64,000 bases of DNA from Cupriavidus phytohabitans. GTDB lineage: Bacteria; Pseudomonadota; Gammaproteobacteria; Burkholderiales; Burkholderiaceae. Positions within the stretch are counted from its first letter, which is position 1, and each line of letters begins with the position of its first letter. Shown one piece after another: positions 1 through 64,000 of the stretch. The notes below the pieces were generated by a model, which saw only the letters and a program-made list of their open reading frames with translations, did not search any database and was not told the DNA's origin. The stretch lies in the NCBI RefSeq assembly GCF_000426345.1, contig NZ_AUFE01000028.1:1-64000 (forward strand). Reading direction: 5' to 3'. Position numbers and translations under genes: made by a program.

Positions 1-284
1 AGCTCGTCCGTTACGTCGAGAACGGCGCCTGGCCGATATCGAACAATGTGATTGAGAATTCGATCAGGCCGTTCACCGTAGGGCGCCGGAACTGGCTCTT
101 CTGTGACACCGTGGCTGGCGCGAACGCAAGCGCGAATCTGTACTCGATCATTGAGACCTGCAAGGCCAATGGCGTCGATACGTACCGCTATCTCGTCGCC
201 TTGTTCAAGGCGCTGCCGCTCGCGAAGACCGCTGACGACTACGAGGCCTTGCTGCCTTGGAATCTCAAGACATCCGCTGTTTAG
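1..284 (+). CDS. IS66-family transposase, C-terminal fragment
   Basis: The frame is open from the window edge (codons begin at position 3) to a stop at 282-284, giving about 93 residues. It contains the NNVIENSIRPFTVGRRNW block and the SIIETCKANGVDTYRYL block typical of the end of the IS66 DDE transposase (TnpC, about 510 residues). This is the last fifth of the enzyme that cuts and joins the element ends. The missing N-terminal part is upstream of the window, so whether the protein is intact is unknown. Confidence 0.9.
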   Translation, partial: LVRYVENGAWPISNNVIENSIRPFTVGRRNWLFCDTVAGANASANLYSIIETCKANGVDTYRYLVALFKALPLAKTADDYEALLPWNLKTSAV

Positions 285-331
285 CCGACCTCGTATCCGG
301 CCGCAAGAGGCGTTGTTAGTCGACCGCTTAC
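1..331 (+). mobile_element. IS66-family insertion sequence, right end (left part outside window)
   Basis: The stretch contains the C-terminal end of an IS66-type transposase followed by about 47 bases of non-coding tail. The tail ends at 331 in ...CGCTTAC, whose complement GTAAGCG matches the GTAA tips usual for IS66-family inverted repeats. Beyond 331 the sequence reads as a DUF2891 coding frame on the opposite strand, which places the element boundary there. The left end and the rest of the element lie outside the window, so completeness cannot be judged. Confidence 0.8.
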
Positions 332-1135
332 GCTGCGATTGGCGACCTCTACTGGAGTCAGCCAGTTGGCCAGTTCCGCCGGCCCAGGCACGAACATTTC
401 CCACCATTGCCCGAACGCGCTGCCGTCCATGACGGCATGCATCAATACGGCTTCGGTCATGCCGCCCGACAGGAATTCATCGCCGCCCGGCTCATAGCGC
501 GCCGGATAGCTGCGGTCGTGCCCGAACCAACGATGCGCGCGCCGCACGATGGCGCGCCGCAACGCCGTGTCCTGCGCTGCGCGCGCGTAGGCCAGCGCCA
601 TCACGCAGGCAAAGGCGCTGTTGAAGTGTGTGCCGGTGCGCACCGGGAAATCCGCCGCGTCCAGAAACTCAGCCAATTGCCGCGACAGGTGCGAGGCGAG
701 CGGAGCGCAGGCTTCGGCCCATGCCACGGCGCGCGGATCCAGCTGAGCCAGCGCCAGCAATTCGGCCTGCAGCTTCAGTACCCAGCCCCAGCCATACGGA
801 CGTTCGAACGTCCGCGAACCGGGCCGATGGAAATAGTCCAGTTCGACCGCGATATGCTGCGGCCGCAGCTGCGCGTCGAGCGCATCGCGAAGTTCGTCCG
901 CTTCATCCAGGTCAGGGTACAGCGCCAGCAGCCGCACCAGCAGCCAGTGCATGTGCACGCTCGAATGCCAGTCGTAGCTGCCGCAAAAGGCCGGGTGCCA
1001 GTTCGCCGGCTCGGCCACGTCGCCGGCGGCGCACATCATGTGATCCACCTTGTACGGATAGCGGCGCAGGATATTGTCCAGTGCCACGCGCGCAAAGCTG
1101 CGCGCCGTCCCCCGATCAAGCGCCGAGCGGCCCAT
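281..1135 (-). pseudogene. DUF2891 family protein, 3' end replaced by IS66
   Basis: A 284-residue frame begins MGRSALDRGTARSFARVALD and carries the DUF2891 hallmarks CGSYDWHSSVHMHW (residues about 51-64), PYGWGW and GGDEFLSGGMTEA. The function of this family is not established. The native frame runs to about residue 268 (LTPVEVANRS). The last 16 or so residues and the stop are read from IS66 DNA between 331 and 281. Family members that I know continue some 60-70 residues past this point, so the C-terminal domain is probably lost. I infer an insertion event rather than natural variation because the frame change falls exactly at the GTAAGCG tip of the element. Confidence 0.75.
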
Positions 1136-1210
1136 GCAGATGCTCCCCCTGTCTTGCGCGAATGCGCTGTTATCGATTCTGCCTGCAGGCTGCGCCTTGA
1201 GTTCTTGTTG

Positions 1211-2404
1211 TTACGCAGGCGCCAGCCACTTCTCCACCAGCCGCACGAAGAAAGTCGAGCCCACCGGCAGCAATTCGTCGTTGAAGTCGTAGCTGGGGTT
1301 ATGCAGCATGCAGGGTCCCATGCCATGCCCGCTGTCGCGGTGTGCGCCGTCGCCGTTGCCGAGGAACAGGTAGCAGCCCGGCTTTTCCTGCAGCATGAAG
1401 GAGAAATCCTCGGCGCCCATGGTCGGCTCGATGTCGCTGTCGACATTGGCTTCGCCCACCAGTTCGGAGGCGACCGCGGCGGCGAAGCCGGTTTCGGCTT
1501 CGGTGTTGATCGTGGGCGGATAGTTGCGGTGGAATTCGTAGTCGACGGTGCAGTCAAACGCGCTCGCGACAGCGCGGGACACTTCCTCCATGCGCCGCTC
1601 GATCAGGTCGAGCACCGGCACCGTGAACGTGCGTACCGTACCGCCGATCCAGGCTTCGTTCGGCACGATATTGGTTGCGTCGCCGGCATGGAACTGCGTG
1701 ACCGAGATCACCGCGGTATCGATGGGGCGCTTGTTGCGGGTGATGATCCCCTGCAGCGCCGAGACGATCTGCGCGGCGGTGAAGACTGGATCGCTGCCAT
1801 TGTGCGGCATGGCCGCATGCGCACCCTTGCCGCGCACGACGATGCGGAATTCATTGCTCGATGCCATCAGCGGACCCGTGCGCGTGCCGAAGGCGCCTAC
1901 CGGCATGCCTGGCCAGTTGTGCACGCCGAATACCGCATCGCAGGGAAAACGGGAGAACAGTCCGTCCTTGATCATTTCGCGCGCACCGCCGCCGCCTTCC
2001 TCGGCCGGCTGGAAGATCAGGTGCACGGTGCCGTCGAAGGGCTTGTGCTGCGCCAGGTAGCGCGCCGCGCCGAGCAGCATCGCGGTATGCCCGTCGTGGC
2101 CACATGCATGCATCTTGCCCGCATGCTGTGAACGGTGGCCGAAGGTGTTGGCCTCTTGCAGCGGCAGGGCGTCCATGTCGGCGCGCAGGCCGATGGTGCG
2201 CGCGCTGCTGCCGTTGCGGATCACCCCGACCAGGCCGGTGGTGCCGAGGCCGCGATGCACTTCGATGCTCCACGACTCGAGGTTGCGCGCAACCACGTCG
2301 GCGGTGCGCTGTTCTTCGAAGCAGAGTTCCGGATGAGCGTGGATATCGCGGCGGATCGCGCGGATTTCGGCCTGCGCCTGCAGGATTTCGGGGATGAGCT
2401 TCAT
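1211..2404 (-). CDS. M20 family amidohydrolase (hippurate hydrolase/aminoacylase type)
   Basis: This 397-residue protein is a zinc-dependent M20D peptidase/amidohydrolase that would release the acyl group from N-acyl amino acids such as hippurate. Visible motifs are IHAHPEL (21-27), LRADMDALP (73-81), MHACGHDGHTAML (98-110, metal ligands Cys101 and His103), PAEEGGGGA (metal ligand Glu137), VHNWPGMPVG (His162) and GAEDFSFML near the C-terminus. A longer frame begins at 2566, but ATG at 2404 starts the canonical domain and gives the usual family length. The gene lies divergent from a dipeptide-type ABC importer, which suggests that it processes an imported acylated or peptide substrate. The exact substrate cannot be told from sequence. 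Confidence 0.88.
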   Translation of the reverse strand: MKLIPEILQAQAEIRAIRRDIHAHPELCFEEQRTADVVARNLESWSIEVHRGLGTTGLVGVIRNGSSARTIGLRADMDALPLQEANTFGHRSQHAGKMHACGHDGHTAMLLGAARYLAQHKPFDGTVHLIFQPAEEGGGGAREMIKDGLFSRFPCDAVFGVHNWPGMPVGAFGTRTGPLMASSNEFRIVVRGKGAHAAMPHNGSDPVFTAAQIVSALQGIITRNKRPIDTAVISVTQFHAGDATNIVPNEAWIGGTVRTFTVPVLDLIERRMEEVSRAVASAFDCTVDYEFHRNYPPTINTEAETGFAAAVASELVGEANVDSDIEPTMGAEDFSFMLQEKPGCYLFLGNGDGAHRDSGHGMGPCMLHNPSYDFNDELLPVGSTFFVRLVEKWLAPA

Positions 2405-2750
2405 GATGCCGGAGTCTGGGCGTGGCGAGCCGGGTAGGCGTCGGATAACCCCGATCATACGATGCCTCTTGGAAAAGCGCCAAAATGCGCCGGTTCGTGC
2501 CTCATCCAGCGAATGGCGCGGTGCAATATGCCAAGTGGTGTGGGTTTCCCCGCATTGCCCTCGCATGTCGACTGCTGGAACAGTTCATGCTTGAAGTGCC
2601 CGGCCGGCAAATTGCCGTTTTGCGCTGCATCACTGCGCCCAGATTGCGCACCAAAAAGCAGCGCCCGTGCGCGACCTGCTGCGTGACCCGCGGCGCGCGC
2701 ATTGCCGATCCTAAAACGTCTGCTTCACTTCCTACAGGGAGAATTGCGCG
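2405..2750. other. Divergent intergenic region between M20 hydrolase and ABC importer
   Basis: No gene is visible in these 346 bases. Leader and promoter elements for both neighbours should lie here, but I see no convincing -35/-10 pair. A good ribosome binding site (GGGAGAA) precedes the ATG at 2751. Confidence 0.5.
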
Positions 2751-4337
2751 ATGTCCCTTCGCACTTTCAAGAAGGCAATCGGTGCTGTCGCCGTGGCCGG
2801 GGCCCTTGGCCTGGCCTGGTCCGGCAGCGCCCAGGCCGCGGACCTCAAACTGGCCATGAGTTCGCCGCCGACCTCGATGGATCCGCATTTCTACAACCTG
2901 TTCTCCAATATCAACGTGTCGGAGCACATCTTCGACTCGCTGGTGAAGATGGATCCGGACAGCCGCATCATCCCGGGCCTGGCCGAATCCTGGAAGCTGG
3001 TCAACAACCTGACCTGGGAATTCAAGATCCGACAGGGCGTGAAGTTCCATGACGGTTCCGAGCTGACCACCGAAGACATCGTCTGGTCGCTGGACCGCCC
3101 GGCCACCATCCAGAACAGCCCTGGCAAGTTCGACGTCTACACCAAGGCGATCGTCAACAAGAAGGTGATCGACAAGTACACCATCCAGCTGACCACCAAC
3201 AAGCCGTACCCGCTGATGCTGAACGACCTGACGTCGATCTTCATCGTGCAGAAGAAGGCCACGCAGGGCCTGAGCTCGGACGATTTCGCCCAGGGCAAGG
3301 GCATGATCGGCACCGGGCCGTTCAAGTTCGTCAGCTACGCCCGCGACGACCGGGTCGAACTGGTGCGCAACGACAACTACTGGGGCGCCAAGCCGGCGTG
3401 GGAAAAGGCCACGCTGCGCTTTATCCCGAACCCGGCCACGCGCCTTGCGGCGCTGCTGTCGGGCGACGTGCAGGCGATCGAGAACGTGCCGACGCCCGAC
3501 CTGCCCAAGGTGCGGCAGGATCCCAAGCTGTCGTTCTTCTCGAAGATCTCGCACCGCGTGATCTACCTGTATTTCGATGCCAAGCGCGACAAGTCGCCCT
3601 ACGTCACCACGAAGGAAGGCGCGCCGCTGGACAAGAATCCGCTGAAGGACGCGCGCGTGCGCAATGCCATCAGCATGGCGATCAACCGGCAGGGCATCAA
3701 GGACCGGCTGATGGAAGGCCTGTCGGAGCCGACCAACAACCTGGTGCCGCCCACGCTGTTCGGCTACAACCCCAACCTGAAGACGGTCAAGTACGACCCC
3801 GAAGGCGCCAAGAAGCTGCTGGCCCAGGCCGGCTACGCGAACGGCTTCGGCGTGACGCTGCACACGCCCAACAATCGCTACGTCAACGACGAGAAGATCG
3901 CGCAGACCATCGCGCAGAACCTGACCCGCATCGGCATCGTTACCAAGGTGGAAGGCATGCCGATGGCGACGTACTCGTCCAAGGGCATCAAGCATGAGTG
4001 GTCGTTCGGCCTGCTCGGGTGGGGCGCGCAGACCGGCGAGGTCAGCTCGCCGCTGCGCGCGCTGCTGGCGTGCGAGGACAGCAAGAAGGGCTTCGGCACC
4101 ACCAACTGGGGCGAATACTGCAACCCAAAGATGGACGTGGTGCTGGAACAGGCGCTGTCTACCGTGAATGATGCCGAACGCTCCAAGATGCTGCAGGAAG
4201 CCACCGCGATCGCGATCAACGATGGCGGTATCATCCCGATCCACCAGCAGGTGACCACCTGGGCCACGCAGAAGGGCATCGTCTATGTGCCGCGTACCGA
4301 CGAGCGCACCTACGCGCATAACTTCAAGCCCCAGTAA
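2751..4337 (+). CDS. ABC transporter substrate-binding protein, family 5 (dipeptide/oligopeptide type)
   Basis: This 528-residue periplasmic binding protein belongs to the SBP_bac_5 family (DppA, OppA and NikA relatives). It has a classic signal peptide: Lys/Arg at residues 5-8, a hydrophobic core, and cleavage near SAQAAD at residues 27-31. The mature part shows family features such as ISSxxTSMDPHFYN-like N-terminal text, GLAESWKL, VKFHDGSELTTEDIVWSLDR and GTGPFKFVSY. It heads a five-gene importer cassette reading plus. The ligand is probably a peptide or acyl-peptide, given the divergent M20 hydrolase, but this is inference. Confidence 0.92.
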   Translation: MSLRTFKKAIGAVAVAGALGLAWSGSAQAADLKLAMSSPPTSMDPHFYNLFSNINVSEHIFDSLVKMDPDSRIIPGLAESWKLVNNLTWEFKIRQGVKFHDGSELTTEDIVWSLDRPATIQNSPGKFDVYTKAIVNKKVIDKYTIQLTTNKPYPLMLNDLTSIFIVQKKATQGLSSDDFAQGKGMIGTGPFKFVSYARDDRVELVRNDNYWGAKPAWEKATLRFIPNPATRLAALLSGDVQAIENVPTPDLPKVRQDPKLSFFSKISHRVIYLYFDAKRDKSPYVTTKEGAPLDKNPLKDARVRNAISMAINRQGIKDRLMEGLSEPTNNLVPPTLFGYNPNLKTVKYDPEGAKKLLAQAGYANGFGVTLHTPNNRYVNDEKIAQTIAQNLTRIGIVTKVEGMPMATYSSKGIKHEWSFGLLGWGAQTGEVSSPLRALLACEDSKKGFGTTNWGEYCNPKMDVVLEQALSTVNDAERSKMLQEATAIAINDGGIIPIHQQVTTWATQKGIVYVPRTDERTYAHNFKPQ

Positions 4338-4382
4338 GCAGGCTGCCTGCTGCTGAGTTCGCGGTGCCGCGCACGGCTGCCG

Positions 4383-4417
4383 CGCCGCCCGGAAGCGCAT
4401 CCCGCTCCCGGGCGGCG
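4383..4417 (+). promoter_or_regulatory. Intercistronic hairpin after the binding-protein gene
   Basis: A perfect 10-base-pair stem, CGCCGCCCGG (4383-4392) pairing with CCGGGCGGCG (4408-4417), encloses a 15-base loop. No U-tract follows. Such hairpins between a binding-protein gene and its permease genes commonly protect the upstream mRNA or attenuate read-through, so that binding protein is made in excess. That role is inferred. Confidence 0.5.
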
Positions 4418-4452
4418 TGCGCATTCGCGCGCGAAAGGATAGTGGTCTGAAT

Positions 4453-5430
4453 ATGCTGGTTTTCATCATCCGGCGCCTGATGCAGAGCGTAGTGGTGCTC
4501 TTCGTCATGTCGCTGCTGGTTTTCCTCGGCGTCTTTGCCATCGGCAATCCCGTCGACATCCTGATCAACCCGCAGGCCGACCAGGAGGACATCAAGCGCA
4601 CCATCGCGGCGCTCGGCCTGGACAAGCCGCTGTGGGAGCAATACTGGGTGTTCCTGCAGAATGCGCTGCAAGGCAACCTCGGTACTTCGTTCGCGCACGG
4701 CACGCCGGCGCTCAAGCTGATCTTCGAGCGCATGCCAGCCACCATGGAGCTGGCCGTCTGCGCGATCCTGCTGGCGATCGTGCTGGGCATTCCGCTGGGG
4801 CTGTGGGCCGGGTTGCGGCCCAACGGCGTGGCGGGCAAGTCGATCATGACGGTGTCGATCCTGGGCTTCTCGCTGCCTACCTTCTGGGTCGGCCTGATGC
4901 TGATCATGGTGTTCGCGGTGCAGCTCGGCTGGCTGCCGTCCAACGGGCGCGGCGAGACCGTGCGCGTGCTCGGCATCCCGCTCAGCTTCCTGACCGTCGA
5001 CGGCATCCGCCACCTGGTGCTGCCGGCGGTGACGCTGTCGCTGCTGAATATCGCCATGGTGATCCGGCTTACGCGCGCCGGCACGCAGGAGGCGATGCTG
5101 CAGGACTACGTCAAGTTTGCGCGCGCCAAGGGCTTGTCCAATACGCGCATCGTCGGCGTGCACGTGCTGAAGAACATCCTGATTCCGATCGTCACGGTGA
5201 TCGCGCTGCAGTTCGGCTCGATCATCGCGTTCGCAATCGTGACCGAATCGATCTTTGCCTGGCCCGGCATGGGCAAGCTGATCATCGACTCGATCCAGCT
5301 GCTGGACCGGCCGGTGATCGTGGCCTACCTGATGGTGATCGTGACGCTGTTCATCCTGATCAACCTGGTGGTGGACATCATCTACAGCATGCTCGATCCG
5401 CGCGTGCGCATTGCCGACAACAAGGGCTGA
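4453..5430 (+). CDS. ABC transporter permease, DppB type
   Basis: This 325-residue inner-membrane permease forms half of the channel of the family-5 importer. It opens with MLVFIIRRLMQSVVVLFVMS, a first membrane helix typical of DppB/OppB, followed by an extended periplasmic loop and further membrane helices. The EAA loop that contacts the ATPase is seen as FARAKGLSNTRIVGVHVLKN. An in-frame ATG at 4417 exists, but ATG at 4453 matches the family N-terminus exactly, so I chose it. It is separated by 3 bases from the next permease gene. Confidence 0.93.
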   Translation: MLVFIIRRLMQSVVVLFVMSLLVFLGVFAIGNPVDILINPQADQEDIKRTIAALGLDKPLWEQYWVFLQNALQGNLGTSFAHGTPALKLIFERMPATMELAVCAILLAIVLGIPLGLWAGLRPNGVAGKSIMTVSILGFSLPTFWVGLMLIMVFAVQLGWLPSNGRGETVRVLGIPLSFLTVDGIRHLVLPAVTLSLLNIAMVIRLTRAGTQEAMLQDYVKFARAKGLSNTRIVGVHVLKNILIPIVTVIALQFGSIIAFAIVTESIFAWPGMGKLIIDSIQLLDRPVIVAYLMVIVTLFILINLVVDIIYSMLDPRVRIADNKG

Positions 5431-5433
5431 GCC

Positions 5434-6384
5434 ATGACTGCCGCAACCGTCGAACCGCAAGACAAGACGCCGCCGGGCGTACCACCGGCCGCACCGCCGG
5501 CCGCGCGCGAACAGTCGCCGTGGCGCCGCTTTGCCATGGAGTTCTTTTCCAGCAAGATCGCCGTGGCCGGGCTGGCCACGCTGGTCACCATCATCCTGAT
5601 CGCCATCCTCGCGCCATGGCTGGCGCCGCAGAACCCGTATGACCTGGCTACGCTCGACGTGCTCGACGCCCGCCTGGCGCCGGGCGAGAAGGCCGGCACC
5701 GGCATGACCTTCCTGCTCGGCTCGGACGAGCAGGGGCGCGACATCCTGTCGGCGGTGATGTACGGGCTGCGCATCAGCATCGGCGTGGGCGTGGTCAGCA
5801 CCGTGATCGCGCTGTTGCTGGGCGCCACGCTGGGGCTGCTGGCCGGCTTCCTGGGCGGGCGTACCGAGGCGTTCATCATGCGCGTGGCCGACCTGCAGCT
5901 GTCGTTCCCGCCGATCCTGCTGGCGCTGATCCTGCTGGCGTTCCTGCGCCCGGGGCTTGGCAACATCGTGATCGCGCTGGTGGCGGTGCAGTGGGCCTAC
6001 TACGCGCGCACCACGCGCAGCGCCGCGCTGGTGGAGCGCCGCAAGGAATATATCGAGGCGGCCACCTGCCTGGGCCTGCCGCCGCGGCGCATCATGTTCC
6101 GCCACCTGCTGCCCAACTGCCTGCCGCCGCTGATCGTGATCGCGGCGCTGCAGGTGGCGTCGGCCATCACGCTGGAGGCGACGCTGTCGTTCCTCGGGCT
6201 GGGCGTGCCGATCACGGAGCCGTCGCTGGGCTCGCTGATCTCCAACGGCCAGCAATACATGCTGTCGGGCAAGTACTGGATCAGCTTCTTCCCGGGCATC
6301 GCGCTGGTGGTCACCATCGTGGCGATGAACCTGGTCGCCGACCAGTTGCGCGACGTGCTCAACCCGCGCCTGCAGACGCAATAA
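5434..6384 (+). CDS. ABC transporter permease, DppC type
   Basis: The 316-residue partner permease has a Pro/Ala-rich cytoplasmic N-terminus (residues 1-35) followed by a first membrane helix and the DppC signature LLGSDEQGRDILSAVMYGLR. The EAA loop reads YIEAATCLGLPPRRIMFRHL. The C-terminus VADQLRDVLNPRLQTQ is typical. Together with the preceding gene it would form the heterodimeric channel. It starts 3 bases after the preceding stop and ends 16 bases before the first ATPase gene, so a single transcript is likely. Confidence 0.93.
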   Translation: MTAATVEPQDKTPPGVPPAAPPAAREQSPWRRFAMEFFSSKIAVAGLATLVTIILIAILAPWLAPQNPYDLATLDVLDARLAPGEKAGTGMTFLLGSDEQGRDILSAVMYGLRISIGVGVVSTVIALLLGATLGLLAGFLGGRTEAFIMRVADLQLSFPPILLALILLAFLRPGLGNIVIALVAVQWAYYARTTRSAALVERRKEYIEAATCLGLPPRRIMFRHLLPNCLPPLIVIAALQVASAITLEATLSFLGLGVPITEPSLGSLISNGQQYMLSGKYWISFFPGIALVVTIVAMNLVADQLRDVLNPRLQTQ

Positions 6385-6400
6385 CCCGCGGGAGACCGAC

Positions 6401-7399
6401 ATGGCACAACCTACGCTCGTCGTAGAGAACCTGAAGACGCATTTCTACACGCGCGGCGGCATTGCCAAGGCTGTCGACGACGTGTCCTTTACCGTGGGCC
6501 GCGGCGAGATCATGGGGCTGGTGGGCGAGTCCGGTTCCGGCAAGTCGATGACCGGCTACTCGATCATGGGCCTGATCGACCCGCCCGGGAAGGTCGTCGA
6601 CGGGCGCATTGCGCTGACCAGCCGCGACGGCATCACGCGTGACCTGCGCGCGTTGACGCCGGCGCAGCAGCGCGACGTGCGCGGCAACCGCATCGCGATG
6701 ATTTTCCAGGACCCGATGATGACGCTCAACCCGGTCCTGCGCATCGACACGCAGATGATCGAGGCGGTGCTGGCGCACGAGAACGTCGGCAAGGCGGTGG
6801 CGCGCGAGCGCGCGCGCAATGCGCTGGCGCGGGTCGGCATCCCGTCGCCGGACGAGCGCCTGCTGGCCTATCCGCACCAGTTCTCGGGCGGCATGCGCCA
6901 GCGCGTGGCGATCGCGATCGCGCTGCTGAACAAGCCCGACCTGATCATCGCCGACGAGCCGACCACGGCGCTCGACGTCACCATCCAGGGCCAGATCCTG
7001 TACGAGATGCAGACCCTGTGCCGCGAATCCGGCACGGCGCTGATCTGGATCACGCACGACCTGTCGGTGGTGGCCGGGCTGGCCGATACCGTGTGCGTGA
7101 TGTATGCCGGCAAGATTGTCGAGGCGGGCGATGTGCGCCAGGTGCTCGAGCATCCCGAGCATCCGTACACGCACGGCCTGATCGGTTCGGCGCCGTCGCG
7201 CAACCCGCGCGGCGCGCCGCTGCGGCAGATCCCGGGGATGACGCCATCGCTGCTGAACCTGCCGGGCGGTTGCTCGTTCCGCGAGCGCTGCCCGTACGCG
7301 ACCGCCGCGTGCAAGACCGAGCCGCCGCTGGAGACCGCGCCTGACGGCCGCCGCCTGCGCTGCTTCCACCCGGTGCTGGCCAACCAGGAGGCGGCATGA
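6401..7399 (+). CDS. ABC transporter ATP-binding protein, DppD type
   Basis: This 332-residue ATPase powers the importer. Walker A is GESGSGKS (42-49), the signature is FSGGMRQR (161-168), Walker B is LIIADEP (181-187) and the switch histidine lies in ITHDLSV. The oligo/dipeptide ATPase C-terminal extension is present with its conserved cysteines (CSFRERCPYA, ACKTEP and RCFHP), a region linked in some homologues to an iron-sulfur cluster. It overlaps the second ATPase gene by 4 bases (ATGA). Confidence 0.94.
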   Translation: MAQPTLVVENLKTHFYTRGGIAKAVDDVSFTVGRGEIMGLVGESGSGKSMTGYSIMGLIDPPGKVVDGRIALTSRDGITRDLRALTPAQQRDVRGNRIAMIFQDPMMTLNPVLRIDTQMIEAVLAHENVGKAVARERARNALARVGIPSPDERLLAYPHQFSGGMRQRVAIAIALLNKPDLIIADEPTTALDVTIQGQILYEMQTLCRESGTALIWITHDLSVVAGLADTVCVMYAGKIVEAGDVRQVLEHPEHPYTHGLIGSAPSRNPRGAPLRQIPGMTPSLLNLPGGCSFRERCPYATAACKTEPPLETAPDGRRLRCFHPVLANQEAA

Positions 7400-8457
7400 C
7401 CACGACTGAACTGCAATCCCGACCGATGGCAAACACTGCGGCCGCTCCCGGTGAGACGCCCGCGGCGCCGCTGCTGGAGCTGCGCGGCGTGTCCAAGCGT
7501 TTCGTCAAGTCGCTCGACACCGCGGCGCGCATCGCCAACCTGTTCGGCGCCCATGCGCGCGAAGAGGTGGTGCATGCGGTCGACCGCGTCGACCTGAGCA
7601 TCCGCACCGGCGAGGTGGTGGGCCTGGTCGGCGAATCCGGCTGCGGCAAGTCCACGCTGGGCCGCATGGCCGTGGGCCTGCACACGCTGACGGAAGGCGA
7701 TCGGCTGTGGCGCGGCACCAACCTCGACCACCTGCCGCCGGACAAGCGCCGCGAGAAGCAGCTGGCGATCCAGATGATCTTCCAGGATCCGTACGCGTCC
7801 CTCAATCCGCGGCTGCGCGTGCTGGACATCGTCGGCGAGGCGCCGGTGGTGCACGGCATGGTCGACCGTGGCGGGCAGAAGGGCTATGTCGAGGACATGC
7901 TGGTGCGCGTCGGCATGGACCCGACCGTGCTGCGGCGCTTCCCGCACCAGTTCTCGGGCGGGCAGCGCGCGCGCATCGGCATTGCGCGCGCGCTGGCGGT
8001 GAAGCCGGAGTTTCTGGTCTGCGATGAGTCGGTGGCGGCGCTCGACGTATCGATCCAGGCGCAGGTGCTGAACCTGTTCATGCGGCTGCGCGAAGAGCTG
8101 AACCTGACCTACCTGTTCATCAGTCATGACCTTGGCGTGGTCAAGCACATCAGCGACCGGGTGGTGATCATGTACCTGGGGCGGGTGGTCGAGTCGGCGC
8201 CGACCGAGGACGTGTTCGCCGCGCCGAACCATCCGTACACGCAGGCGCTGCTGGCCGAAGCGCCGAAGCTGGAGGTCGGCAAGAAAACCTATGTGGCGAT
8301 CAAGGGCGAGATTCCGTCACCATTGAATCCCCCGTCGGGGTGCCATTTCCATCCGCGCTGTCCGTATGCGATGCCACGTTGCAAGGAGGAGCAGCCGGCG
8401 TTGAAGGAGATCGCGCCGATGCGGTTTTCGGCTTGCCATTTGAATGACATGAAGTAG
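7396..8457 (+). CDS. ABC transporter ATP-binding protein, DppF type
   Basis: The 353-residue second ATPase pairs with the DppD-type subunit. It has Walker A GESGCGKS, Q-loop text QMIFQDPYASLNPRLRV typical of DppF/OppF, signature FSGGQRARIGIARAL, a Walker B region VCDESVAALDVS and switch ISHDLGV. A serine (DESV) replaces the usual DEPT proline after the catalytic Glu, which is common in this subfamily. The C-terminal oligopeptide extension contains CHFHPRCPYA. A palindromic repeat follows 20 bases downstream and closes the operon. Confidence 0.94.
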   Translation: MTTTELQSRPMANTAAAPGETPAAPLLELRGVSKRFVKSLDTAARIANLFGAHAREEVVHAVDRVDLSIRTGEVVGLVGESGCGKSTLGRMAVGLHTLTEGDRLWRGTNLDHLPPDKRREKQLAIQMIFQDPYASLNPRLRVLDIVGEAPVVHGMVDRGGQKGYVEDMLVRVGMDPTVLRRFPHQFSGGQRARIGIARALAVKPEFLVCDESVAALDVSIQAQVLNLFMRLREELNLTYLFISHDLGVVKHISDRVVIMYLGRVVESAPTEDVFAAPNHPYTQALLAEAPKLEVGKKTYVAIKGEIPSPLNPPSGCHFHPRCPYAMPRCKEEQPALKEIAPMRFSACHLNDMK

Positions 8458-8478
8458 GAGAGGACCCAAGCCGTCTTG

Positions 8479-8505
8479 CTCCCCTCTCCCAGAGGGAGAG
8501 GGGAG
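8479..8505. repeat. CTCCCCTCTCCC palindromic repeat, copy 1
   Basis: A perfect 12-base-pair inverted repeat, CTCCCCTCTCCC and GGGAGAGGGGAG, with a 3-base loop lies between the convergent DppF-type and LivK-type genes. The same palindrome occurs at 45411-45436 and 63308-63345. It has no U-tract on either strand, but its position between convergent gene ends is consistent with a role in transcript ends. Confidence 0.75.
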
Positions 8506-8527
8506 AAACCCAGCGCGGCTGGAAAAC

Positions 8528-9715
8528 TCACCGGATCACCTGCCCCTTCGAATTGATCACCGTCATCTCCACGAACCGTGACCCCACATGGTTCTCCGGC
8601 GTGAAGTTGACGATGAATCCGCCCAGGTCAAGGCTGCGCATCGATTCCAGTGCCGTCACCAGCTTCTCGCGCGTCAGGTCCTTGCCCGCGCGGCGCAGCC
8701 CTTCGGTAAAGGCCTTCGCCGCGATGTAGCCCTCGATGCTGGCGTAGTCGAACTCGTTCGGCTTGCCGGCGGCCTGAAGCAGGCGCAGGTATTCGCGCAC
8801 CACCGGCAGCGTTGCGTTGCCCGGATGCGGCATCACCTGCGAGATGATCACGCCGCTGCCTTTCGCGCCGACCTCGTTTGCCAGCGCCTGCGTGCCGACG
8901 AAGGAAACGTTGTAGAACTGCCCGTTGTAGCCGCGCCGCAGCGCTTCCTTGACGAAGGCGCCGGCCGTGCGATACGCGCTGATCATCACCACGGTATCGG
9001 GCTGGGCCTTGATAACGCCCTGCATGGCGTCACCGATTTCCACCGTATTGCGGACCACGGCTTCGCGCGCGACCAGCTGCACCCCACTGTCGGTGGCGCT
9101 CTTCAGCGCGCGTTCCAGCTCTTCCAGCTCGGCCTTGCCGTAGGCATCGTCGTTGTAGACCACGGCCACGCGCTTCAGGCCGGTGGTCTGGATCTGGCGC
9201 AGGATCGCCGCGGCTTCGTCGCCGTAGCCGGCGCGGACATGGAAGACGTAGCGGCTGCGCGGCTCGCGCACCGAGCGCGCGCCGGTATAGGGGCCGAAGA
9301 ACGGCACCCTGGCCTGTGTCGCCAGCGGCAGCGCGGCCTGGCTGGTGGGCGTGCCGACGTAGCCAAACAGCGCGAAAACGCGGTCTTCCTCGATCAGCTT
9401 CCGTGTGTTCTTGGCGGCAGGCTCGGGCTCGTAGTAGTCGTCCAGCGCCTCGAGCCGGATCTTGCGGCCAAAAATGCCGCCTTGCTGGTTGATGTGGTCG
9501 AAATAGAGCCGTGCGCCCGCGTGCATCTGCTTGCCGAGCGACGCGGCGGGCCCAGTCAGCGCGGCCGATTGGCCCAGCAGGATGGTATCGGCGGTGACGC
9601 CGGTTTCGGATGTGGCAGTGCTGGCGATGGCAGCGCCGGATGCGCCGCCCGTGCCGATGGCGCACGCCACCAGCAGGCCGGCAAGCCGGCCATTGACCCC
9701 GGATCGGAAAAACAT
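8528..9715 (-). CDS. ABC transporter substrate-binding protein, branched-chain amino acid (LivK) type
   Basis: This 395-residue periplasmic protein of the Peripla_BP_6 family has a signal peptide (LAGLLVACAIGTGGASG, cleavage near residue 30) and the family opening DTILLGQSAALTGPAASLGK, followed by YFDHINQQGGIFGRKI. Such proteins bind leucine-type amino acids, amides or aromatic acids. No Liv permease or ATPase genes are adjacent, so it is an orphan here; that is frequent in Cupriavidus-like genomes. The gene converges with the dipeptide importer. The ligand is not predictable from the sequence. Confidence 0.9.
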   Translation of the reverse strand: MFFRSGVNGRLAGLLVACAIGTGGASGAAIASTATSETGVTADTILLGQSAALTGPAASLGKQMHAGARLYFDHINQQGGIFGRKIRLEALDDYYEPEPAAKNTRKLIEEDRVFALFGYVGTPTSQAALPLATQARVPFFGPYTGARSVREPRSRYVFHVRAGYGDEAAAILRQIQTTGLKRVAVVYNDDAYGKAELEELERALKSATDSGVQLVAREAVVRNTVEIGDAMQGVIKAQPDTVVMISAYRTAGAFVKEALRRGYNGQFYNVSFVGTQALANEVGAKGSGVIISQVMPHPGNATLPVVREYLRLLQAAGKPNEFDYASIEGYIAAKAFTEGLRRAGKDLTREKLVTALESMRSLDLGGFIVNFTPENHVGSRFVEMTVINSKGQVIR

Positions 9716-10001
9716 AAACCCCCGCGAAATATGGTTCGGTTACCCGTTCGCCGCCATGCGCCGGTCTGCGCCGGCATTGGTCGGCAAGCGCGCCGCCAGC
9801 ATGGCGCCGGCCGCGCGCCGGCACATCATAATCGAATACAATCCGATCGAGATACTCCCCGCGCCTGGTCCCGTACGCCCGCACGGACGGGGACGCGCCG
9901 CAGCGCCGGCGCCGGCCCGCGACCCGCGGCAACCGCGCCATAAACCTCACGTTCCGACCGAACGAAAGATAACGACTGACCGCCAGCCCCCCGGAGATCC
10001 C

Positions 10002-12110
10002 ATGGCTTCCCGCATTGTCCGCGCCGCCTGCCCGCATGACTGCCCCGACACCTGTGCCTTGCTCGTCACCGTCGAGGACGGCCGCGCCGTCAAGGTGGCC
10101 GGCGATCCGGACCATCCCGGCACGCAGGGCGTGCTGTGCACCAAAGTATCGCGCTACACCGAACGCACCTACCACCCCGACCGCCTGCTGACGCCGATGA
10201 AGCGCATCGGCAGGAAAGGCGAGGGCAAGTTCGCACCGATTTCCTGGGATGAAGCGCTCGACACCATCGCAACGCGCCTGCAAGCCATCGCCGCGCGCGA
10301 TCCGCAGGCCATCGTGCCGTACAGCTATGCCGGCACCATGGGCCTGGTGCAGGGCGAGAGCATGGCCGCACGCTTCTTCCACAAGCTGGGCGCGTCGCGG
10401 CTGGACCGCACCATCTGCGCCAGCGCCGGCGCCACCGCGTTGCGCTATACCTATGGCGCCAGCGTCGGCATGGACATGGAGCACGTGGTCGATGCGAAGC
10501 TGGTGATCATCTGGGGCGGCAACCCGATCGCTTCCAACCTGCATTTCTGGACACGTGCGCAGGAAGCCAAGCGGCGCGGCGCCACGCTGGTGGCGATCGA
10601 TCCCTACCGTTCGCTGAGTGCCGAGAAATGCCACCGCCATATCGCGCCGATGCCCGGCACCGACGGCGCGCTCGCGCTGGGCATGATCCATGTGCTGGTC
10701 CGCGACGGGCTGCTCGACCATGACTACATCGAACGCCACACGGTGGGCTTCGAGGCACTGCGAGAGCGCGCCCAGGCCTATCCGCCGGCACGCGTGGCCG
10801 AGATCTGCGGCATTCCGGTCGAAGACATCGAGTGGCTGGCAGGCCTCTACGGCCAGTTGGCGGTGCGCGAGCGCCAGCCGGTGGCGATCCGCCTGAACTA
10901 CGGCATGCAGCGCGTGCACGGCGGCGGCCAGGCGGTGCGGGCGGTGGCGTGCCTGCCCTCGCTGGTGGGCGCGTGGCGCCATGCCGCCGGGGGGCTGCAG
11001 CTGTCGACCTCGGGCTTCTTCCCGATCAACGATGCCGCGCTGCAGCGGCCTGACCTGCTGCCGGGCGGGCCCGGCAAACTGCCGCGCCTGGTCAACATGA
11101 GCACCATCGGCGATGCGCTGCTGGCTGACCCCGCGCCCGGCGCGCCGCGGATCGAGGCGGTGGTCGTCTACAACAGCAACCCGGTCGCGGTGGCGCCGGA
11201 GTCGGCCAAGGTCGCTGCCGGCTTCGCGCGCGAGGACCTGTTCACGGTAGTGCTCGAGCATTTCCGCACCGATACCGCCGACTACGCCGACATCCTGTTG
11301 CCGGCCACCACGCAGCTCGAGCACACCGACGTGCACAAGGCCTACGGCCACACCTATTTCCTCGCCAACAACGCCGCGATCGCACCGATGGGCGAGGCGC
11401 TGCCCAATACCGAGATCTTCCGCCGCCTGGCGCAGCGCATGGGTTTCACCGAGCCGTGCTTCGCCGACACCGACGAGGACATCGCCGCGCAGGCGATCCT
11501 GCCGGGCGATGCGCGCGCCGCCGGCATCAGCTGGGCGTCGCTCAAGGAGCAGGGCTGGCAGAAGCTGGCGCTGGCGCCGGCACCGTTCGCCGAAGGCGGC
11601 TTTCCCACCGCCTCGGGCAAGTGCCAGTTCTATTCCGAGCCGATGGCGCGCGACGGCTTCGACCCGCTGCCCGACTACGTGCCGCAGTACGAGTCCCCCG
11701 CGACCGCGCCGGAACTCGCGGCGCGCTACCCGCTGGCGATGATCTCGCCGCCTGCGCGCAACTTCCTGAATAGCTCGTTCGTCAATGTCGACAGCCTGCG
11801 CGCCACCGAGGGCGAGCCGCACCTGGACATCCACCCGGCCGACGCCGCCGAGCGCGGCATCGTGCACGGCGCCATGGTGCGCGCCTTCAACGACCGCGGC
11901 AGCATGCTGGCCCGCGCCCGCGTGACCGACCGCGCCCGGCGCGGGCTGGTGGTGGGCCTGTCGATCTGGTGGAAGAAGCTGGCCTCGGACGGCAAGAACG
12001 CGAACGAACTGACCAGCCAGCGCCTGACCGACCTGGGCCGGGCGCCGGTATTCTATGACTGCCTGGTGCAGGTCGAGGCCTGCACGGAAGGGGCAGTCCA
12101 GCCCGCATGA
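10002..12110 (+). CDS. Molybdopterin (bis-MGD) oxidoreductase with N-terminal [4Fe-4S] site
   Basis: The 702-residue protein belongs to the DMSO reductase superfamily. Cysteines 10, 14, 18 and 46 (CPHDCPDTC and GVLCTKV) would hold a [4Fe-4S] cluster, and Lys48 matches the conserved electron-relay lysine. Molybdopterin text follows: ISWDEALDTI, IIWGGNPIASNLHFW and VVVYNSNPVAVAPE, and a C-terminal dinucleotide-binding domain with RNFLNSSFVN and LDIHPADAAERG. No Tat signal is seen, so it is probably cytoplasmic. I rejected an in-frame ATG at 9531 because the conserved domain and a ribosome site (GGAG, 9992-9995) fit ATG at 10002. No electron-transfer partner is adjacent, so substrate and partner are unknown. 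It overlaps the next gene by 4 bases. Confidence 0.88.
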   Translation: MASRIVRAACPHDCPDTCALLVTVEDGRAVKVAGDPDHPGTQGVLCTKVSRYTERTYHPDRLLTPMKRIGRKGEGKFAPISWDEALDTIATRLQAIAARDPQAIVPYSYAGTMGLVQGESMAARFFHKLGASRLDRTICASAGATALRYTYGASVGMDMEHVVDAKLVIIWGGNPIASNLHFWTRAQEAKRRGATLVAIDPYRSLSAEKCHRHIAPMPGTDGALALGMIHVLVRDGLLDHDYIERHTVGFEALRERAQAYPPARVAEICGIPVEDIEWLAGLYGQLAVRERQPVAIRLNYGMQRVHGGGQAVRAVACLPSLVGAWRHAAGGLQLSTSGFFPINDAALQRPDLLPGGPGKLPRLVNMSTIGDALLADPAPGAPRIEAVVVYNSNPVAVAPESAKVAAGFAREDLFTVVLEHFRTDTADYADILLPATTQLEHTDVHKAYGHTYFLANNAAIAPMGEALPNTEIFRRLAQRMGFTEPCFADTDEDIAAQAILPGDARAAGISWASLKEQGWQKLALAPAPFAEGGFPTASGKCQFYSEPMARDGFDPLPDYVPQYESPATAPELAARYPLAMISPPARNFLNSSFVNVDSLRATEGEPHLDIHPADAAERGIVHGAMVRAFNDRGSMLARARVTDRARRGLVVGLSIWWKKLASDGKNANELTSQRLTDLGRAPVFYDCLVQVEACTEGAVQPA

Positions 12111-13255
12111 ATACGCGGCAAGGCGCGCGGCCGGGCCGCCGGCGCGGGGCGGCAATCCTGGCGGCGTCGGTCATGACGGGCCTGGCCCTGCTCACGGCCG
12201 GATGCGAAACCGTGGGCTACTACGCGCAGTCGATCGGCGGCCACCTCGGCGTGATGGCGCAGGCGCAGCCGCTCAACGACGCCATCGCCGGCGCACGCGA
12301 CGCCAACGACGCGCGCCTGGCGCAACGGCTGGCGCTGGCCGGCCGCATCCGCGACTACGCGTCGCGCGAGCTGAAGCTGCCCGACAACGGCAGCTACCGC
12401 CGCTATGCCAACCTGCACCGGCCCTATGTGGTGTGGAGCGTGTTCGCCACGCCCGAATTGTCGATGGAGCTGCGCAAGTGGTGCTTCCCTATCGTCGGCT
12501 GCATCAGCTACCGGGGATACTACGCGCAGGACGACGCCGAGCAGTACGCGCAGGGCCTGCGCCGCGACGGCCTGGAAGCGTACGTCGCAGGCATCCCCGC
12601 CTATTCGACGCTGGGCTATTTCGACGACCCGCTGCTCAATACCTTCGTCTACCTGCCGGAGGGCGAGCTGGCGCGGCTGATCTTCCACGAACTGGCGCAC
12701 CAGGTCGTCTACGTGCGCAACGACACCGCCTTCAACGAGTCCTTTGCCACCGCCGTGGAAGCCGCCGGCGTGGAGCGCTGGCTGGCGGAGGATGCCTCGG
12801 AGGATGCGCGCACCAGCTACCGGCAGTATGACGCGCGCCGTCAGCAGTTCCGCGCGCTGCTGCTCGGCACGCGCGACCGGCTGGCGGCGCTGTACCAGAC
12901 GCCGCTGGACGGCGAAGCCAAGCGCGAGGGCAAGGCCAGGATCTTCGCCGACATGCGCGAGCAATACGCTCGGCTCAAGCTGGAGTGGGGCAACTACAGC
13001 GGCTATGACCGCTGGTTCGACCAGCCGCTGACCAATGCCCACCTGGCGGCGGTGGCGACGTACCAGCAGTGGGTGCCGGCCTTTACCGCGCTGCTGGCGC
13101 AGTGCGATGGCGACTGGCGCCGCTTCTATGCCGAAGCCGGCCGCATCGGCGCGCTGCCGGCCGCCGAGCGCGAGGCCACGCTGCGCCGGCTGGCGCCGCC
13201 CGCTACCCGCGTCGATACGCTGACCGCGAGCGGCACGGCGGCCGGGCCCGACTGA
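12107..13255 (+). CDS. Putative aminopeptidase lipoprotein (PF10023 type, HELAH zinc motif)
   Basis: The 382-residue protein starts with a lipoprotein signal (LALLTAGC, lipidated Cys33). It contains the zinc motif HELAH (194-198) followed by Glu211 in FNESFA, a gluzincin-like spacing. This matches the family annotated as putative aminopeptidase (PF10023/COG4324), of which little is known experimentally. It would sit on the periplasmic face of a membrane. Its ATG overlaps the stop of the molybdoenzyme gene, so the two are probably co-translated although one appears cytoplasmic and the other exported. Confidence 0.82.
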   Translation: MNTRQGARPGRRRGAAILAASVMTGLALLTAGCETVGYYAQSIGGHLGVMAQAQPLNDAIAGARDANDARLAQRLALAGRIRDYASRELKLPDNGSYRRYANLHRPYVVWSVFATPELSMELRKWCFPIVGCISYRGYYAQDDAEQYAQGLRRDGLEAYVAGIPAYSTLGYFDDPLLNTFVYLPEGELARLIFHELAHQVVYVRNDTAFNESFATAVEAAGVERWLAEDASEDARTSYRQYDARRQQFRALLLGTRDRLAALYQTPLDGEAKREGKARIFADMREQYARLKLEWGNYSGYDRWFDQPLTNAHLAAVATYQQWVPAFTALLAQCDGDWRRFYAEAGRIGALPAAEREATLRRLAPPATRVDTLTASGTAAGPD

Positions 13256-13356
13256 CGGCTGGCAGGTATCGATAAAGCGCGGTTTCCCTTCGGGCTGGCC
13301 ATGTTGAGCGCGCGGCCACGCTGGCAGCCCCATGCCGCCATGCGAGAATTGCGATC

Positions 13357-14007
13357 ATGTCGACCGTACAGAGACCCGCCCCCGCAGACGTTGCGCCCGA
13401 GCCCGTGCCGGCACGCATGCAAATCGCCGAGCGCCAGGAAGCGCGCCGCCGCCAGATCCTCGATACCGCCGCGCAGCTCTTCTATACCAAGGGCTATCCC
13501 GGCATGACCATGAACGACCTGTGCCGCGCGCTGGGCGTGACCAAGCCGGCGGTCTACTACTACTTCACCGACAAGTACGAGATCTTCGACATCCTGTGCC
13601 GCGAGTCGGCGCAGACCTGCCTGCCCGTGATCCGCGAGACCGCCGACCCGGCGCTGCCGGTGCGCGAGCGCCTGCATGCCTGCCTGCTCGAAATGGCACG
13701 CCGCTGCGTTGCCTGCCACGTGCCCGCGACGCTCAGCTTCCGCGACCACCAGTACCTGCGCCCCGATACCGTGGCCTGGCTCGACAGCATGGCGCGCGGC
13801 TTCTACCGCGACCTGTATGCGTTGCTGGAAGAGGGCAAGCGCGAGGGCGTGTTTGCCTTTGGCGATGCGCGCGTGACGGCGCATGCAATCGGCAGCGTGG
13901 TCGGCTTCATGTACACGTGGCACCAGCCGGGCCGCATGGACGACGAGGCGCTTGCGCACGAACTCGCCACCAACATGATGAAGCTGGTGCTGCCCGGCGG
14001 AGGTTGA
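13357..14007 (+). CDS. TetR family transcriptional regulator
   Basis: This 216-residue regulator carries the TetR helix-turn-helix at about residues 28-74: ARRRQILDTAAQLFYTKGYP, MTMNDLCRALGVTKPAVYYY and FTDKYEIFD. The C-terminal ligand domain ends near NMMKLVLPGGG. The TetR_C region and the neighbouring acyl-CoA ligase gene suggest regulation of fatty-acid use, in the manner of FadP/FadR-like TetR proteins of betaproteobacteria, but I cannot prove the orthology. The gene is preceded by about 100 bases with no clear promoter. Confidence 0.88.
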   Translation: MSTVQRPAPADVAPEPVPARMQIAERQEARRRQILDTAAQLFYTKGYPGMTMNDLCRALGVTKPAVYYYFTDKYEIFDILCRESAQTCLPVIRETADPALPVRERLHACLLEMARRCVACHVPATLSFRDHQYLRPDTVAWLDSMARGFYRDLYALLEEGKREGVFAFGDARVTAHAIGSVVGFMYTWHQPGRMDDEALAHELATNMMKLVLPGGG

Positions 14008-14157
14008 ACCCACGGGCCTAGGGGTTATCCCGCTGCCACCGCGGCACCGGTGGCGCATAATGCCCGTCAGGGGCGCGTTGCCTCGAACAATGTCCCCGAG
14101 GACTTCGTCTAAGTTGTTGTTTTAACCGAAGCGCCCGTTTAGCATCACGGCAAAATC

Positions 14158-14169
14158 GAACGACCATTC
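14158..14169. promoter_or_regulatory. Possible TetR-type operator before fadD
   Basis: GAACGACCATTC is an imperfect palindrome of the form GAAnGnnCnTTC, placed 22 bases before the fadD start codon and 151 bases after the tetR stop. TetR proteins that control fatty-acid genes often bind GAAC/GTTC-type palindromes. The match is short and not perfect, so this is a weak call. Confidence 0.3.
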
Positions 14170-14190
14170 AGAAATTCAGGAGACGGTGCT

Positions 14191-15873
14191 ATGGACAGGA
14201 TTTGGCTGAAACACTACCCGGCCGGCGTCCCCGCCGAGATCGATGCCAGCCAGTTTCGTACGCTTGCCCAGCTGCTCGAAGCGTCTTTCCGCACCTATGC
14301 CGACCGCAAGGCCTTTGTCTGCATGGACAAGGCCATCACTTACGGCGAACTCGACCAGATGTCCTCGCGCTTCGCCGCGTGGCTGCAGTCGCGCGGGCTG
14401 CGTCCCGGCGCGCGCGTGGCAATCATGATGCCGAACGTGCTGCAGTATCCGGTGGTGCTGGCCGCGGTGCTGCGCGCCGGCTTCGTCGTGGTCAATGTCA
14501 ATCCGCTTTACACCCCGCGCGAGCTGGAGCACCAGCTCAAGGACAGCGGCGCCGAGGCCATTGTCATCCTGGAGAACTTTGCCGCCACGCTGCAGCAGGT
14601 GCTGGCCCGCACGCCGGTCAAGCACGTGGTGGTCGCCAGCATGGGCGACTTGCTCGGCGGACTGAAGGGCGCGATCGTCAATTTTGTCGTGCGCAACGTC
14701 AAGAAGATGGTGCCGGCGTGGGAGTTGCCCAACTGCGTGCGCTTCAACAGCGTGCTGGCCGAAGGCGGCAGGCTCACGCTGCAGCCGGCGACCACCGGAC
14801 CTGACGACATCGCCTTCCTGCAATACACCGGCGGCACCACCGGTGTGAGCAAGGGCGCGGTGCTGCTGCACCGTAACGTGGTCGCCAACGTGCTGCAGTC
14901 CGAGGCCTGGATGCAGCCGGCGCTGGCCAAGGGCGGCCATATCGACCAGGTCGTCACCATCACCGCGCTGCCGCTGTACCACATCTTCGCGTTGACCGTC
15001 TGCTGCCTGCTGGGGATGCGCAGCGGCGGCATGAGCGTGCTGATCCCCAACCCGCGCGATATCCCGGGCTTTATCAAGGAATTGCAGAAGTACAAGTTCA
15101 ACATGTTCCCGGCGGTCAACACGTTGTACAACGCGCTGATCAACAACCCGGAGATCGCCAAGGTCGACTTCTCCGGCCTGCGCGTGGCCAACGGCGGCGG
15201 CATGGCGGTGCAGGAAGCGGTGGCCAAGAAGTGGCTGGACAAGACCGGCTGCCCGATCATCGAGGGCTACGGCCTGTCCGAGACCTCGCCGTCGGCCACC
15301 TGCAACCCGACCGACAGCAATGCCTTCTCCGGAACCATCGGCATGCCGCTGCCGTCGACCGAAGTGGTGATCCGCGACGACGATGGCAGGGACCTGCCGC
15401 TGGGTCAGCCGGGCGAGATCTGCATCCGTGGCCCGCAGGTGATGGCGGGCTACTGGAACCGCCCGGACGAGACCGCCAAGGTCATGACCGCTGACGGCTT
15501 CTTCAAGACCGGCGATATCGGCATCATGGACGAGCGCGGCTACACCAAGATCGTCGACCGCAAGAAGGACATGATCCTGGTGTCGGGTTTCAACGTGTAC
15601 CCGAACGAAGTCGAAGGCGTGGTGGCCGAGTGCCCGGGCGTGCTGGAAGTGGCTGCGGTGGGCGTGCCCGACACGCACTCTGGCGAGGTGGTCAAGCTGT
15701 TCGTGGTCAAGCAGGACCCGGCGCTGACCGAGGCGGACGTGATCGAGTTCTGCAAGGAGCGGCTGACCGGCTACAAGCGGCCGAAGTACGTGGAGTTCCG
15801 CACCGAGCTGCCCAAGACCAACGTCGGCAAGATCCTGCGCCGCGAACTGCGCGACAGCCGCAAGGCGGCCTGA
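14191..15873 (+). CDS. fadD: Long-chain fatty acid-CoA ligase
   Basis: The 560-residue enzyme activates fatty acids through an acyl-AMP to acyl-CoA for beta-oxidation and lipid synthesis. ANL-family motifs are present: LQYTGGTTGVSKGAVL (about 210-225), the linker text IEGYGLSETSP, FKTGDIGIMDERGY and the C-terminal hinge IVDRKKDMILVSGFNVYPNE, with the catalytic lysine in KTNVGKILRRELR. A ribosome site (AGGAG) precedes the ATG. Length and motifs match FadD of Ralstonia/Burkholderia. A strong terminator follows at 15897. Confidence 0.92.
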   Translation: MDRIWLKHYPAGVPAEIDASQFRTLAQLLEASFRTYADRKAFVCMDKAITYGELDQMSSRFAAWLQSRGLRPGARVAIMMPNVLQYPVVLAAVLRAGFVVVNVNPLYTPRELEHQLKDSGAEAIVILENFAATLQQVLARTPVKHVVVASMGDLLGGLKGAIVNFVVRNVKKMVPAWELPNCVRFNSVLAEGGRLTLQPATTGPDDIAFLQYTGGTTGVSKGAVLLHRNVVANVLQSEAWMQPALAKGGHIDQVVTITALPLYHIFALTVCCLLGMRSGGMSVLIPNPRDIPGFIKELQKYKFNMFPAVNTLYNALINNPEIAKVDFSGLRVANGGGMAVQEAVAKKWLDKTGCPIIEGYGLSETSPSATCNPTDSNAFSGTIGMPLPSTEVVIRDDDGRDLPLGQPGEICIRGPQVMAGYWNRPDETAKVMTADGFFKTGDIGIMDERGYTKIVDRKKDMILVSGFNVYPNEVEGVVAECPGVLEVAAVGVPDTHSGEVVKLFVVKQDPALTEADVIEFCKERLTGYKRPKYVEFRTELPKTNVGKILRRELRDSRKAA

Positions 15874-15896
15874 GCGCCAGCGCCTGCGCAAACGAC

Positions 15897-15927
15897 AACG
15901 GCCTCCGCAACGGAGGCCGTTTGCTTT
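15897..15927 (+). terminator. Rho-independent terminator of fadD
   Basis: An 11-base-pair stem, AACGGCCTCCG with CGGAGGCCGTT, and a CAA loop are followed by TTGCTTT. It lies between fadD and the convergent lipoprotein gene and may serve both strands. Confidence 0.85.
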
Positions 15928-15946
15928 CCAGCGCCGCTTCCGCGGC

Positions 15947-16393
15947 TCAGCATTCGTTCGATGGCGCCAGTCTCGGATCCGTACTGCCATCCAGGTAGAT
16001 CACCCGCACGCACGCGCCCGGCTCCAGGCCCGGTATCGCCGGCGCATTGGCCGATACGAGCGTGCCGTCCATGGTCCGCACCTTGTACTGGAACAGGTCG
16101 ATCTGCTGCACCGGCGCCGGGCGACTGAACAGCCGGCTCAGGTCGAAGGCAAAGCCTACGCCCACCCCGCCGCCTCCGCCACCTCCCGCGGCACCCACGC
16201 CGACGCTGGTACCGCTGCCGTAATAAGCGGGCGCCTGCGCGACGTCCATCCGAGTCAGGAAGGTCCTTTCGGTCACGCGGCCAAGCTTGATGGTGGCGTT
16301 CACCGGGGTCATCTGCGGCGGTTGCGGCATGCTGCTGCAGGCGGCCAGGAGCGGCAGCAGGCCGCACAGCGTGAGGTAGGGTAGCGTCTTCAT
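15947..16393 (-). CDS. Glycine-rich lipoprotein of unknown function
   Basis: This 148-residue protein has a short lipoprotein signal, LLPLLAACS with lipidated Cys19. A central segment (about residues 61-80) is almost pure Gly/Val, GVGAAGGGGGGGVGVG, resembling a glycine-zipper-like membrane stretch. The C-terminal part contains PGACVRVIYLDGST, similar in style to the end of SlyB/Pcp-type outer membrane lipoproteins, where such text closes a small beta domain. I do not assign a function. The start codon overlaps the stop of the upstream marR gene by 4 bases, so the two are one operon. I chose ATG at 16393 over 16486 because it starts the signal peptide. Confidence 0.75.
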   Translation of the reverse strand: MKTLPYLTLCGLLPLLAACSSMPQPPQMTPVNATIKLGRVTERTFLTRMDVAQAPAYYGSGTSVGVGAAGGGGGGGVGVGFAFDLSRLFSRPAPVQQIDLFQYKVRTMDGTLVSANAPAIPGLEPGACVRVIYLDGSTDPRLAPSNEC

Positions 16394-16893
16394 GGCGAGA
16401 TCAGGCCGTTCTTGAGCCTGCCGAGTAGTCGGAACAGCGCGCGCCGGTCGGTTTCGGCCAGCCCCGAAAACAGTTGGCCGATCCAATCCTCATGCGCACG
16501 CGCCATGCGCGAGAATGCCGCGCGTCCCGCCGGCGTCAGGCGGATCAGGTAGGCGCGGCGGTCGGTGGGCAGCGCCTCGCGCGAGACCAGCCCTTCCTGC
16601 TGCAATTGGTCCGTGATGCCGGTGACATTGCCGCCCGTGACCATCATGCGGCGTGACAGCTCGCCCATCTTGAGCCCTTCGGGGTGGCGATCGAGCTGGG
16701 CCATCAGGTCGAAGCGCGGCAGCGTGCAGGCAAAATCCTGCCGAAGCCGCGAGCGGATGTCGCCTTCGATCAGGTTGGTGCAGGTCAGCAGCCGCAGCCA
16801 CAGCCGCAGGGCTTCGTGCTCGGTCTGGTCGGCACGGGTTTCAAGGTCGACCGGCGCGTTCTCGGCGCCGGCGGCAGGGGACAGGTTTGGCAT
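16390..16893 (-). CDS. MarR family transcriptional regulator
   Basis: This 167-residue winged-helix regulator shows the MarR pattern: DLMAQLDRHPEGLKMGELSR, MMVTGGNVTGITDQLQQEGL and SREALPTDRRAYLIRLTPAG, the last being the wing with the conserved DRR. A C-terminal dimerisation helix follows. It is translationally coupled (ATGA overlap) to the downstream lipoprotein gene. MarR proteins respond to small phenolic or antibiotic-like ligands, and the ligand here is unknown. No divergent partner gene is present. Confidence 0.9.
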   Translation of the reverse strand: MPNLSPAAGAENAPVDLETRADQTEHEALRLWLRLLTCTNLIEGDIRSRLRQDFACTLPRFDLMAQLDRHPEGLKMGELSRRMMVTGGNVTGITDQLQQEGLVSREALPTDRRAYLIRLTPAGRAAFSRMARAHEDWIGQLFSGLAETDRRALFRLLGRLKNGLISP

Positions 16894-17024
16894 CTTCAGT
16901 GCAACGGTGCGCGGGTGTGCGGCGAACGCCGCCGGCGGCTGCAGGATCGGCCGGCAGTCAACATTTGATACCTCAAGTATATGCGCGATGCGGACGGTCG
17001 CCCCTGCCGGCGATCAAACCGCCG

Positions 17025-18026
17025 TCAATCGACCTTGGCGCCCGAATCCTTGACCACCTTGGCCCATTTGGTGGTTTCGGCGCGGATCAGCGCCGCGAAC
17101 TGCTCCGGCGTATTGCCGACCGGTTCGGCACCCTGTGCCTGCAGGCGTTCGCGCACCGCGGGAGCGCCGAGCGCCTTGGCCACTTCCTGCTGGATGCGGT
17201 GGACGATTTCCGGCGGTGTCCCGGCGGGTGCCAGCATGCCGAACCAGGAGCTGGCCTCGTACTGCGGCAGGCCGGCCGCCTGCGCGATGGTCGGCACGCC
17301 CGGCAGTGCCGGCGAGGGTTTGGCGCTGGTCACGGCCAGCGCCTTGAGCTTGCCGGCCTTGATCAGCGCCATCGACGAGGGCAGGTTGTCGAACATCACC
17401 TGCATGGTGCCGCCGGTCAGGTCGGTCAGCGCCGGCCCGCTGCCCTTGTACGGGAAATGGACCATGAAGGTCTTGGTCTGGGTCTTGAACAGCTCGCCGG
17501 CCAGGTGGATCGAGGTGCCGTTGCCGCTGGAAGCCATGTTCAGCTTGCCCGGGTTGGCACGCGCGTAAGCGATCAGGTCCTTGACGCTGTCGATCTTGTT
17601 CTGCTGCGCGAAGGCCGGGTTGACTACCAGGACGTTCGGCACCGCCGCCACTTCGGTGATGGGTGCAAAGTCCTTGATGGGGTCGAACGGCAGCTTTCCG
17701 TACAGCGACTGGTTGATGCCGTGGGTGCCGACCGTGCCCATCAGCAGCGTATAGCCGTCCGGCGCCGCCTTGGCGACGATATCGGCGCCGATATTGCCGC
17801 CCGCGCCGGGTTTGTTGTCCACCACCACGTTCCAGCCAGGCAGCTTGGCCAGCTCCGCGGCGACGGCGCGGGCCAGGATATCGGTGGTGCCGCCTGCGGC
17901 AAACGGGACGACCAGCCGAACCGGCTTGGACGGATACGGATCGGCGGCCAGCGCCGCGGGACTGGCGAGCGCGGCAAGGCTGCCGGACAGCAACAGCGCG
18001 ACGGCGCGCCGGCGAATGGGTTGCAT
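17025..18026 (-). CDS. Tripartite tricarboxylate transporter receptor (Bug/TctC family)
   Basis: The 333-residue periplasmic binding protein has a signal peptide ([20 protein letters not shown], cleavage near AALA-AD at about residue 28). The mature part begins [20 protein letters not shown] and holds the family text [20 protein letters not shown], which forms the carboxylate-binding loop. Bug proteins bind di- and tricarboxylates, aromatic acids or nicotinate, and are greatly expanded in Bordetella and Cupriavidus. No TctAB membrane genes are adjacent, so this is one of the common orphans. A clear ribosome site (AGGAGA) supports ATG at 18026. Confidence 0.92.
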
Positions 18027-18144
18027 GCGTGGTCTCCTGGTGTAGCCGCCTCGTGTCGCCGGGCGGTGGCATGTGCATTCTAGTTGGCCGCAATCGGCAC
18101 GCCGATGGGGTGATGCCCTAAGCGCAAGGCGCCGCACGCCCATG

Positions 18145-18170
18145 AAAAAAGGCACCCGCAGGTGCCTTTT
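18145..18170 (-). terminator. Rho-independent terminator of the porin gene
   Basis: Read on the minus strand, a 10-base-pair stem, AAAAGGCACC with GGTGCCTTTT, ends in a run of six T. It lies 27 bases after the porin stop codon. Confidence 0.88.
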
Positions 18171-18196
18171 GAACGATCGGCCGGTGAGGCTGGCGA

Positions 18197-19330
18197 TCAG
18201 AACTTGTGGCGGATGCCCAGGGCGACGCCGACCATCTTGTCTTCGCCGGTACCCAGGAAGTAACCATTGGCGAAGCTGATCGCCGAGGTGTCGAAGTTCA
18301 GGCCGGCGTTCTTCGAGAAGGCCGTGGTCAGGTACAGGTCGGTGCGCTTGGACACGCTGTAGTCCGCGATAAACGAGATCTGCCAGGGGTTCTTGATGTT
18401 GTTGGTGGCGCCGGTGGCAGCCGGGTTGAAGTTCTTGACGTCGTCGTAGTAGTACGCGAGCGTCAGGCCCAGTGCGGGGGTGACCTGGTAGTTGCCGCCG
18501 ACCCAGTAGTAATTGTCCTTCAGGATCGTATTGTCGTTCGGCGCCTTGCTCATGCCCCAGCGATAGCCGGCCATCAGCTTGGCCGGGCCAAAGGAATAGC
18601 TGGCAGCGACCGCGGCCTTCTTGGCCTCCCCGGTGCCGCCGGCGGCGTTCAGGGTCGGGTTGTACTGGTCATAGGCGCCGCTGATGCCGAACGGGCCGGC
18701 TGCCCATGAGACGCCTGCACCGTAGCCGGTATCGCGGCGGAACTGGCCCGGGACTTCGCCTCCGCCGGCGACGCCGTTGCCGAACGACCAGTGGGCGACC
18801 GCCGTCACCGGACCGAACTTGCCCGTGTACTTGGCCGTGTTGTCCGAGCGGAAGTTCAGGCCCAGTTGCGCCACCACCGGTTCATACTGGGTGGCATAGC
18901 CGGCCGGCGAGAAATTGGCCATCATGTCGAACAGCGAGGTGTACTGGCGACCGAAGGTGAAGCGGCCAGCCTGGGCGCTTTCCAGGCCGACATAAGCCTG
19001 GCGGCCGAACAGGCGGCCGCCTTGCTGCAGACCGCCATTGTCGAGGCCGAAACCGCTTTCGAGCACGAACAGCGCCTTCAGGCCGCTACCGAGGTCTTCC
19101 ACGCCGCGCAGGCCCCAGCGCGAGCCGGACAGGCCGCCGGATGACATACGGAAGAGGTTTTCGGCCGGGCCGGTGGCAAAGCCGTTGGCGGACGACGGGA
19201 TGACGCTCGACATGTTGCTCACGTACTCGATGTTGGCATCCACCACACCGTAGAGCGTGACGCTCGATTGGGCCTGCGCCGCCCCGGCAAATGCGCCAAG
19301 CGCTGCCAGCGCCAGAAGCGATTTCTTCAT
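18197..19330 (-). CDS. Outer membrane porin, Omp32-like (Gram-negative porin family)
   Basis: The 377-residue protein has a signal peptide [20 protein letters not shown] followed by [19 protein letters not shown], the standard opening of betaproteobacterial trimeric porins. The body contains alternating beta-strand text such as [20 protein letters not shown] and [10 protein letters not shown], and it ends in GIRHKF, the terminal Phe being the BAM recognition signal. It would form a 16-strand diffusion channel in the outer membrane. A ribosome site (GGAGA) precedes the ATG. Substrate preference cannot be read from sequence. Confidence 0.93.
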
Positions 19331-19664
19331 GCTCGTTGATCTCCACTGTAAGAATTATTGGTGACGGCCCGGGGGAACCTCCTGTTGGTCTCCATCCCCC
19401 ATGCGTCAAACTTCCTTGGAAGTTGCGAAGTACTGTAACAAACAACTTTTCGTTCACCATTCGGGCGCAACCCCCTTGTCTGGTTTTAGCAACTCAGGGT
19501 TTCTGAGTAGCGCTCCGCATCGATGCAAGGCGTGGCGCGGGATGCGGCGAATTAGAGGCAAGCTACAATGCGGGTAATCCCGATGCGGTCGCCGCGGGTC
19601 GCGCTGCCGCGTGTGCCCCACCATGAAGACCTCGGGAGCAAGAAGATCAATCCGCTTGCGCGAC
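19331..19664. other. Divergent intergenic region, porin and coq7
   Basis: These 334 bases include an A/T-richer stretch (about 19425-19500) that probably holds the porin promoter. A TACAAT box at 19564-19569 could be a -10 for coq7 but lacks a good -35. No gene is visible. Confidence 0.4.
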
Positions 19665-20288
19665 ATGGACACCCTGATCAAAGAATTCGACGTGGCACTG
19701 CGGGCCATCGCCGGGGCAACCCGCTCCGCGCGCGCCAACCCGGCCGACCAGCTGGCGCCGGACACCGAACAGATGAGCGCCGAAGAGCGGCGCCACGTGG
19801 CCGGCCTGATGCGCATCAACCATGTCGGCGAGGTTTGCGCCCAGGCCCTGTACCAGGCGCAGAAACTGACCGCGCGCAACGCGACAGTGCGCGCGCAGAT
19901 GGATGCGGCCGCGCGCGAAGAAGAAGACCACCTGGCCTGGTGCGCCGAGCGGCTGCGCGAGCTGGGCTCGCGCCCGAGCCTGCTCAACCCGCTGTGGTAC
20001 GCGGGTGCGTTCGCGATCGGCTGGGTTGCGGGCCGGACGGGCGACAAGGTCAGCCTTGGCTTCGTGGCCGAGACCGAGCGCCAGGTCGAGCACCATCTCG
20101 GCGGCCACCTGGACCGCCTGCCTGAAGCGGACGGCCGCTCGCGCGCTATCCTCGAGCAGATGCGCGACGACGAGATCCGCCATGGCGCTGCCGCCCGCGA
20201 TGCCGGCGGCATCCCGCTGCCCGCGCCGGTGCGTGCGCTGATGCGCGGCGCTTCTCGCGTGATGACCACCGCCGCCTACCGCATCTGA
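19665..20288 (+). CDS. coq7: Demethoxyubiquinol hydroxylase, ubiquinone biosynthesis
   Basis: The 207-residue membrane-associated di-iron enzyme carries out the last ring hydroxylation in ubiquinone synthesis. Ferritin-like ligand motifs are visible in order: [38 protein letters not shown] and [12 protein letters not shown]. The protein starts [15 protein letters not shown], as in other betaproteobacterial Coq7 proteins. An upstream in-frame ATG at 19611 would add 18 residues without family similarity, so I chose 19665. Betaproteobacteria typically use Coq7 rather than UbiF for this step. Confidence 0.92.
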
Positions 20289-20573
20289 AGCGCGGCGGCA
20301 GCGCGCCCGGCCTCATGGCCGCTCGCTCGCGGTTGCCCGCCGGCCCTTGATTTTCCAGTGCTGGCGGGCGATTGTTGTATCCTTTCCCCGGGCTGCGTGA
20401 TAGTCGTTCCCGCCGCCGCCGGCAGTTCTCCTCCCGCAGTTCTCAGGTGGTTTCTCTGCTTTCCTCCCTAACATCTTCATTTCATTAAGGATTCACTTTC
20501 ACGGTGCGTGAGGTGTGCGCGCTAAGTCATTGTTCTGATTCGAAAAATCTCGTTTGCTGCTCTGCAACCAGCC

Positions 20574-20602
20574 TTGACCGCCCAAATTGCTTCCTCTAAA
20601 GT
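20574..20602 (+). promoter_or_regulatory. Predicted sigma70 promoter of the dcw cluster
   Basis: The -35 element TTGACC (20574-20579, 5 of 6 matches) is followed by a 17-base spacer and TAAAGT (20597-20602, 4 of 6). Transcription would start near 20609, inside the MraZ-type repeats, which fits negative control by MraZ. Confidence 0.6.
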
Positions 20603-20636
20603 GGGAAATAGTGTGAGGAAGTGTATTTTTGTGTGA
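20601..20636 (+). promoter_or_regulatory. MraZ-type operator: four GTG-repeats at 10-base period
   Basis: GTGGGA, GTGTGA, GTGTAT and GTGTGA begin at 20601, 20611, 20621 and 20631, exactly one per 10 bases. MraZ of E. coli and other bacteria binds GTGGG-type direct repeats separated by 5 bases, giving the same period. A further GTGGGA occurs at 20652. The first unit overlaps the predicted -10 box, so bound MraZ should block the promoter. Confidence 0.75.
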
Positions 20637-20744
20637 AATTGCGAACCGACCGTGGGATCATTTCGTCACAGTCGGAAACAGAGGGATTCACGCGATTGCC
20701 AGCTGCCAGGGGCCACCGGTAGCAGGCAGGGACCGGGAGCGAGC

Positions 20745-21173
20745 GTGTTTCAGGGAGCATCGGCGCTGTCGCTGGATGCCAAGGGGCGGATGTCCATTCC
20801 GTCCAGGCATCGCGAGGCGCTGCAACAGCAGGCTGAGGGCCGGGTGACGCTGACCAAGCACCCGGATGGCTGCCTGCTGCTGTTTCCGCGGCCCGAGTGG
20901 GAAACCTTCCGCACGCGCATTGCAGCGCTGCCGATGGATGCGCACTGGTGGAAGCGCATCTTCCTGGGCAACGCCGCCGACGTGGAAATGGACGGAGCAG
21001 GCCGGGTGCTGATCGCACCGGAGCTGCGCAGTGCCGCCATGCTCGACAAAGAGGTCATGCTGCTCGGCATGGGCAGTCATTTCGAAGTGTGGGATGCCGC
21101 GACCTACGCCGCCAAGGAACAGCAGGCGATGGCGCAAGGCATGCCCGAAGCATTGAAAAATTTCTCTTTCTGA
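20745..21173 (+). CDS. mraZ: Transcriptional regulator MraZ
   Basis: The 142-residue protein is the DNA-binding autorepressor of the dcw cluster and forms a ring of AbrB-like domains. The two half-domains are visible as [20 protein letters not shown] (about 6-25) and [19 protein letters not shown] (about 80-98). I chose GTG at 20745 because it gives the family N-terminus [15 protein letters not shown]; an upstream ATG at 20652 adds unrelated residues and would lie in the leader. The gene is followed by rsmH after 7 bases. Direct repeats for its own binding lie upstream. Confidence 0.95.
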
Positions 21174-21180
21174 AGAGGTC

Positions 21181-22170
21181 ATGAGTCCTACCGGAACGCC
21201 GGCAACCCCCGCCCTGCGCCATCGCACCGTGCTGCTGGACGAGGCCGTGGACGCCCTGATCTGGCGCCCGGACGGCGTCTACGTGGACGGCACCTTCGGC
21301 AGGGGAGGGCACAGCCGGGCGGTACTGGCCCGGCTGGGGCCAGACGGGGCCCTGGTCGCGTTCGACAAGGACCCAGCAGCAATCGCAGAAGCGGGCACCA
21401 TCGGGGATGCCCGCTTCTCCATTGAGCACGCCAGCTTTGCGGACATGGCAGAGCGCCTGGCCGGGCGCGGCCACGTGGCCGGCGTGCTGCTCGACCTGGG
21501 GATCAGCTCGCCCCAGATCGATGAGGCGGCGAGGGGGTTTTCCTTTCGTTTCGAGGGCCCGCTGGACATGCGCATGGACACCACGCGCGGCATTACCGCC
21601 GCGCAGTGGCTGGCGCAGGCGGATGAGCAGGACATTGCCAGGGTGATACGAGACTATGGGGAAGAACGGTTTGCTGTACAGATTGCAAAGGCGATTGTTG
21701 CTCGCCGGCGCGAACCCGGCGATGGCGGACCCATCGCCACTACTGCCGACCTTGCCGCGCTCGTGGCGAAAGCCGTCAAAACACGCGAGAAGGGCCAGGA
21801 CCCTGCGACCCGCACCTTTCAGGCTCTACGGATTCACGTCAATCAAGAGCTTGAGGACCTCGAAAGAGGTCTGAAGGCGGCTTATGACCTGTTGCAGGTA
21901 GGGGGACGCCTGGTGGTGATCAGCTTCCATTCGCTGGAGGACCGCATCGTCAAGCGGTTCATGGCGGCGCACGCCCGTCCCCAGCAGGATGCCGACCCGG
22001 CCCTGCGCCGCGCGCCGCTGCGCGCGGCCGACCTGCCGCAGCCCACGCTGCGCCTGCTCGGACGCTCCAAGCCCGGCGCCGAAGAGATCGCCGCCAATCC
22101 GCGCGCGCGCTCGGCCGTGATGCGCGTGGCCGAGAAACTGGCTCCGGCCGGCGGAGGCGTGCGCGCATGA
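21181..22170 (+). CDS. rsmH: 16S rRNA (cytosine-1402-N4)-methyltransferase
   Basis: The 329-residue SAM-dependent enzyme methylates C1402 of 16S rRNA in the decoding centre. Motifs are [29 protein letters not shown] (SAM binding), [26 protein letters not shown] and [15 protein letters not shown]. The length is slightly above the E. coli enzyme (313). The middle third uses codons rare in the rest of the window, including ATA, CGA, CTA and AGA, between about 21530 and 21890. Its stop overlaps the ftsL start by 4 bases. Confidence 0.95.
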
Positions 22171-22481
22171 ACCGCCTGACTTTCTTCCTTCTGGCCGCGC
22201 TGATCCTGTGCGCGCTCTCGCTGGTGAGCGCCCAGCACCAGGCGCGCACGCTGTTCGTGGCGCTGGAGCGGGCACAGTCGGAAGAACGCCAGCTCGACAT
22301 CGACTGGGCGCGCCTGCAGTACCAGCAGAGCTCGCTCGGCAAGAGCGCGCGCATCGCCGATGCCGCGCGCGCGCAGCTGAAGATGGCACCGGCCAACCCC
22401 GGCAAGACCCAGTACCTGTCGGGCATCGTGCTGCCGCCGGCGCAGCCCGCGCCGGCCAGCGAGGCGGAGGCGCGCCAATGA
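22167..22481 (+). CDS. ftsL: Cell division protein FtsL
   Basis: The 104-residue bitopic membrane protein has a single helix at residues 4-22 ([19 protein letters not shown]) followed by a periplasmic coiled-coil-like segment ([20 protein letters not shown]). It would form the FtsQ-FtsL-FtsB complex that activates septal wall synthesis. No ftsB is in the cluster, as is normal for Proteobacteria. It overlaps both rsmH and ftsI by 4 bases. Confidence 0.92.
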
Positions 22482-24283
22482 GCATGGCCCGACCCAACCC
22501 GCCCGGCCGCAACGGCAACGGCACTCCGTCGCGCCCGCGCAGCGGCCAGTTCTCGGCCAGCCCGGTGCTGGGGCTGCGCCTGCCGATGTGGCGCTCCAAG
22601 CTGGTGGTGTTCCTGATGTTCGCGGCTTTTGTCGCGCTGGCGCTGCGCGCCGCATGGATCCAGGGCCCGGGCAACCAGTTCTACGAGGCCGAGGGCAAGA
22701 AGCGCTTCCAGCGCACGCTGGAACTGCCGGCCACGCGCGGCAAGATCCTGGACCGCAATGGCCTGGTGCTGGCCACCAGCCTGCCGGTCAAGGCGATCTG
22801 GGCGGTGCCCGAGGATGTGCCCAACCAGGTCGAGCTGGCCAAGATCCGCCAGCTGGCCAGGCTGCTCGGCATGTCGGAGAAGGACCTCGGCAAGAAGCTG
22901 TCGGAGGACAAGGGCTTTGTCTACCTGAAGCGCCAGGTGCTGCCCGACGTCGCCGACAAGATCGCCGCGCTCAAGATCGAGGGCATCCACCAGACCCGCG
23001 AGTACAAGCGCTTCTACCCGGAAGGGGAGGCGATGGCGCATATCGTGGGCTTCACCAATGTGGAAGACCGCGGGCAGGAAGGCGTGGAGCTGGCGCGCGA
23101 GACCGGCCTGGCCGGCCGCCCCGGCGCGCGCCAGGTGATCAAGGACCGCCTCGGCCGCGTGGTCGAGGATGTCGGCATCCTGAAGACTCCGCGCGACGGC
23201 GAAGACATCCAGCTGTCGATCGACGCCAAGATCCAGTACCTCGCCTACAACGAACTCAAGGCCGTGGTGGATAAGCACAAGGCCAAGGCCGCCAGCGCCG
23301 TGGTGCTCGACGCCCAGACCGGCGAGGTGCTGGCGCTGGCCAACTGGCCCACCTACAACCCCAATGACCGCACCCGGCTGTCCGGCGAGCAGCTGCGCAA
23401 CCGCGTGTTGACCGACACCTTCGAACCCGGCTCGATGATGAAGCCGATCACCGTGGGGCTGGCGTTGCAGCTCAAGCGCGTGACGCCGTCGACGGTGATC
23501 ACCACCACCGGCAAGTACCAGTTCGAAGGCGCCACCATCAGCGATACCCACAACTACGGCGCCCTCACCGTCAGCGGCGTGATCCAGAAATCGTCCAACA
23601 TCGGCACGACCAAGATCGCGATGCTGATGAAGCCGCAGGAGATGTGGGATATGTACACCAGCATCGGCCTGGGCCAGGCGCCCAAGATCGGCTTCCCCGG
23701 CGCGGTGGCAGGGCGCGTGCGTCCGTTCAAGAGCTGGCGCCCGATCGAGCAGGCCACCATGTCGTACGGCTACGGCCTGTCGGTGTCGCTGTTCCAGATG
23801 GCGCATGCCTACACCATCTTCGCGCACGACGGGGAGCTGATCCCGGTCACCATGTTCCGCGCCAACGGTCCGGCCACCGGCGAGCGCATCCTGTCGCCGC
23901 AGGTGGCGCGCGACGTGCGCGCCATGATGGAAACCGTGACCGCGCCCGGCGGCACCGCGCCCGAGGCGCAGGTGATGGGCTATCGCGTCGGCGGCAAGAC
24001 CGGCACCGCCTACAAGCACGAAGGCCGCGGCTATAACCGCAGCAAGTACCGCGCCTCGTTCATCGGCCTGGCGCCGATGTCCAACCCGCGCATCATCGTC
24101 GCCGTCAGCGTCGACGAGCCTACCGCCGGCAGCCACTACGGCGGCCTGGTGGCGGGCCCGGCGTTCGCCGCCATCACCGGCGGCACGCTGCGCGCACTGA
24201 ATGTCCAGCCCGATTCGCCGATCCGCCAGCTGGTGGTCAGCGACAAGGTGCCGGAAAGCGAACCGTGGAGCGCGACCCAATGA
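22478..24283 (+). CDS. ftsI: Septal peptidoglycan transpeptidase, PBP3
   Basis: The 601-residue class B penicillin-binding protein cross-links septal peptidoglycan. It has a cytoplasmic N-terminus, one membrane helix (KLVVFLMFAAFVALALRAAW, about 41-60), a pedestal domain starting near RTLELPATRGKILDRNG, and the transpeptidase domain with Ser319 in GSMMKP (SxxK), SSN at 372-374 and KTG at 507-509. A longer frame from 22208 overlaps all of ftsL and is rejected; ATG at 22478 overlaps the ftsL stop. It lies directly before murE with a 4-base overlap. Confidence 0.95.
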   Translation: MSMARPNPPGRNGNGTPSRPRSGQFSASPVLGLRLPMWRSKLVVFLMFAAFVALALRAAWIQGPGNQFYEAEGKKRFQRTLELPATRGKILDRNGLVLATSLPVKAIWAVPEDVPNQVELAKIRQLARLLGMSEKDLGKKLSEDKGFVYLKRQVLPDVADKIAALKIEGIHQTREYKRFYPEGEAMAHIVGFTNVEDRGQEGVELARETGLAGRPGARQVIKDRLGRVVEDVGILKTPRDGEDIQLSIDAKIQYLAYNELKAVVDKHKAKAASAVVLDAQTGEVLALANWPTYNPNDRTRLSGEQLRNRVLTDTFEPGSMMKPITVGLALQLKRVTPSTVITTTGKYQFEGATISDTHNYGALTVSGVIQKSSNIGTTKIAMLMKPQEMWDMYTSIGLGQAPKIGFPGAVAGRVRPFKSWRPIEQATMSYGYGLSVSLFQMAHAYTIFAHDGELIPVTMFRANGPATGERILSPQVARDVRAMMETVTAPGGTAPEAQVMGYRVGGKTGTAYKHEGRGYNRSKYRASFIGLAPMSNPRIIVAVSVDEPTAGSHYGGLVAGPAFAAITGGTLRALNVQPDSPIRQLVVSDKVPESEPWSATQ

Positions 24284-25848
24284 CGGCCAAGCCCCTGCTC
24301 CCGCTCGAGGTGACCACCCAGGCCAGCAACGCGCTGGCCTGGCTGCGTACCAACGTGGCCGCTTCGGCGCAGTTGACGGGCGATAGCCGCCGGCTGGCGC
24401 GCGGCGACGTGTTCTTTGCCTACGTGCTCGGCAACGAGCGCCTGGCCACAGACGGGCGGCCCTATGTCCAGCAGGCCATCGCGGCCGGCGCCGGTGCCAT
24501 CGTCTATGAGGCTGAAGGCTTCGACTGGCCATTTGGCGACGTCGTGCCGCATCTGGCGGTCAGCAATCTGCATCAGCTGGCCGGCCCGATCGCTGCCGGC
24601 TGGCACGGGAATCCGGTGCGCGGCCTGGCCGTGACCGGGATCACCGGCACCAACGGCAAGACCTCGTGCAGCCAGTGGCTGGCGCGCGTGCTGCAGGCCG
24701 CTGGCACGCCCTGCGCGACCGTCGGCACGCTCGGCACAGGCTTCCCCGGCGCACTGCAGGCGACCGGCTTCACCACGCCCGACGCGGTGCAGCTGCAGGC
24801 CAGCCTGGCGGCGCTGCACGACGCCGGCGCGCGGGCCGTGGCGATGGAAGTGTCCTCGCACGGCCTGGAGCAGGAGCGCGTGGCCGGCACGCATTTCACG
24901 GTGGCGGTACTCACCAACCTGACGCAGGACCACCTCGACTACCACGGCTCGATGACCGAGTACGAGGCCGCCAAGGAGCGCCTGTTCCAGTGGGACGGCC
25001 TGCGCACCGCAGTGGTCAACCGCGACGACGCCATGGGCCAGCGGCTGCTGGTGGCGGACGCGGCCGCAATCGCCGCGCCGCACGTGATCGAATACGGCAT
25101 CGACGGCCCCGGCGCTGCCACGGTGCGACGCCCGCGCGGCGAATGGCTGCGCGCCACCAACGTGCGCGCCACGCCCAACGGCACCGCTTTCCATATCGAC
25201 GGCAGCTTCGGCAGCACCGAGATGGCCACGCCTATGATCGGCGCCTTCAACGTCAGCAACCTGCTGGCGGTGCTGGGCGCGGCGCTGGCCAACGGCGTGG
25301 CATGGAATGCGGCGCTGGCGGCGCTGCGCGCGCTGACGCCGGTCGAGGGCCGCATGGAATTGTTCGGCGCCAACGGTGGCGATGCCGGGCTGGGCCCGCT
25401 TGCGGTGGTCGACTACGCTCACACCCCTGACGCGCTGGAACAGACGCTGGCCGCGCTGCGCCCGGTGGCGCGGGCGCGTAATGGCCGCCTGTGGTGCGTG
25501 TTCGGCTGCGGCGGCGATCGCGACCCGATCAAGCGCCCGCTGATGGGCGCGGTGGCCGAACGCCTGGCCGACGAGGTCATCCTCACCAGCGACAACCCGC
25601 GCAGCGAGGACCCGCAGGAAATCCTGGACGCGATCGCCGACGGCATGGCCGACCGCGCGCGCGGCCGCCAGATCGAGGACCGCGCCGCCGCCATCCTTTA
25701 CGCCATCCGGCACGCGGCTTCGGCCGACGTGGTGCTGGTGGCAGGCAAGGGCCACGAGGCCACCCAGGAGATCCAGGGGCGCAAGCGCCCGTTCTCCGAC
25801 CGCGAGCATGTCCGCCTGGCGCTAGCCACCCGTGGAGTATCGGCATGA
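24280..25848 (+). CDS. murE: UDP-MurNAc-tripeptide ligase (meso-diaminopimelate adding)
   Basis: This 522-residue cytoplasmic Mur ligase adds the third residue to the stem peptide. The ATP loop is [10 protein letters not shown] (120-129), and other family text is FTTPDAVQLQ, MEVSSHGLEQERV and NLTQDHLDYHGSM. The DNPR motif at residues 438-441 marks specificity for meso-diaminopimelate rather than lysine. ATG at 24280 overlaps the ftsI stop; an ATG five codons earlier (24265) is possible but would increase the overlap. Confidence 0.94.
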   Translation: MTAKPLLPLEVTTQASNALAWLRTNVAASAQLTGDSRRLARGDVFFAYVLGNERLATDGRPYVQQAIAAGAGAIVYEAEGFDWPFGDVVPHLAVSNLHQLAGPIAAGWHGNPVRGLAVTGITGTNGKTSCSQWLARVLQAAGTPCATVGTLGTGFPGALQATGFTTPDAVQLQASLAALHDAGARAVAMEVSSHGLEQERVAGTHFTVAVLTNLTQDHLDYHGSMTEYEAAKERLFQWDGLRTAVVNRDDAMGQRLLVADAAAIAAPHVIEYGIDGPGAATVRRPRGEWLRATNVRATPNGTAFHIDGSFGSTEMATPMIGAFNVSNLLAVLGAALANGVAWNAALAALRALTPVEGRMELFGANGGDAGLGPLAVVDYAHTPDALEQTLAALRPVARARNGRLWCVFGCGGDRDPIKRPLMGAVAERLADEVILTSDNPRSEDPQEILDAIADGMADRARGRQIEDRAAAILYAIRHAASADVVLVAGKGHEATQEIQGRKRPFSDREHVRLALATRGVSA

Positions 25849-27245
25849 GCCAGACCACCATGACCACCTTGCAGGACGCCGCCGGCTGGATTGCCGGCGC
25901 GCGCGTTTCCGGCGACGGCGCCGTTGCGTTCTCGCGCGTGCAGACCGACAGCCGCACCGTCGAGCCCGGCGACCTGTTCGTCGCGCTGAAGGGCGAGCGC
26001 TTCGATGCGCATGACTTCATCGCCGACGTGGTGGCCAAAGGCGCCGCGGCCGTGCTGGTGAGCCGTGAAGTCGATGCTGGCGTGCCGGCCATTGTCGCCC
26101 CCGACACCCGCATCGCGCTGGGCGAGCTGGGTGCCGGCTGGCGCCGCCGGTTCACGCTGCCCGCGGTGGCGGTGACCGGCAGCAACGGCAAGACCACGGT
26201 CAAGGAAATGATCGCGGCGATCTTCGCTGCGGCGGTGGGTGAAGACCAGCGCCTGGCCACCGGTGGCAACCTGAATAACGACATCGGCCTGCCGCTGACG
26301 GTGCTGCGCCTGCGCGCCACGCACAAGCTGGCAGTGCTGGAGCTCGGCATGAACCATCCGGGCGAGACCGTCTACCTGGCCGGCATCGCCCAGCCCACCG
26401 TGGCGGTCATCACCAACGCGCAGCGCGAGCACCAGGAATTCATGGTCAGCGTGGAAGCCGTGGCGCACGAGCACGCGGCCGCGATCGCGGCGCTGCCGGC
26501 GGACGGCGTGGCGGTATTCCCGCTCGACGAGGAAAGCGGCGGTGCCTATGCACCGGTCTGGCGCGAGGCCGCCGGTGCGCGCCGGGCGCTGTCGTTCGGC
26601 ACCTCGCAGCGCGCGGACGTGCACGCCACCATGGCATTGGTCGACGGCGTGCAGGTAATGCAGGTGCGCGCGCCGGGCCATGCGTTTGAAGTCAGGCTTG
26701 CGCTGCTGGGCGAGCACAACGTGCGCAACGCGCTCGCGGCGATCGCCTGCGCGCTGGCCGCGGGCGTGCACGTGCCGGCGATCCAGGCGGGGCTGGCCGG
26801 CTTCCAGGCGGTCAAGGGCCGGCTGCAGGTGAAGTACACGCCGGGCGGCACGGTGGTCATCGACGACACCTACAACGCCAACCCCGATTCCATGCGCGCC
26901 GCCATCGACGTGCTGGCCGGTTTTGCCGCGCCGCGCATGCTGGTGCTGGGCGACATGGGCGAGGTCGGCAACCAGGGGCCGGCGTTCCACGAAGAGATCG
27001 GCGCCTACGCGCAGGCGCGCGGCGTCGACGCGCTGTGGGCCGCCGGCGAACTGGCCGTGCACGCGGTGCGCGCGTTCGGCGCCAACGGCCGCCATTTCGG
27101 CAGCGTGGAAGACCTGGCAAAGGCCTTGGAGGAAGACAGCGGGGGCATGGTGGCGCAAGCGGGCGCCGTGCTGGTGAAGGGATCGCGCTTCATGCGCATG
27201 GAACGGATCGTCGCTGCGCTGGTCGCAGACACTTCCGCACATTAA
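25845..27245 (+). CDS. murF: UDP-MurNAc-tripeptide-D-alanyl-D-alanine ligase
   Basis: The 466-residue ligase completes the UDP-MurNAc-pentapeptide by adding D-Ala-D-Ala. The ATP loop is TGSNGKTT (111-118). Other family text is [35 protein letters not shown] and [19 protein letters not shown], the last being diagnostic for MurF. Translation starts at 25845 inside the murE stop, and a longer in-frame extension from 25491 lies inside murE and is rejected. The mraY gene starts 13 bases downstream. Confidence 0.95.
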
Positions 27246-27258
27246 CGAAGACAACACG

Positions 27259-28428
27259 ATGTTATTGGCTCTGGCCCAGTGGCTGCAAAACGACTACAGC
27301 TTCCTCCGGGTCGTCAACTACCTGACATTCCGCGCGGTGATGGCAAACCTCACCGCGCTGCTGATCGGCCTGACGTTTGGTCCGTGGGTGATCCGCAAGC
27401 TGACCGAACTGAAGGTCGGCCAGGCGGTGCGCACCATCGGCCCGCAGACGCACCTGGTCAAGTCCGGCACGCCGACCATGGGCGGCGTGCTGGTGCTGGT
27501 GTCGATCGCCGTCTCGACACTGCTGTGGTGCGATTGGGGCAACCGCTTTATCTGGGTGGTGATGCTGGTCACCTTCGGCTATGGCGCCATCGGCTGGGTC
27601 GACGACTACCGCAAGGTGGTCTATCGGGACCCGCGCGGCATGTCGAGCCGCGAAAAGTTTTTCTGGCAGACGCTGATCGGCCTTGTGGCCGCGGTCTACC
27701 TGGCGTTCTCGGTGTCCGAAAGCAGCAATGTGCGGGTCTGGGAGCTGTTCCTGAACTGGGTCGAGGGCGGGCTGTCGCTCGACATGCCGTACAAGTCCAA
27801 CCTGATCGTGCCTTTCTTCAAGGAGATCAGCTACCCGCTGGGCGTAGCCGGCTTCATCGTGCTGACCTACCTGGTGATCGTGGGCTCGAGCAACGCCGTG
27901 AACCTGACCGATGGCCTGGACGGCCTGGTGATCATGCCGGTGGTGCTGGTCGGCGGCGGGCTGGGCGTGTTTGCCTACGTGATGGGCAACGCGGTCTACA
28001 GCAAGTACCTGCTGTTCCCGCATATCCCGGGCGCGGGGGAACTGCTGATCTTCTGTTCCGCGCTGGGTGGGGCAGGGCTGGCCTTCCTCTGGTTCAACGC
28101 GCACCCGGCACAGGTGTTCATGGGCGACGTGGGCGCCCTGGCGCTGGGCGGCGCGCTGGGCACGATCGCGGTGATCGTGCGCCAGGAGATCGTGCTGTTC
28201 GTGATGGGCGGCATCTTCGTGGTGGAAACGCTGTCCGTGATGGCGCAGGTCACATGGTTCAAGATCACCAAGCGCCGTTTTGGCGAGGGCAGGCGGCTGT
28301 TTCGGATGGCGCCGCTGCACCACCATTTCGAGCTGGGCGGCTGGAAGGAAACGCAGGTCACGGTGCGCTTCTGGATCATCACCATGTTGCTGGTGCTGAT
28401 CGGGTTGTCGACGCTGAAGCTGCGTTAA
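27259..28428 (+). CDS. mraY: Phospho-N-acetylmuramoyl-pentapeptide-transferase
   Basis: The 389-residue polytopic inner-membrane enzyme transfers phospho-MurNAc-pentapeptide to undecaprenyl phosphate, giving lipid I. Family markers are [13 protein letters not shown], the aspartate motif [37 protein letters not shown] and [12 protein letters not shown]. About ten membrane helices can be seen. It is slightly longer than E. coli MraY (360) because of an extended loop around residues 140-170, as in other betaproteobacteria. murD follows after 70 bases. Confidence 0.96.
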
Positions 28429-28498
28429 TGGTTGTGCCGATGGCGATGGCCGCGGCGCTTTCTAAATAGAAACAGGAAACCAAAGGCAGGAAATCGAA

Positions 28499-30010
28499 GT
28501 GTTTGGCGAGCTGCAGAAACCTCATGTGCTGGTACTTGGCCTCGGCGAATCGGGGCTGGCCATGGCGCGCTGGTGTGGCCTGAACGGCTGCGCGGTGCGC
28601 GTGGCCGACACGCGCGAGGCGCCCGCCAACCTTGTCTTCCTGCAGGCCGAGCTGACTTCGGCCGAGTTCGTGGGCGGCCCGTTCGCGGAAAGCCTGCTCG
28701 ACGATATCGGCCTGGTGGCGATCAGCCCCGGCTTGTCGCCGCTGGACGCCGGCACCGGTGCCTTGCTGGCCGCCGCGCAGGCGCGCGGCATTCCGGTGTG
28801 GGGCGAGATCGAGCTGTTCGTGCGCGCGCTCAGGCACCTCGAAGCCGAATCCGGCTACGCGCCGAAGCTGCTCGCGATCACCGGCACCAATGGCAAGACC
28901 ACCACCACGGCGCTGACGGGCCGGCTGGTCGAGCGCGCCGGCAAGACCGTGGCGGTGGCGGGCAATATCAGCCCGTCGGCGCTGGACAAGCTGTCGGCAT
29001 GCATCGCCTCGGCCACGCTGCCGGAGGTGTGGGTGCTGGAACTCTCCAGCTTCCAGCTGGAGACCACGCATACGCTGGCCCCGGATGCGGCCACCGTGCT
29101 CAACGTGAGCCAGGACCATCTCGACTGGCACGGCTCGATGGAAGCCTACGCCGCATCCAAGGCGCGCATCTTCGGGCCCGCCGGCAGCGAGTGCGTGCAG
29201 GTGCTGAACCGCAATGACAAGCTGACGCTGGACATGGCGCGGGCGGGCCGCAAGCCGGTGACCTTCGGCATCGACCTGCCGGAAGTGCCGGGCAGCTTCG
29301 GCATCCTGCGCGAGGGCGGCATGCCCTGGCTGGTGCTGGCCGAACCCGATTCGGAAGCGGAAGGGGAGGGCAAGCCGCGCCGCCGCAAGGCCGCCGAAGC
29401 TTCCGAGGAAGCCGTGCCGGTGCGCCACAAGCGCCTGATGCCGGCCGACGCGCTGCATATCCGCGGCATGCACAACGCCACCAATGCCATGGCGGCGCTG
29501 GCGCTGTGCCGTGCCATCGACCTGCCGATGAACGCCTTGCTGCACGGACTGCGCGAGTACCGCGGCGAGCCGCACCGCGTGGAGTGGGTGGCCACCATCG
29601 ATGACGTCGAGTATTTCGACGACAGCAAGGGCACCAATGTCGGCGCAACCGTGGCCGCGCTGTCCGGGCTGGACAAGCGCGTGGTGCTGATCGCCGGCGG
29701 CGAAGGCAAGGGCCAGGACTTCTCGCCGCTGGCCGCGCCGGTGGCGCAATACGCGCGCGCAGTCGTGCTGATCGGCCGCGCTGCCGCCGAGTTGCGCGAT
29801 GCGTTGCAGGGCAGCGGCGCCAGCCTGGCCGATGCCGCCACGCTGGAAGAAGCCGTGGCCAAGGCCACGGAACTGGCCGAACGCGGTGACGTCGTGCTGC
29901 TGTCGCCGGCCTGCGCCAGCCTCGACATGTTCCGCAACTACGTGCACCGCGCCGAGGTATTCCGCGCCGCGGTGGAAGAACTGGCCCTGTCCCGGGGGAT
30001 CCTGCCATGA
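28499..30010 (+). CDS. murD: UDP-MurNAc-L-alanine-D-glutamate ligase
   Basis: The 503-residue ligase adds D-glutamate to UDP-MurNAc-L-Ala. The ATP loop is [10 protein letters not shown] (127-136), with [24 protein letters not shown] and [12 protein letters not shown]. It is about 65 residues longer than E. coli MurD (438), partly because of a charged, low-complexity insert at residues about 281-313 ([20 protein letters not shown] and onward). The start is GTG at 28499, preceded by AGGAAAT. The stop overlaps ftsW by 4 bases. Confidence 0.94.
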
Positions 30011-31248
30011 GCGACGCGCAGGTCAAGCGCAGCGGGTTTATCGGCGCCACCATCGGCAATGCCTGGGGTGGCCTGCGTGACGCGGTATCGGGCGTCAAGC
30101 CCACGCGCTCGCGCATGATGGAGTACGACCAGCCGCTGCTGTGGGTCGCGATCATGCTGCTCGCGCTCGGCCTGGTGATGGTCTTTTCGGCCTCGATCGC
30201 GCTGCCGGATTCGCCGCGCTACGCCAACTACCGCGAAAGCCATTTCCTGATGCGGCATGCGTTTGCGCTGTTTATCGGGCTCTCGGTCGGGCTGGTGGCG
30301 TTCCAGGTGCCGGTGAAGGTATGGGACCGCTATGCGCCCAAGCTCTTTGTCGTCGCGCTGATCCTGCTGGTGATCGTGCTGGTGCCGTTCGTCGGCAAGG
30401 GCGTGAACGGGGCGCGCCGCTGGATCCCGCTGGGCGTGATGAATTTCCAGCCGTCCGAGCTGATGAAGCTGGCGGTGGTGCTGTATGCCGCCAACTACAC
30501 CGTGCGCAAGCAGGAGTGGATGCAGACCGTGGCCAAGGGCTTCCTGCCGATGGGCGTGGCGGTGGTGGTGGTCGGCATGCTGCTGCTGCTCGAGCCCGAC
30601 ATGGGCGCGTTCCTGGTGATCGCGGCGGTGGCGATGGGCATCCTGTTCCTGGGCGGCATCAACGGCAAGCTGTTCGCCGGGCTGGTCGGCGTGGCAGTGG
30701 GCGCGTTCGCGCTGCTGATCACGGCGTCGCCGTGGCGGCGCGAGCGGATCTTTGCCTACCTGAACCCGTGGGAAGAGAGCAACGCGCTGGGCAAGGCCTA
30801 CCAGCTGACGCACTCGCTGATCGCCTTCGGACGCGGCGAGTGGACTGGAGTCGGGCTGGGCGGCAGCATCGAGAAGCTGCATTACCTGCCCGAGGCGCAT
30901 ACCGACTTCATCCTCGCGGTGATCGGCGAGGAATTCGGCTTTGTCGGCGTGCTGGTGGTGATCGTGCTCTTCTACTGGCTGGTGCGGCGCGCCTTCAATA
31001 TCGGCCGCATCGCGCTGCAGCTCGACCGCACCTTTGCCGGCCTGGTGGCCAAGGGCATCGGTGTGTGGATCGGCTGGCAGACCTTCATCAACATGGGCGT
31101 GAACCTGGGCCTGCTGCCGACCAAGGGGCTGACGCTGCCGCTGGTGAGCTATGGCGGGTCGGGGATTCTGATGAACTGCGTGGCGTTGGCGATCCTGCTG
31201 CGTATCGATTATGAAAATCGCGTGCTGATGCGTGGAGGGAAGGTATGA
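30007..31248 (+). CDS. ftsW: Septal peptidoglycan glycosyltransferase, SEDS family
   Basis: The 413-residue polytopic membrane protein polymerises lipid II at the septum together with FtsI. It has about ten helices and the SEDS signatures [38 protein letters not shown] and [20 protein letters not shown], and ends in [21 protein letters not shown] hydrophilic N-terminus of about 40 residues precedes the first helix. It overlaps murD and murG by 4 bases each. Confidence 0.95.
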
Positions 31249-32315
31249 CGCAGCCACGCACCCTGCTCGTGATGGCCGGCGGCACCGGGGGACATGTGTT
31301 CCCGGGGCTGGCGGTCGCGCATGCGTTGCGCGAGCAGGGCTGGAACATCGTCTGGCTGGGCAACCGCACCGGCATGGAAGCCACGCTGGTGCCCAAACAC
31401 GATATCCCGATGGAATTCATCCAGTTCGGCGGGCTGCGTGGCAAGGGGCTGGTGACCAAGTTCCTGCTGCCGCTGAGCCTGCTGCGCGCATTCTGGCAGA
31501 GCATCGGCGCGCTGCGCCGGGTAAAGCCGAACGTGGTGCTGGGCATGGGCGGGTATATCACCTTCCCGGCTGGCATGATGGCCTCGCTGCTGGGCCGCCC
31601 CCTGGTGCTGCACGAGCAGAACTCGATCGCCGGCCTGGCCAACAAGGTGCTGGCCAAGGTGGCCGACCGCGTGCTGTGCGCGTTCCCGGACACGCTGCCC
31701 GGCGGCGAATGGATCGGCAACCCGGTGCGCGAGGAACTGGCGCACCTGGATGCGCCCGAGTCCCGTTACGACCAGCGTACCGGTCCGCTGCGCATCCTGG
31801 TGGTGGGCGGCAGCCTGGGTGCCGCGGCGCTGAACGAGGTGGTGCCGAAGGCGATCGCGCTGTTGCCGGAAAGCGAGCGTCCGGTGGTGACGCACCAGGC
31901 CGGTGCCAAACAGATCGACACGCTGCGCGCCAACTACGCGGCGGCGCAGGTGCCGGCGCAGACCCTGCCGTTCATCGACGACATGGCGCGTGCCTATGCC
32001 GATGCCGACCTGGTGATCTGCCGCGCCGGCGCAATGACGGTGTCGGAAGTGGCCGCGGCGGGCGTGGCGGCGCTGTTCGTGCCGTTCCCGCATGCCGTGG
32101 ACGACCACCAGACCACCAACGCAAAGTTTTTGTCCAGCCAGGGCGCGGCCCTGCTGGTGCAGCAAGACGACCTGACGGCCGAGGGCCTGGCGCAAACCAT
32201 CGCCAGCCTGACCCGGCCGCAGCTGAAAGACATGGCGCGCCTGGCGCGCGGACTGGCCAAGCCTGAGGCAACCCGGCGCGTCGCCGAGGTGTGCAGCCAG
32301 CTGGCCAGGGACTGA
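31245..32315 (+). CDS. murG: Lipid II synthase, UDP-GlcNAc transferase
   Basis: The 356-residue peripheral membrane glycosyltransferase (GT28) adds GlcNAc to lipid I. The first glycine-rich loop is [16 protein letters not shown] (10-25) and the second is [18 protein letters not shown]. The UDP-binding domain shows [42 protein letters not shown] and [18 protein letters not shown]. It follows ftsW with a 4-base overlap and precedes murC by 21 bases. Confidence 0.96.
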
Positions 32316-32336
32316 AATGAGCGAAGCAGCAATCCA

Positions 32337-33764
32337 ATGAAGCATATCGTCAAAAACATCCACTTCGTGGGCATCGGCGGGGCCGGCATGAGCGGCATCG
32401 CCGAGGTCCTGCTGAACCTGGGCTACAAGGTCTCGGGTTCCGACGTGGGCAGCAATGCCGCCACGCGGCGCCTGGCGTCGCTGGGCGCAACGGTCATGCA
32501 CGGGCATGACGCGGCCAACGTGACCGGCGCCAATGCCGTGGTGGTGTCGACCGCGGTCAGCGGCGACAACCCCGAGGTGCTGGCCGCTCGCAGCAAGCGC
32601 ATCCCGGTGGTGCCGCGCGCGGTGATGCTGGCCGAACTGATGCGCCTGAAGCAGGGCGTGGCCATCGCCGGTACGCACGGCAAGACCACCACCACCAGCC
32701 TGGTGGCATCGGTGCTGGCAGAGGGCGGGCTGGACCCGACCTTCGTCATTGGCGGCCGGCTCAACTCCGCGGGCGCCAACGCGCGCCTGGGCACCGGCGA
32801 CTTCATCGTGGCCGAGGCGGATGAGTCCGACGCGTCGTTCCTGAACCTGTTCCCGGTCATCGAGGTCATCACCAATATCGATGCCGACCACATGGACACC
32901 TACGGGCACGATTTCGCCCGGCTCAAGCAGGCGTTCATCGAATTCACGCAGCGCCTGCCGTTCTACGGCATCGCCGTGCTGTGCGTGGACGATCCCAACG
33001 TGCGCGAGATCCTGCCGCTAGTGTCCAAGCCGGTGGTGCGCTACGGGTTTGCCGAAGACGCGCAGATCCGCGCGGTGGACGCGCGCGCGGTCGATGGGCA
33101 GATGCACTTCACCGTGATGCGCCAGCTCAACGGCCATACCGAGCCGCCGCTGGACATCGTGCTGAACCTGCCCGGCATGCACAACGTGCAGAACGCGCTG
33201 GCGGCGATCGCCATTGCCACCGAGCTGGAAGTGCCGGACGCCGCCATCGTCAAGGCGCTGCGCGAGTTCCACGGCGTGGGCCGCCGCTTCCAGCGCTACG
33301 GCGAAGTGGCCACCACCGACGGTGCCGGCACCTTCACGCTGGTGGACGACTACGGCCACCACCCGGTGGAAATGGCTGCCACGCTGGCCGCGGCGCGCGG
33401 CGCGTTCCCGGGCCGCCGCCTGGTGCTGGCGTTCCAGCCGCACCGATTCACTCGTACGCGGGATTGCTTTGAGGACTTCGTCAAAGTGCTGGGCACCGTC
33501 GATGCCCTGCTGCTGTCCGAGGTCTATGCCGCCGGCGAGACCCCGATCGTGGCCGCCGACGGCCGTGCGCTGACCCGCGCGTTGCGCGTGGCCGGCAAGG
33601 TAGAACCTGTTTTCGTGGAGCAGATGGAAGAGATGCCGCAGGCCATCCTGAATGCTGTCCGGCCCGGCGACGTGGTCGTGACGATGGGCGCCGGCTCGAT
33701 CGGCGGCGTGCCGGGGCAACTGGTGTCATACCAGCAGACGCAACAGTCGGGAGGCCAGCAATGA
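32337..33764 (+). CDS. murC: UDP-MurNAc-L-alanine ligase
   Basis: The 475-residue ligase starts the stem peptide by adding L-Ala to UDP-MurNAc. Motifs are [20 protein letters not shown] (Rossmann N-terminus), [16 protein letters not shown] (ATP loop), [26 protein letters not shown] and [16 protein letters not shown]. Length is close to E. coli MurC (491). The stop overlaps ddl by 4 bases. Confidence 0.96.
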
Positions 33765-34744
33765 GCTTCGTCGCCCATCCCAATATCGATCCCAAGTCGC
33801 TGGGCAAGGTCGGCGTGCTGTTCGGCGGCCGTTCCGCCGAGCGCGAGATCTCGCTGATGTCGGGCAACGGCGTGCTGGCCGCGCTGCAGTCGCGCGGCGT
33901 CGACGCGCATGGCTTCGATCCCGGCCTGCAAAGCGTAGCCGAGCTTGCCGCGGCCAAATTCGACCGCGTCTTTATCGCGCTGCACGGCCGCTACGGCGAA
34001 GACGGCACCATCCAGGGCCTGCTGGAACAGCTGGGCGTGCCCTACACCGGCAGCGGCGTGCTGGCGTCGGCGCTGGCGATGGACAAGCAGGCCACCAAGC
34101 GCCTGTGGACCACCCATGACCTGCCCACGCCGCGCTTCGCCATGCTGCACGCCGACTCGGATTTCGACGCGGTGGTTGCCGACCTGGGCCTGCCGCTGAT
34201 CGTCAAGCCGGCGCGCGAAGGCTCGTCGATCGGCCTGACCAAGGTGACGGCGGCCGACCAGATGCGCGAGGCGTTCGAGAAAGCCGAGGCGCTGGACAAC
34301 GACGTCATCGCCGAGACCTTCATCGACGGCGCCGAGCTGACCTGCCCGATCGTGGGCGAGGGCGACACCGCCGAAGCGCTGCCGGTGATCCGCATCGTCG
34401 CGCCCGAAGCCAACTACGACTATCAAAATAAATATTTTACTGACGATACCCAATACTTGTGTCCGTCAGGGCTGGACCCCGAAATCGAGAAGGAAGTCCA
34501 GGCGCTGGCGGTGCAGTCCTACCGCGTGCTGGGCTGCCGCGGCTGGGCGCGCGCCGACGTGATGCTGCGCGCCGACGGCAAGCCTTTCCTGCTCGAGATG
34601 AATACCTCGCCAGGCATGACCGGCCACTCGCTGGTGCCGATGGCGGCGCGCGCGGTCGGCATCAGCTACGAGGACTTCGTGCTGCAGGTGGTGGCCGCCG
34701 CGACGCTGGACCTGCACCCGAACGAGCACTGGAAGCCCGAATAA
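33761..34744 (+). CDS. ddl: D-alanine-D-alanine ligase
   Basis: The 327-residue ATP-grasp enzyme makes the D-Ala-D-Ala dipeptide used by MurF. Visible motifs are [68 protein letters not shown] and [18 protein letters not shown] short patch at about 34420-34465 is far richer in A/T than the rest of the gene ([19 protein letters not shown]), although the protein text is normal for the family. It sits between murC (4-base overlap) and ftsQ (19 bases). Confidence 0.95.
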
Positions 34745-34763
34745 CCGAGAACCCGCCTGGACC

Positions 34764-35678
34764 ATGTGGCATAACGCACGCCTGCTCAACCTGATCGCCA
34801 CCACGCTGTACGCCGTGGTGGCGTTGATGGCGCTCGCGGCCGGCCTGCTGTGGCTGGCGCAGCGGCCGGTGTTTGCCATCACCCACGTGGAGATCGCGCC
34901 GATGGACGGCGGCGCGCTGCGCCACGTGAACGCCCCCAGCGTGCGTGCCAGCGCGCTGGGCAAGCTGTCGGGCAACTTCTTCACGCTCGACCTGACCGCG
35001 GCACGGCAGGCGTTCGAGTCGGTGCCGTGGGTGCGGCGCGCCAGCGTGCGGCGCGAGTGGCCCAACGGCCTGGCCGTGGAGGTCGAGGAGCACGAGGCGC
35101 TGGGGACGTGGGGCTCGCCGGAGAGCGGGCGCCTGCTCAATACCTACGGCGAGATCTTCGTGGCCAACACCGCCGAGGCGGAAGAAGACGCACAGCTGCT
35201 GGCGCTTGACGGGCCGCCGGACAGCGAGGGCGACGTGATCGAGAAGCTCGAGGTCATGCGCCAGTGGTTCAAGCCATTGCATACCGAGCCGCTGGCGGTG
35301 ACGCTGTCGGGCCGCTATGCCTGGCGGGCCAGGCTGTCCAACGGCATGGTGGTCGAGCTTGGCCGCGAGCAGAACGATGAAGACCGCGCTGCAATGGACA
35401 AGCGGGTCAGGCGGTTCGTCGCTGCGTGGCCGCAGGTCACCGAGCAGTGGGGCAAGCAGATCGACTACGCCGACCTGCGTTATCCCAACGGCTTTGCCAT
35501 CCGTGCCGCCAACGCCCGCTTCCTGACCGAGGCGCAGATCGCCGCGGCGGTGCGGGCCGAGAAGGCGGAGCGGGCAGCGAAGGCGGCCCGGGCTACGCAG
35601 GCGGCAGCAGCGGTTTCCGGTACTTCCAACAACAATCCGACGCGACTGAAGAGCAAGAACGCGGAGAAAACCCGATGA
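34764..35678 (+). CDS. ftsQ: Cell division protein FtsQ
   Basis: The 304-residue bitopic protein has a short cytoplasmic start, one membrane helix at about residues 9-32 (ATTLYAVVALMALAAGLLWL region), and a periplasmic POTRA domain starting near FAITHVEIAPMDG, with the YVRRASVRREWPNGL-like strand typical of FtsQ. It links the FtsLB pair to the division machine. The last 40 residues are an Ala/Lys/Arg-rich tail (AEKAERAAKAARATQAAAAV) not found in E. coli FtsQ. It overlaps ftsA by 4 bases. Confidence 0.93.
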   Translation: MWHNARLLNLIATTLYAVVALMALAAGLLWLAQRPVFAITHVEIAPMDGGALRHVNAPSVRASALGKLSGNFFTLDLTAARQAFESVPWVRRASVRREWPNGLAVEVEEHEALGTWGSPESGRLLNTYGEIFVANTAEAEEDAQLLALDGPPDSEGDVIEKLEVMRQWFKPLHTEPLAVTLSGRYAWRARLSNGMVVELGREQNDEDRAAMDKRVRRFVAAWPQVTEQWGKQIDYADLRYPNGFAIRAANARFLTEAQIAAAVRAEKAERAAKAARATQAAAAVSGTSNNNPTRLKSKNAEKTR

Positions 35679-36907
35679 GCAAGGAATACAAGGACCTGTT
35701 GGTCGGTCTCGATATCGGCACCTCGAAGGTGGCGGCGGTGGTCGCAGAACTGCGCCCCGACGGCAGCTACGAGGTGATCGGGATGGGCCAGTCGGAGTCC
35801 AAGGGTCTGAAGAAAGGGGTCGTGGTCAATATCGAGGCCACCGTGCAGTCGATCCAGAAAGCACTGGAAGAGGCTGAGCTGATGGCCGACTGCAAGATCT
35901 CGGAGGTCTTTACCGGCATTGCCGGCAGCCATATCCGCAGCTTCAACTCCAGCGGCATGGTGGCGATCAAGGACAAGGAGGTCACGCAGACCGACGTGGC
36001 GCGCGTGATCGAGACCGCCAAGGCGGTCAATATCCCGACCGACCAGCAGATCCTGCACATCCTGACGCAGGAATTCATCATCGACGGCCAGGAAGACGTG
36101 CGCGAGCCCATCGGCATGAGCGGCATCCGCCTGGAAGTGAAGGTGCATATCGTCACCGGCGCCGTCAGCGCCGCGCAGAACATCGTCAAGTGCGTGCGCC
36201 GCTGCGGCCTGGAAGTGCATGACCTGATCCTGCAGCCGCTGGCGTCGAGCCTGGCGGTGCTGACCGAGGACGAGAAGGAACTGGGCGTGGTGCTGGTCGA
36301 CATCGGCGGCGGCACCACCGACATCGCCATCTTCAGCGAAGGCGCGATCCGCCATACGGCCGTGATCCCCATCGCCGGCGACCAGATCACCAACGACATC
36401 GCCATGGCGCTGCGTACGCCGACGCCGGACGCCGAGGACATCAAGATCCAGTACGGCATCGCCAAGCAGGCCATCGCCGATCCGGAAGACATGATCGAGG
36501 TGCCGGGCGTGGGCGATCGCGGCACGCGCACGCTCAGCCGCCAGGCGCTGGCCGCGGTGATCGAGCCGCGCATCGAAGAGCTGTACTCGCTGGTGCACCA
36601 GGTGGTGCGCGAGTCGGGCTACGAAGAGCTGCTGTCGTCCGGCGTGGTCATCACCGGCGGTACCGCGATGATGCCGGGCATGGTCGAGCTGGGCGAGGAC
36701 ATCTTCCTCAAGCCCGTGCGCGTGGGCGTGCCGGAGTATCGCGGCAACCTGCACGAGGTGGTGAAGAGCCCGCGCTATGCGACGGTGATGGGCCTGCTGC
36801 TGGAAGGCCGCGTGCAACGGATGCGCGGGCGCAAGGTCGCGGTGCAGAGCGGGTCGGTCAAGCAGGTGTGGACCCGCATGAAGGAATGGTTCGTCGGCAA
36901 TTTCTGA
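35675..36907 (+). CDS. ftsA: Cell division protein FtsA, actin-like
   Basis: The 410-residue actin-fold protein anchors FtsZ to the membrane. Nucleotide-binding text is LLVGLDIGTSKVAAVVAEL (phosphate 1), VLVDIGGGTTDIAIFSEGAI (phosphate 2) and GVVITGGTAMMPGMVEL (adenosine). The membrane-targeting amphipathic helix is the C-terminal VKQVWTRMKEWFVGNF. Translation begins at ATG 35675 inside the ftsQ stop; the in-frame upstream extension from 35426 lies in ftsQ and is rejected. ftsZ follows after 193 bases. Confidence 0.96.
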   Translation: MSKEYKDLLVGLDIGTSKVAAVVAELRPDGSYEVIGMGQSESKGLKKGVVVNIEATVQSIQKALEEAELMADCKISEVFTGIAGSHIRSFNSSGMVAIKDKEVTQTDVARVIETAKAVNIPTDQQILHILTQEFIIDGQEDVREPIGMSGIRLEVKVHIVTGAVSAAQNIVKCVRRCGLEVHDLILQPLASSLAVLTEDEKELGVVLVDIGGGTTDIAIFSEGAIRHTAVIPIAGDQITNDIAMALRTPTPDAEDIKIQYGIAKQAIADPEDMIEVPGVGDRGTRTLSRQALAAVIEPRIEELYSLVHQVVRESGYEELLSSGVVITGGTAMMPGMVELGEDIFLKPVRVGVPEYRGNLHEVVKSPRYATVMGLLLEGRVQRMRGRKVAVQSGSVKQVWTRMKEWFVGNF

Positions 36908-37023
36908 TCGATGTTCCGATCGACGCGGAAATTACCGGGCTGAAGATGCAACGGCGCGCGAATGGCTTTGTCTACCGGACATGCGTTGGCGCGTTGAGTG
37001 AAGTTTATTGGTTCTTTTCTTAA

Positions 37024-37044
37024 TGGTTTCTTGTTCAGAAACCA
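37024..37044. promoter_or_regulatory. Inverted repeat in the ftsA-ftsZ gap
   Basis: TGGTTTCT (37024-37031) and AGAAACCA (37037-37044) form a perfect 8-base inverted repeat with a 5-base centre, 57 bases before the ftsZ ATG, in an A/T-rich stretch (37000-37045). It could be an operator or an mRNA hairpin. The gap of 193 bases is by far the largest in the cluster, which suggests ftsZ-specific control. Confidence 0.45.
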
Positions 37045-37100
37045 GGGGTTGCGGCGGGGAGGCTGCATCGTCTGGGGACTGATTCTTCTCGGAGGCAGTG

Positions 37101-38294
37101 ATGGACTTTGACATGATCGAAACGGAAGTGATGGACGGCACCATCATCAAGGTGGTCGGCGTGGGCGGCGCGGGCGGCAATGCCGTGCAGCACATGATCA
37201 GCCGCGGCGTGCAAGGCGTCGAATTCATCTGCATGAACACCGACGCCCAGGCGCTCAAGCGTTCCAGCGCTTCGCGCGTGCTGCAACTCGGCAATACGGG
37301 CCTGGGCGCCGGCGCCAAGCCGGAAGTCGGCCGCGGTTGTGCCGATCAGGCCCGCGAGCAGATCGCCGACGCGCTGCGCGGCGCGCACATGGTCTTCATC
37401 ACTGCCGGCATGGGCGGCGGCACCGGCACCGGTGCTGCGCCGATCGTGGCGCAGGTTGCCAAGGAAATGGGCATCCTGACCGTGGGCGTGGTCAGCAAGC
37501 CGTTCGACTTCGAAGGCGCGCGCCGCGCCAAGGTGGCCGAGCATGGCTCCAGCGAGCTGGAGTCGAGCGTCGATTCGCTGATCGTGGTGCTGAACGAAAA
37601 GCTGTTCGAAGTGATGGGCGACGACGCCGAGATGGACGCATGCTTCCAGTGCGCCGACGACGTGCTGCACAACGCGGTGGCCGGCATTGCCGAGATCATC
37701 AATGTTGACGGCCTGGTGAACGTCGACTTCGAAGACGTGAAGACGGTGATGGGCGAGCAGGGCAAGGCCATGATGGGGACGGCCACGGTGTCGGGCGTGG
37801 ATCGCGCCCGCCTGGCGGCCGAGCAGGCCGTTGCCAGCCCGCTGCTGGAAGGCGTGGACCTGTCCGGCGCGCGCGGCGTGCTGGTCAATATCACCGCCAG
37901 CCGTTCGCTGAAGCTGTCGGAAACCAAGGAAGTCATGAACACCATCCGCAGCTATGCCGCGGAAGATGCAACCGTGATTTTCGGTACGGTGTACGACGAT
38001 TCGATGAGCGATGCGCTGCGCGTGACCGTGGTCGCGACCGGCCTGGGCCGCTCGGCCAAGAAGCAGCAGCCGATGACACTGCTGAAGACCGGCACGGACA
38101 ACATGCCGGTGCAGATGATGGCCAACATGGCCGCCACCGCCGCGCAGCACAGCTCGCCGGACTACAGCAACCTGGAGACGCCGGCGGTGTGGCGCAGCTC
38201 GCGCGAGTCGGCGTCTGCCCACGTGGCGGCGCTGCAGGAGAAGGGTGTGGACACGTACGATATTCCGGCCTTCCTGCGCAAGCAGGCAGACTGA
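37101..38294 (+). CDS. ftsZ: Cell division protein FtsZ, tubulin-like GTPase
   Basis: The 397-residue GTPase polymerises into the Z ring. The GTP signature GGGTGTG is at residues 105-111; VVGVGGAGGNAV lies near the N-terminus, and LNITASRSLKLSE-like text starts the second domain. The conserved C-terminal tail that binds FtsA and ZapD-type partners reads YDIPAFLRKQAD. I chose ATG at 37101, preceded by GGAGG at 37090-37094, over the adjacent GTG at 37098. A linker of about 60 residues before the tail is His/Gln/Ser-rich. Confidence 0.97.
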   Translation: MDFDMIETEVMDGTIIKVVGVGGAGGNAVQHMISRGVQGVEFICMNTDAQALKRSSASRVLQLGNTGLGAGAKPEVGRGCADQAREQIADALRGAHMVFITAGMGGGTGTGAAPIVAQVAKEMGILTVGVVSKPFDFEGARRAKVAEHGSSELESSVDSLIVVLNEKLFEVMGDDAEMDACFQCADDVLHNAVAGIAEIINVDGLVNVDFEDVKTVMGEQGKAMMGTATVSGVDRARLAAEQAVASPLLEGVDLSGARGVLVNITASRSLKLSETKEVMNTIRSYAAEDATVIFGTVYDDSMSDALRVTVVATGLGRSAKKQQPMTLLKTGTDNMPVQMMANMAATAAQHSSPDYSNLETPAVWRSSRESASAHVAALQEKGVDTYDIPAFLRKQAD

Positions 38295-38793
38295 GCGCCG
38301 GACGGCGCGGCATCGGTGCCTCCACCGGCCGGCTGACGGATCGCGTCGCCTTGTCGCGATGCACGCGCGCTCCCTATCCGCGCGTGCCTTGCATGGACTG
38401 ACGTGACCCGGCAGGCCGGCCGGCGGCGCCGCGCCGCCTGCCGCAACGGCGCATCGTCCGCCACAACCCGCATCCCGTCGCCGGGCAGGGCGTGCCGCTG
38501 GCCGCCTCCCCGGACTGGTTTCCCGCCTTCCCGGTCGGGATGTCTCGCCGTCCGCGCGGCGCACCCACAAGGTGCGTCGCGCGGACGTCTTTGTAGCAAG
38601 GTGTATCGAATGCGACCGGATGTGACCCGGCTTTTGCATCGCCGGCGCGGCGCCTATGATCTTGGGGTTGCCCGCGGTACGAGACATTGTCCGGAACGCT
38701 GTCCGGATCGTTGAACCGGCACGCTGCCGCGCCGCTGCGGCGCAGCCGGCCGCCATCCGTCCTATCCTTCAGACAACCCAGAGACTTCGCCCC
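38295..38793. other. Long intergenic region after ftsZ
   Basis: These 499 bases contain no convincing gene. They hold one strong hairpin (38549-38587), listed separately, that probably ends the dcw transcript. The rest is GC-rich without clear promoter boxes for the peroxiredoxin gene. Confidence 0.5.
38549..38592 (+). terminator. Probable terminator at the end of the dcw cluster
   Basis: CGTCCGCGCGGCGCACC pairs with GGTGCGTCGCGCGGACG (17 positions, one G-T pair) around a 5-base loop, and TCTTTGT follows. It lies 255 bases after the ftsZ stop. The U-tract is imperfect. Confidence 0.6.
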
Positions 38794-39300
38794 ATGATTA
38801 CCGTCGGTTCCCGCGTCCCGGACGCCACCCTGCAGGAATTCATCGAAACCGAAAGCGAGGGCTGCTCGCTCGGCCCCAACGCCTTCCGCGTCGCCGACCT
38901 GGTGCGCGGGCGCAAGATCGTGGTGTTCGGACTGCCGGGCGCGTTCACGCCGACCTGCTCGGCCAAGCATGTGCCGGGCTTCGTGACACATGCCGCGGAC
39001 CTGCGCGCCGCCGGCGTCGATGAAGTGTGGTGCGTGTCGGTCAACGACGCCTTCGTCATGGGCGCGTGGGGCCGCGAACAGCAGGTTGCCGGCAAGGTGC
39101 GCATGATGGCCGACGGCAGCGCCGAATGGACCCGTGCGCTGGGCCTGGACCAGGACCTCGGTGCGCGTGGCATGGGCGTGCGCTCCAAGCGCTATGCCAT
39201 GGTGATCGACGATGGTGTGGTGGCCCGGCTCGATGTGGAGGCGCCCGGCGAATTCCGCGTCAGCAGCGCCGAGGCCGTGCTGGCTGCGTTGCGCGGCTGA
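38794..39300 (+). CDS. Peroxiredoxin, Prx5 type
   Basis: The 168-residue thiol peroxidase reduces hydrogen and organic peroxides. The peroxidatic site is PGAFTPTCSAKHVPGF with Cys at about residue 50, and the family text VNDAFVMGAWGREQ is typical of the Prx5/AhpC-TSA 'redoxin' group. The C-terminal half contains LGARGMGVRSKRYAMVIDDG. Upstream in-frame ATG at 38656 would add 46 unrelated residues, so I use 38794. It sits alone between ftsZ and lpxC, a position conserved in related betaproteobacteria as far as I know. Confidence 0.9.
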   Translation: MITVGSRVPDATLQEFIETESEGCSLGPNAFRVADLVRGRKIVVFGLPGAFTPTCSAKHVPGFVTHAADLRAAGVDEVWCVSVNDAFVMGAWGREQQVAGKVRMMADGSAEWTRALGLDQDLGARGMGVRSKRYAMVIDDGVVARLDVEAPGEFRVSSAEAVLAALRG

Positions 39301-39376
39301 CACAGTCATCCGGGTAAACGTGGATAATTCGCAACATCTTGATGCGGTGTTAACAGCCGGAAACAAAACCCGGCTG

Positions 39377-39402
39377 CACCACCTTCCGGGTGGTGGTAAA
39401 AT
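39377..39402 (+). promoter_or_regulatory. Hairpin and possible extended -10 box upstream of lpxC
   Basis: CACCACC and GGTGGTG (39377-39395) form a 7-base-pair stem with a TTCCG loop, overlapping TGGTAAAAT, an extended -10-like box at 39394-39402. Transcription from it would leave a leader of about 45 bases with a GAGG ribosome site before the lpxC ATG. The -35 is poor, so the call is weak. Confidence 0.35.
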
Positions 39403-39454
39403 CGCTTTATCAAAAAAAGCACCACGATAGATTTTTATAATAGTTGAGGCTGTC

Positions 39455-40372
39455 ATGCTCAAACAGCGCACGATCAAATCCCTGGTGAAGACGGTAGGCA
39501 TCGGCCTGCACTCGGGCCGCAAGGTCACGTTGACCCTGCGGCCCGCGGCGGCCGACACCGGCATTGTCTTTACCCGCGTCGACCTGCCCGAGGCCGTCGA
39601 GATTCCCGTGGCCGCTTCGGCCATCGGCGACACGCGCCTGGCGTCGGTGCTGCAGAAGGATGGCGCGCGTGTTTCGACCGTCGAGCACCTGATGTCGGCG
39701 TGTGCCGGCCTCGGCATCGACAACCTCTATGTCGATGTCGACGCCGAGGAAATCCCGATCATGGACGGCAGCGCCGCGTCCTTCGTGTTCCTGCTGCAGT
39801 CGGCCGGCATTGAAGAACAGAACGCGCTGAAGACCTTTATCCGCGTCAAGAAACCGGTGGAAGTGCGCGAGGGCGACAAGTTCGCGCGGCTGGAGCCGTT
39901 CTTCGGCTTCAAGCTGGCGTTCACCATCGACTTCCGTCATCCGGCTGTCGACAAGACTGGCCAGACCTTCTCGATCGACTTTGGCGACACCAGCTACGTG
40001 CGCGAGATCGCCCGGGCCCGCACCTTCGGCTTTGCCCATGAGGTGGAGGCGCTGCGCGAGATGGGCCTGGCGCGCGGCGGCAGCCTGGACAACGCTATCG
40101 TGCTGGACGAGCACCGCATGCTGAACAACGAGGAACTGCGCTATGGCGACGAATTCGTGCGCCACAAGATCCTCGATGCCATCGGCGACCTGTATGTGGT
40201 CGGCCACCCGCTGATCGGGTCCTATGTAGCGCACAAGTCGGGCCACGGCCTGAACAACCAGCTGCTGCGCGCGCTGCTGGCGGACCAGGAGGCCTATGAA
40301 CTGGTCACCTTCGACCGCGTCGAGGAAGCGCCCGCCGCCTTCCTGCCGCAGGCGCAGCCGGCTTTTGCCTAG
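39455..40372 (+). CDS. lpxC: UDP-3-O-acyl-GlcNAc deacetylase, lipid A synthesis
   Basis: The 305-residue zinc enzyme performs the committed step of lipid A synthesis. Zinc ligand His78 lies in [17 protein letters not shown], and the second zinc site lies in the text [20 protein letters not shown] with the catalytic histidine near [26 protein letters not shown] and [20 protein letters not shown] are further family markers. Length equals E. coli LpxC (305). A bidirectional terminator follows. Confidence 0.97.
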
Positions 40373-40400
40373 AACCGCGCCACTGCCCGCCACGCAACGA

Positions 40401-40431
40401 AAAGCCGACCCGAGGGTCGGCTTTCTTGTTT
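40401..40431. terminator. Bidirectional terminator between lpxC and dciA-like gene
   Basis: AAAGCCGACC and GGTCGGCTTT form a 10-base-pair stem with a 4-base loop, followed by CTTGTTTG on the plus strand and preceded by A-rich sequence that serves the minus strand. Both flanking genes converge on it. Confidence 0.85.
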
Positions 40432-40453
40432 GTCCGGAATTTCTGCCGGCCGC

Positions 40454-40957
40454 TCAGCGGTGATGCGAGAGCAGCGTCTTGAGCGCATCGCGCAGCGGCG
40501 AGTCCGGCAGCGTGCGCGCGAGCTGGTCCAGGCTGGCGAGGCCGGTTGGCGTCATCTGCCCGCTGGTGCGCTTGCGCTCGACCGGACCAGCGTCCCAGTC
40601 CGAGTGACGCTGCACCTCGGGCTGCACCCGCACCCGGATCGCGGTGATCTGCGAGCCGCGCTGCTGCAGCCGTCCCAGCAGCGTCGGCACCACCTGCCGC
40701 ACCCGCGCCGCGGCCGCGCCATGTGCCGCCAGCAACAGCAGCACCTGGCCGTTCGGGTCGACGGCGTCCCGCTTGACGCCGGCCACGGCGATGCCGGCGC
40801 GCATGCCGGGGGGCAGCAGCGACAGCACTTCGGCCTCCAGCACGGACAGCTGGCGCGCGGTCTGCATCAGCCCGGAAACCGGGCCGGACTTGGCCAGCCA
40901 GTCGTTGAGCGGCTTGGCGGCAGCAGTCTGCAGGGCGTGATGGGTGAAGCGGCGCAT
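40454..40957 (-). CDS. DUF721 protein, DciA-like helicase loader candidate
   Basis: The 167-residue protein begins LNDWLAKSGPVSGLMQTARQ and contains the DUF721 core (LLPPGMRAGIAVAGVKRDAV through VVPTLLGRLQQ). DUF721 proteins of the DciA type help load the replicative helicase DnaB in bacteria that lack DnaC. Members near secA in betaproteobacteria are usually annotated this way. The C-terminal 50 residues are poorly conserved. It is transcribed convergent to lpxC and divergent from secA. Confidence 0.75.
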   Translation of the reverse strand: MRRFTHHALQTAAAKPLNDWLAKSGPVSGLMQTARQLSVLEAEVLSLLPPGMRAGIAVAGVKRDAVDPNGQVLLLLAAHGAAAARVRQVVPTLLGRLQQRGSQITAIRVRVQPEVQRHSDWDAGPVERKRTSGQMTPTGLASLDQLARTLPDSPLRDALKTLLSHHR

Positions 40958-41238
40958 GGCTGCATTCTAGCAAGGGGCGGCGGGGCTGCCCGGGGCGGTG
41001 CGGATTGAAGCTGCCGCACCCGCCCCAAACTGCAGCAGACAGAGGGGGCCGGGGTCGGCCCGCGTTGGCCGGTGCCTGGTCGGCAGCCTTGCACGGCAAG
41101 GGCCGGCGCGTTCCGGCCGTGACCCCGGCACATGATAAACTCGGCGTTTCGCGCCAATCTATCCATTCCTCGCCCGGCCGCCGGTGCAGCCCGCTTACCA
41201 GGGGCGTCAGCCCGGTCCCGCGCAGGTGAAAGCAATCG

Positions 41239-44016
<2,778 letters not shown>

Positions 44017-44080
44017 ACTGAGCCGCGCCGGGTGCCCGGTATGACGTCGGTCCCGCAGCGGGGCATGACGCAACAGGAAT

Positions 44081-44111
44081 CGAACATGCCCGCCCCTCGC
44101 GGGCATGTTCG
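44081..44111 (+). terminator. Strong hairpin after secA
   Basis: CGAACATGCCCGC and GCGGGCATGTTCG form a perfect 13-base-pair stem with a CCCTC loop, 64 bases after the secA stop and 45 before argJ. There is no U-tract, so it may be a weak terminator or an mRNA end protector. Confidence 0.5.
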
Positions 44112-44156
44112 TCTGATGACAAGCAAGTCGCGAGCAGGAACATCGAGGAGTCCTAC

Positions 44157-45395
44157 ATGCCCGTCAATCTTCCGCTGCCCCTGGCAGAGAACCTGAAATC
44201 CGTCGCCGGCGTGGAGCTCGGCTGGGCCGAGGCGGGCATCCGCAAGGCCAACCGCAAGGACGTGCTGGTGGTGCGCGTCGCCGAAGGCAGCACCGTGGCC
44301 GGCGTCTTCACCAGCAACCGCTTCTGCGCCGCGCCGGTGCAGGTGTGCCGCGAGCACCTTGCGGCCGCGGGCAAGTCGGGCAAGGGCATCCGCGCGCTGG
44401 TGGTCAACACCGGCAATGCCAACGCCGGTACCGGCGAGCAGGGCCTGGCCAACGCCCGCGCCACCTGCGACGCGCTGGCTGCGCAGCTGGGCATCGATGC
44501 CGGCCAGGTGCTGCCGTTCTCGACCGGCGTGATCCTTGAGCAATTGCCGATGGACCGCCTGCTGGCCGGGCTGCCCGCCGCCGTCGCCAACGCCAGGGGG
44601 GACAACTGGCTGGCCGCGGCGGAAGCGATCATGACCACCGACACGCAGCCCAAGGTGGCCTCGCGCACGGTGCAGATCGGCGGCAAGACCGTGACGCTGT
44701 CGGGCATCAGCAAGGGCGCGGGCATGATCCGCCCGAACATGGCGACCATGCTGGGCTTTATCGCCATGGATGCCGCGGTGGCGCAGCCGGTGCTGCAGGG
44801 ACTGGTGACGCACGCCGCCGATCACTCGTTCAACAGCATCACCATCGATGGCGATACCTCGACCAACGATTCGTTCGTGCTGATCGCCTCGGGCAAGTCC
44901 GGTGCCGTGGTCGACCGCGCCGAAGGCCCTGCCTTCGAAGCGCTGCGCGATGCGGTGACGAGCCTGGCGCAAGAGCTGGCGCAGATGATCGTGCGCGACG
45001 GCGAAGGCGCGACCAAATTGATGACCATCCGCGTCGAAGGCGGCAAGGACGTTGCCGAGTGCCGCCAGATCGCCTATGCGGTTGCGCATTCGCCGCTGGT
45101 CAAGACCGCGTTCTACGCCTCGGACCCCAACCTCGGCCGCATCCTGGCCGCGGTCGGCTACGCCGGCGTCGACGACCTCGATGTCGGCCGCGTCAACTTG
45201 TGGCTGGACGATGTCTGGGTCGCCCGCGACGGCGGCCGCAATCCCGACTACCGCGAGGAAGACGGCCAGCGCGTGATGCAGCAGGCCGAGATCACGGTAC
45301 GCATCGCGCTGGGCCGCGGCAATGCCGAAGCCACGGTGTGGACCTGCGACCTGTCGCACGACTACGTGTCGATCAACGCCGACTACCGTTCGTAA
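44157..45395 (+). CDS. argJ: Glutamate N-acetyltransferase/amino-acid acetyltransferase
   Basis: The 412-residue ornithine acetyltransferase moves the acetyl group from N-acetylornithine to glutamate in the cyclic arginine pathway. It is made as one chain that cleaves itself before Thr197 in PNMATMLGF; the Thr becomes the N-terminal nucleophile of the beta chain. [13 protein letters not shown] is the oxyanion-hole region and [15 protein letters not shown] is the substrate loop. Whether it also has N-acetylglutamate synthase activity cannot be told from sequence. Confidence 0.95.
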
Positions 45396-45410
45396 GCACC
45401 ACTGTTTTGC

Positions 45411-45520
45411 CCCCTCTCCCGCTTGCGGGAGAGGGGCCGCGGGAGAGGGCCGGCGCATCAGGAAGCGTGGTACCGCCAAACTACCCCTCTCCCCAATCCC
45501 CTCCCACAGAGGAGAAAGGG
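45411..45520. repeat. CTCCCCTCTCCC palindromic repeat, copy 2 with degenerate partner
   Basis: CCCCTCTCCCGC (45411-45422) and GCGGGAGAGGGG (45425-45436) form a near-continuous 12-base palindrome. A second half-copy (GCGGGAGAGGGC, 45439-45450) and degenerate CCCCTCTCCCC and CAGAGGAGAAAGGG text at 45485-45521 follow, so two units seem to have inserted or diverged here between argJ and the DUF815 gene. Confidence 0.65.
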
Positions 45521-45571
45521 AGCAAAAACAGTTGGCAACAAGCTGACCTCTACTGCCACCACCCCATCACC

Positions 45572-46477
45572 ATGTCCGACCTCGCCGCCCGCCTCGACAA
45601 CTTCCTCTCCCGCCTCGAACAATGGCTGCCGCCGCAACTGAGCGACGCGGACTGGCAGGAGGCGGTAGCGTTCCGCTGGCGCAAGCGCCAGAGCCTGTTC
45701 GGCAATATCGGCTACCTGCAGCCGGTGCGCCAGCTGCCGCCGATTCACCTGGACGACCTGAAGAACATCGAGCGCCAGAAGGACGCCATCGTCGCCAACA
45801 CGCGCCAGTTCGTGAACAAGCTGCCGGCCAACAACGTGCTGCTGACGGGCGCGCGCGGTACCGGCAAGTCGTCGCTGATCAAGGCCTGCCTGAATGCCTT
45901 CGTCAGGGACGGGCTGCGGCTGGTGGAGGTCGACAAGGATGACCTGGGCGACCTCGGCGATATCGTCGAGCTGGTCTCGGCCCGGCCCGAGCGCTTCGTC
46001 ATCTTCTGTGACGACCTGTCGTTCGAAGAGGGCGAATCGGGCTACAAGTCGCTGAAGTCGGCGCTGGACGGATCGGTCGCGGCGCAGTCGGACAACGTGC
46101 TCATCTACGCCACGTCCAACCGCCGGCACCTGCTGCCGGAGTACATGAAGGACAACGAAACCTACCGCCACACCGACGACGGCGAGATCCATCCCGGCGA
46201 AGTGGTCGAAGAAAAGATCTCGCTGTCCGAGCGCTTCGGGCTGTGGCTGTCGTTCTACCCGCCCAAGCAGGATGAGTACCTGACCATCGTCGGCCACTGG
46301 CTCAAGCACTTCGGCTGCACCGACGAAGACATCGCCGCCGCACGGGGCGACGCGCTGGTGTGGGCACTGGAGCGCGGCTCGCGCTCGGGCCGCGTGGCGT
46401 GGCAGTTCGCGCGCGACTGGGGCGGCAAGCACGGCCAGCCGTACATTGCCGACGTGCCGGGGAACGACAAGGCATGA
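45572..46477 (+). CDS. DUF815 family AAA-type ATPase
   Basis: The 301-residue protein has a P-loop GARGTGKSS near residues 91-99, a Walker B-like VIFCDDLSFEEGE, and a sensor-like YATSNRRHLLPEYM. This is the DUF815 family of AAA-type ATPases, whose cellular role is not established. The start at 45572 gives the family N-terminus; an in-frame open stretch to 45059 lies in argJ and is rejected. It overlaps mutT by 4 bases, so both are made from one transcript. Confidence 0.88.
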   Translation: MSDLAARLDNFLSRLEQWLPPQLSDADWQEAVAFRWRKRQSLFGNIGYLQPVRQLPPIHLDDLKNIERQKDAIVANTRQFVNKLPANNVLLTGARGTGKSSLIKACLNAFVRDGLRLVEVDKDDLGDLGDIVELVSARPERFVIFCDDLSFEEGESGYKSLKSALDGSVAAQSDNVLIYATSNRRHLLPEYMKDNETYRHTDDGEIHPGEVVEEKISLSERFGLWLSFYPPKQDEYLTIVGHWLKHFGCTDEDIAAARGDALVWALERGSRSGRVAWQFARDWGGKHGQPYIADVPGNDKA

Positions 46478-46911
46478 GCGCGGCCATGGACAAGCCCGCA
46501 GAGACCGCCGGCAACCCGCCTCGCAAGGTCACCGAAGTCGCCGTCGGGGTGATGGTGCAGCCGGATGGCCGCTTCCTGCTGGCGCAGCGCCCCGTGGGCA
46601 AGCCGTATGAAGGCTATTGGGAGTTCCCGGGCGGCAAGCTGGAGCCAGGTGAGACCGTCGAGGCAGCGCTCGCCCGCGAACTGCATGAAGAGCTGGGACT
46701 GGATATCACCGCGTGCGAGCGCTGGCATGTGCTCGAGCACGACTACCCGCACGCCTATGTGCGGCTGCATTTCTGCAAGGTTACTGCCTGGCGCGGTGAC
46801 CCGGTCGGCCGCGAAGGCCAGGCCTTTTCCTGGCAGACGGTGCCCGTGACGGTCGCGCCGCTGCTGCCGGCCACCATTCCGGTGGTCGAATGGCTGGGCG
46901 AAGAGGCCTAG
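46474..46911 (+). CDS. mutT: 8-oxo-dGTP diphosphatase, Nudix family
   Basis: The 145-residue protein hydrolyses oxidised nucleotides such as 8-oxo-dGTP. The Nudix box is complete at residues 53-76 (GGKLEPGETVEAALARELHE and EELGL), and WEFPGGKLEPGE is the usual MutT text. The FCKVTAWRGDPVGREGQ segment follows. Other Nudix substrates cannot be excluded, but the text after WEF and its position beside yacG-zapD-coaE fit MutT of betaproteobacteria. Confidence 0.85.
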   Translation: MSAAMDKPAETAGNPPRKVTEVAVGVMVQPDGRFLLAQRPVGKPYEGYWEFPGGKLEPGETVEAALARELHEELGLDITACERWHVLEHDYPHAYVRLHFCKVTAWRGDPVGREGQAFSWQTVPVTVAPLLPATIPVVEWLGEEA

Positions 46912-46959
46912 GGCACAGACCCTGGCGCCAATGAGCGGCCTGTGCGGGAGGCGACTGCG

Positions 46960-47151
46960 TCAGTCGTCCTCGTCGCCGGGCAGGTCCGGCGAAGGCGTCT
47001 CGCCTGGCTTGCCGCCGATCACGTATTTCTCGGACGCCCAGGCGCCCAGGTCGATCTGCTTGCAGCGCTCGGAACAGAACGGGCGGAACTTGTTGTCCGG
47101 CACCCAGGCCACCTCGGTGCCGCAGGTGGGGCATTTGACGACAGCAGGCAT
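46960..47151 (-). CDS. yacG: DNA gyrase inhibitor YacG, zinc protein
   Basis: The 63-residue protein has a four-cysteine zinc site (Cys7, Cys10, Cys26, Cys30) in CPTCGTEV and [19 protein letters not shown]. In E. coli YacG binds GyrB and inhibits gyrase. The C-terminal acidic tail ([11 protein letters not shown]) is typical. It starts 4 bases after the zapD stop in the conserved zapD-yacG order. Confidence 0.92.
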
Positions 47152-47155
47152 GGCT

Positions 47156-47914
47156 TCAGAAATTGCAGAGTTTCAGCAGGAACGGGATATCGGCATCGAC
47201 CGAGCGCGGGCGCAGGTCGCCGTCCTGCTGCGTGAAGCGCACCCACAGCATGTATTTGTTCGCGCTCATTTCCGGGATGAAGGCTAGCAGCGAGTCATCC
47301 AGCCACACCTGCATCAGCTGGTAGCTGCGCCCGGACAGCATTTGCTGGTAGCTGCCGCCGGTGGCGATCACCTTCCCGCTCTGGCCGGCTTCGCGCAGCA
47401 GGCGCAGCACGATGGTGGTGCCCATGCGCAGCGACACCAGCGGGCGGGCCCACTTCAGGATATCGGCGCGGCGGTCCTCCGCGGGGCGGTGTTGCCACGC
47501 GTAATAGGCCGGCAGGTCGAACTCGCAGGTGCCACCGGGAATGATGGCACGGCTGCGGATGCTGGTCAGCCACTCGTTGTCGGTCAGCAGCTGCCCGGCC
47601 TTGCCCACGGTCTGGTTGAGCATGGTGATGCCTTGCTCGATTTCGCCAATCACACCGTCCAGCGCTTCCTGGTCGATCTGCGGGTTGGCGCGCAGCGGCG
47701 CCAGCGCCTGGCGCTGGCGTTCCAGTTCCTTGATCAGGTCGGTCTTGAGGTCGGCGCGGCCGGCTACGTCGATGATCTCGAACAGCGTGGTCAGCGCGAC
47801 ATGGTGCTGCTGGGGATGATCCTGGCCGAGGAAGTATTCCAGCCGATCGAACAGGTCCTCCAGCCGCAGGAGTGTCCTGATGCGTTCGTTGAATGGATAT
47901 TCGTACAGAATCAA
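47156..47914 (-). CDS. zapD: Cell division protein ZapD
   Basis: The 252-residue cytoplasmic protein (formerly DUF1342) cross-links FtsZ filaments. It begins [20 protein letters not shown], the canonical family N-terminus, and has [20 protein letters not shown] followed by an all-alpha region, then a beta-rich domain with [18 protein letters not shown]. It is downstream of coaE and upstream of yacG. Its partner FtsZ is encoded about 9 kb away on the other strand. Confidence 0.95.
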
Positions 47915-48151
47915 GTGCTATGTCCGTGCAGGGCGCCGGGCGGGCCCCGTAAGAGGAGCAGGCCCGGTGCGGAATGTGGCCCGGGGAACGCCGGAAGGGG
48001 CTGGGTGGACTGTGTCGGAGTGATCCGCGGTGTCCAATGCCCGCAGTATGCGGCGATTTCCCGGCATGTTCCAGCGCATTCTATGCGAGACCCGGGCCGA
48101 GGACAATGTCGGACGCGCGTTCGCCGCGTGCCGCCGGGCCGGGCCCGCGCA

Positions 48152-48790
48152 TCATGCGCCGGCTTCAGGATGGACCTTTCCTGACGCTGACAGTTCGCGG
48201 TAATAGCGGTCGAGGCGGTCCACCTGTGCCACGAGCGCATCGACTGGCCCGTCGTTGTCGATGACGTCGTCGGCACATGCCAGCCGCGCGCGCCGCGTTG
48301 CCTGCCTGGCCATGATTGCCTGCACCTGCTCGCGGCTGAAGCCGTTGCGCGCCATCACGCGCGCCACCTGGGTGGCTTCGGTGCAGTCGACCACCAGCAC
48401 GCGGCCCACGCGCTCGCGCCACGAGCCGGACTCTACCAGCAGCGGCACCACGTAGATCAGGTAAGGATGCTCGCCGGCATCGCGGACCGCCTGCGCATGC
48501 TCGTTGGTCAGCGCCCGGATCAGCGGATGGGTGATGCCTTCGAGGCGCGCCTTGGCGGCCGGGTCGGCGAATACCAGCGCGCGCATCGCGTCGCGGTCCA
48601 TGGCGCCGTCAGGGCGCAGGCATTCAGGCCCGAAGGCCTCGACCAGCGCCGGGATGGCACGCCCGCCCGGGGCGGTGACCTGGTGGGCGAGGAGGTCTGT
48701 ATCGATGATCGCGGCGCCGCGCGCGGCGAACATGTCGGCCACGCGGGTCTTGCCGCTGCCGATGCCGCCGGTCAGTCCGATTTCCAGCAT
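48152..48790 (-). CDS. coaE: Dephospho-CoA kinase
   Basis: The 212-residue kinase makes CoA from dephospho-CoA in the last step of the pathway. The P-loop is GGIGSGKT (8-15), with DTDLLAHQVTAPGG, EGITHPLIR, YVVPLLVESGSW and DNDGPVDAL as further markers. A gap of about 240 bases separates it from zapD and contains no recognised gene. pilD lies 51 bases upstream on the same strand, so the genes may form one transcript. Confidence 0.94.
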   Translation of the reverse strand: MLEIGLTGGIGSGKTRVADMFAARGAAIIDTDLLAHQVTAPGGRAIPALVEAFGPECLRPDGAMDRDAMRALVFADPAAKARLEGITHPLIRALTNEHAQAVRDAGEHPYLIYVVPLLVESGSWRERVGRVLVVDCTEATQVARVMARNGFSREQVQAIMARQATRRARLACADDVIDNDGPVDALVAQVDRLDRYYRELSASGKVHPEAGA

Positions 48791-48841
48791 GTGGGGATGC
48801 CGTGAAGGCTAGTTGACGATGTTGCCGTCACGATACCAGCT

Positions 48842-49744
48842 TCACGGCAGCACGGTCAGCGGCAGAACGCCGGAGCCGAACACCAGCACCACCACGCCCG
48901 CCAGGGCGATAAAGGGGCCGAAGGGGAAGGGCGTCTCGCGATCCTGCCGGCGCAGCGCGATGCTGGCCAGCCCGAACACCACGCCGGCCACCGAAGACAG
49001 CAGCACCAGCGCCGGCAGCGCCTGCCAGCCAAACCACGCCCCGAGTGCGGCCATCAGCTTGAAATCGCCGAAACCCATGCCTTCCTTGCCACGCACCAGC
49101 CGGAACAGCCAGTACGCCGTCCACAGCACCAGGTAGCCGGCGGCGGCGCCGATCACGGCGTCGGCCAGCGGCACGAACAACCCGCCCAGGTTCAGCACCA
49201 GTCCCAGCCACAGCAGCGGCAGCGTGATCTGGTCCGGCAGCAACTGGGTATCGGCATCGATCAGGGTCAGCGCCAGCAGCGCCCAGACCAGCGCCAGCGC
49301 CGCCAGGGCCTGCCAGCCGGGCCCGAAGCGCCAGGCCACCAGCGCGCTCAGCACGCCGCAGGCCACTTCCACCAGCGGATAGCGCGCGCTGATCGGCGCC
49401 TTGCAGGCCGAGCAGCGCCCGCGCAGCGCCAGCCAGCTCAGCACCGGCACGTTCTCCCAGGGCGCGATCGAGTGGCCGCAGTGCGGGCAGGCCGAGCGCG
49501 GCACCATCAGGTTGTAGCGGGCGGGGTAGGGCAGCGGGTCGCCGCGCAGCTCGGCGATATAGTTGGCTTCCTCGCGCTCCATCATGCGCGGCAGCCGGTG
49601 GATCACCACGTTGAGGAAACTGCCCACCACCAGCCCAAGCATGGCCGCTGCCGCCACCATGAAGGCAGGCGGCAGCGCCGCCAGCGCCTGCAGCAATTGC
49701 CCGCTGCCGGCGGGAAACGGCGAAACGGAATACGACAGCGCCAT
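48842..49744 (-). CDS. pilD: Type IV prepilin peptidase/N-methyltransferase
   Basis: The 300-residue polytopic enzyme cleaves and methylates prepilins. The zinc-type cysteines are present (Cys86, Cys89, Cys111, Cys114 in CPHCGHS and CSACKAP), and the aspartate protease residues lie in LIDADTQLLPDQITLP (near residue 163-165) and MGFGDFKLMAALG (Asp227). It starts 3 bases after the pilC stop. The C-terminus is hydrophobic as usual. Confidence 0.95.
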   Translation of the reverse strand: MALSYSVSPFPAGSGQLLQALAALPPAFMVAAAAMLGLVVGSFLNVVIHRLPRMMEREEANYIAELRGDPLPYPARYNLMVPRSACPHCGHSIAPWENVPVLSWLALRGRCSACKAPISARYPLVEVACGVLSALVAWRFGPGWQALAALALVWALLALTLIDADTQLLPDQITLPLLWLGLVLNLGGLFVPLADAVIGAAAGYLVLWTAYWLFRLVRGKEGMGFGDFKLMAALGAWFGWQALPALVLLSSVAGVVFGLASIALRRQDRETPFPFGPFIALAGVVVLVFGSGVLPLTVLP

Positions 49745-49747
49745 CGC

Positions 49748-51019
49748 TTACACCACCTGTCCCAGCTTGAAGATCGGCAGGTACATCGCCACCACCATAC
49801 CGCCGATCAGCACGCCCAGCACCACGATGATGATCGGCTCGATCAGGCTGGAGATGGCGGCCACGGCGTCGTCGACCTCGCGCTCGTAGAACTCGGCCAC
49901 CTTCAGCAGCATATTGTCGAGCGCGCCGGATTCTTCACCGATCTGTGTCATCTGCAGCACCATGTTGTCGAACACGTGCGTGGCCTGCATGGCGTTGGTC
50001 AGGCTGGTACCGATGCGAACCGACTGTTCGATCTCGCGCGTGGCGTCGTAGTAGACCCAGTTGCCGGCGGCGCCCGCCACCGACTCCATCGACTCCACCA
50101 GCGGCGTGCCGGCGGCGAACATGGTCGCCAGCGTGCGCGTCCAGCGCGCGATCACCGCCTTGCGGAACAGGCTGCCGAAGATCGGCAGCTTCAGCAGCGC
50201 GCGGTCGGACCAGCGCTGCACCTTCTCCGATTTCTTGCGCGCCCGCAGGTAGAACGTGATGCCGGCCACTGGCCCGCCGATGACCAGGTACCAGTACTGC
50301 ACGAAAAAGTCTGAAATTGCGATCACCAGCAGCGTCGGCGCGGGCAGGTTGGCGCCGAAGCTTGAGAACACACCCTTGAACGCCGGGATCACGAACAGCA
50401 TCAGGATCACGGTGACGGCAAAGGCCACCGTCAGCACCGCGATCGGGTAGATCATCGCCGACTTGATCTGGCCCTTCAGCGCGATGGTCTTTTCCATGTA
50501 GAGCGACAGGCGCTCCAGCAGCGCGTCCAGGATACCGCCCTGTTCGCCGGCATCGATCAGGTTGCAGTAGAGCGTGTCGAAGTACTTCGGCTGTCGCCGG
50601 AACGCCGCCGCCATGCTGCTGCCCGATTCGATATCGAAGCGGATCTCGGACAGCAGCTGGGTGAAGTTGGGGTTGGCGTGCCCGCGCGCGATGATGTCGA
50701 TCGACTGCAGCAGCGGAATCCCCGCCTTGAGCATGGTCGACAGCTGCCGGGTAAAGTAGGCGATGTCCTTCTCGGTGATCTTGCGCCCGCGCGCGGCCTT
50801 GCGCTTCTTGAGCTTGACGATGGTCAGGCCCTGCTTGCGCAGCGTGGCGGTGACCTCGGCCTGGCTCTCCGCGCGCAACTCGCCGGTGAAGGTCTTGCCT
50901 TTGCGGTCCTTGCCTTCCCATTCGAAGATGTACTGGGTGGGGGCCTTGCGCCCCTTGCCTGATTTCGCCCGCGACGGTGTTGCCGTCCGGGCACCCGCCG
51001 CTGGTGCGCGCGTCGCCAT
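49748..51019 (-). CDS. pilC: Type IV pilus inner-membrane platform protein
   Basis: The 423-residue protein has two GspF domains and three membrane helices (AMIYPIAVLTVAFAVTVILM; YWYLVIGGPVAGITFY; LIEPIIIVVLGVLIGGMVVA). It begins with an Arg/Ala/Gly-rich tail (about 25 residues) and then the family text PTQYIFEWEGKDRKGKTFTG, with LSTMLKAGIPLLQSID for the first domain. It forms the platform on which the PilB motor acts. It is followed by pilD and preceded by pilB. Confidence 0.95.
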   Translation of the reverse strand: MATRAPAAGARTATPSRAKSGKGRKAPTQYIFEWEGKDRKGKTFTGELRAESQAEVTATLRKQGLTIVKLKKRKAARGRKITEKDIAYFTRQLSTMLKAGIPLLQSIDIIARGHANPNFTQLLSEIRFDIESGSSMAAAFRRQPKYFDTLYCNLIDAGEQGGILDALLERLSLYMEKTIALKGQIKSAMIYPIAVLTVAFAVTVILMLFVIPAFKGVFSSFGANLPAPTLLVIAISDFFVQYWYLVIGGPVAGITFYLRARKKSEKVQRWSDRALLKLPIFGSLFRKAVIARWTRTLATMFAAGTPLVESMESVAGAAGNWVYYDATREIEQSVRIGTSLTNAMQATHVFDNMVLQMTQIGEESGALDNMLLKVAEFYEREVDDAVAAISSLIEPIIIVVLGVLIGGMVVAMYLPIFKLGQVV

Positions 51020-51088
51020 GTTGTTGACCCCCGGTGTAAATGACGCTTCTGGTACGTCTTGTATTTACGTTGTGACTTGACTGCCTTG

Positions 51089-52849
51089 CTACGTATTCGT
51101 GGTCGCCAGCACCTCTTCGAGTGACGTGACGCCCTGCCTGACCTTCAGCAGCCCAGCCTCGCGCAACGATAGCACGCCGTCCTTGCGCGCCTGCTCGGCG
51201 ATCTGCAGCGCGGTGCCGTGCGACAGGATGATCTGCTGCATTGCCTCGGTGATCGGCATGACCTGGTAGATGCCGCAGCGGCCCTTGTAGCCGCTGCCGT
51301 TGCAGCGCTCGCACCCGACCGGGTGGTAGGGCTGCCAGCTGCCGTCAAGGTCCTGTTCGCGGAAGCCGGCATCCAGCAGCGTCTCGCGCGGCAGATCGCC
51401 GGGGCGCTTGCAGGTGCACAGCCGCCGCGCCAGCCTCTGTGCGGTGATCATCAGCACGCTGGAGGCGATGTTGAACGGCGCCACGCCCATGTTCATCAGC
51501 CGCGTCAGCGTGGTGGGCGCGTCATTGGTGTGCAGCGTCGACAGCACCAGGTGGCCGGTCTGCGCGGCCTTGATCGAGATATCGGCGGTTTCCAGGTCGC
51601 GGATTTCGCCGACCATGATGACGTCCGGATCCTGCCGCAGGAACGAACGCAGCGCCGCGGCAAAGGTCAGACCGGCCTTGTCGTTGACGTTGACCTGGTT
51701 GATGCCGGGCAGCTGGATTTCGGCCGGGTCCTCGGCGGTCGAGATATTGATGTCGCCCTGGTTCAGCAGGTTCAGGAAGGTGTACAGCGAGACCGTCTTG
51801 CCGCTGCCGGTGGGGCCGGTCACCAGCACCATGCCGTACGGGCGCTTGATCACGTCCAGCAGCAGCGCCTTCTGCTGTGGCTCGTAGCCGAGCTGGTCGA
51901 TGTCGAGCTTGTCGCTCGACGATTCCAGGATCCGCATCACGATCTTCTCGCCGAACAGCGTCGGCAGCGTCGAAACGCGGAAATCGACGGCTTTCTCGAC
52001 TGTTTCCCTGGCGTCCTTGTCCTTGGAATCCTTCGCGTCCTTGCTGTCCTTCGTATCCTTGGGCAGGGCGATCAGGAGCTTCATGCGGCCATCCTGCGGC
52101 ACGCGCTTTTCAGAAATATCCAGCCGGGACAGCACCTTGATGCGGGTGGCGATCTTGTCGCGGATATCCAGCGGCGGCCTTGCCACCTCCTGCAGCACGC
52201 CGTCCACGCGGAAGCGGACCCGGTAGAAGGTCTCGAACGGCTCGAAATGCAGGTCGGAGGCGCCGCGGTGGAAGGCTTCGGTCAGCAGCTTCTGCAGGAA
52301 GCGCACCACGGGCGCGTCGTCGATGGCATCGGCGGCAGTGCGGTTGCGCTGCGCGCCGGCGGCTGCCACCGGGTCGTATTCGATCATCTTGCGCTCGGCC
52401 TGCACCGGCGAGATGTTCTTGAGCGTGCCCAACGCCTCGCCGGCGGAGCGCACGTACTTCATCAGCTTGTCGTGCTCGACCACCACTGCTTCGACCGGCA
52501 GCTTGTACTTTTCCTTGATCGCGTCCAGCCCGGCCTGGTTGGACGGATCGGACAGCCCCAGCACCAACCGGTTTTCTCGCCGGCCCAGCGGCAGCAGGCG
52601 GTGCGCATGGAATTCGCGGTTCCCCGCCAGCCCCGGCGGCACCTTGGCCAGGTTGTACTGGTTCAGGTCCAGCAACGGCAGCTGGTATTTGTCCGCGGCG
52701 AACAGCGCCAGGTCGTGGGCGCTCATGGTGCCGCTGCCGACGATCTCGTCGATCAGCTGCGATTGCTTTTCACGAGCAGCCTGCTCCAGCTGAGCAAGCA
52801 GGGCGGGCGCGATACGCCGGCTCTGGGCCAGGGCAAGACCGAGTGTCAT
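51089..52849 (-). CDS. pilB: Type IV pilus assembly ATPase PilB
   Basis: The 586-residue hexameric ATPase drives pilus extension. Motifs are VRFLQKLLTEAFHRGASDLHFEP, Walker A GPTGSGKT (345-352), the Asp box near STAEDPAEIQLPGINQVNVN, Walker B VGEIRDLETADISIKAAQTG, and the zinc cysteines CTCKRPGDLP and CERCNGSGY. A charged insert at residues 264-283 (KDTKDSKDAKDSKDKDARET) interrupts the text between DGRMKLLIALP and VDFRVSTLPT. Standard PilB runs these segments together with few residues between, so the insert is unusual. Start ATG at 52849. Confidence 0.94.
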   Translation of the reverse strand: MTLGLALAQSRRIAPALLAQLEQAAREKQSQLIDEIVGSGTMSAHDLALFAADKYQLPLLDLNQYNLAKVPPGLAGNREFHAHRLLPLGRRENRLVLGLSDPSNQAGLDAIKEKYKLPVEAVVVEHDKLMKYVRSAGEALGTLKNISPVQAERKMIEYDPVAAAGAQRNRTAADAIDDAPVVRFLQKLLTEAFHRGASDLHFEPFETFYRVRFRVDGVLQEVARPPLDIRDKIATRIKVLSRLDISEKRVPQDGRMKLLIALPKDTKDSKDAKDSKDKDARETVEKAVDFRVSTLPTLFGEKIVMRILESSSDKLDIDQLGYEPQQKALLLDVIKRPYGMVLVTGPTGSGKTVSLYTFLNLLNQGDINISTAEDPAEIQLPGINQVNVNDKAGLTFAAALRSFLRQDPDVIMVGEIRDLETADISIKAAQTGHLVLSTLHTNDAPTTLTRLMNMGVAPFNIASSVLMITAQRLARRLCTCKRPGDLPRETLLDAGFREQDLDGSWQPYHPVGCERCNGSGYKGRCGIYQVMPITEAMQQIILSHGTALQIAEQARKDGVLSLREAGLLKVRQGVTSLEEVLATTNT

Positions 52850-53050
52850 GACAGGTGCGCAGTGGTTGGAACAGTGGCGCCGGCCAGGGCAGGGCGAGAC
52901 GGTTCCACGTCTTGGGATCGGGCCAGTTTGCCGCTGGGGTCACTTTTTGTAAAGGCGACTGCGGGACGTGTTGGCGTTTGCGCGACACGGGCGCAACCCT
53001 ACTTGCGCGGGGGCATGGGTAGCCATCAAGGAGCTGCCGGCCAGAAAGAC

Positions 53051-53086
53051 AAAAAGCCGAATCAACTTTCGTTGATTCGGCTTTTT
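53051..53086. terminator. Bidirectional terminator after tRNA-Pro
   Basis: AAAAAGCCGAATCAAC and GTTGATTCGGCTTTTT form a perfect 16-base-pair stem with a TTTC loop, followed by T-rich sequence on either strand. It lies 5 bases past the tRNA 3' end. Confidence 0.92.
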
Positions 53087-53091
53087 AAATC

Positions 53092-53168
53092 TGGTCGGGG
53101 TGAGAGGATTCGAACCTCCGGCCTCTACGTCCCGAACGTAGCGCTCTACCAGGCTAAGCTACACCCCG
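53092..53168 (-). tRNA. tRNA-Pro (anticodon CGG)
   Basis: The 77-base cloverleaf reads CGGGGTGTAGC at the 5' end, with a D-arm (CCTGGTAG), the anticodon stem CTACG/CGTAG with loop TTCGGGA giving anticodon CGG, a variable region, a GGTTCGAATCC T-arm, and an encoded CCA at the 3' end. It decodes CCG, a codon well suited to this GC-rich genome. It lies between ispB and pilB, with its own terminator and no integrase gene beside it. Confidence 0.96.
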
Positions 53169-53262
53169 ATTTGTTTTTGCTGTCGTCGCCAAGCGTCAGC
53201 AGCAAAGAAGGTAACTATAACAGCGTTTGTGCTGAAATGGAAGAGGATGATTCAGGGAATCC

Positions 53263-54240
53263 TTACGACTGCCGTTGCAGCGAGAACTCGCAGAGCTGGA
53301 TCAGCGTTTCCTTCAGCGCGGAATCCGGGAACTGCCGAGCGGCCCGCTCGGCGGCTTCCGCTTCCTGGCGCGCGGCCTCGAAGGTGACGTCGAGCGCGCC
53401 GCTGGCGTGGATCGCCGCGAAGACCGCGTCGAAGTGCTCGGTGCCGCCCTGCACGATGGCATCGCGCGCCAGCTGGCGCTGCTGCGCGGTGCCGTGCTCC
53501 AGCAGGTGCAGCAGCGGCAACGTGGGCTTGCCTTCGCGCAGATCGTCGCCGGCGTTCTTGCCCATCTGCTCGGCGCTGGCGGTGTAGTCCAGCATGTCGT
53601 CGATCAGCTGGAAGGCGGTGCCGATGCGGCGGCCGTATTCGGCGGCGGCATCTTCCATCTGCTTGTCGGCGCCAGCCAGCACCGCGCCCAGCTGGGCAGC
53701 GGCCTCGAACAGCTTGGCGGTCTTGTAGCGGATGACCTGCAGGTAGCGCTCGATGGTGACGTCCGGGTCGTGCATGTTCAGCAGCTGCAGGACCTCGCCC
53801 TCGGCGATCACGTTGGTCGCGTTGGACAGGATCTCCATGATGCGCATGCTGCCGGCATCGACCATCATCTGGAACGCGCGCGAGTAGAGGAAGTCGCCGA
53901 CCAGCACGCTGGCGGCATTGCCGAACACTGCGTTGGCGGTATCGCGGCCGCGGCGCAGCTCGGATTCGTCGACGACGTCGTCGTGCAGCAGCGTGGCGGT
54001 GTGGATGAATTCCACGACGGCAGCCAGCTCGTGGTGCCGGTTGCCGTCGTAGCCCAGCGCTCGTGCCGTCAGCAGCAGGATCACCGGGCGCAGGCGCTTG
54101 CCGCCGGCACCGATGATGTATTCGCCGATCTGTTCGATCAGGGGGACTTCGGAAGACAGCCGCTGGCGGATGACAGCATCAACCGCGCGCATGTCTGCAG
54201 CGACCGGGGCAAGCAAGGCAGTGGCGGAAGGCTGGGACAA
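53263..54240 (-). CDS. ispB: Octaprenyl/polyprenyl diphosphate synthase
   Basis: The 325-residue trans-isoprenyl diphosphate synthase makes the ubiquinone side chain. The first aspartate motif is DDVVD (87-91, in LLHDDVVDESELRRG) and the second is DDMLD in FQLIDDMLDYTA. GAGGKRLRPVILLLTA is the FARM-side text. The start is uncertain: ATG at 54360 precedes a TATAAT box on the minus strand (54269-54274), so I prefer TTG at 54240 (MSQPSATALLAPV) or GTG at 54249. E. coli IspB is 323 residues, which fits TTG. Confidence 0.9.
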   Translation of the reverse strand: MSQPSATALLAPVAADMRAVDAVIRQRLSSEVPLIEQIGEYIIGAGGKRLRPVILLLTARALGYDGNRHHELAAVVEFIHTATLLHDDVVDESELRRGRDTANAVFGNAASVLVGDFLYSRAFQMMVDAGSMRIMEILSNATNVIAEGEVLQLLNMHDPDVTIERYLQVIRYKTAKLFEAAAQLGAVLAGADKQMEDAAAEYGRRIGTAFQLIDDMLDYTASAEQMGKNAGDDLREGKPTLPLLHLLEHGTAQQRQLARDAIVQGGTEHFDAVFAAIHASGALDVTFEAARQEAEAAERAARQFPDSALKETLIQLCEFSLQRQS

Positions 54241-54373
54241 GATGATCACCGTTACGCAAAACCGGACGATTATATGCGAAGCACGCGGCGTTCTACGCAT
54301 GCCCCGCATTCTCGCCGGGCGCTCAGGGTATGCGCGCAGCGGCGCCGGTGACCGGCGCAACTATAATGCGGAC

Positions 54374-54469
54374 ATGGACAAGCCCGTATCCCGCCGCCAA
54401 CTGCGCCGCACCGCCTGGTTGGTGGCGTTTGCCGCACTGGCGGGGTTCCTTCTCGCCGATCTGACCTGA
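54374..54469 (+). CDS. Candidate small membrane peptide, 31 residues
   Basis: The frame encodes [19 protein letters not shown] followed by [12 protein letters not shown]: a basic N-terminus then a hydrophobic stretch (about residues 14-29) that could span a membrane. A TATAAT box at 54362-54367 would place the transcription start at or next to the ATG, so the message could be leaderless. The -35 is weak and I recognise no family. It could be chance coding near a promoter, so the call is tentative. Confidence 0.3.
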
Positions 54470-54526
54470 GCGAGCCGCTGCCGATTGTGCCGGCCGCGCC
54501 GCAAGCAGGCTATGTGCCTGTTTTCT

Positions 54527-54555
54527 TTGCACTTTTGCCCGATCTCGTTTACAAT
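54527..54555 (+). promoter_or_regulatory. Predicted sigma70 promoter of rplU-rpmA
   Basis: TTGCAC (54527-54532, 5 of 6 matches) and TACAAT (54550-54555, 5 of 6) are separated by exactly 17 bases. Transcription would start near 54562, giving a leader of about 104 bases to rplU. Confidence 0.75.
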
Positions 54556-54665
54556 TCCCGGTTTCCTCCGGTAGTCACTCGCGTTTGCGGGCCTTTTGCC
54601 GGCGGGAGATAACCGGGCCGCATCGCGCGGTCTCGGCGTTTTATTCACATCCGAGAGGTTCGACA

Positions 54666-54977
54666 ATGTACGCGGTCGTAAAAACCGGCGGCAAGCAATA
54701 CAAGGTTGCTGCTGGCGAAAAACTGAAAGTAGAACAGATACCGGCAGACATTGGCGCAGAAATCACGCTCGACCAGGTGCTCGCAGTGGGCGCCGGCGAC
54801 CAAATCAAGTTTGGTACGCCGCTGGTTAGCGGGGCTTCCGTCAAGGCTACCGTTATCTCCCAGGGTCGTCACGACAAGGTGAAGATCTTCAAGATGCGCC
54901 GTCGCAAGCACTACCAGAAGCGTCAGGGCCATCGTCAGAATTACACCGAACTGCGCATCGAAGCGATCGTTGCCTGA
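54666..54977 (+). CDS. rplU: 50S ribosomal protein L21
   Basis: The 103-residue protein begins [20 protein letters not shown] and ends with the conserved [20 protein letters not shown] text of L21, which binds 23S rRNA in the large subunit. Length matches E. coli (103). It is the first gene of the conserved rplU-rpmA-obgE order. An upstream in-frame ATG at 54585 lies in the leader and is rejected. Confidence 0.97.
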
Positions 54978-55016
54978 TCGATCGAGCGTAATCCGGTAAA
55001 GCGACAGGAGTAAGAC

Positions 55017-55277
55017 ATGGCACAGAAAAAAGGCGGCGGTTCCACGCGGAACGGCCGTGATTCCGAATCGAAGCGTCTGGGCGTGAAGGTGTTTGGTGGC
55101 CAGGCCATCAACGCCGGCGGCATCATCATCCGCCAGCGCGGTACCCGCGTGCATGCCGGCGACAACGTCGGCGTGGGCAAGGACCACACGCTGTTCGCCC
55201 TGGTTGACGGCCACGTGCAGTTCGCCGTCAAGGGCCCTGCCAAGAAGCAGCAAGTCAGCGTCGTCCCGGCGGCCTGA
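55017..55277 (+). CDS. rpmA: 50S ribosomal protein L27
   Basis: The 86-residue protein begins [20 protein letters not shown] after the Met and has [20 protein letters not shown], both diagnostic for L27, whose N-terminus reaches the peptidyl-transfer centre. The N-terminus lacks the cleavable extension found in Firmicutes. It follows rplU by 39 bases and precedes a strong terminator. A ribosome site (ACAGGAG) lies upstream. Confidence 0.97.
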
Positions 55278-55300
55278 TAACAGCCTTTGCAGGATGAAAG

Positions 55301-55328
55301 GCCCCGCAACGCTTGCGGGGCTTTTTCT
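55301..55328 (+). terminator. Terminator after rpmA
   Basis: GCCCCGCAA and TTGCGGGGC form a 9-base-pair stem with a CGC loop, followed by TTTTTCTTTT. It separates the ribosomal gene pair from obgE. Confidence 0.9.
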
Positions 55329-55343
55329 TTTCTGGCGAAGTAA

Positions 55344-56486
<1,143 letters not shown>

Positions 56487-56532
56487 ACAAAACCAACGGT
56501 CAGAAACGAATTCCGGAGACAGGATTCCCGCC

Positions 56533-57651
56533 ATGCAATCGGTCATCGCGCAGGCAAAGCGCATCGTCGTCAAAGTCGGCTCCAGCCTGGTCACCAATGA
56601 TGGCAAGGGACTGGACCACGACGCCATCGCCCGCTGGGCATCGCAGATCGCCAAACTGCGCGTGGCGGGCAAGGAAGTGATGCTGGTCAGCTCCGGCGCC
56701 ATCGCCGAAGGCATGCAGCGCCTGGGCTGGGTGCGCCGGCCGAAGGAAATCCACGAGCTGCAGGCCGCCGCCGCCGTCGGCCAGATGGGCCTGGCGCAGG
56801 TCTATGAAAGCCAGTTCACGCGCTACGGCATCCGCACCGCGCAGGTGCTGCTGACCCACGCCGACCTGGCCGACCGCGAGCGCTACCTGAACGCGCGTTC
56901 CACGCTGCTGACGCTGCTTTCACTGGGTGTGGTGCCGATCATCAACGAGAACGACACCGTGGTCACCGACGAAATCAAGTTCGGCGACAACGACACGCTC
57001 GGCGCGCTGGTGACCAACCTGATCGAAGGCGACGCGCTGGTGATCCTGACCGACCAGCGCGGCCTGTACACTGCCGACCCGCGCAAGGACCCGGCGGCGC
57101 AGTTCGTCGACGAGGCCATGGCCGGCACGCCCGAACTGGAAGCCATGGCGGGTGGCGCCGGCACCTCGATCGGGCGCGGCGGCATGCTGACCAAGATCCT
57201 GGCGGCCAAGCGCGCCGCCAAGTCCGGCGCACACACCATCATCGCGTCCGGGCGCGAGGCCAACGTGCTTGAGCGGCTGGCCGCGGGCGAGGCCATCGGC
57301 ACCCAGCTGCTGGCGCCGACCGGCCGGCTCACGGCGCGCAAGCAATGGATGGCCGACCACCTGCAACTGCGCGGGCGCGTGGTGATCGACAACGGCGCGG
57401 TCGAAAAGCTGACCGGCGGCGGCAAGTCGCTGCTGCCGATCGGCGTGGTCGAGGTGCAGGGCGAATTTGCCCGCGGCGAGGTGATCGCTTGCGTCGACCC
57501 GCAGGGCAAGGAAGTGGCGCGCGGCATCACCAACTATTCGAGCGCCGAGGCGCGGCTGATCGCGCGCAAGCCTTCATCGGAGATCGAGTCGGTGCTGGGC
57601 CACCTGAACGAGCCCGAGCTGATCCACCGCGACAACCTCGTGCTGGTCTGA
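56533..57651 (+). CDS. proB: Glutamate 5-kinase, proline synthesis
   Basis: The 372-residue enzyme phosphorylates glutamate in the first step of proline synthesis. The amino acid kinase domain has [35 protein letters not shown] and [20 protein letters not shown], and the C-terminal PUA domain starts near [20 protein letters not shown]. Length equals E. coli (367). It follows obgE by 46 bases in a conserved order. A strong terminator follows. Confidence 0.96.
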
Positions 57652-57682
57652 GCGGCACCAGAGCGCCACCGAGCGCTCCAGC

Positions 57683-57720
57683 AAAAACGGCGGAACTGCC
57701 AGGCAGTCCCGCCGTTTTTT
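57683..57720. terminator. Bidirectional terminator between proB and the CNP1-like gene
   Basis: AAAAACGGCGG with CCGCCGTTTTTT forms the base of the hairpin, with the inner arm CTGCC/GGCAG. It ends in six T on the plus strand and five A at the start for the minus strand. Confidence 0.88.
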
Positions 57721-57740
57721 CTTACCCGATGCCGCCCGGC

Positions 57741-58322
57741 TCAGCGTCTGCTGGGCGCGCGCGATTGCAGCTCGCGCACCATGTCTTCCGGCTTGCCGGC
57801 CACCGTGCGGCCCTGGCAGAAGAACTCGATGGCCAGCGTGGCAGCGTAGGCGTTGCGCACGCCGGTTTCCATGCGGTGCCAGGCCTCGCCGTAGTTGCTG
57901 GTGTTTGGCACCCATTCGGTGGCGCCCTTGGGCAGCGTGGCGTAGAGCTTGCGCTCGAATGCGTCGCAGCGCATGCCTTCGAAGGTCACGTTGCGGGCGC
58001 CGCTCTGGCTGGTGGTGACCACGGTGTAGCGCACCACGTTGTCCTTGCCGACCGAGACCGACTTGCTGTCCACCGCGAACGACAGCGTTCCGGTGCCGGA
58101 GACCGAGAACGGAACCAGGTTGGCATCCTGCGGCGGCGCCGGCAGCATCGCCTTCGCTTCCTCGAAGGTCTTGGGCGCGAAGGGGCTGAGCCAGGTACTT
58201 TCTTCTTCCGCCATCTCCTTGCCGGTGGTCTTGCAGCCCGCCAGCGCCAGCGTGGCGGCGGCAAGCAGCAGGCCGGCAGCGGTCAGGCCGCCGCGGCGGC
58301 CCGGGCCGGTGCAACTAGTCAT
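57741..58322 (-). CDS. CNP1-like family lipoprotein
   Basis: The 193-residue protein has a lipoprotein signal ([13 protein letters not shown], lipidated Cys30) and the CNP1 ('cryptic neisserial protein 1') core, including [18 protein letters not shown] and [15 protein letters not shown]. The role of this family is not known. The two conserved Cys (MRCD and FFCQ) could form a disulfide. It begins inside the end of rppH: ATG at 58322 overlaps the rppH stop by 8 bases in another frame, so the two are translationally linked. Confidence 0.82.
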
Positions 58323-58971
58323 CAGTACTCCGTGCGTTGGTAACCGGCGCGGCCGGCGAAACGGTCTCTTGCGCAGCCGCGCTGCCGCCATCGGCGGGCC
58401 TTGGCGGCTGGCCGGCGACTGCGGGCGCAATGCCGCGCTGGCCGCCGCCATGGCGGCCATGCGCATGCGTGCCATAGGGGCTCAGCGGCACGCGCGGATG
58501 CCGGTTCAGGAAGCGCGACAACTCCGTCAGCGCCATCTGGTAGACATCGCGCTTGAACTCGATCACCGCATCCAGCGGCACCCAGTAGTGGCTCCAGCGC
58601 CAGGCGTCGAACTCCGGATGGTCGGTTGCCCGCAGGTGAATATCGCAGTCCCTGCCCGCCATGCGGAGCAGGAACCAGATTTGTTTCTGGCCCCTGTAGT
58701 GGCCGCGGATCTCGCGGCGGATGAACTTGTCCGGCACCTCGTAACGCAGCCAGTCGCGCGTGCGACCAACGATCCTGACGTGCTCCGGGAGCAAGCCGGT
58801 TTCCTCATGCAGTTCGCGGTACATGGCCTGTTCCGGCGTCTCGCCGTACTTGATGCCGCCCTGCGGAAACTGCCAGGAGTGTTCGCCGATGCGCTTGCCC
58901 CAGAAAACCTCGTTGCGTGCGTTGAGGAGGATGATGCCGACGTTCGGGCGAAAGCCTTCACGATCGAGCAT
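58315..58971 (-). CDS. rppH: RNA pyrophosphohydrolase, Nudix family
   Basis: The 218-residue enzyme removes pyrophosphate from the 5' end of mRNA, a first step in decay. The Nudix box is at 38-60 ([24 protein letters not shown]), with [20 protein letters not shown] and [20 protein letters not shown] as RppH markers. The C-terminal 50 residues (after [12 protein letters not shown]) are low-complexity Pro/Ala/Gly/His text absent from E. coli RppH (176 residues). A TATAAT box on the minus strand (59004-59009) could be its -10. proS lies divergent. Confidence 0.93.
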
Positions 58972-59153
58972 GACTGCACCTCGAATCCTTTAGAATTACG
59001 CTGATTATAAAGGAAGCGCGCAGCCGGGCTCTGGCGGGGGGATGCTGGTTTTCCCCGAGCAGAAGGGCAGTTTCAGGCGCGTGCGCGACAAATCAGTGCC
59101 GCCGCTCCCGGAATTGGCCGGGCAGGCGTTGCGGCCTCGAGAGAAAGCTACGG

Positions 59154-60875
59154 ATGAAAGCCTCGCAATTCTTCATTTCCACCCTCAAGGAAGCGCCCGC
59201 CGACGCGGAAATCGTGTCGCACAAACTGATGATGCGCGCCGGCATGATCAAGAAGCTGGGCGCCGGCATTTACACCTACATGCCGATCGGGCTGCGCGTG
59301 ATCCGCAAGGTGGAGAACATCGTGCGCGAGGAAATGAACCGCGCCGGCGCGGTGGAAATGTCCATGCCGGTGATCCAGCCGGCAGAGCTGTGGCAGGAGA
59401 CCGGCCGCTGGGACAAGATGGGCCCCGAACTGCTGCGCCTGAAGGACCGCCACGAGCGCGACTTCGCCGTGCAGCCCACCTCGGAAGAGGTGGTGACCGA
59501 CATCGCCCGCAGCGAGATCCGCAGCTACAAGCAGCTGCCGCTCAACTTCTACCAGATCCAGACCAAGTTCCGCGACGAGCGCCGGCCGCGCTTCGGCATC
59601 ATGCGCGGCCGCGAGTTCACCATGAAGGACGCCTATTCCTTCGACCGCGACACCGATGGCCTGCGCAAGTCGTACGAGAACATGTACGACGCCTACGTGC
59701 GCATCTTCAGCCGCTTCGGGCTGGAATTCCGCGCGGTGGCGGCTGACAACGGTGCCATCGGCGGTTCGGGTTCGCATGAATTCCACGTGATCGCCGATAC
59801 CGGCGAGGACGCCATCGTCTACTGCCCGACCTCGGCCTACGCCGCCAACATGGAGGCCGCCGAGGCGCTGCCGCTGCTGGCGGAGCGCGCCGCGCCCAAG
59901 CAAGACCTGGTCAAGACCTTCACCCCGGAGAAGGTCAAGTGCGAGCAGGTGGCCGAATTCCTGAACCTCCCGCTGGAGACCAACGTCAAGTCGATCGTGC
60001 TGGCCACGGAAAACGAAGCCGGCGTCCAGATCTGGCTGCTGCTGATCCGCGCCGACCATGAGCTGAACGAGGTCAAGGCCTCCAAGGTGCCGGGGCTGGC
60101 CGAGTTCCGCTTTGCCACCGAGAACGAGATCGTCGACGCCTTCGGCTCGCCCCCGGGCTACCTGGGCCCGATCGACATGAAGAAGCCGGTCAAGGTGGTG
60201 GCCGACCGCACCGTCGCCAACATGAGCGACTTTGTCTGCGGCGCCAACTACCGCGACTACCACTACACCGGCGTCAACTGGGGCCGCGACCTGCCCGAGC
60301 CGATCGTGGCCGACCTGCGCAACGTGGTGGCGGGCGATGCCTCGCCGGACGGCCAGGGCACGCTGGAGATCTGCCGCGGCATCGAGGTGGGCCACGTGTT
60401 CATGCTGGGCACGCGTTACTCGGAATCGATGAACGCCACCTTCCTGGACGAGAACGGCAAGACCCAGCCGATGCAGATGGGCTGCTACGGCATCGGCATC
60501 ACCCGTATCCTGGGCGCCGCGATCGAGCAGAACTTCGACGAGCGCGGCATCATCTGGCCGGCTGCGATCGCGCCGTTCGAAGTGGTGATCTGCCCCGTGG
60601 GCTACGACCGCTCCGAGGCCGTCAAGGCAGAGGCCGACCGCATCCATGCCGAGCTGCTGGCTGCCGGCATCGACGTCATCATCGACGACCGCGGCGAGCG
60701 CCCGGGCGTGATGTTCGCCGACTGGGAACTGATCGGCGTGCCACACCGCGTGGTGGTGGGCGACCGCGGCCTGAAGGAAGGCAAGGTCGAATACCAGGGC
60801 CGGCGTGACGCGCAGGCCACCGCGGTCAGCGTGGCCGACGTGGTCAGCCACGTGCGCAACCAGCTGGCGAACTGA
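59154..60875 (+). CDS. proS: Prolyl-tRNA synthetase, class II
   Basis: The 573-residue bacterial-type enzyme charges tRNA-Pro. Class II motifs are visible: [20 protein letters not shown], the tRNA-acceptor text [20 protein letters not shown], and [14 protein letters not shown]. The inserted YbaK-like editing domain (about residues 230-390) is present, as judged by length, and the C-terminal anticodon domain contains [21 protein letters not shown]. Length is close to E. coli (572). It is followed after 5 bases by a transglycosylase gene. Confidence 0.96.
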
Positions 60876-60880
60876 GCCCG

Positions 60881-61621
60881 ATGCGCGCCGCACGCGCAAT
60901 GCCTGCCGCCCGCCGCTTTGCCGGCGGGCTGCTGCTGGCGCTGGCCGCGGCGGCCGCGCATGCCGGCGCGCAGAAGGAAGAAGATCTGGCAGATTCCGTG
61001 CGCGGCGCGCTGGCCGCCGCGATTGCCGACGACCGGCCCACGCGGCCGGTCTTTGCTTCCGGCGGCGAGCGCCTGGCCTACCTGAAGTGGCTGGGCGAAA
61101 TGTCTTCCCGCCTGGCCACGCGCATCCCCGAGCCGCAGGTGCGCGTGGAACTGATCGAGGTCGCCTATTACGAGGCCAAGCGCGCCGGGCTGGAACCCGC
61201 GCTGGTGCTGGGGCTGGTCCAGGTCGAGAGCAATTTCCGCAAGTACGCGATCAGCTCGGCCGGCGCGCGCGGGCTGATGCAAGTGATGCCGTTCTGGGTC
61301 CGCGCCATCGGCGACAACGACCCGCGCAAGCTGTTCCACCTGCAGAGCAACCTGCGCTACGGCTGCACCATCCTGCGCTACTACCTCGACCGCGAGCAGG
61401 GCGACCTGTACCTGGCGCTGGGCCGCTACAACGGCAGCCGCGGCCGCCCCGAATATCCCAACGCCGTACTGGCGGCGTGGAAGCGCTGGCAATATTCCGA
61501 AGCCTCGGTCACCGTCGCCGGCGATCCGGACAATGCACCGCCGCGCGCCCCGCGTGCGCTGCCGTCCGACCCGCCGGAACGCAACCCTTTCTCGCCGCGC
61601 CGCGTCGCCAACCCGTCATGA
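60881..61621 (+). CDS. Lytic transglycosylase, SLT domain
   Basis: The 246-residue periplasmic enzyme would cleave peptidoglycan glycan strands to 1,6-anhydro products. It has a signal peptide (RRFAGGLLLALAAAAAHAGA), and the SLT core LGLVQVESNFRKYAISSAGA with catalytic Glu116, RGLMQVMPFW and LGRYNGSRGRPEY. It is a short single-domain member of family 1. It lies 5 bases after proS and overlaps the downstream hydroxylase gene by 4 bases. Confidence 0.88.
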   Translation: MRAARAMPAARRFAGGLLLALAAAAAHAGAQKEEDLADSVRGALAAAIADDRPTRPVFASGGERLAYLKWLGEMSSRLATRIPEPQVRVELIEVAYYEAKRAGLEPALVLGLVQVESNFRKYAISSAGARGLMQVMPFWVRAIGDNDPRKLFHLQSNLRYGCTILRYYLDREQGDLYLALGRYNGSRGRPEYPNAVLAAWKRWQYSEASVTVAGDPDNAPPRAPRALPSDPPERNPFSPRRVANPS

Positions 61622-62520
61622 TCCGCGAAGCATCCGTTGCCGGCGGCAAGGCCGGCGGCTATACCGAATCCTCGCCCGAACTGGAGCAATGGCTGGCCCG
61701 GCATGTCGCGCAGGGCTTTGGCGCCGATGCACTGGTGCTGTCGATGCTGCGTTCGGGCTATGACGACAGCTTTGCGCGCCGGGCCGTGGCGGCGGCGTTC
61801 GGTGCGGACACTGCAGCGCGCGGCCCGGCCAAGCCGGAGCCGGCGCGCACGGCGGCACCCCGGGCCAAGACCACCGCGGCATCCTATCTGGCCGACGGCG
61901 GCGATCGCCAGGTGCCGATCCTGTTCCGGCTCGCCTCGCCGCAGATCCGCCTGTACCAGCAATTGCTGAGCGCCGAAGAATGCGACGCGCTGGTGGCGCT
62001 GTCGCGCGGCCGGCTGGCACGCTCGCCGGTGGTCAACCCCGATACCGGGGACGAGAACCTGATCGACGCCCGCACCAGCATGGGCGCCATGTTCCAGGTG
62101 GGCGAGCATGCGCTGATCGAGCGCATCGAGGCGCGCATCGCCGCGGTCACCGGCGTGCCGGCCGAACACGGCGAAGGCTTGCAGATCCTCAATTACAAGC
62201 CCGGCGGCGAATACCAGCCGCATTTCGATTTCTTCAACCCGCAGCGGTCGGGCGAGGCACGCCAGCTGACCGTAGGCGGCCAGCGCATCGCCACGCTGGT
62301 GATCTACCTGAACACGCCCGAGGCCGGGGGCGCCACCGCGTTTCCGCGCGTGGGGCTGGAAGTGGCGCCGGTAAAGGGCAACGCGGTCTACTTCAGCTAC
62401 CTGCTGCCCGACGGCGCGCTGGACGAGCGCACGCTGCATGCCGGCCTGCCGGTGGCGGCGGGGGAGAAGTGGATTGCCACCAAGTGGCTGCGCGAGCGCC
62501 CGTATCGCAGCGAGGCCTGA
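61618..62520 (+). CDS. Prolyl 4-hydroxylase-like 2-oxoglutarate/Fe(II) dioxygenase
   Basis: The 300-residue protein has a variable N-terminal part (1-98) and a P4Hc-type jelly-roll domain. The iron triad is His202 and Asp204 in YQPHFDFFNP and His274 in LHAGLPV; Lys284 in EKWIATKWLR would bind 2-oxoglutarate. TLVIYLNTPEAGGATAFP is the family strand. It probably hydroxylates a protein prolyl residue, but the target is unknown. ATG at 61618 overlaps the transglycosylase stop, and the longer open frame from 60805 lies in that gene and is rejected. Confidence 0.88.
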   Translation: MIREASVAGGKAGGYTESSPELEQWLARHVAQGFGADALVLSMLRSGYDDSFARRAVAAAFGADTAARGPAKPEPARTAAPRAKTTAASYLADGGDRQVPILFRLASPQIRLYQQLLSAEECDALVALSRGRLARSPVVNPDTGDENLIDARTSMGAMFQVGEHALIERIEARIAAVTGVPAEHGEGLQILNYKPGGEYQPHFDFFNPQRSGEARQLTVGGQRIATLVIYLNTPEAGGATAFPRVGLEVAPVKGNAVYFSYLLPDGALDERTLHAGLPVAAGEKWIATKWLRERPYRSEA

Positions 62521-62614
62521 CCGCCCCCGTCCGACCTCTCCAGGCAAGCCATGCGCGGTCATCAGCGTGGAGCATTGGCCGAGCCGATCCTGTATCGGCG
62601 ATTTAGTGGAAAAG

Positions 62615-62633
62615 TGTACCGGTACTGTACCGG
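62615..62633. promoter_or_regulatory. Palindrome and direct repeat before the LysE gene
   Basis: TGTACCGG occurs at 62615-62622 and 62626-62633, one helical turn (11 bases) apart, and GTACCGGTAC (62616-62625) is a perfect palindrome inside it. The site is 45 bases before the ATG of the exporter gene. It has the shape of a regulator binding site, but no regulator gene is nearby. Confidence 0.5.
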
Positions 62634-62677
62634 AAACTGACCGTAGACTGATTTCCTGAACGCCCCTGGAGTCAGTC

Positions 62678-63301
62678 ATGGAAGTATCCCAACTTGCCGC
62701 CGGCACTGGTGTCTTTGCCGCCTTCGCCGGCTTTGCGCTGGTGTCGTCTATCACCCCCGGTCCGAATAACACGATGCTGCTGGCTTCCGGCGTGAACTTC
62801 GGGTTCTTGCGCACGGTGCCGCACCTGCTCGGCGTCAGCATTGGCTTTGCGCTGATGGTGGCGCTGGTAGGGTTGGGGCTGGGCTCGCTCTTCCACGCCT
62901 TCCCGTGGACCTGGCAGGTGCTGCGCGTGGCGGCGACTATCTATCTGGTGTGGCTGGCGTGGAAGCTCGCCACGGCCGGCGGCGTGCAGGACCAGCAGGT
63001 GGCGCGGCCGATGGGCTTCTGGGCCGCGGCGGCGTTCCAGTGGGTCAATCCCAAGGCGTGGGTGATGGCCGTAGGCGCGTGTAGCACCTATGTGTTGCAC
63101 GGCAACCTGTGGCTCAACGTGCTAATGCTGGCCGGAATATTCGGGGTGGTGAACCTGCCCAGCGTGGCGATGTGGGCGTTGTGCGGCTCGGCGCTGCGGC
63201 GCTGGCTGGCGCAGCCGAAAGTGCTGCGCGCGTTCAATGTCGGGATGGCGGTGTTGCTACTGGCGTCGCTGTGGCCGATTTTGGGCTCGCACCACGCGTG
63301 A
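62678..63301 (+). CDS. LysE family transporter
   Basis: The 207-residue inner-membrane exporter has five or six helices and the LysE opening AFAGFALVSSITPGPNNTML with the conserved PGPNN. Further text GVSIGFALMVALVGLGLGSL and FQWVNPKAWVMAVGACSTYV is typical of the RhtB branch, which exports amino acids or their analogues. A ribosome site (GGAG) precedes the ATG. Substrate is not predictable. It converges with the phosphoribosyltransferase gene. Confidence 0.9.
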   Translation: MEVSQLAAGTGVFAAFAGFALVSSITPGPNNTMLLASGVNFGFLRTVPHLLGVSIGFALMVALVGLGLGSLFHAFPWTWQVLRVAATIYLVWLAWKLATAGGVQDQQVARPMGFWAAAAFQWVNPKAWVMAVGACSTYVLHGNLWLNVLMLAGIFGVVNLPSVAMWALCGSALRRWLAQPKVLRAFNVGMAVLLLASLWPILGSHHA

Positions 63302-63307
63302 TGTATC

Positions 63308-63345
63308 TTCTCCCCTCTCCGGTCTGTACAGGGGAGAGGGGAGAA
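63308..63345. repeat. CTCCCCTCTCCC palindromic repeat, copy 3
   Basis: TTCTCCCCTCTCC (63308-63320) and GGAGAGGGGAGAA (63333-63345) form a perfect 13-base-pair stem around a 12-base loop. It lies between the convergent lysE-type and phosphoribosyltransferase genes, in the same type of position as the copy at 8479. Confidence 0.75.
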
Positions 63346-63364
63346 AATCCTCAGCGACCCAAGA

Positions 63365-63907
63365 TCAAATCAGCGCCCGGATCGCGCCCAGATTCCGCCA
63401 ATACCCCTTGGCATCCATCCCGCACCCAAACACATAGCGATCCGGCACCGCAAAGCCGCAGAAGTCCGGATGCATCGGCTTGAGCTTGGTCAGCGTCTTC
63501 TCGCACAGCACCGCGGCGTGGAATTCCCTGGCGCCCATGTCCATGATGCGCTCGCGGATCGCGGCCATGGTTTCGCCTTCATCCAGGATGTCGTCCAGCA
63601 CGAGCACCACGCGGTCCTTGACCGACTCGCGCGGTGCCACGCGCCACTGCATCTCGCCCCCAACGGTCTTGTTGTTGTAGCGCGAGAGGTGGATGTAGTC
63701 GAACTCAAGCGGGAACGCCAGCTTGGGCAGCAGCATGCCGGTGAACACCACCGCGCCGCCCATCACGGATAGCACCAGCGGGAAGGCATCGCCCATCTTG
63801 GCGGTGATCTCGGCGGCCATGCGGTCCAGCGATGCCTGGACTTCCTCGGCCGAGACGATTTCTTCGGAGTTGGCCCACAGTTCGCGGGCCTGTACGGCGC
63901 TCATCAT
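63365..63907 (-). CDS. Hypoxanthine-guanine phosphoribosyltransferase-like protein
   Basis: The 180-residue protein has the PRPP-binding loop VVLVLDDILDEGETMAAI typical of type I phosphoribosyltransferases, FPLVLSVMGGAVVFTGMLLP and a C-terminal VPDRYVFGCGMDAKGYWRNL that matches the Hpt/XGPRT group. It would salvage hypoxanthine, guanine or xanthine with PRPP. The DD pair in the loop fits Hpt. The start at 63907 (MMSAVQ) has a GGAAAG site; 63904 is equally possible. Confidence 0.88.
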   Translation of the reverse strand: MMSAVQARELWANSEEIVSAEEVQASLDRMAAEITAKMGDAFPLVLSVMGGAVVFTGMLLPKLAFPLEFDYIHLSRYNNKTVGGEMQWRVAPRESVKDRVVLVLDDILDEGETMAAIRERIMDMGAREFHAAVLCEKTLTKLKPMHPDFCGFAVPDRYVFGCGMDAKGYWRNLGAIRALI

Positions 63908-63959
63908 GATGTCTTTCCTGTTCTTTTGCGGGGGAGGCGGATCGTAGTGCAGCCCGGGC

Positions 63960-64000
63960 TCAACGATTGAAGAGGCCCTTCATGCCGCCCTTCATCGCGC
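63960..64000 (-). CDS. ffh: C-terminal end of a protein, probably signal recognition particle Ffh
   Basis: Only the last 12 or so codons are in the window, encoding text ending MKGGMKGLFNR before a stop at 63960-63962. A Met/Gly/Lys-rich end of this kind closes Ffh in Burkholderiaceae, and ffh is often near this phosphoribosyltransferase gene, but the fragment is too short for proof. Confidence 0.45.
   Translation of the reverse strand, partial: AMKGGMKGLFNR

Follow-up and report, generated by a model that had tools for sequence, protein, structure and literature searches.

The best described relative of the promoter analysed here is PmraBc of Burkholderia cenocepacia, which is active in promoter fusions and starts, by 5′-RACE, 100 bp before mraZ (PMC7761207). 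As a single promoter it serves 15 genes of the division and cell-wall (dcw) cluster; it carries four 7-nt repeats with 3-nt spacers, placed downstream of the -10 box and over the start site, and in EMSA MraZ shifts a 250-bp fragment holding these repeats and not a neighbouring fragment (PMC7761207). For the Mollicutes, the MraZ site has been given as AAAGTG[T/G] (Fisunov 2016, as cited in PMC8475190). The direction of MraZ regulation differs between reports: the E. coli protein is a repressor (as cited in PMC7761207), while Neisseria elongata shows the opposite sign, with mraZ deletion lowering and overexpression raising dcw transcripts (PMC9395523). Mycoplasma MraZ has also been reported as an activator (as cited in PMC7761207), unlike the repression that we propose below. 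A literature search pairing mraZ with Cupriavidus returned nothing on Cupriavidus mraZ by title.

Promoter and GTG array of the Cupriavidus phytohabitans dcw operon

The DNA considered is a stretch of 64,000 nucleotides from Cupriavidus phytohabitans (hereafter, the window), in which coq7 lies upstream of the mraZ promoter region and mraZ, then rsmH, lie downstream. The mraZ gene (20745..21173, + strand), whose product would be the regulator recognising the boxes described below, begins with GTG and scores 121 bits against TIGR00242 (cut-off 98); its protein has 42% identity to E. coli MraZ. It is followed by rsmH (mraW; 21181..22170, + strand; TIGR00006), second gene of the dcw operon. Among the best 80 of at least 466 relatives the mraZ start codon is never ATG (TTG in 41, GTG in 39), and start codons as weak as these may keep MraZ scarce.

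Direct reading gives a -35 hexamer TTGACC (20574..20579), a 17-base spacer and a -10 hexamer TAAAGT (20597..20602), followed at a 10-base step by four GTG units, all on the + strand: GTGGGA (box 1, 20601..20606), GTGTGA (box 2, 20611..20616), GTGTAT (box 3, 20621..20626) and GTGTGA (box 4, 20631..20636). The hexamer, spacer and unit positions noted in the first-pass annotation are thereby borne out. Its description of a promoter inside the array has to be redrawn, since the promoter stands beside the array and only box 1 touches the promoter hexamers, the first two bases of the box (GT) being the last two of the -10. A further GTGGGA at 20652 lies 21, not 20, bases past the fourth unit and hence slightly off the 10-base grid. 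A promoter scan of 20300–21000 returned TTGACC-17-TAAAGT as the single promoter, against 0.1 expected; the promoter is known here as a sequence match, and its start would fall at about 20609 if the base equivalent to that of B. cenocepacia is used.

The pattern GTGKRW every 10 bases with at most 2 mismatches, which was drawn up after the array had been seen, matches once in the window and in 0 of 100 dinucleotide shuffles. Bare GTG spacing is not special genome-wide: 6 sites on the two strands carry four GTGs at a 10-base step, and a reversed control pattern also gives 6. Four of the other five matches form two overlapping pairs made up of perfect 10-base tandem repeats and the fifth is unrelated; only the mraZ array among the six sites has, by eye, the AT-rich look of an operator. 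A GTGKG triple pattern has 0 matches in the genome because unit 3 reads GTGTA.

At least three GTG-core direct repeats at a 10-bp step characterise an MraZ operator, and the window has four. It is like B. cenocepacia in placing four repeats at a 10-nt step downstream of the -10 box and over the start site (a predicted one in the window), and the array is an ordinary MraZ binding site, a further case of the type published for that species. Box 1 with the bases before it reads AAAGTGG, comparable to the Mollicute site, and both T and G occur after GTG in the array. The E. coli mraZ promoter, Pmra/mraZ1p, resembles that of the window in carrying GTG boxes that repeat every 10 bp; it differs in having three boxes, the first of them clear of the -10 and 37 bases from where the -35 (TTGACA) begins, against 27 bases in the window. 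Eraso is said to have described GTGGG repeats at this E. coli promoter in 2014. The leaders differ as well, that of E. coli mraZ being 38 nt long (PMC5089854) and that of the window, from its predicted start, about 136 nt.

Conservation was assessed in the best 80 of at least 466 relatives, all of them Burkholderiaceae by title except one named merely as "Burkholderiales bacterium". Each of these 80 closest named loci has TTGACC, a 17-bp spacer and TA[AC]AGT running into GTGGG (TAAAGT in 79, TACAGT in one), and the promoter and boxes 1–3 are present in 80/80, with the reservation for box 1 (GTGGG in 80/80) that loci were searched for TA.AGTGGG. Box 2 reads GTGTGA in 69/80 and another GTGT unit in 11/80. 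A GTG is found at box 3 in 80/80, as GTGTAT in 63 and as GTGTA plus any base in 72; box 4 is GTGTGA in 50/80, another GTG unit in 29/80 and missing from 1/80. The first-pass annotation had read a dcw promoter with MraZ-type repeats and a first unit over the -10, and had suggested a comparison among relatives: the -10/box-1 layout recurs in all 80 named loci and agrees with the EMSA and 5′-RACE results for B. cenocepacia.

Beyond the family, an MraZ match was found in 152 of 160 genomes of the order, and 60 loci over 46 families were taken from the listed part of these 152. Under a strict rule (at least three in-phase GTGs, the first overlapping TA..GT, and a -35 matching at least 4/6), 42/60 loci passed and 18/60 failed, against 0/1200 shuffles passing; a further 40 loci gave 30 passes and 10 failures (72/100 overall). 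The class sample consisted of the 30 best loci of 55 MraZ genomes and one from E. coli, of which 23/31 were analysable (in 4 the start was not found, 3, including E. coli, had no promoter by pattern, and 1 was too short), and at least three boxes were present in 20 of the 23. By eye, boxes 2–4 are mostly GTGG in the order (L083–L142); the window's family has GTGT instead, as do some boxes of families f4, f8 and f44. The arrangement known from B. cenocepacia is shared across the family and, as regards the -10/box-1 overlap, across much of the order, which makes the biochemistry of one species transferable.

Eight genomes of the order gave no MraZ match. In the three that were readable (3/3, two families), there is no GTG-N7-GTG pair on the coding strand within 600 bp before rsmH; among the other 5/8, no rsmH was obtained from three, and a contig edge was reached in two, in one case on an MraZ-like tail (by eye), so that this genome probably has mraZ. 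These sequence comparisons, few in number at 3 genomes, support a joint disappearance of the array and the MraZ protein. An operator conserved with its gene and absent where mraZ is absent is what is found in 80/80 named loci and 3/3 mraZ-less genomes, a small sample. rsmH without an MraZ match or array was seen in G040, G085 (family f40) and G094, and in G094 it directly follows a gatB-like sequence (by eye).

Our main reading, to which we assign a probability of roughly 0.9, is a sigma-70 promoter with a four-box MraZ operator autorepressing the dcw operon, plus a separate element for a second factor. In such a model the TTGACC-17-TAAAGT promoter would fire at about 20609, and an MraZ ring would sit on the four GTG boxes, at their 10-bp step, from the last two -10 bases as far as about +28. 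Once bound, MraZ would stand in the way of open-complex formation and of early transcription, with repression of its own operon as the result, and a second factor would probably occupy the conserved element at 20523–20536, on the same helix face. For C. phytohabitans we infer the start site, MraZ binding and the direction of regulation; repression is the likely outcome because boxes 2–4 cover the first transcribed bases.

The opposite sign, with a ring on the array assisting RNA polymerase at a weak -10, would agree with the N. elongata deletion and overexpression data and with the mycoplasma reports cited above, and the TAAAGT of the window is indeed weaker than the TATAGT common in the order sample. 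We nevertheless regard activation as unlikely, given that boxes 2–4 lie downstream of the predicted start, where a ring should block polymerase, and that E. coli MraZ represses. Still less credit is given to the proposal that the array is a graded, dose-reading operator whose weak units (GTGTAT and the fifth copy) are filled only at high MraZ. The units do vary in sequence, and the fifth copy stands two turns (21 bp) from box 4, with TG there in 57/57 distinct Cupriavidus leaders; however, unit identities are conserved and not drifting across the 80 closest named loci, and a fifth-copy GTG occurs in 27/57 Cupriavidus leaders and 0/55 other named loci. The "degenerate" GTGTAT, which the first-pass annotation had brought forward as an argument for graded binding, loses its force here: kept in 63/80 of these loci, the unit is itself conserved, drift is ruled out as its source, and therefore graded dosage is not implied by degeneracy.

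A conserved element upstream of the promoter

During alignment a conserved stretch, GCTAAGTCATTGTTCT, was spotted at 20521–20536, and it contains the candidate binding site of the second factor in the autorepression model, TAAGTCATTGTTCT (20523..20536, + strand), the 3′ end of which lies 37 bp before the -35 hexamer. The genome has one exact copy of TAAGTCATTGTTCT and, within one mismatch, one other site. Among the closest named loci (best 80 of at least 466), 79/80 carry AAGTCNTTGTTCT 35–38 bp before the -35. Expressed as a 14-base motif, TAAGTCNTTGTYCT, and sought by a rule of at least 10/13 within 80 bp of the -35, the element was detected in 41/55 order loci, against 0/55 on the reverse strand, 0/55 farther upstream and 0/55 downstream. 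With the motif rule unchanged and the promoter finder slightly tightened, 32/39 further order loci had it (0, 0 and 1 of 39 in the controls), for an order total of 73/94 loci versus 1/282 controls; loci without a located promoter (5/60 and 1/40) were left out. For the class sample the motif was first relaxed after the data had been seen, and a rerun under the original rule gave 10/23, with 0/69 in controls (0, 0, 0 of 23). The best motif score in E. coli is 8/13 in 400 bp (locus L249).

As reference point for the distance between element and promoter, the base 23 bp ahead of the -10 was used, which coincides with the -35 if the spacer is 17. The 73 order-locus gaps are solely 15 bp (3 loci), 24–28 bp (65) and 36–37 bp (5). 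Counted by family, 7/7 deviations from the principal gap, among them that of the window's own family, are about one turn away, and two families (f15 and f19) each hold both 15 and 25–26 gaps. Under uniform gaps this phasing has p ~2e-7, with accepted ranges that were set after the data had been seen, and a period of 11 to 11.5, not 10.5 bp, fits best. Class gaps fall at 24–27 or 37–38 in 7/10 loci; outside the phasing are L238 (55), L242 (51) and L247 (4), the promoter of the last being probably mislocated. Helically phased gaps are as expected for a protein on one DNA face upstream of the promoter.

On balance we lean towards a dcw promoter that, in betaproteobacteria and many gammaproteobacteria, is also controlled by a second DNA-binding protein, one specific for TAAGTCNTTGT(C/T) and seated on the same face of the helix; in Cupriavidus a leader hairpin with a nearly invariant TGnGATnAT core would add a further layer. 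If true, this would amount to a dedicated control of cell-division transcription of ancient origin, without a counterpart in E. coli, where the best match is the 8/13 given above. Its conservation, near-uniqueness in the genome and phase relation to the promoter make the element a bait with which the missing dcw regulator can be sought. As to what turns up the division operon, the upstream element matters more than the array. A literature search by literal spellings of the element gave, among the matches listed, no paper on bacterial division by title, which does not prove that the element is unpublished, and the available portion of the B. cenocepacia account mentions neither an upstream TAAGTC element nor a leader hairpin (PMC7761207). 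In that species a 161-bp and a 289-bp promoter fusion were similarly active (PMC7761207). If the 161-bp fusion is without the upstream element, the element would be dispensable in LB at early stationary phase.

Concerning the owner of the element, IHF recognises the consensus WATCAANNNNTTR and its sites carry an A/T tract on one side. The reverse strand of the element reads CAA-N4-TTA, as in this consensus, the logo has an A-rich patch 3′ of the motif on the motif strand, on the side of the IHF A/T tract, and helical phasing would suit a bend. Even so, the main forms have A in place of the T of WATCAA (GACAA or AACAA on the reverse strand), and the N4 keeps NGAC, a conservation that IHF sites do not need. 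We find it improbable that TAAGTCNTTGT(C/T) is an IHF site bending the DNA, and with a partial fit only to its consensus IHF was not retained as owner. NtrX, a Rhodobacter dcw regulator, binds GCA-N9-TGC upstream of mraZ (PMC7240162); this pattern was not seen at 20500–20600 of the window, read by eye only, and NtrX was likewise set aside. Another dcw regulator, CenR, has the site TGA-N8-TGA (PMC9275681).

The fifth copy and predicted hairpins of the Cupriavidus leader

The GTGGGA at 20652–20657, counted as a fifth copy in the first-pass annotation, is present in the window as described, and as a repeat of the array it holds up less well. In 57 distinct Cupriavidus leaders (from 84 sequences, same-genome duplicates included) the core is preceded by G in 27, and GTG is accordingly kept in 27/57. 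What is kept is TGnGATnAT, in 55/57 and always 16 nt past box 4. Neither GTG nor TGnGATnAT occurs at the same offset in the 55 named loci belonging to other genera, of which one lacks bases at that point, and with GTG in 27/57 Cupriavidus leaders and 0/55 other loci a plain conserved MraZ box was discarded.

TGnGATnAT fits a leader hairpin better than an MraZ box. The putative hairpin H1 (20646..20675, + strand; stem CCGAC/GTCGG), proposed from core conservation, arm swaps and pair counts, has the conserved core TGGGATCAT at 20653–20661, which takes in most of the fifth copy. Across 24 divergent Cupriavidus leaders its flanks are highly variable yet tend to remain complementary. When the 5′ arm of one species is joined to the 3′ arm of another, the swaps weaken the fold on average, with z of -3.9 to -5.0 for full arms over 12 split/end choices and of -2.6 once the core is excluded; in 15/24 leaders the native arms rank within the top six of 24. 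Of 18 control windows placed upstream or in mraZ, 17 gave p > 0.02 and one gave p 0.0006. In a sequence-only alignment, both-sided changes are found in 8/8 outer pairs, 66% of cells pair and one inner pair switches between C-G and G-C. The covariation score is above all 500 shuffles and all slid versions, with the caveat, made by the pair-count tool itself, that related sequences may exceed such shuffles without structure. These comparisons make it fairly probable, in our view, that H1 is a real covarying leader hairpin in Cupriavidus.

Alternatively, the region could be a DNA-level feature, either a weak MraZ box or a second -10, with the hairpin signal arising by chance. Its constant distance of 16 nt from box 4 in 57/57 leaders would suit this, as would the RNAalifold result (no consensus structure for the H1 region), the ordinary folding energy of the window leader (z -1.04) and the control window with p 0.0006. 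Kinship alone can exceed shuffles, and in 4/24 leaders (the window, L011, L027 and L187) 15 to 20 of 23 swapped arms beat the native one, 16/23 in the window itself. The arm-swap scores, with and without the core, argue the other way, together with changes on both sides of all 8 outer pairs and a covariation score reached by 0/500 shuffles; we hold the DNA-level explanation to be doubtful.

H1 was not accepted as a family-wide feature. Swap tests were mostly flat in Ralstonia (8 loci, where two splits gave z of -2.2 and -2.7), in Pandoraea (17) and in Paraburkholderia/Burkholderia/Trinickia (25/26, L044 being without an anchor), with L041, L058, L069 and L081 left out. Similarly, when a 30-locus set was searched with the hairpin model R1, its 26 loci from outside Cupriavidus yielded no convincing match. 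Within the genus, R1 has one match below E 0.001 in each of 56/60 genomes, partly by construction since it was trained on 24 leaders of Cupriavidus; nine contain an additional, less significant match (E 0.0016 to 0.09), and 3/4 of the genomes missed are near-complete. An Rfam scan of the leader gave 3 hits, all far below gathering scores.

A structured 5′ leader before mraZ, as predicted here for Cupriavidus, has been described for the dcw cluster of Rhodobacter sphaeroides as UpsM, with a 268-nt leader, a Rho-independent terminator and an sRNA (PMC5089854). Unlike UpsM, the mraZ leader of the window showed no terminator in a scan of 20300–21000. A candidate second leader hairpin, H2, is suggested by the fold of the window leader at 20696..20729 (+ strand), just before the ribosome-binding site. 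RNAalifold gave no consensus hairpin at this position, and arm swaps in the 24 leaders gave z of -5.0 to -5.2 for H2.
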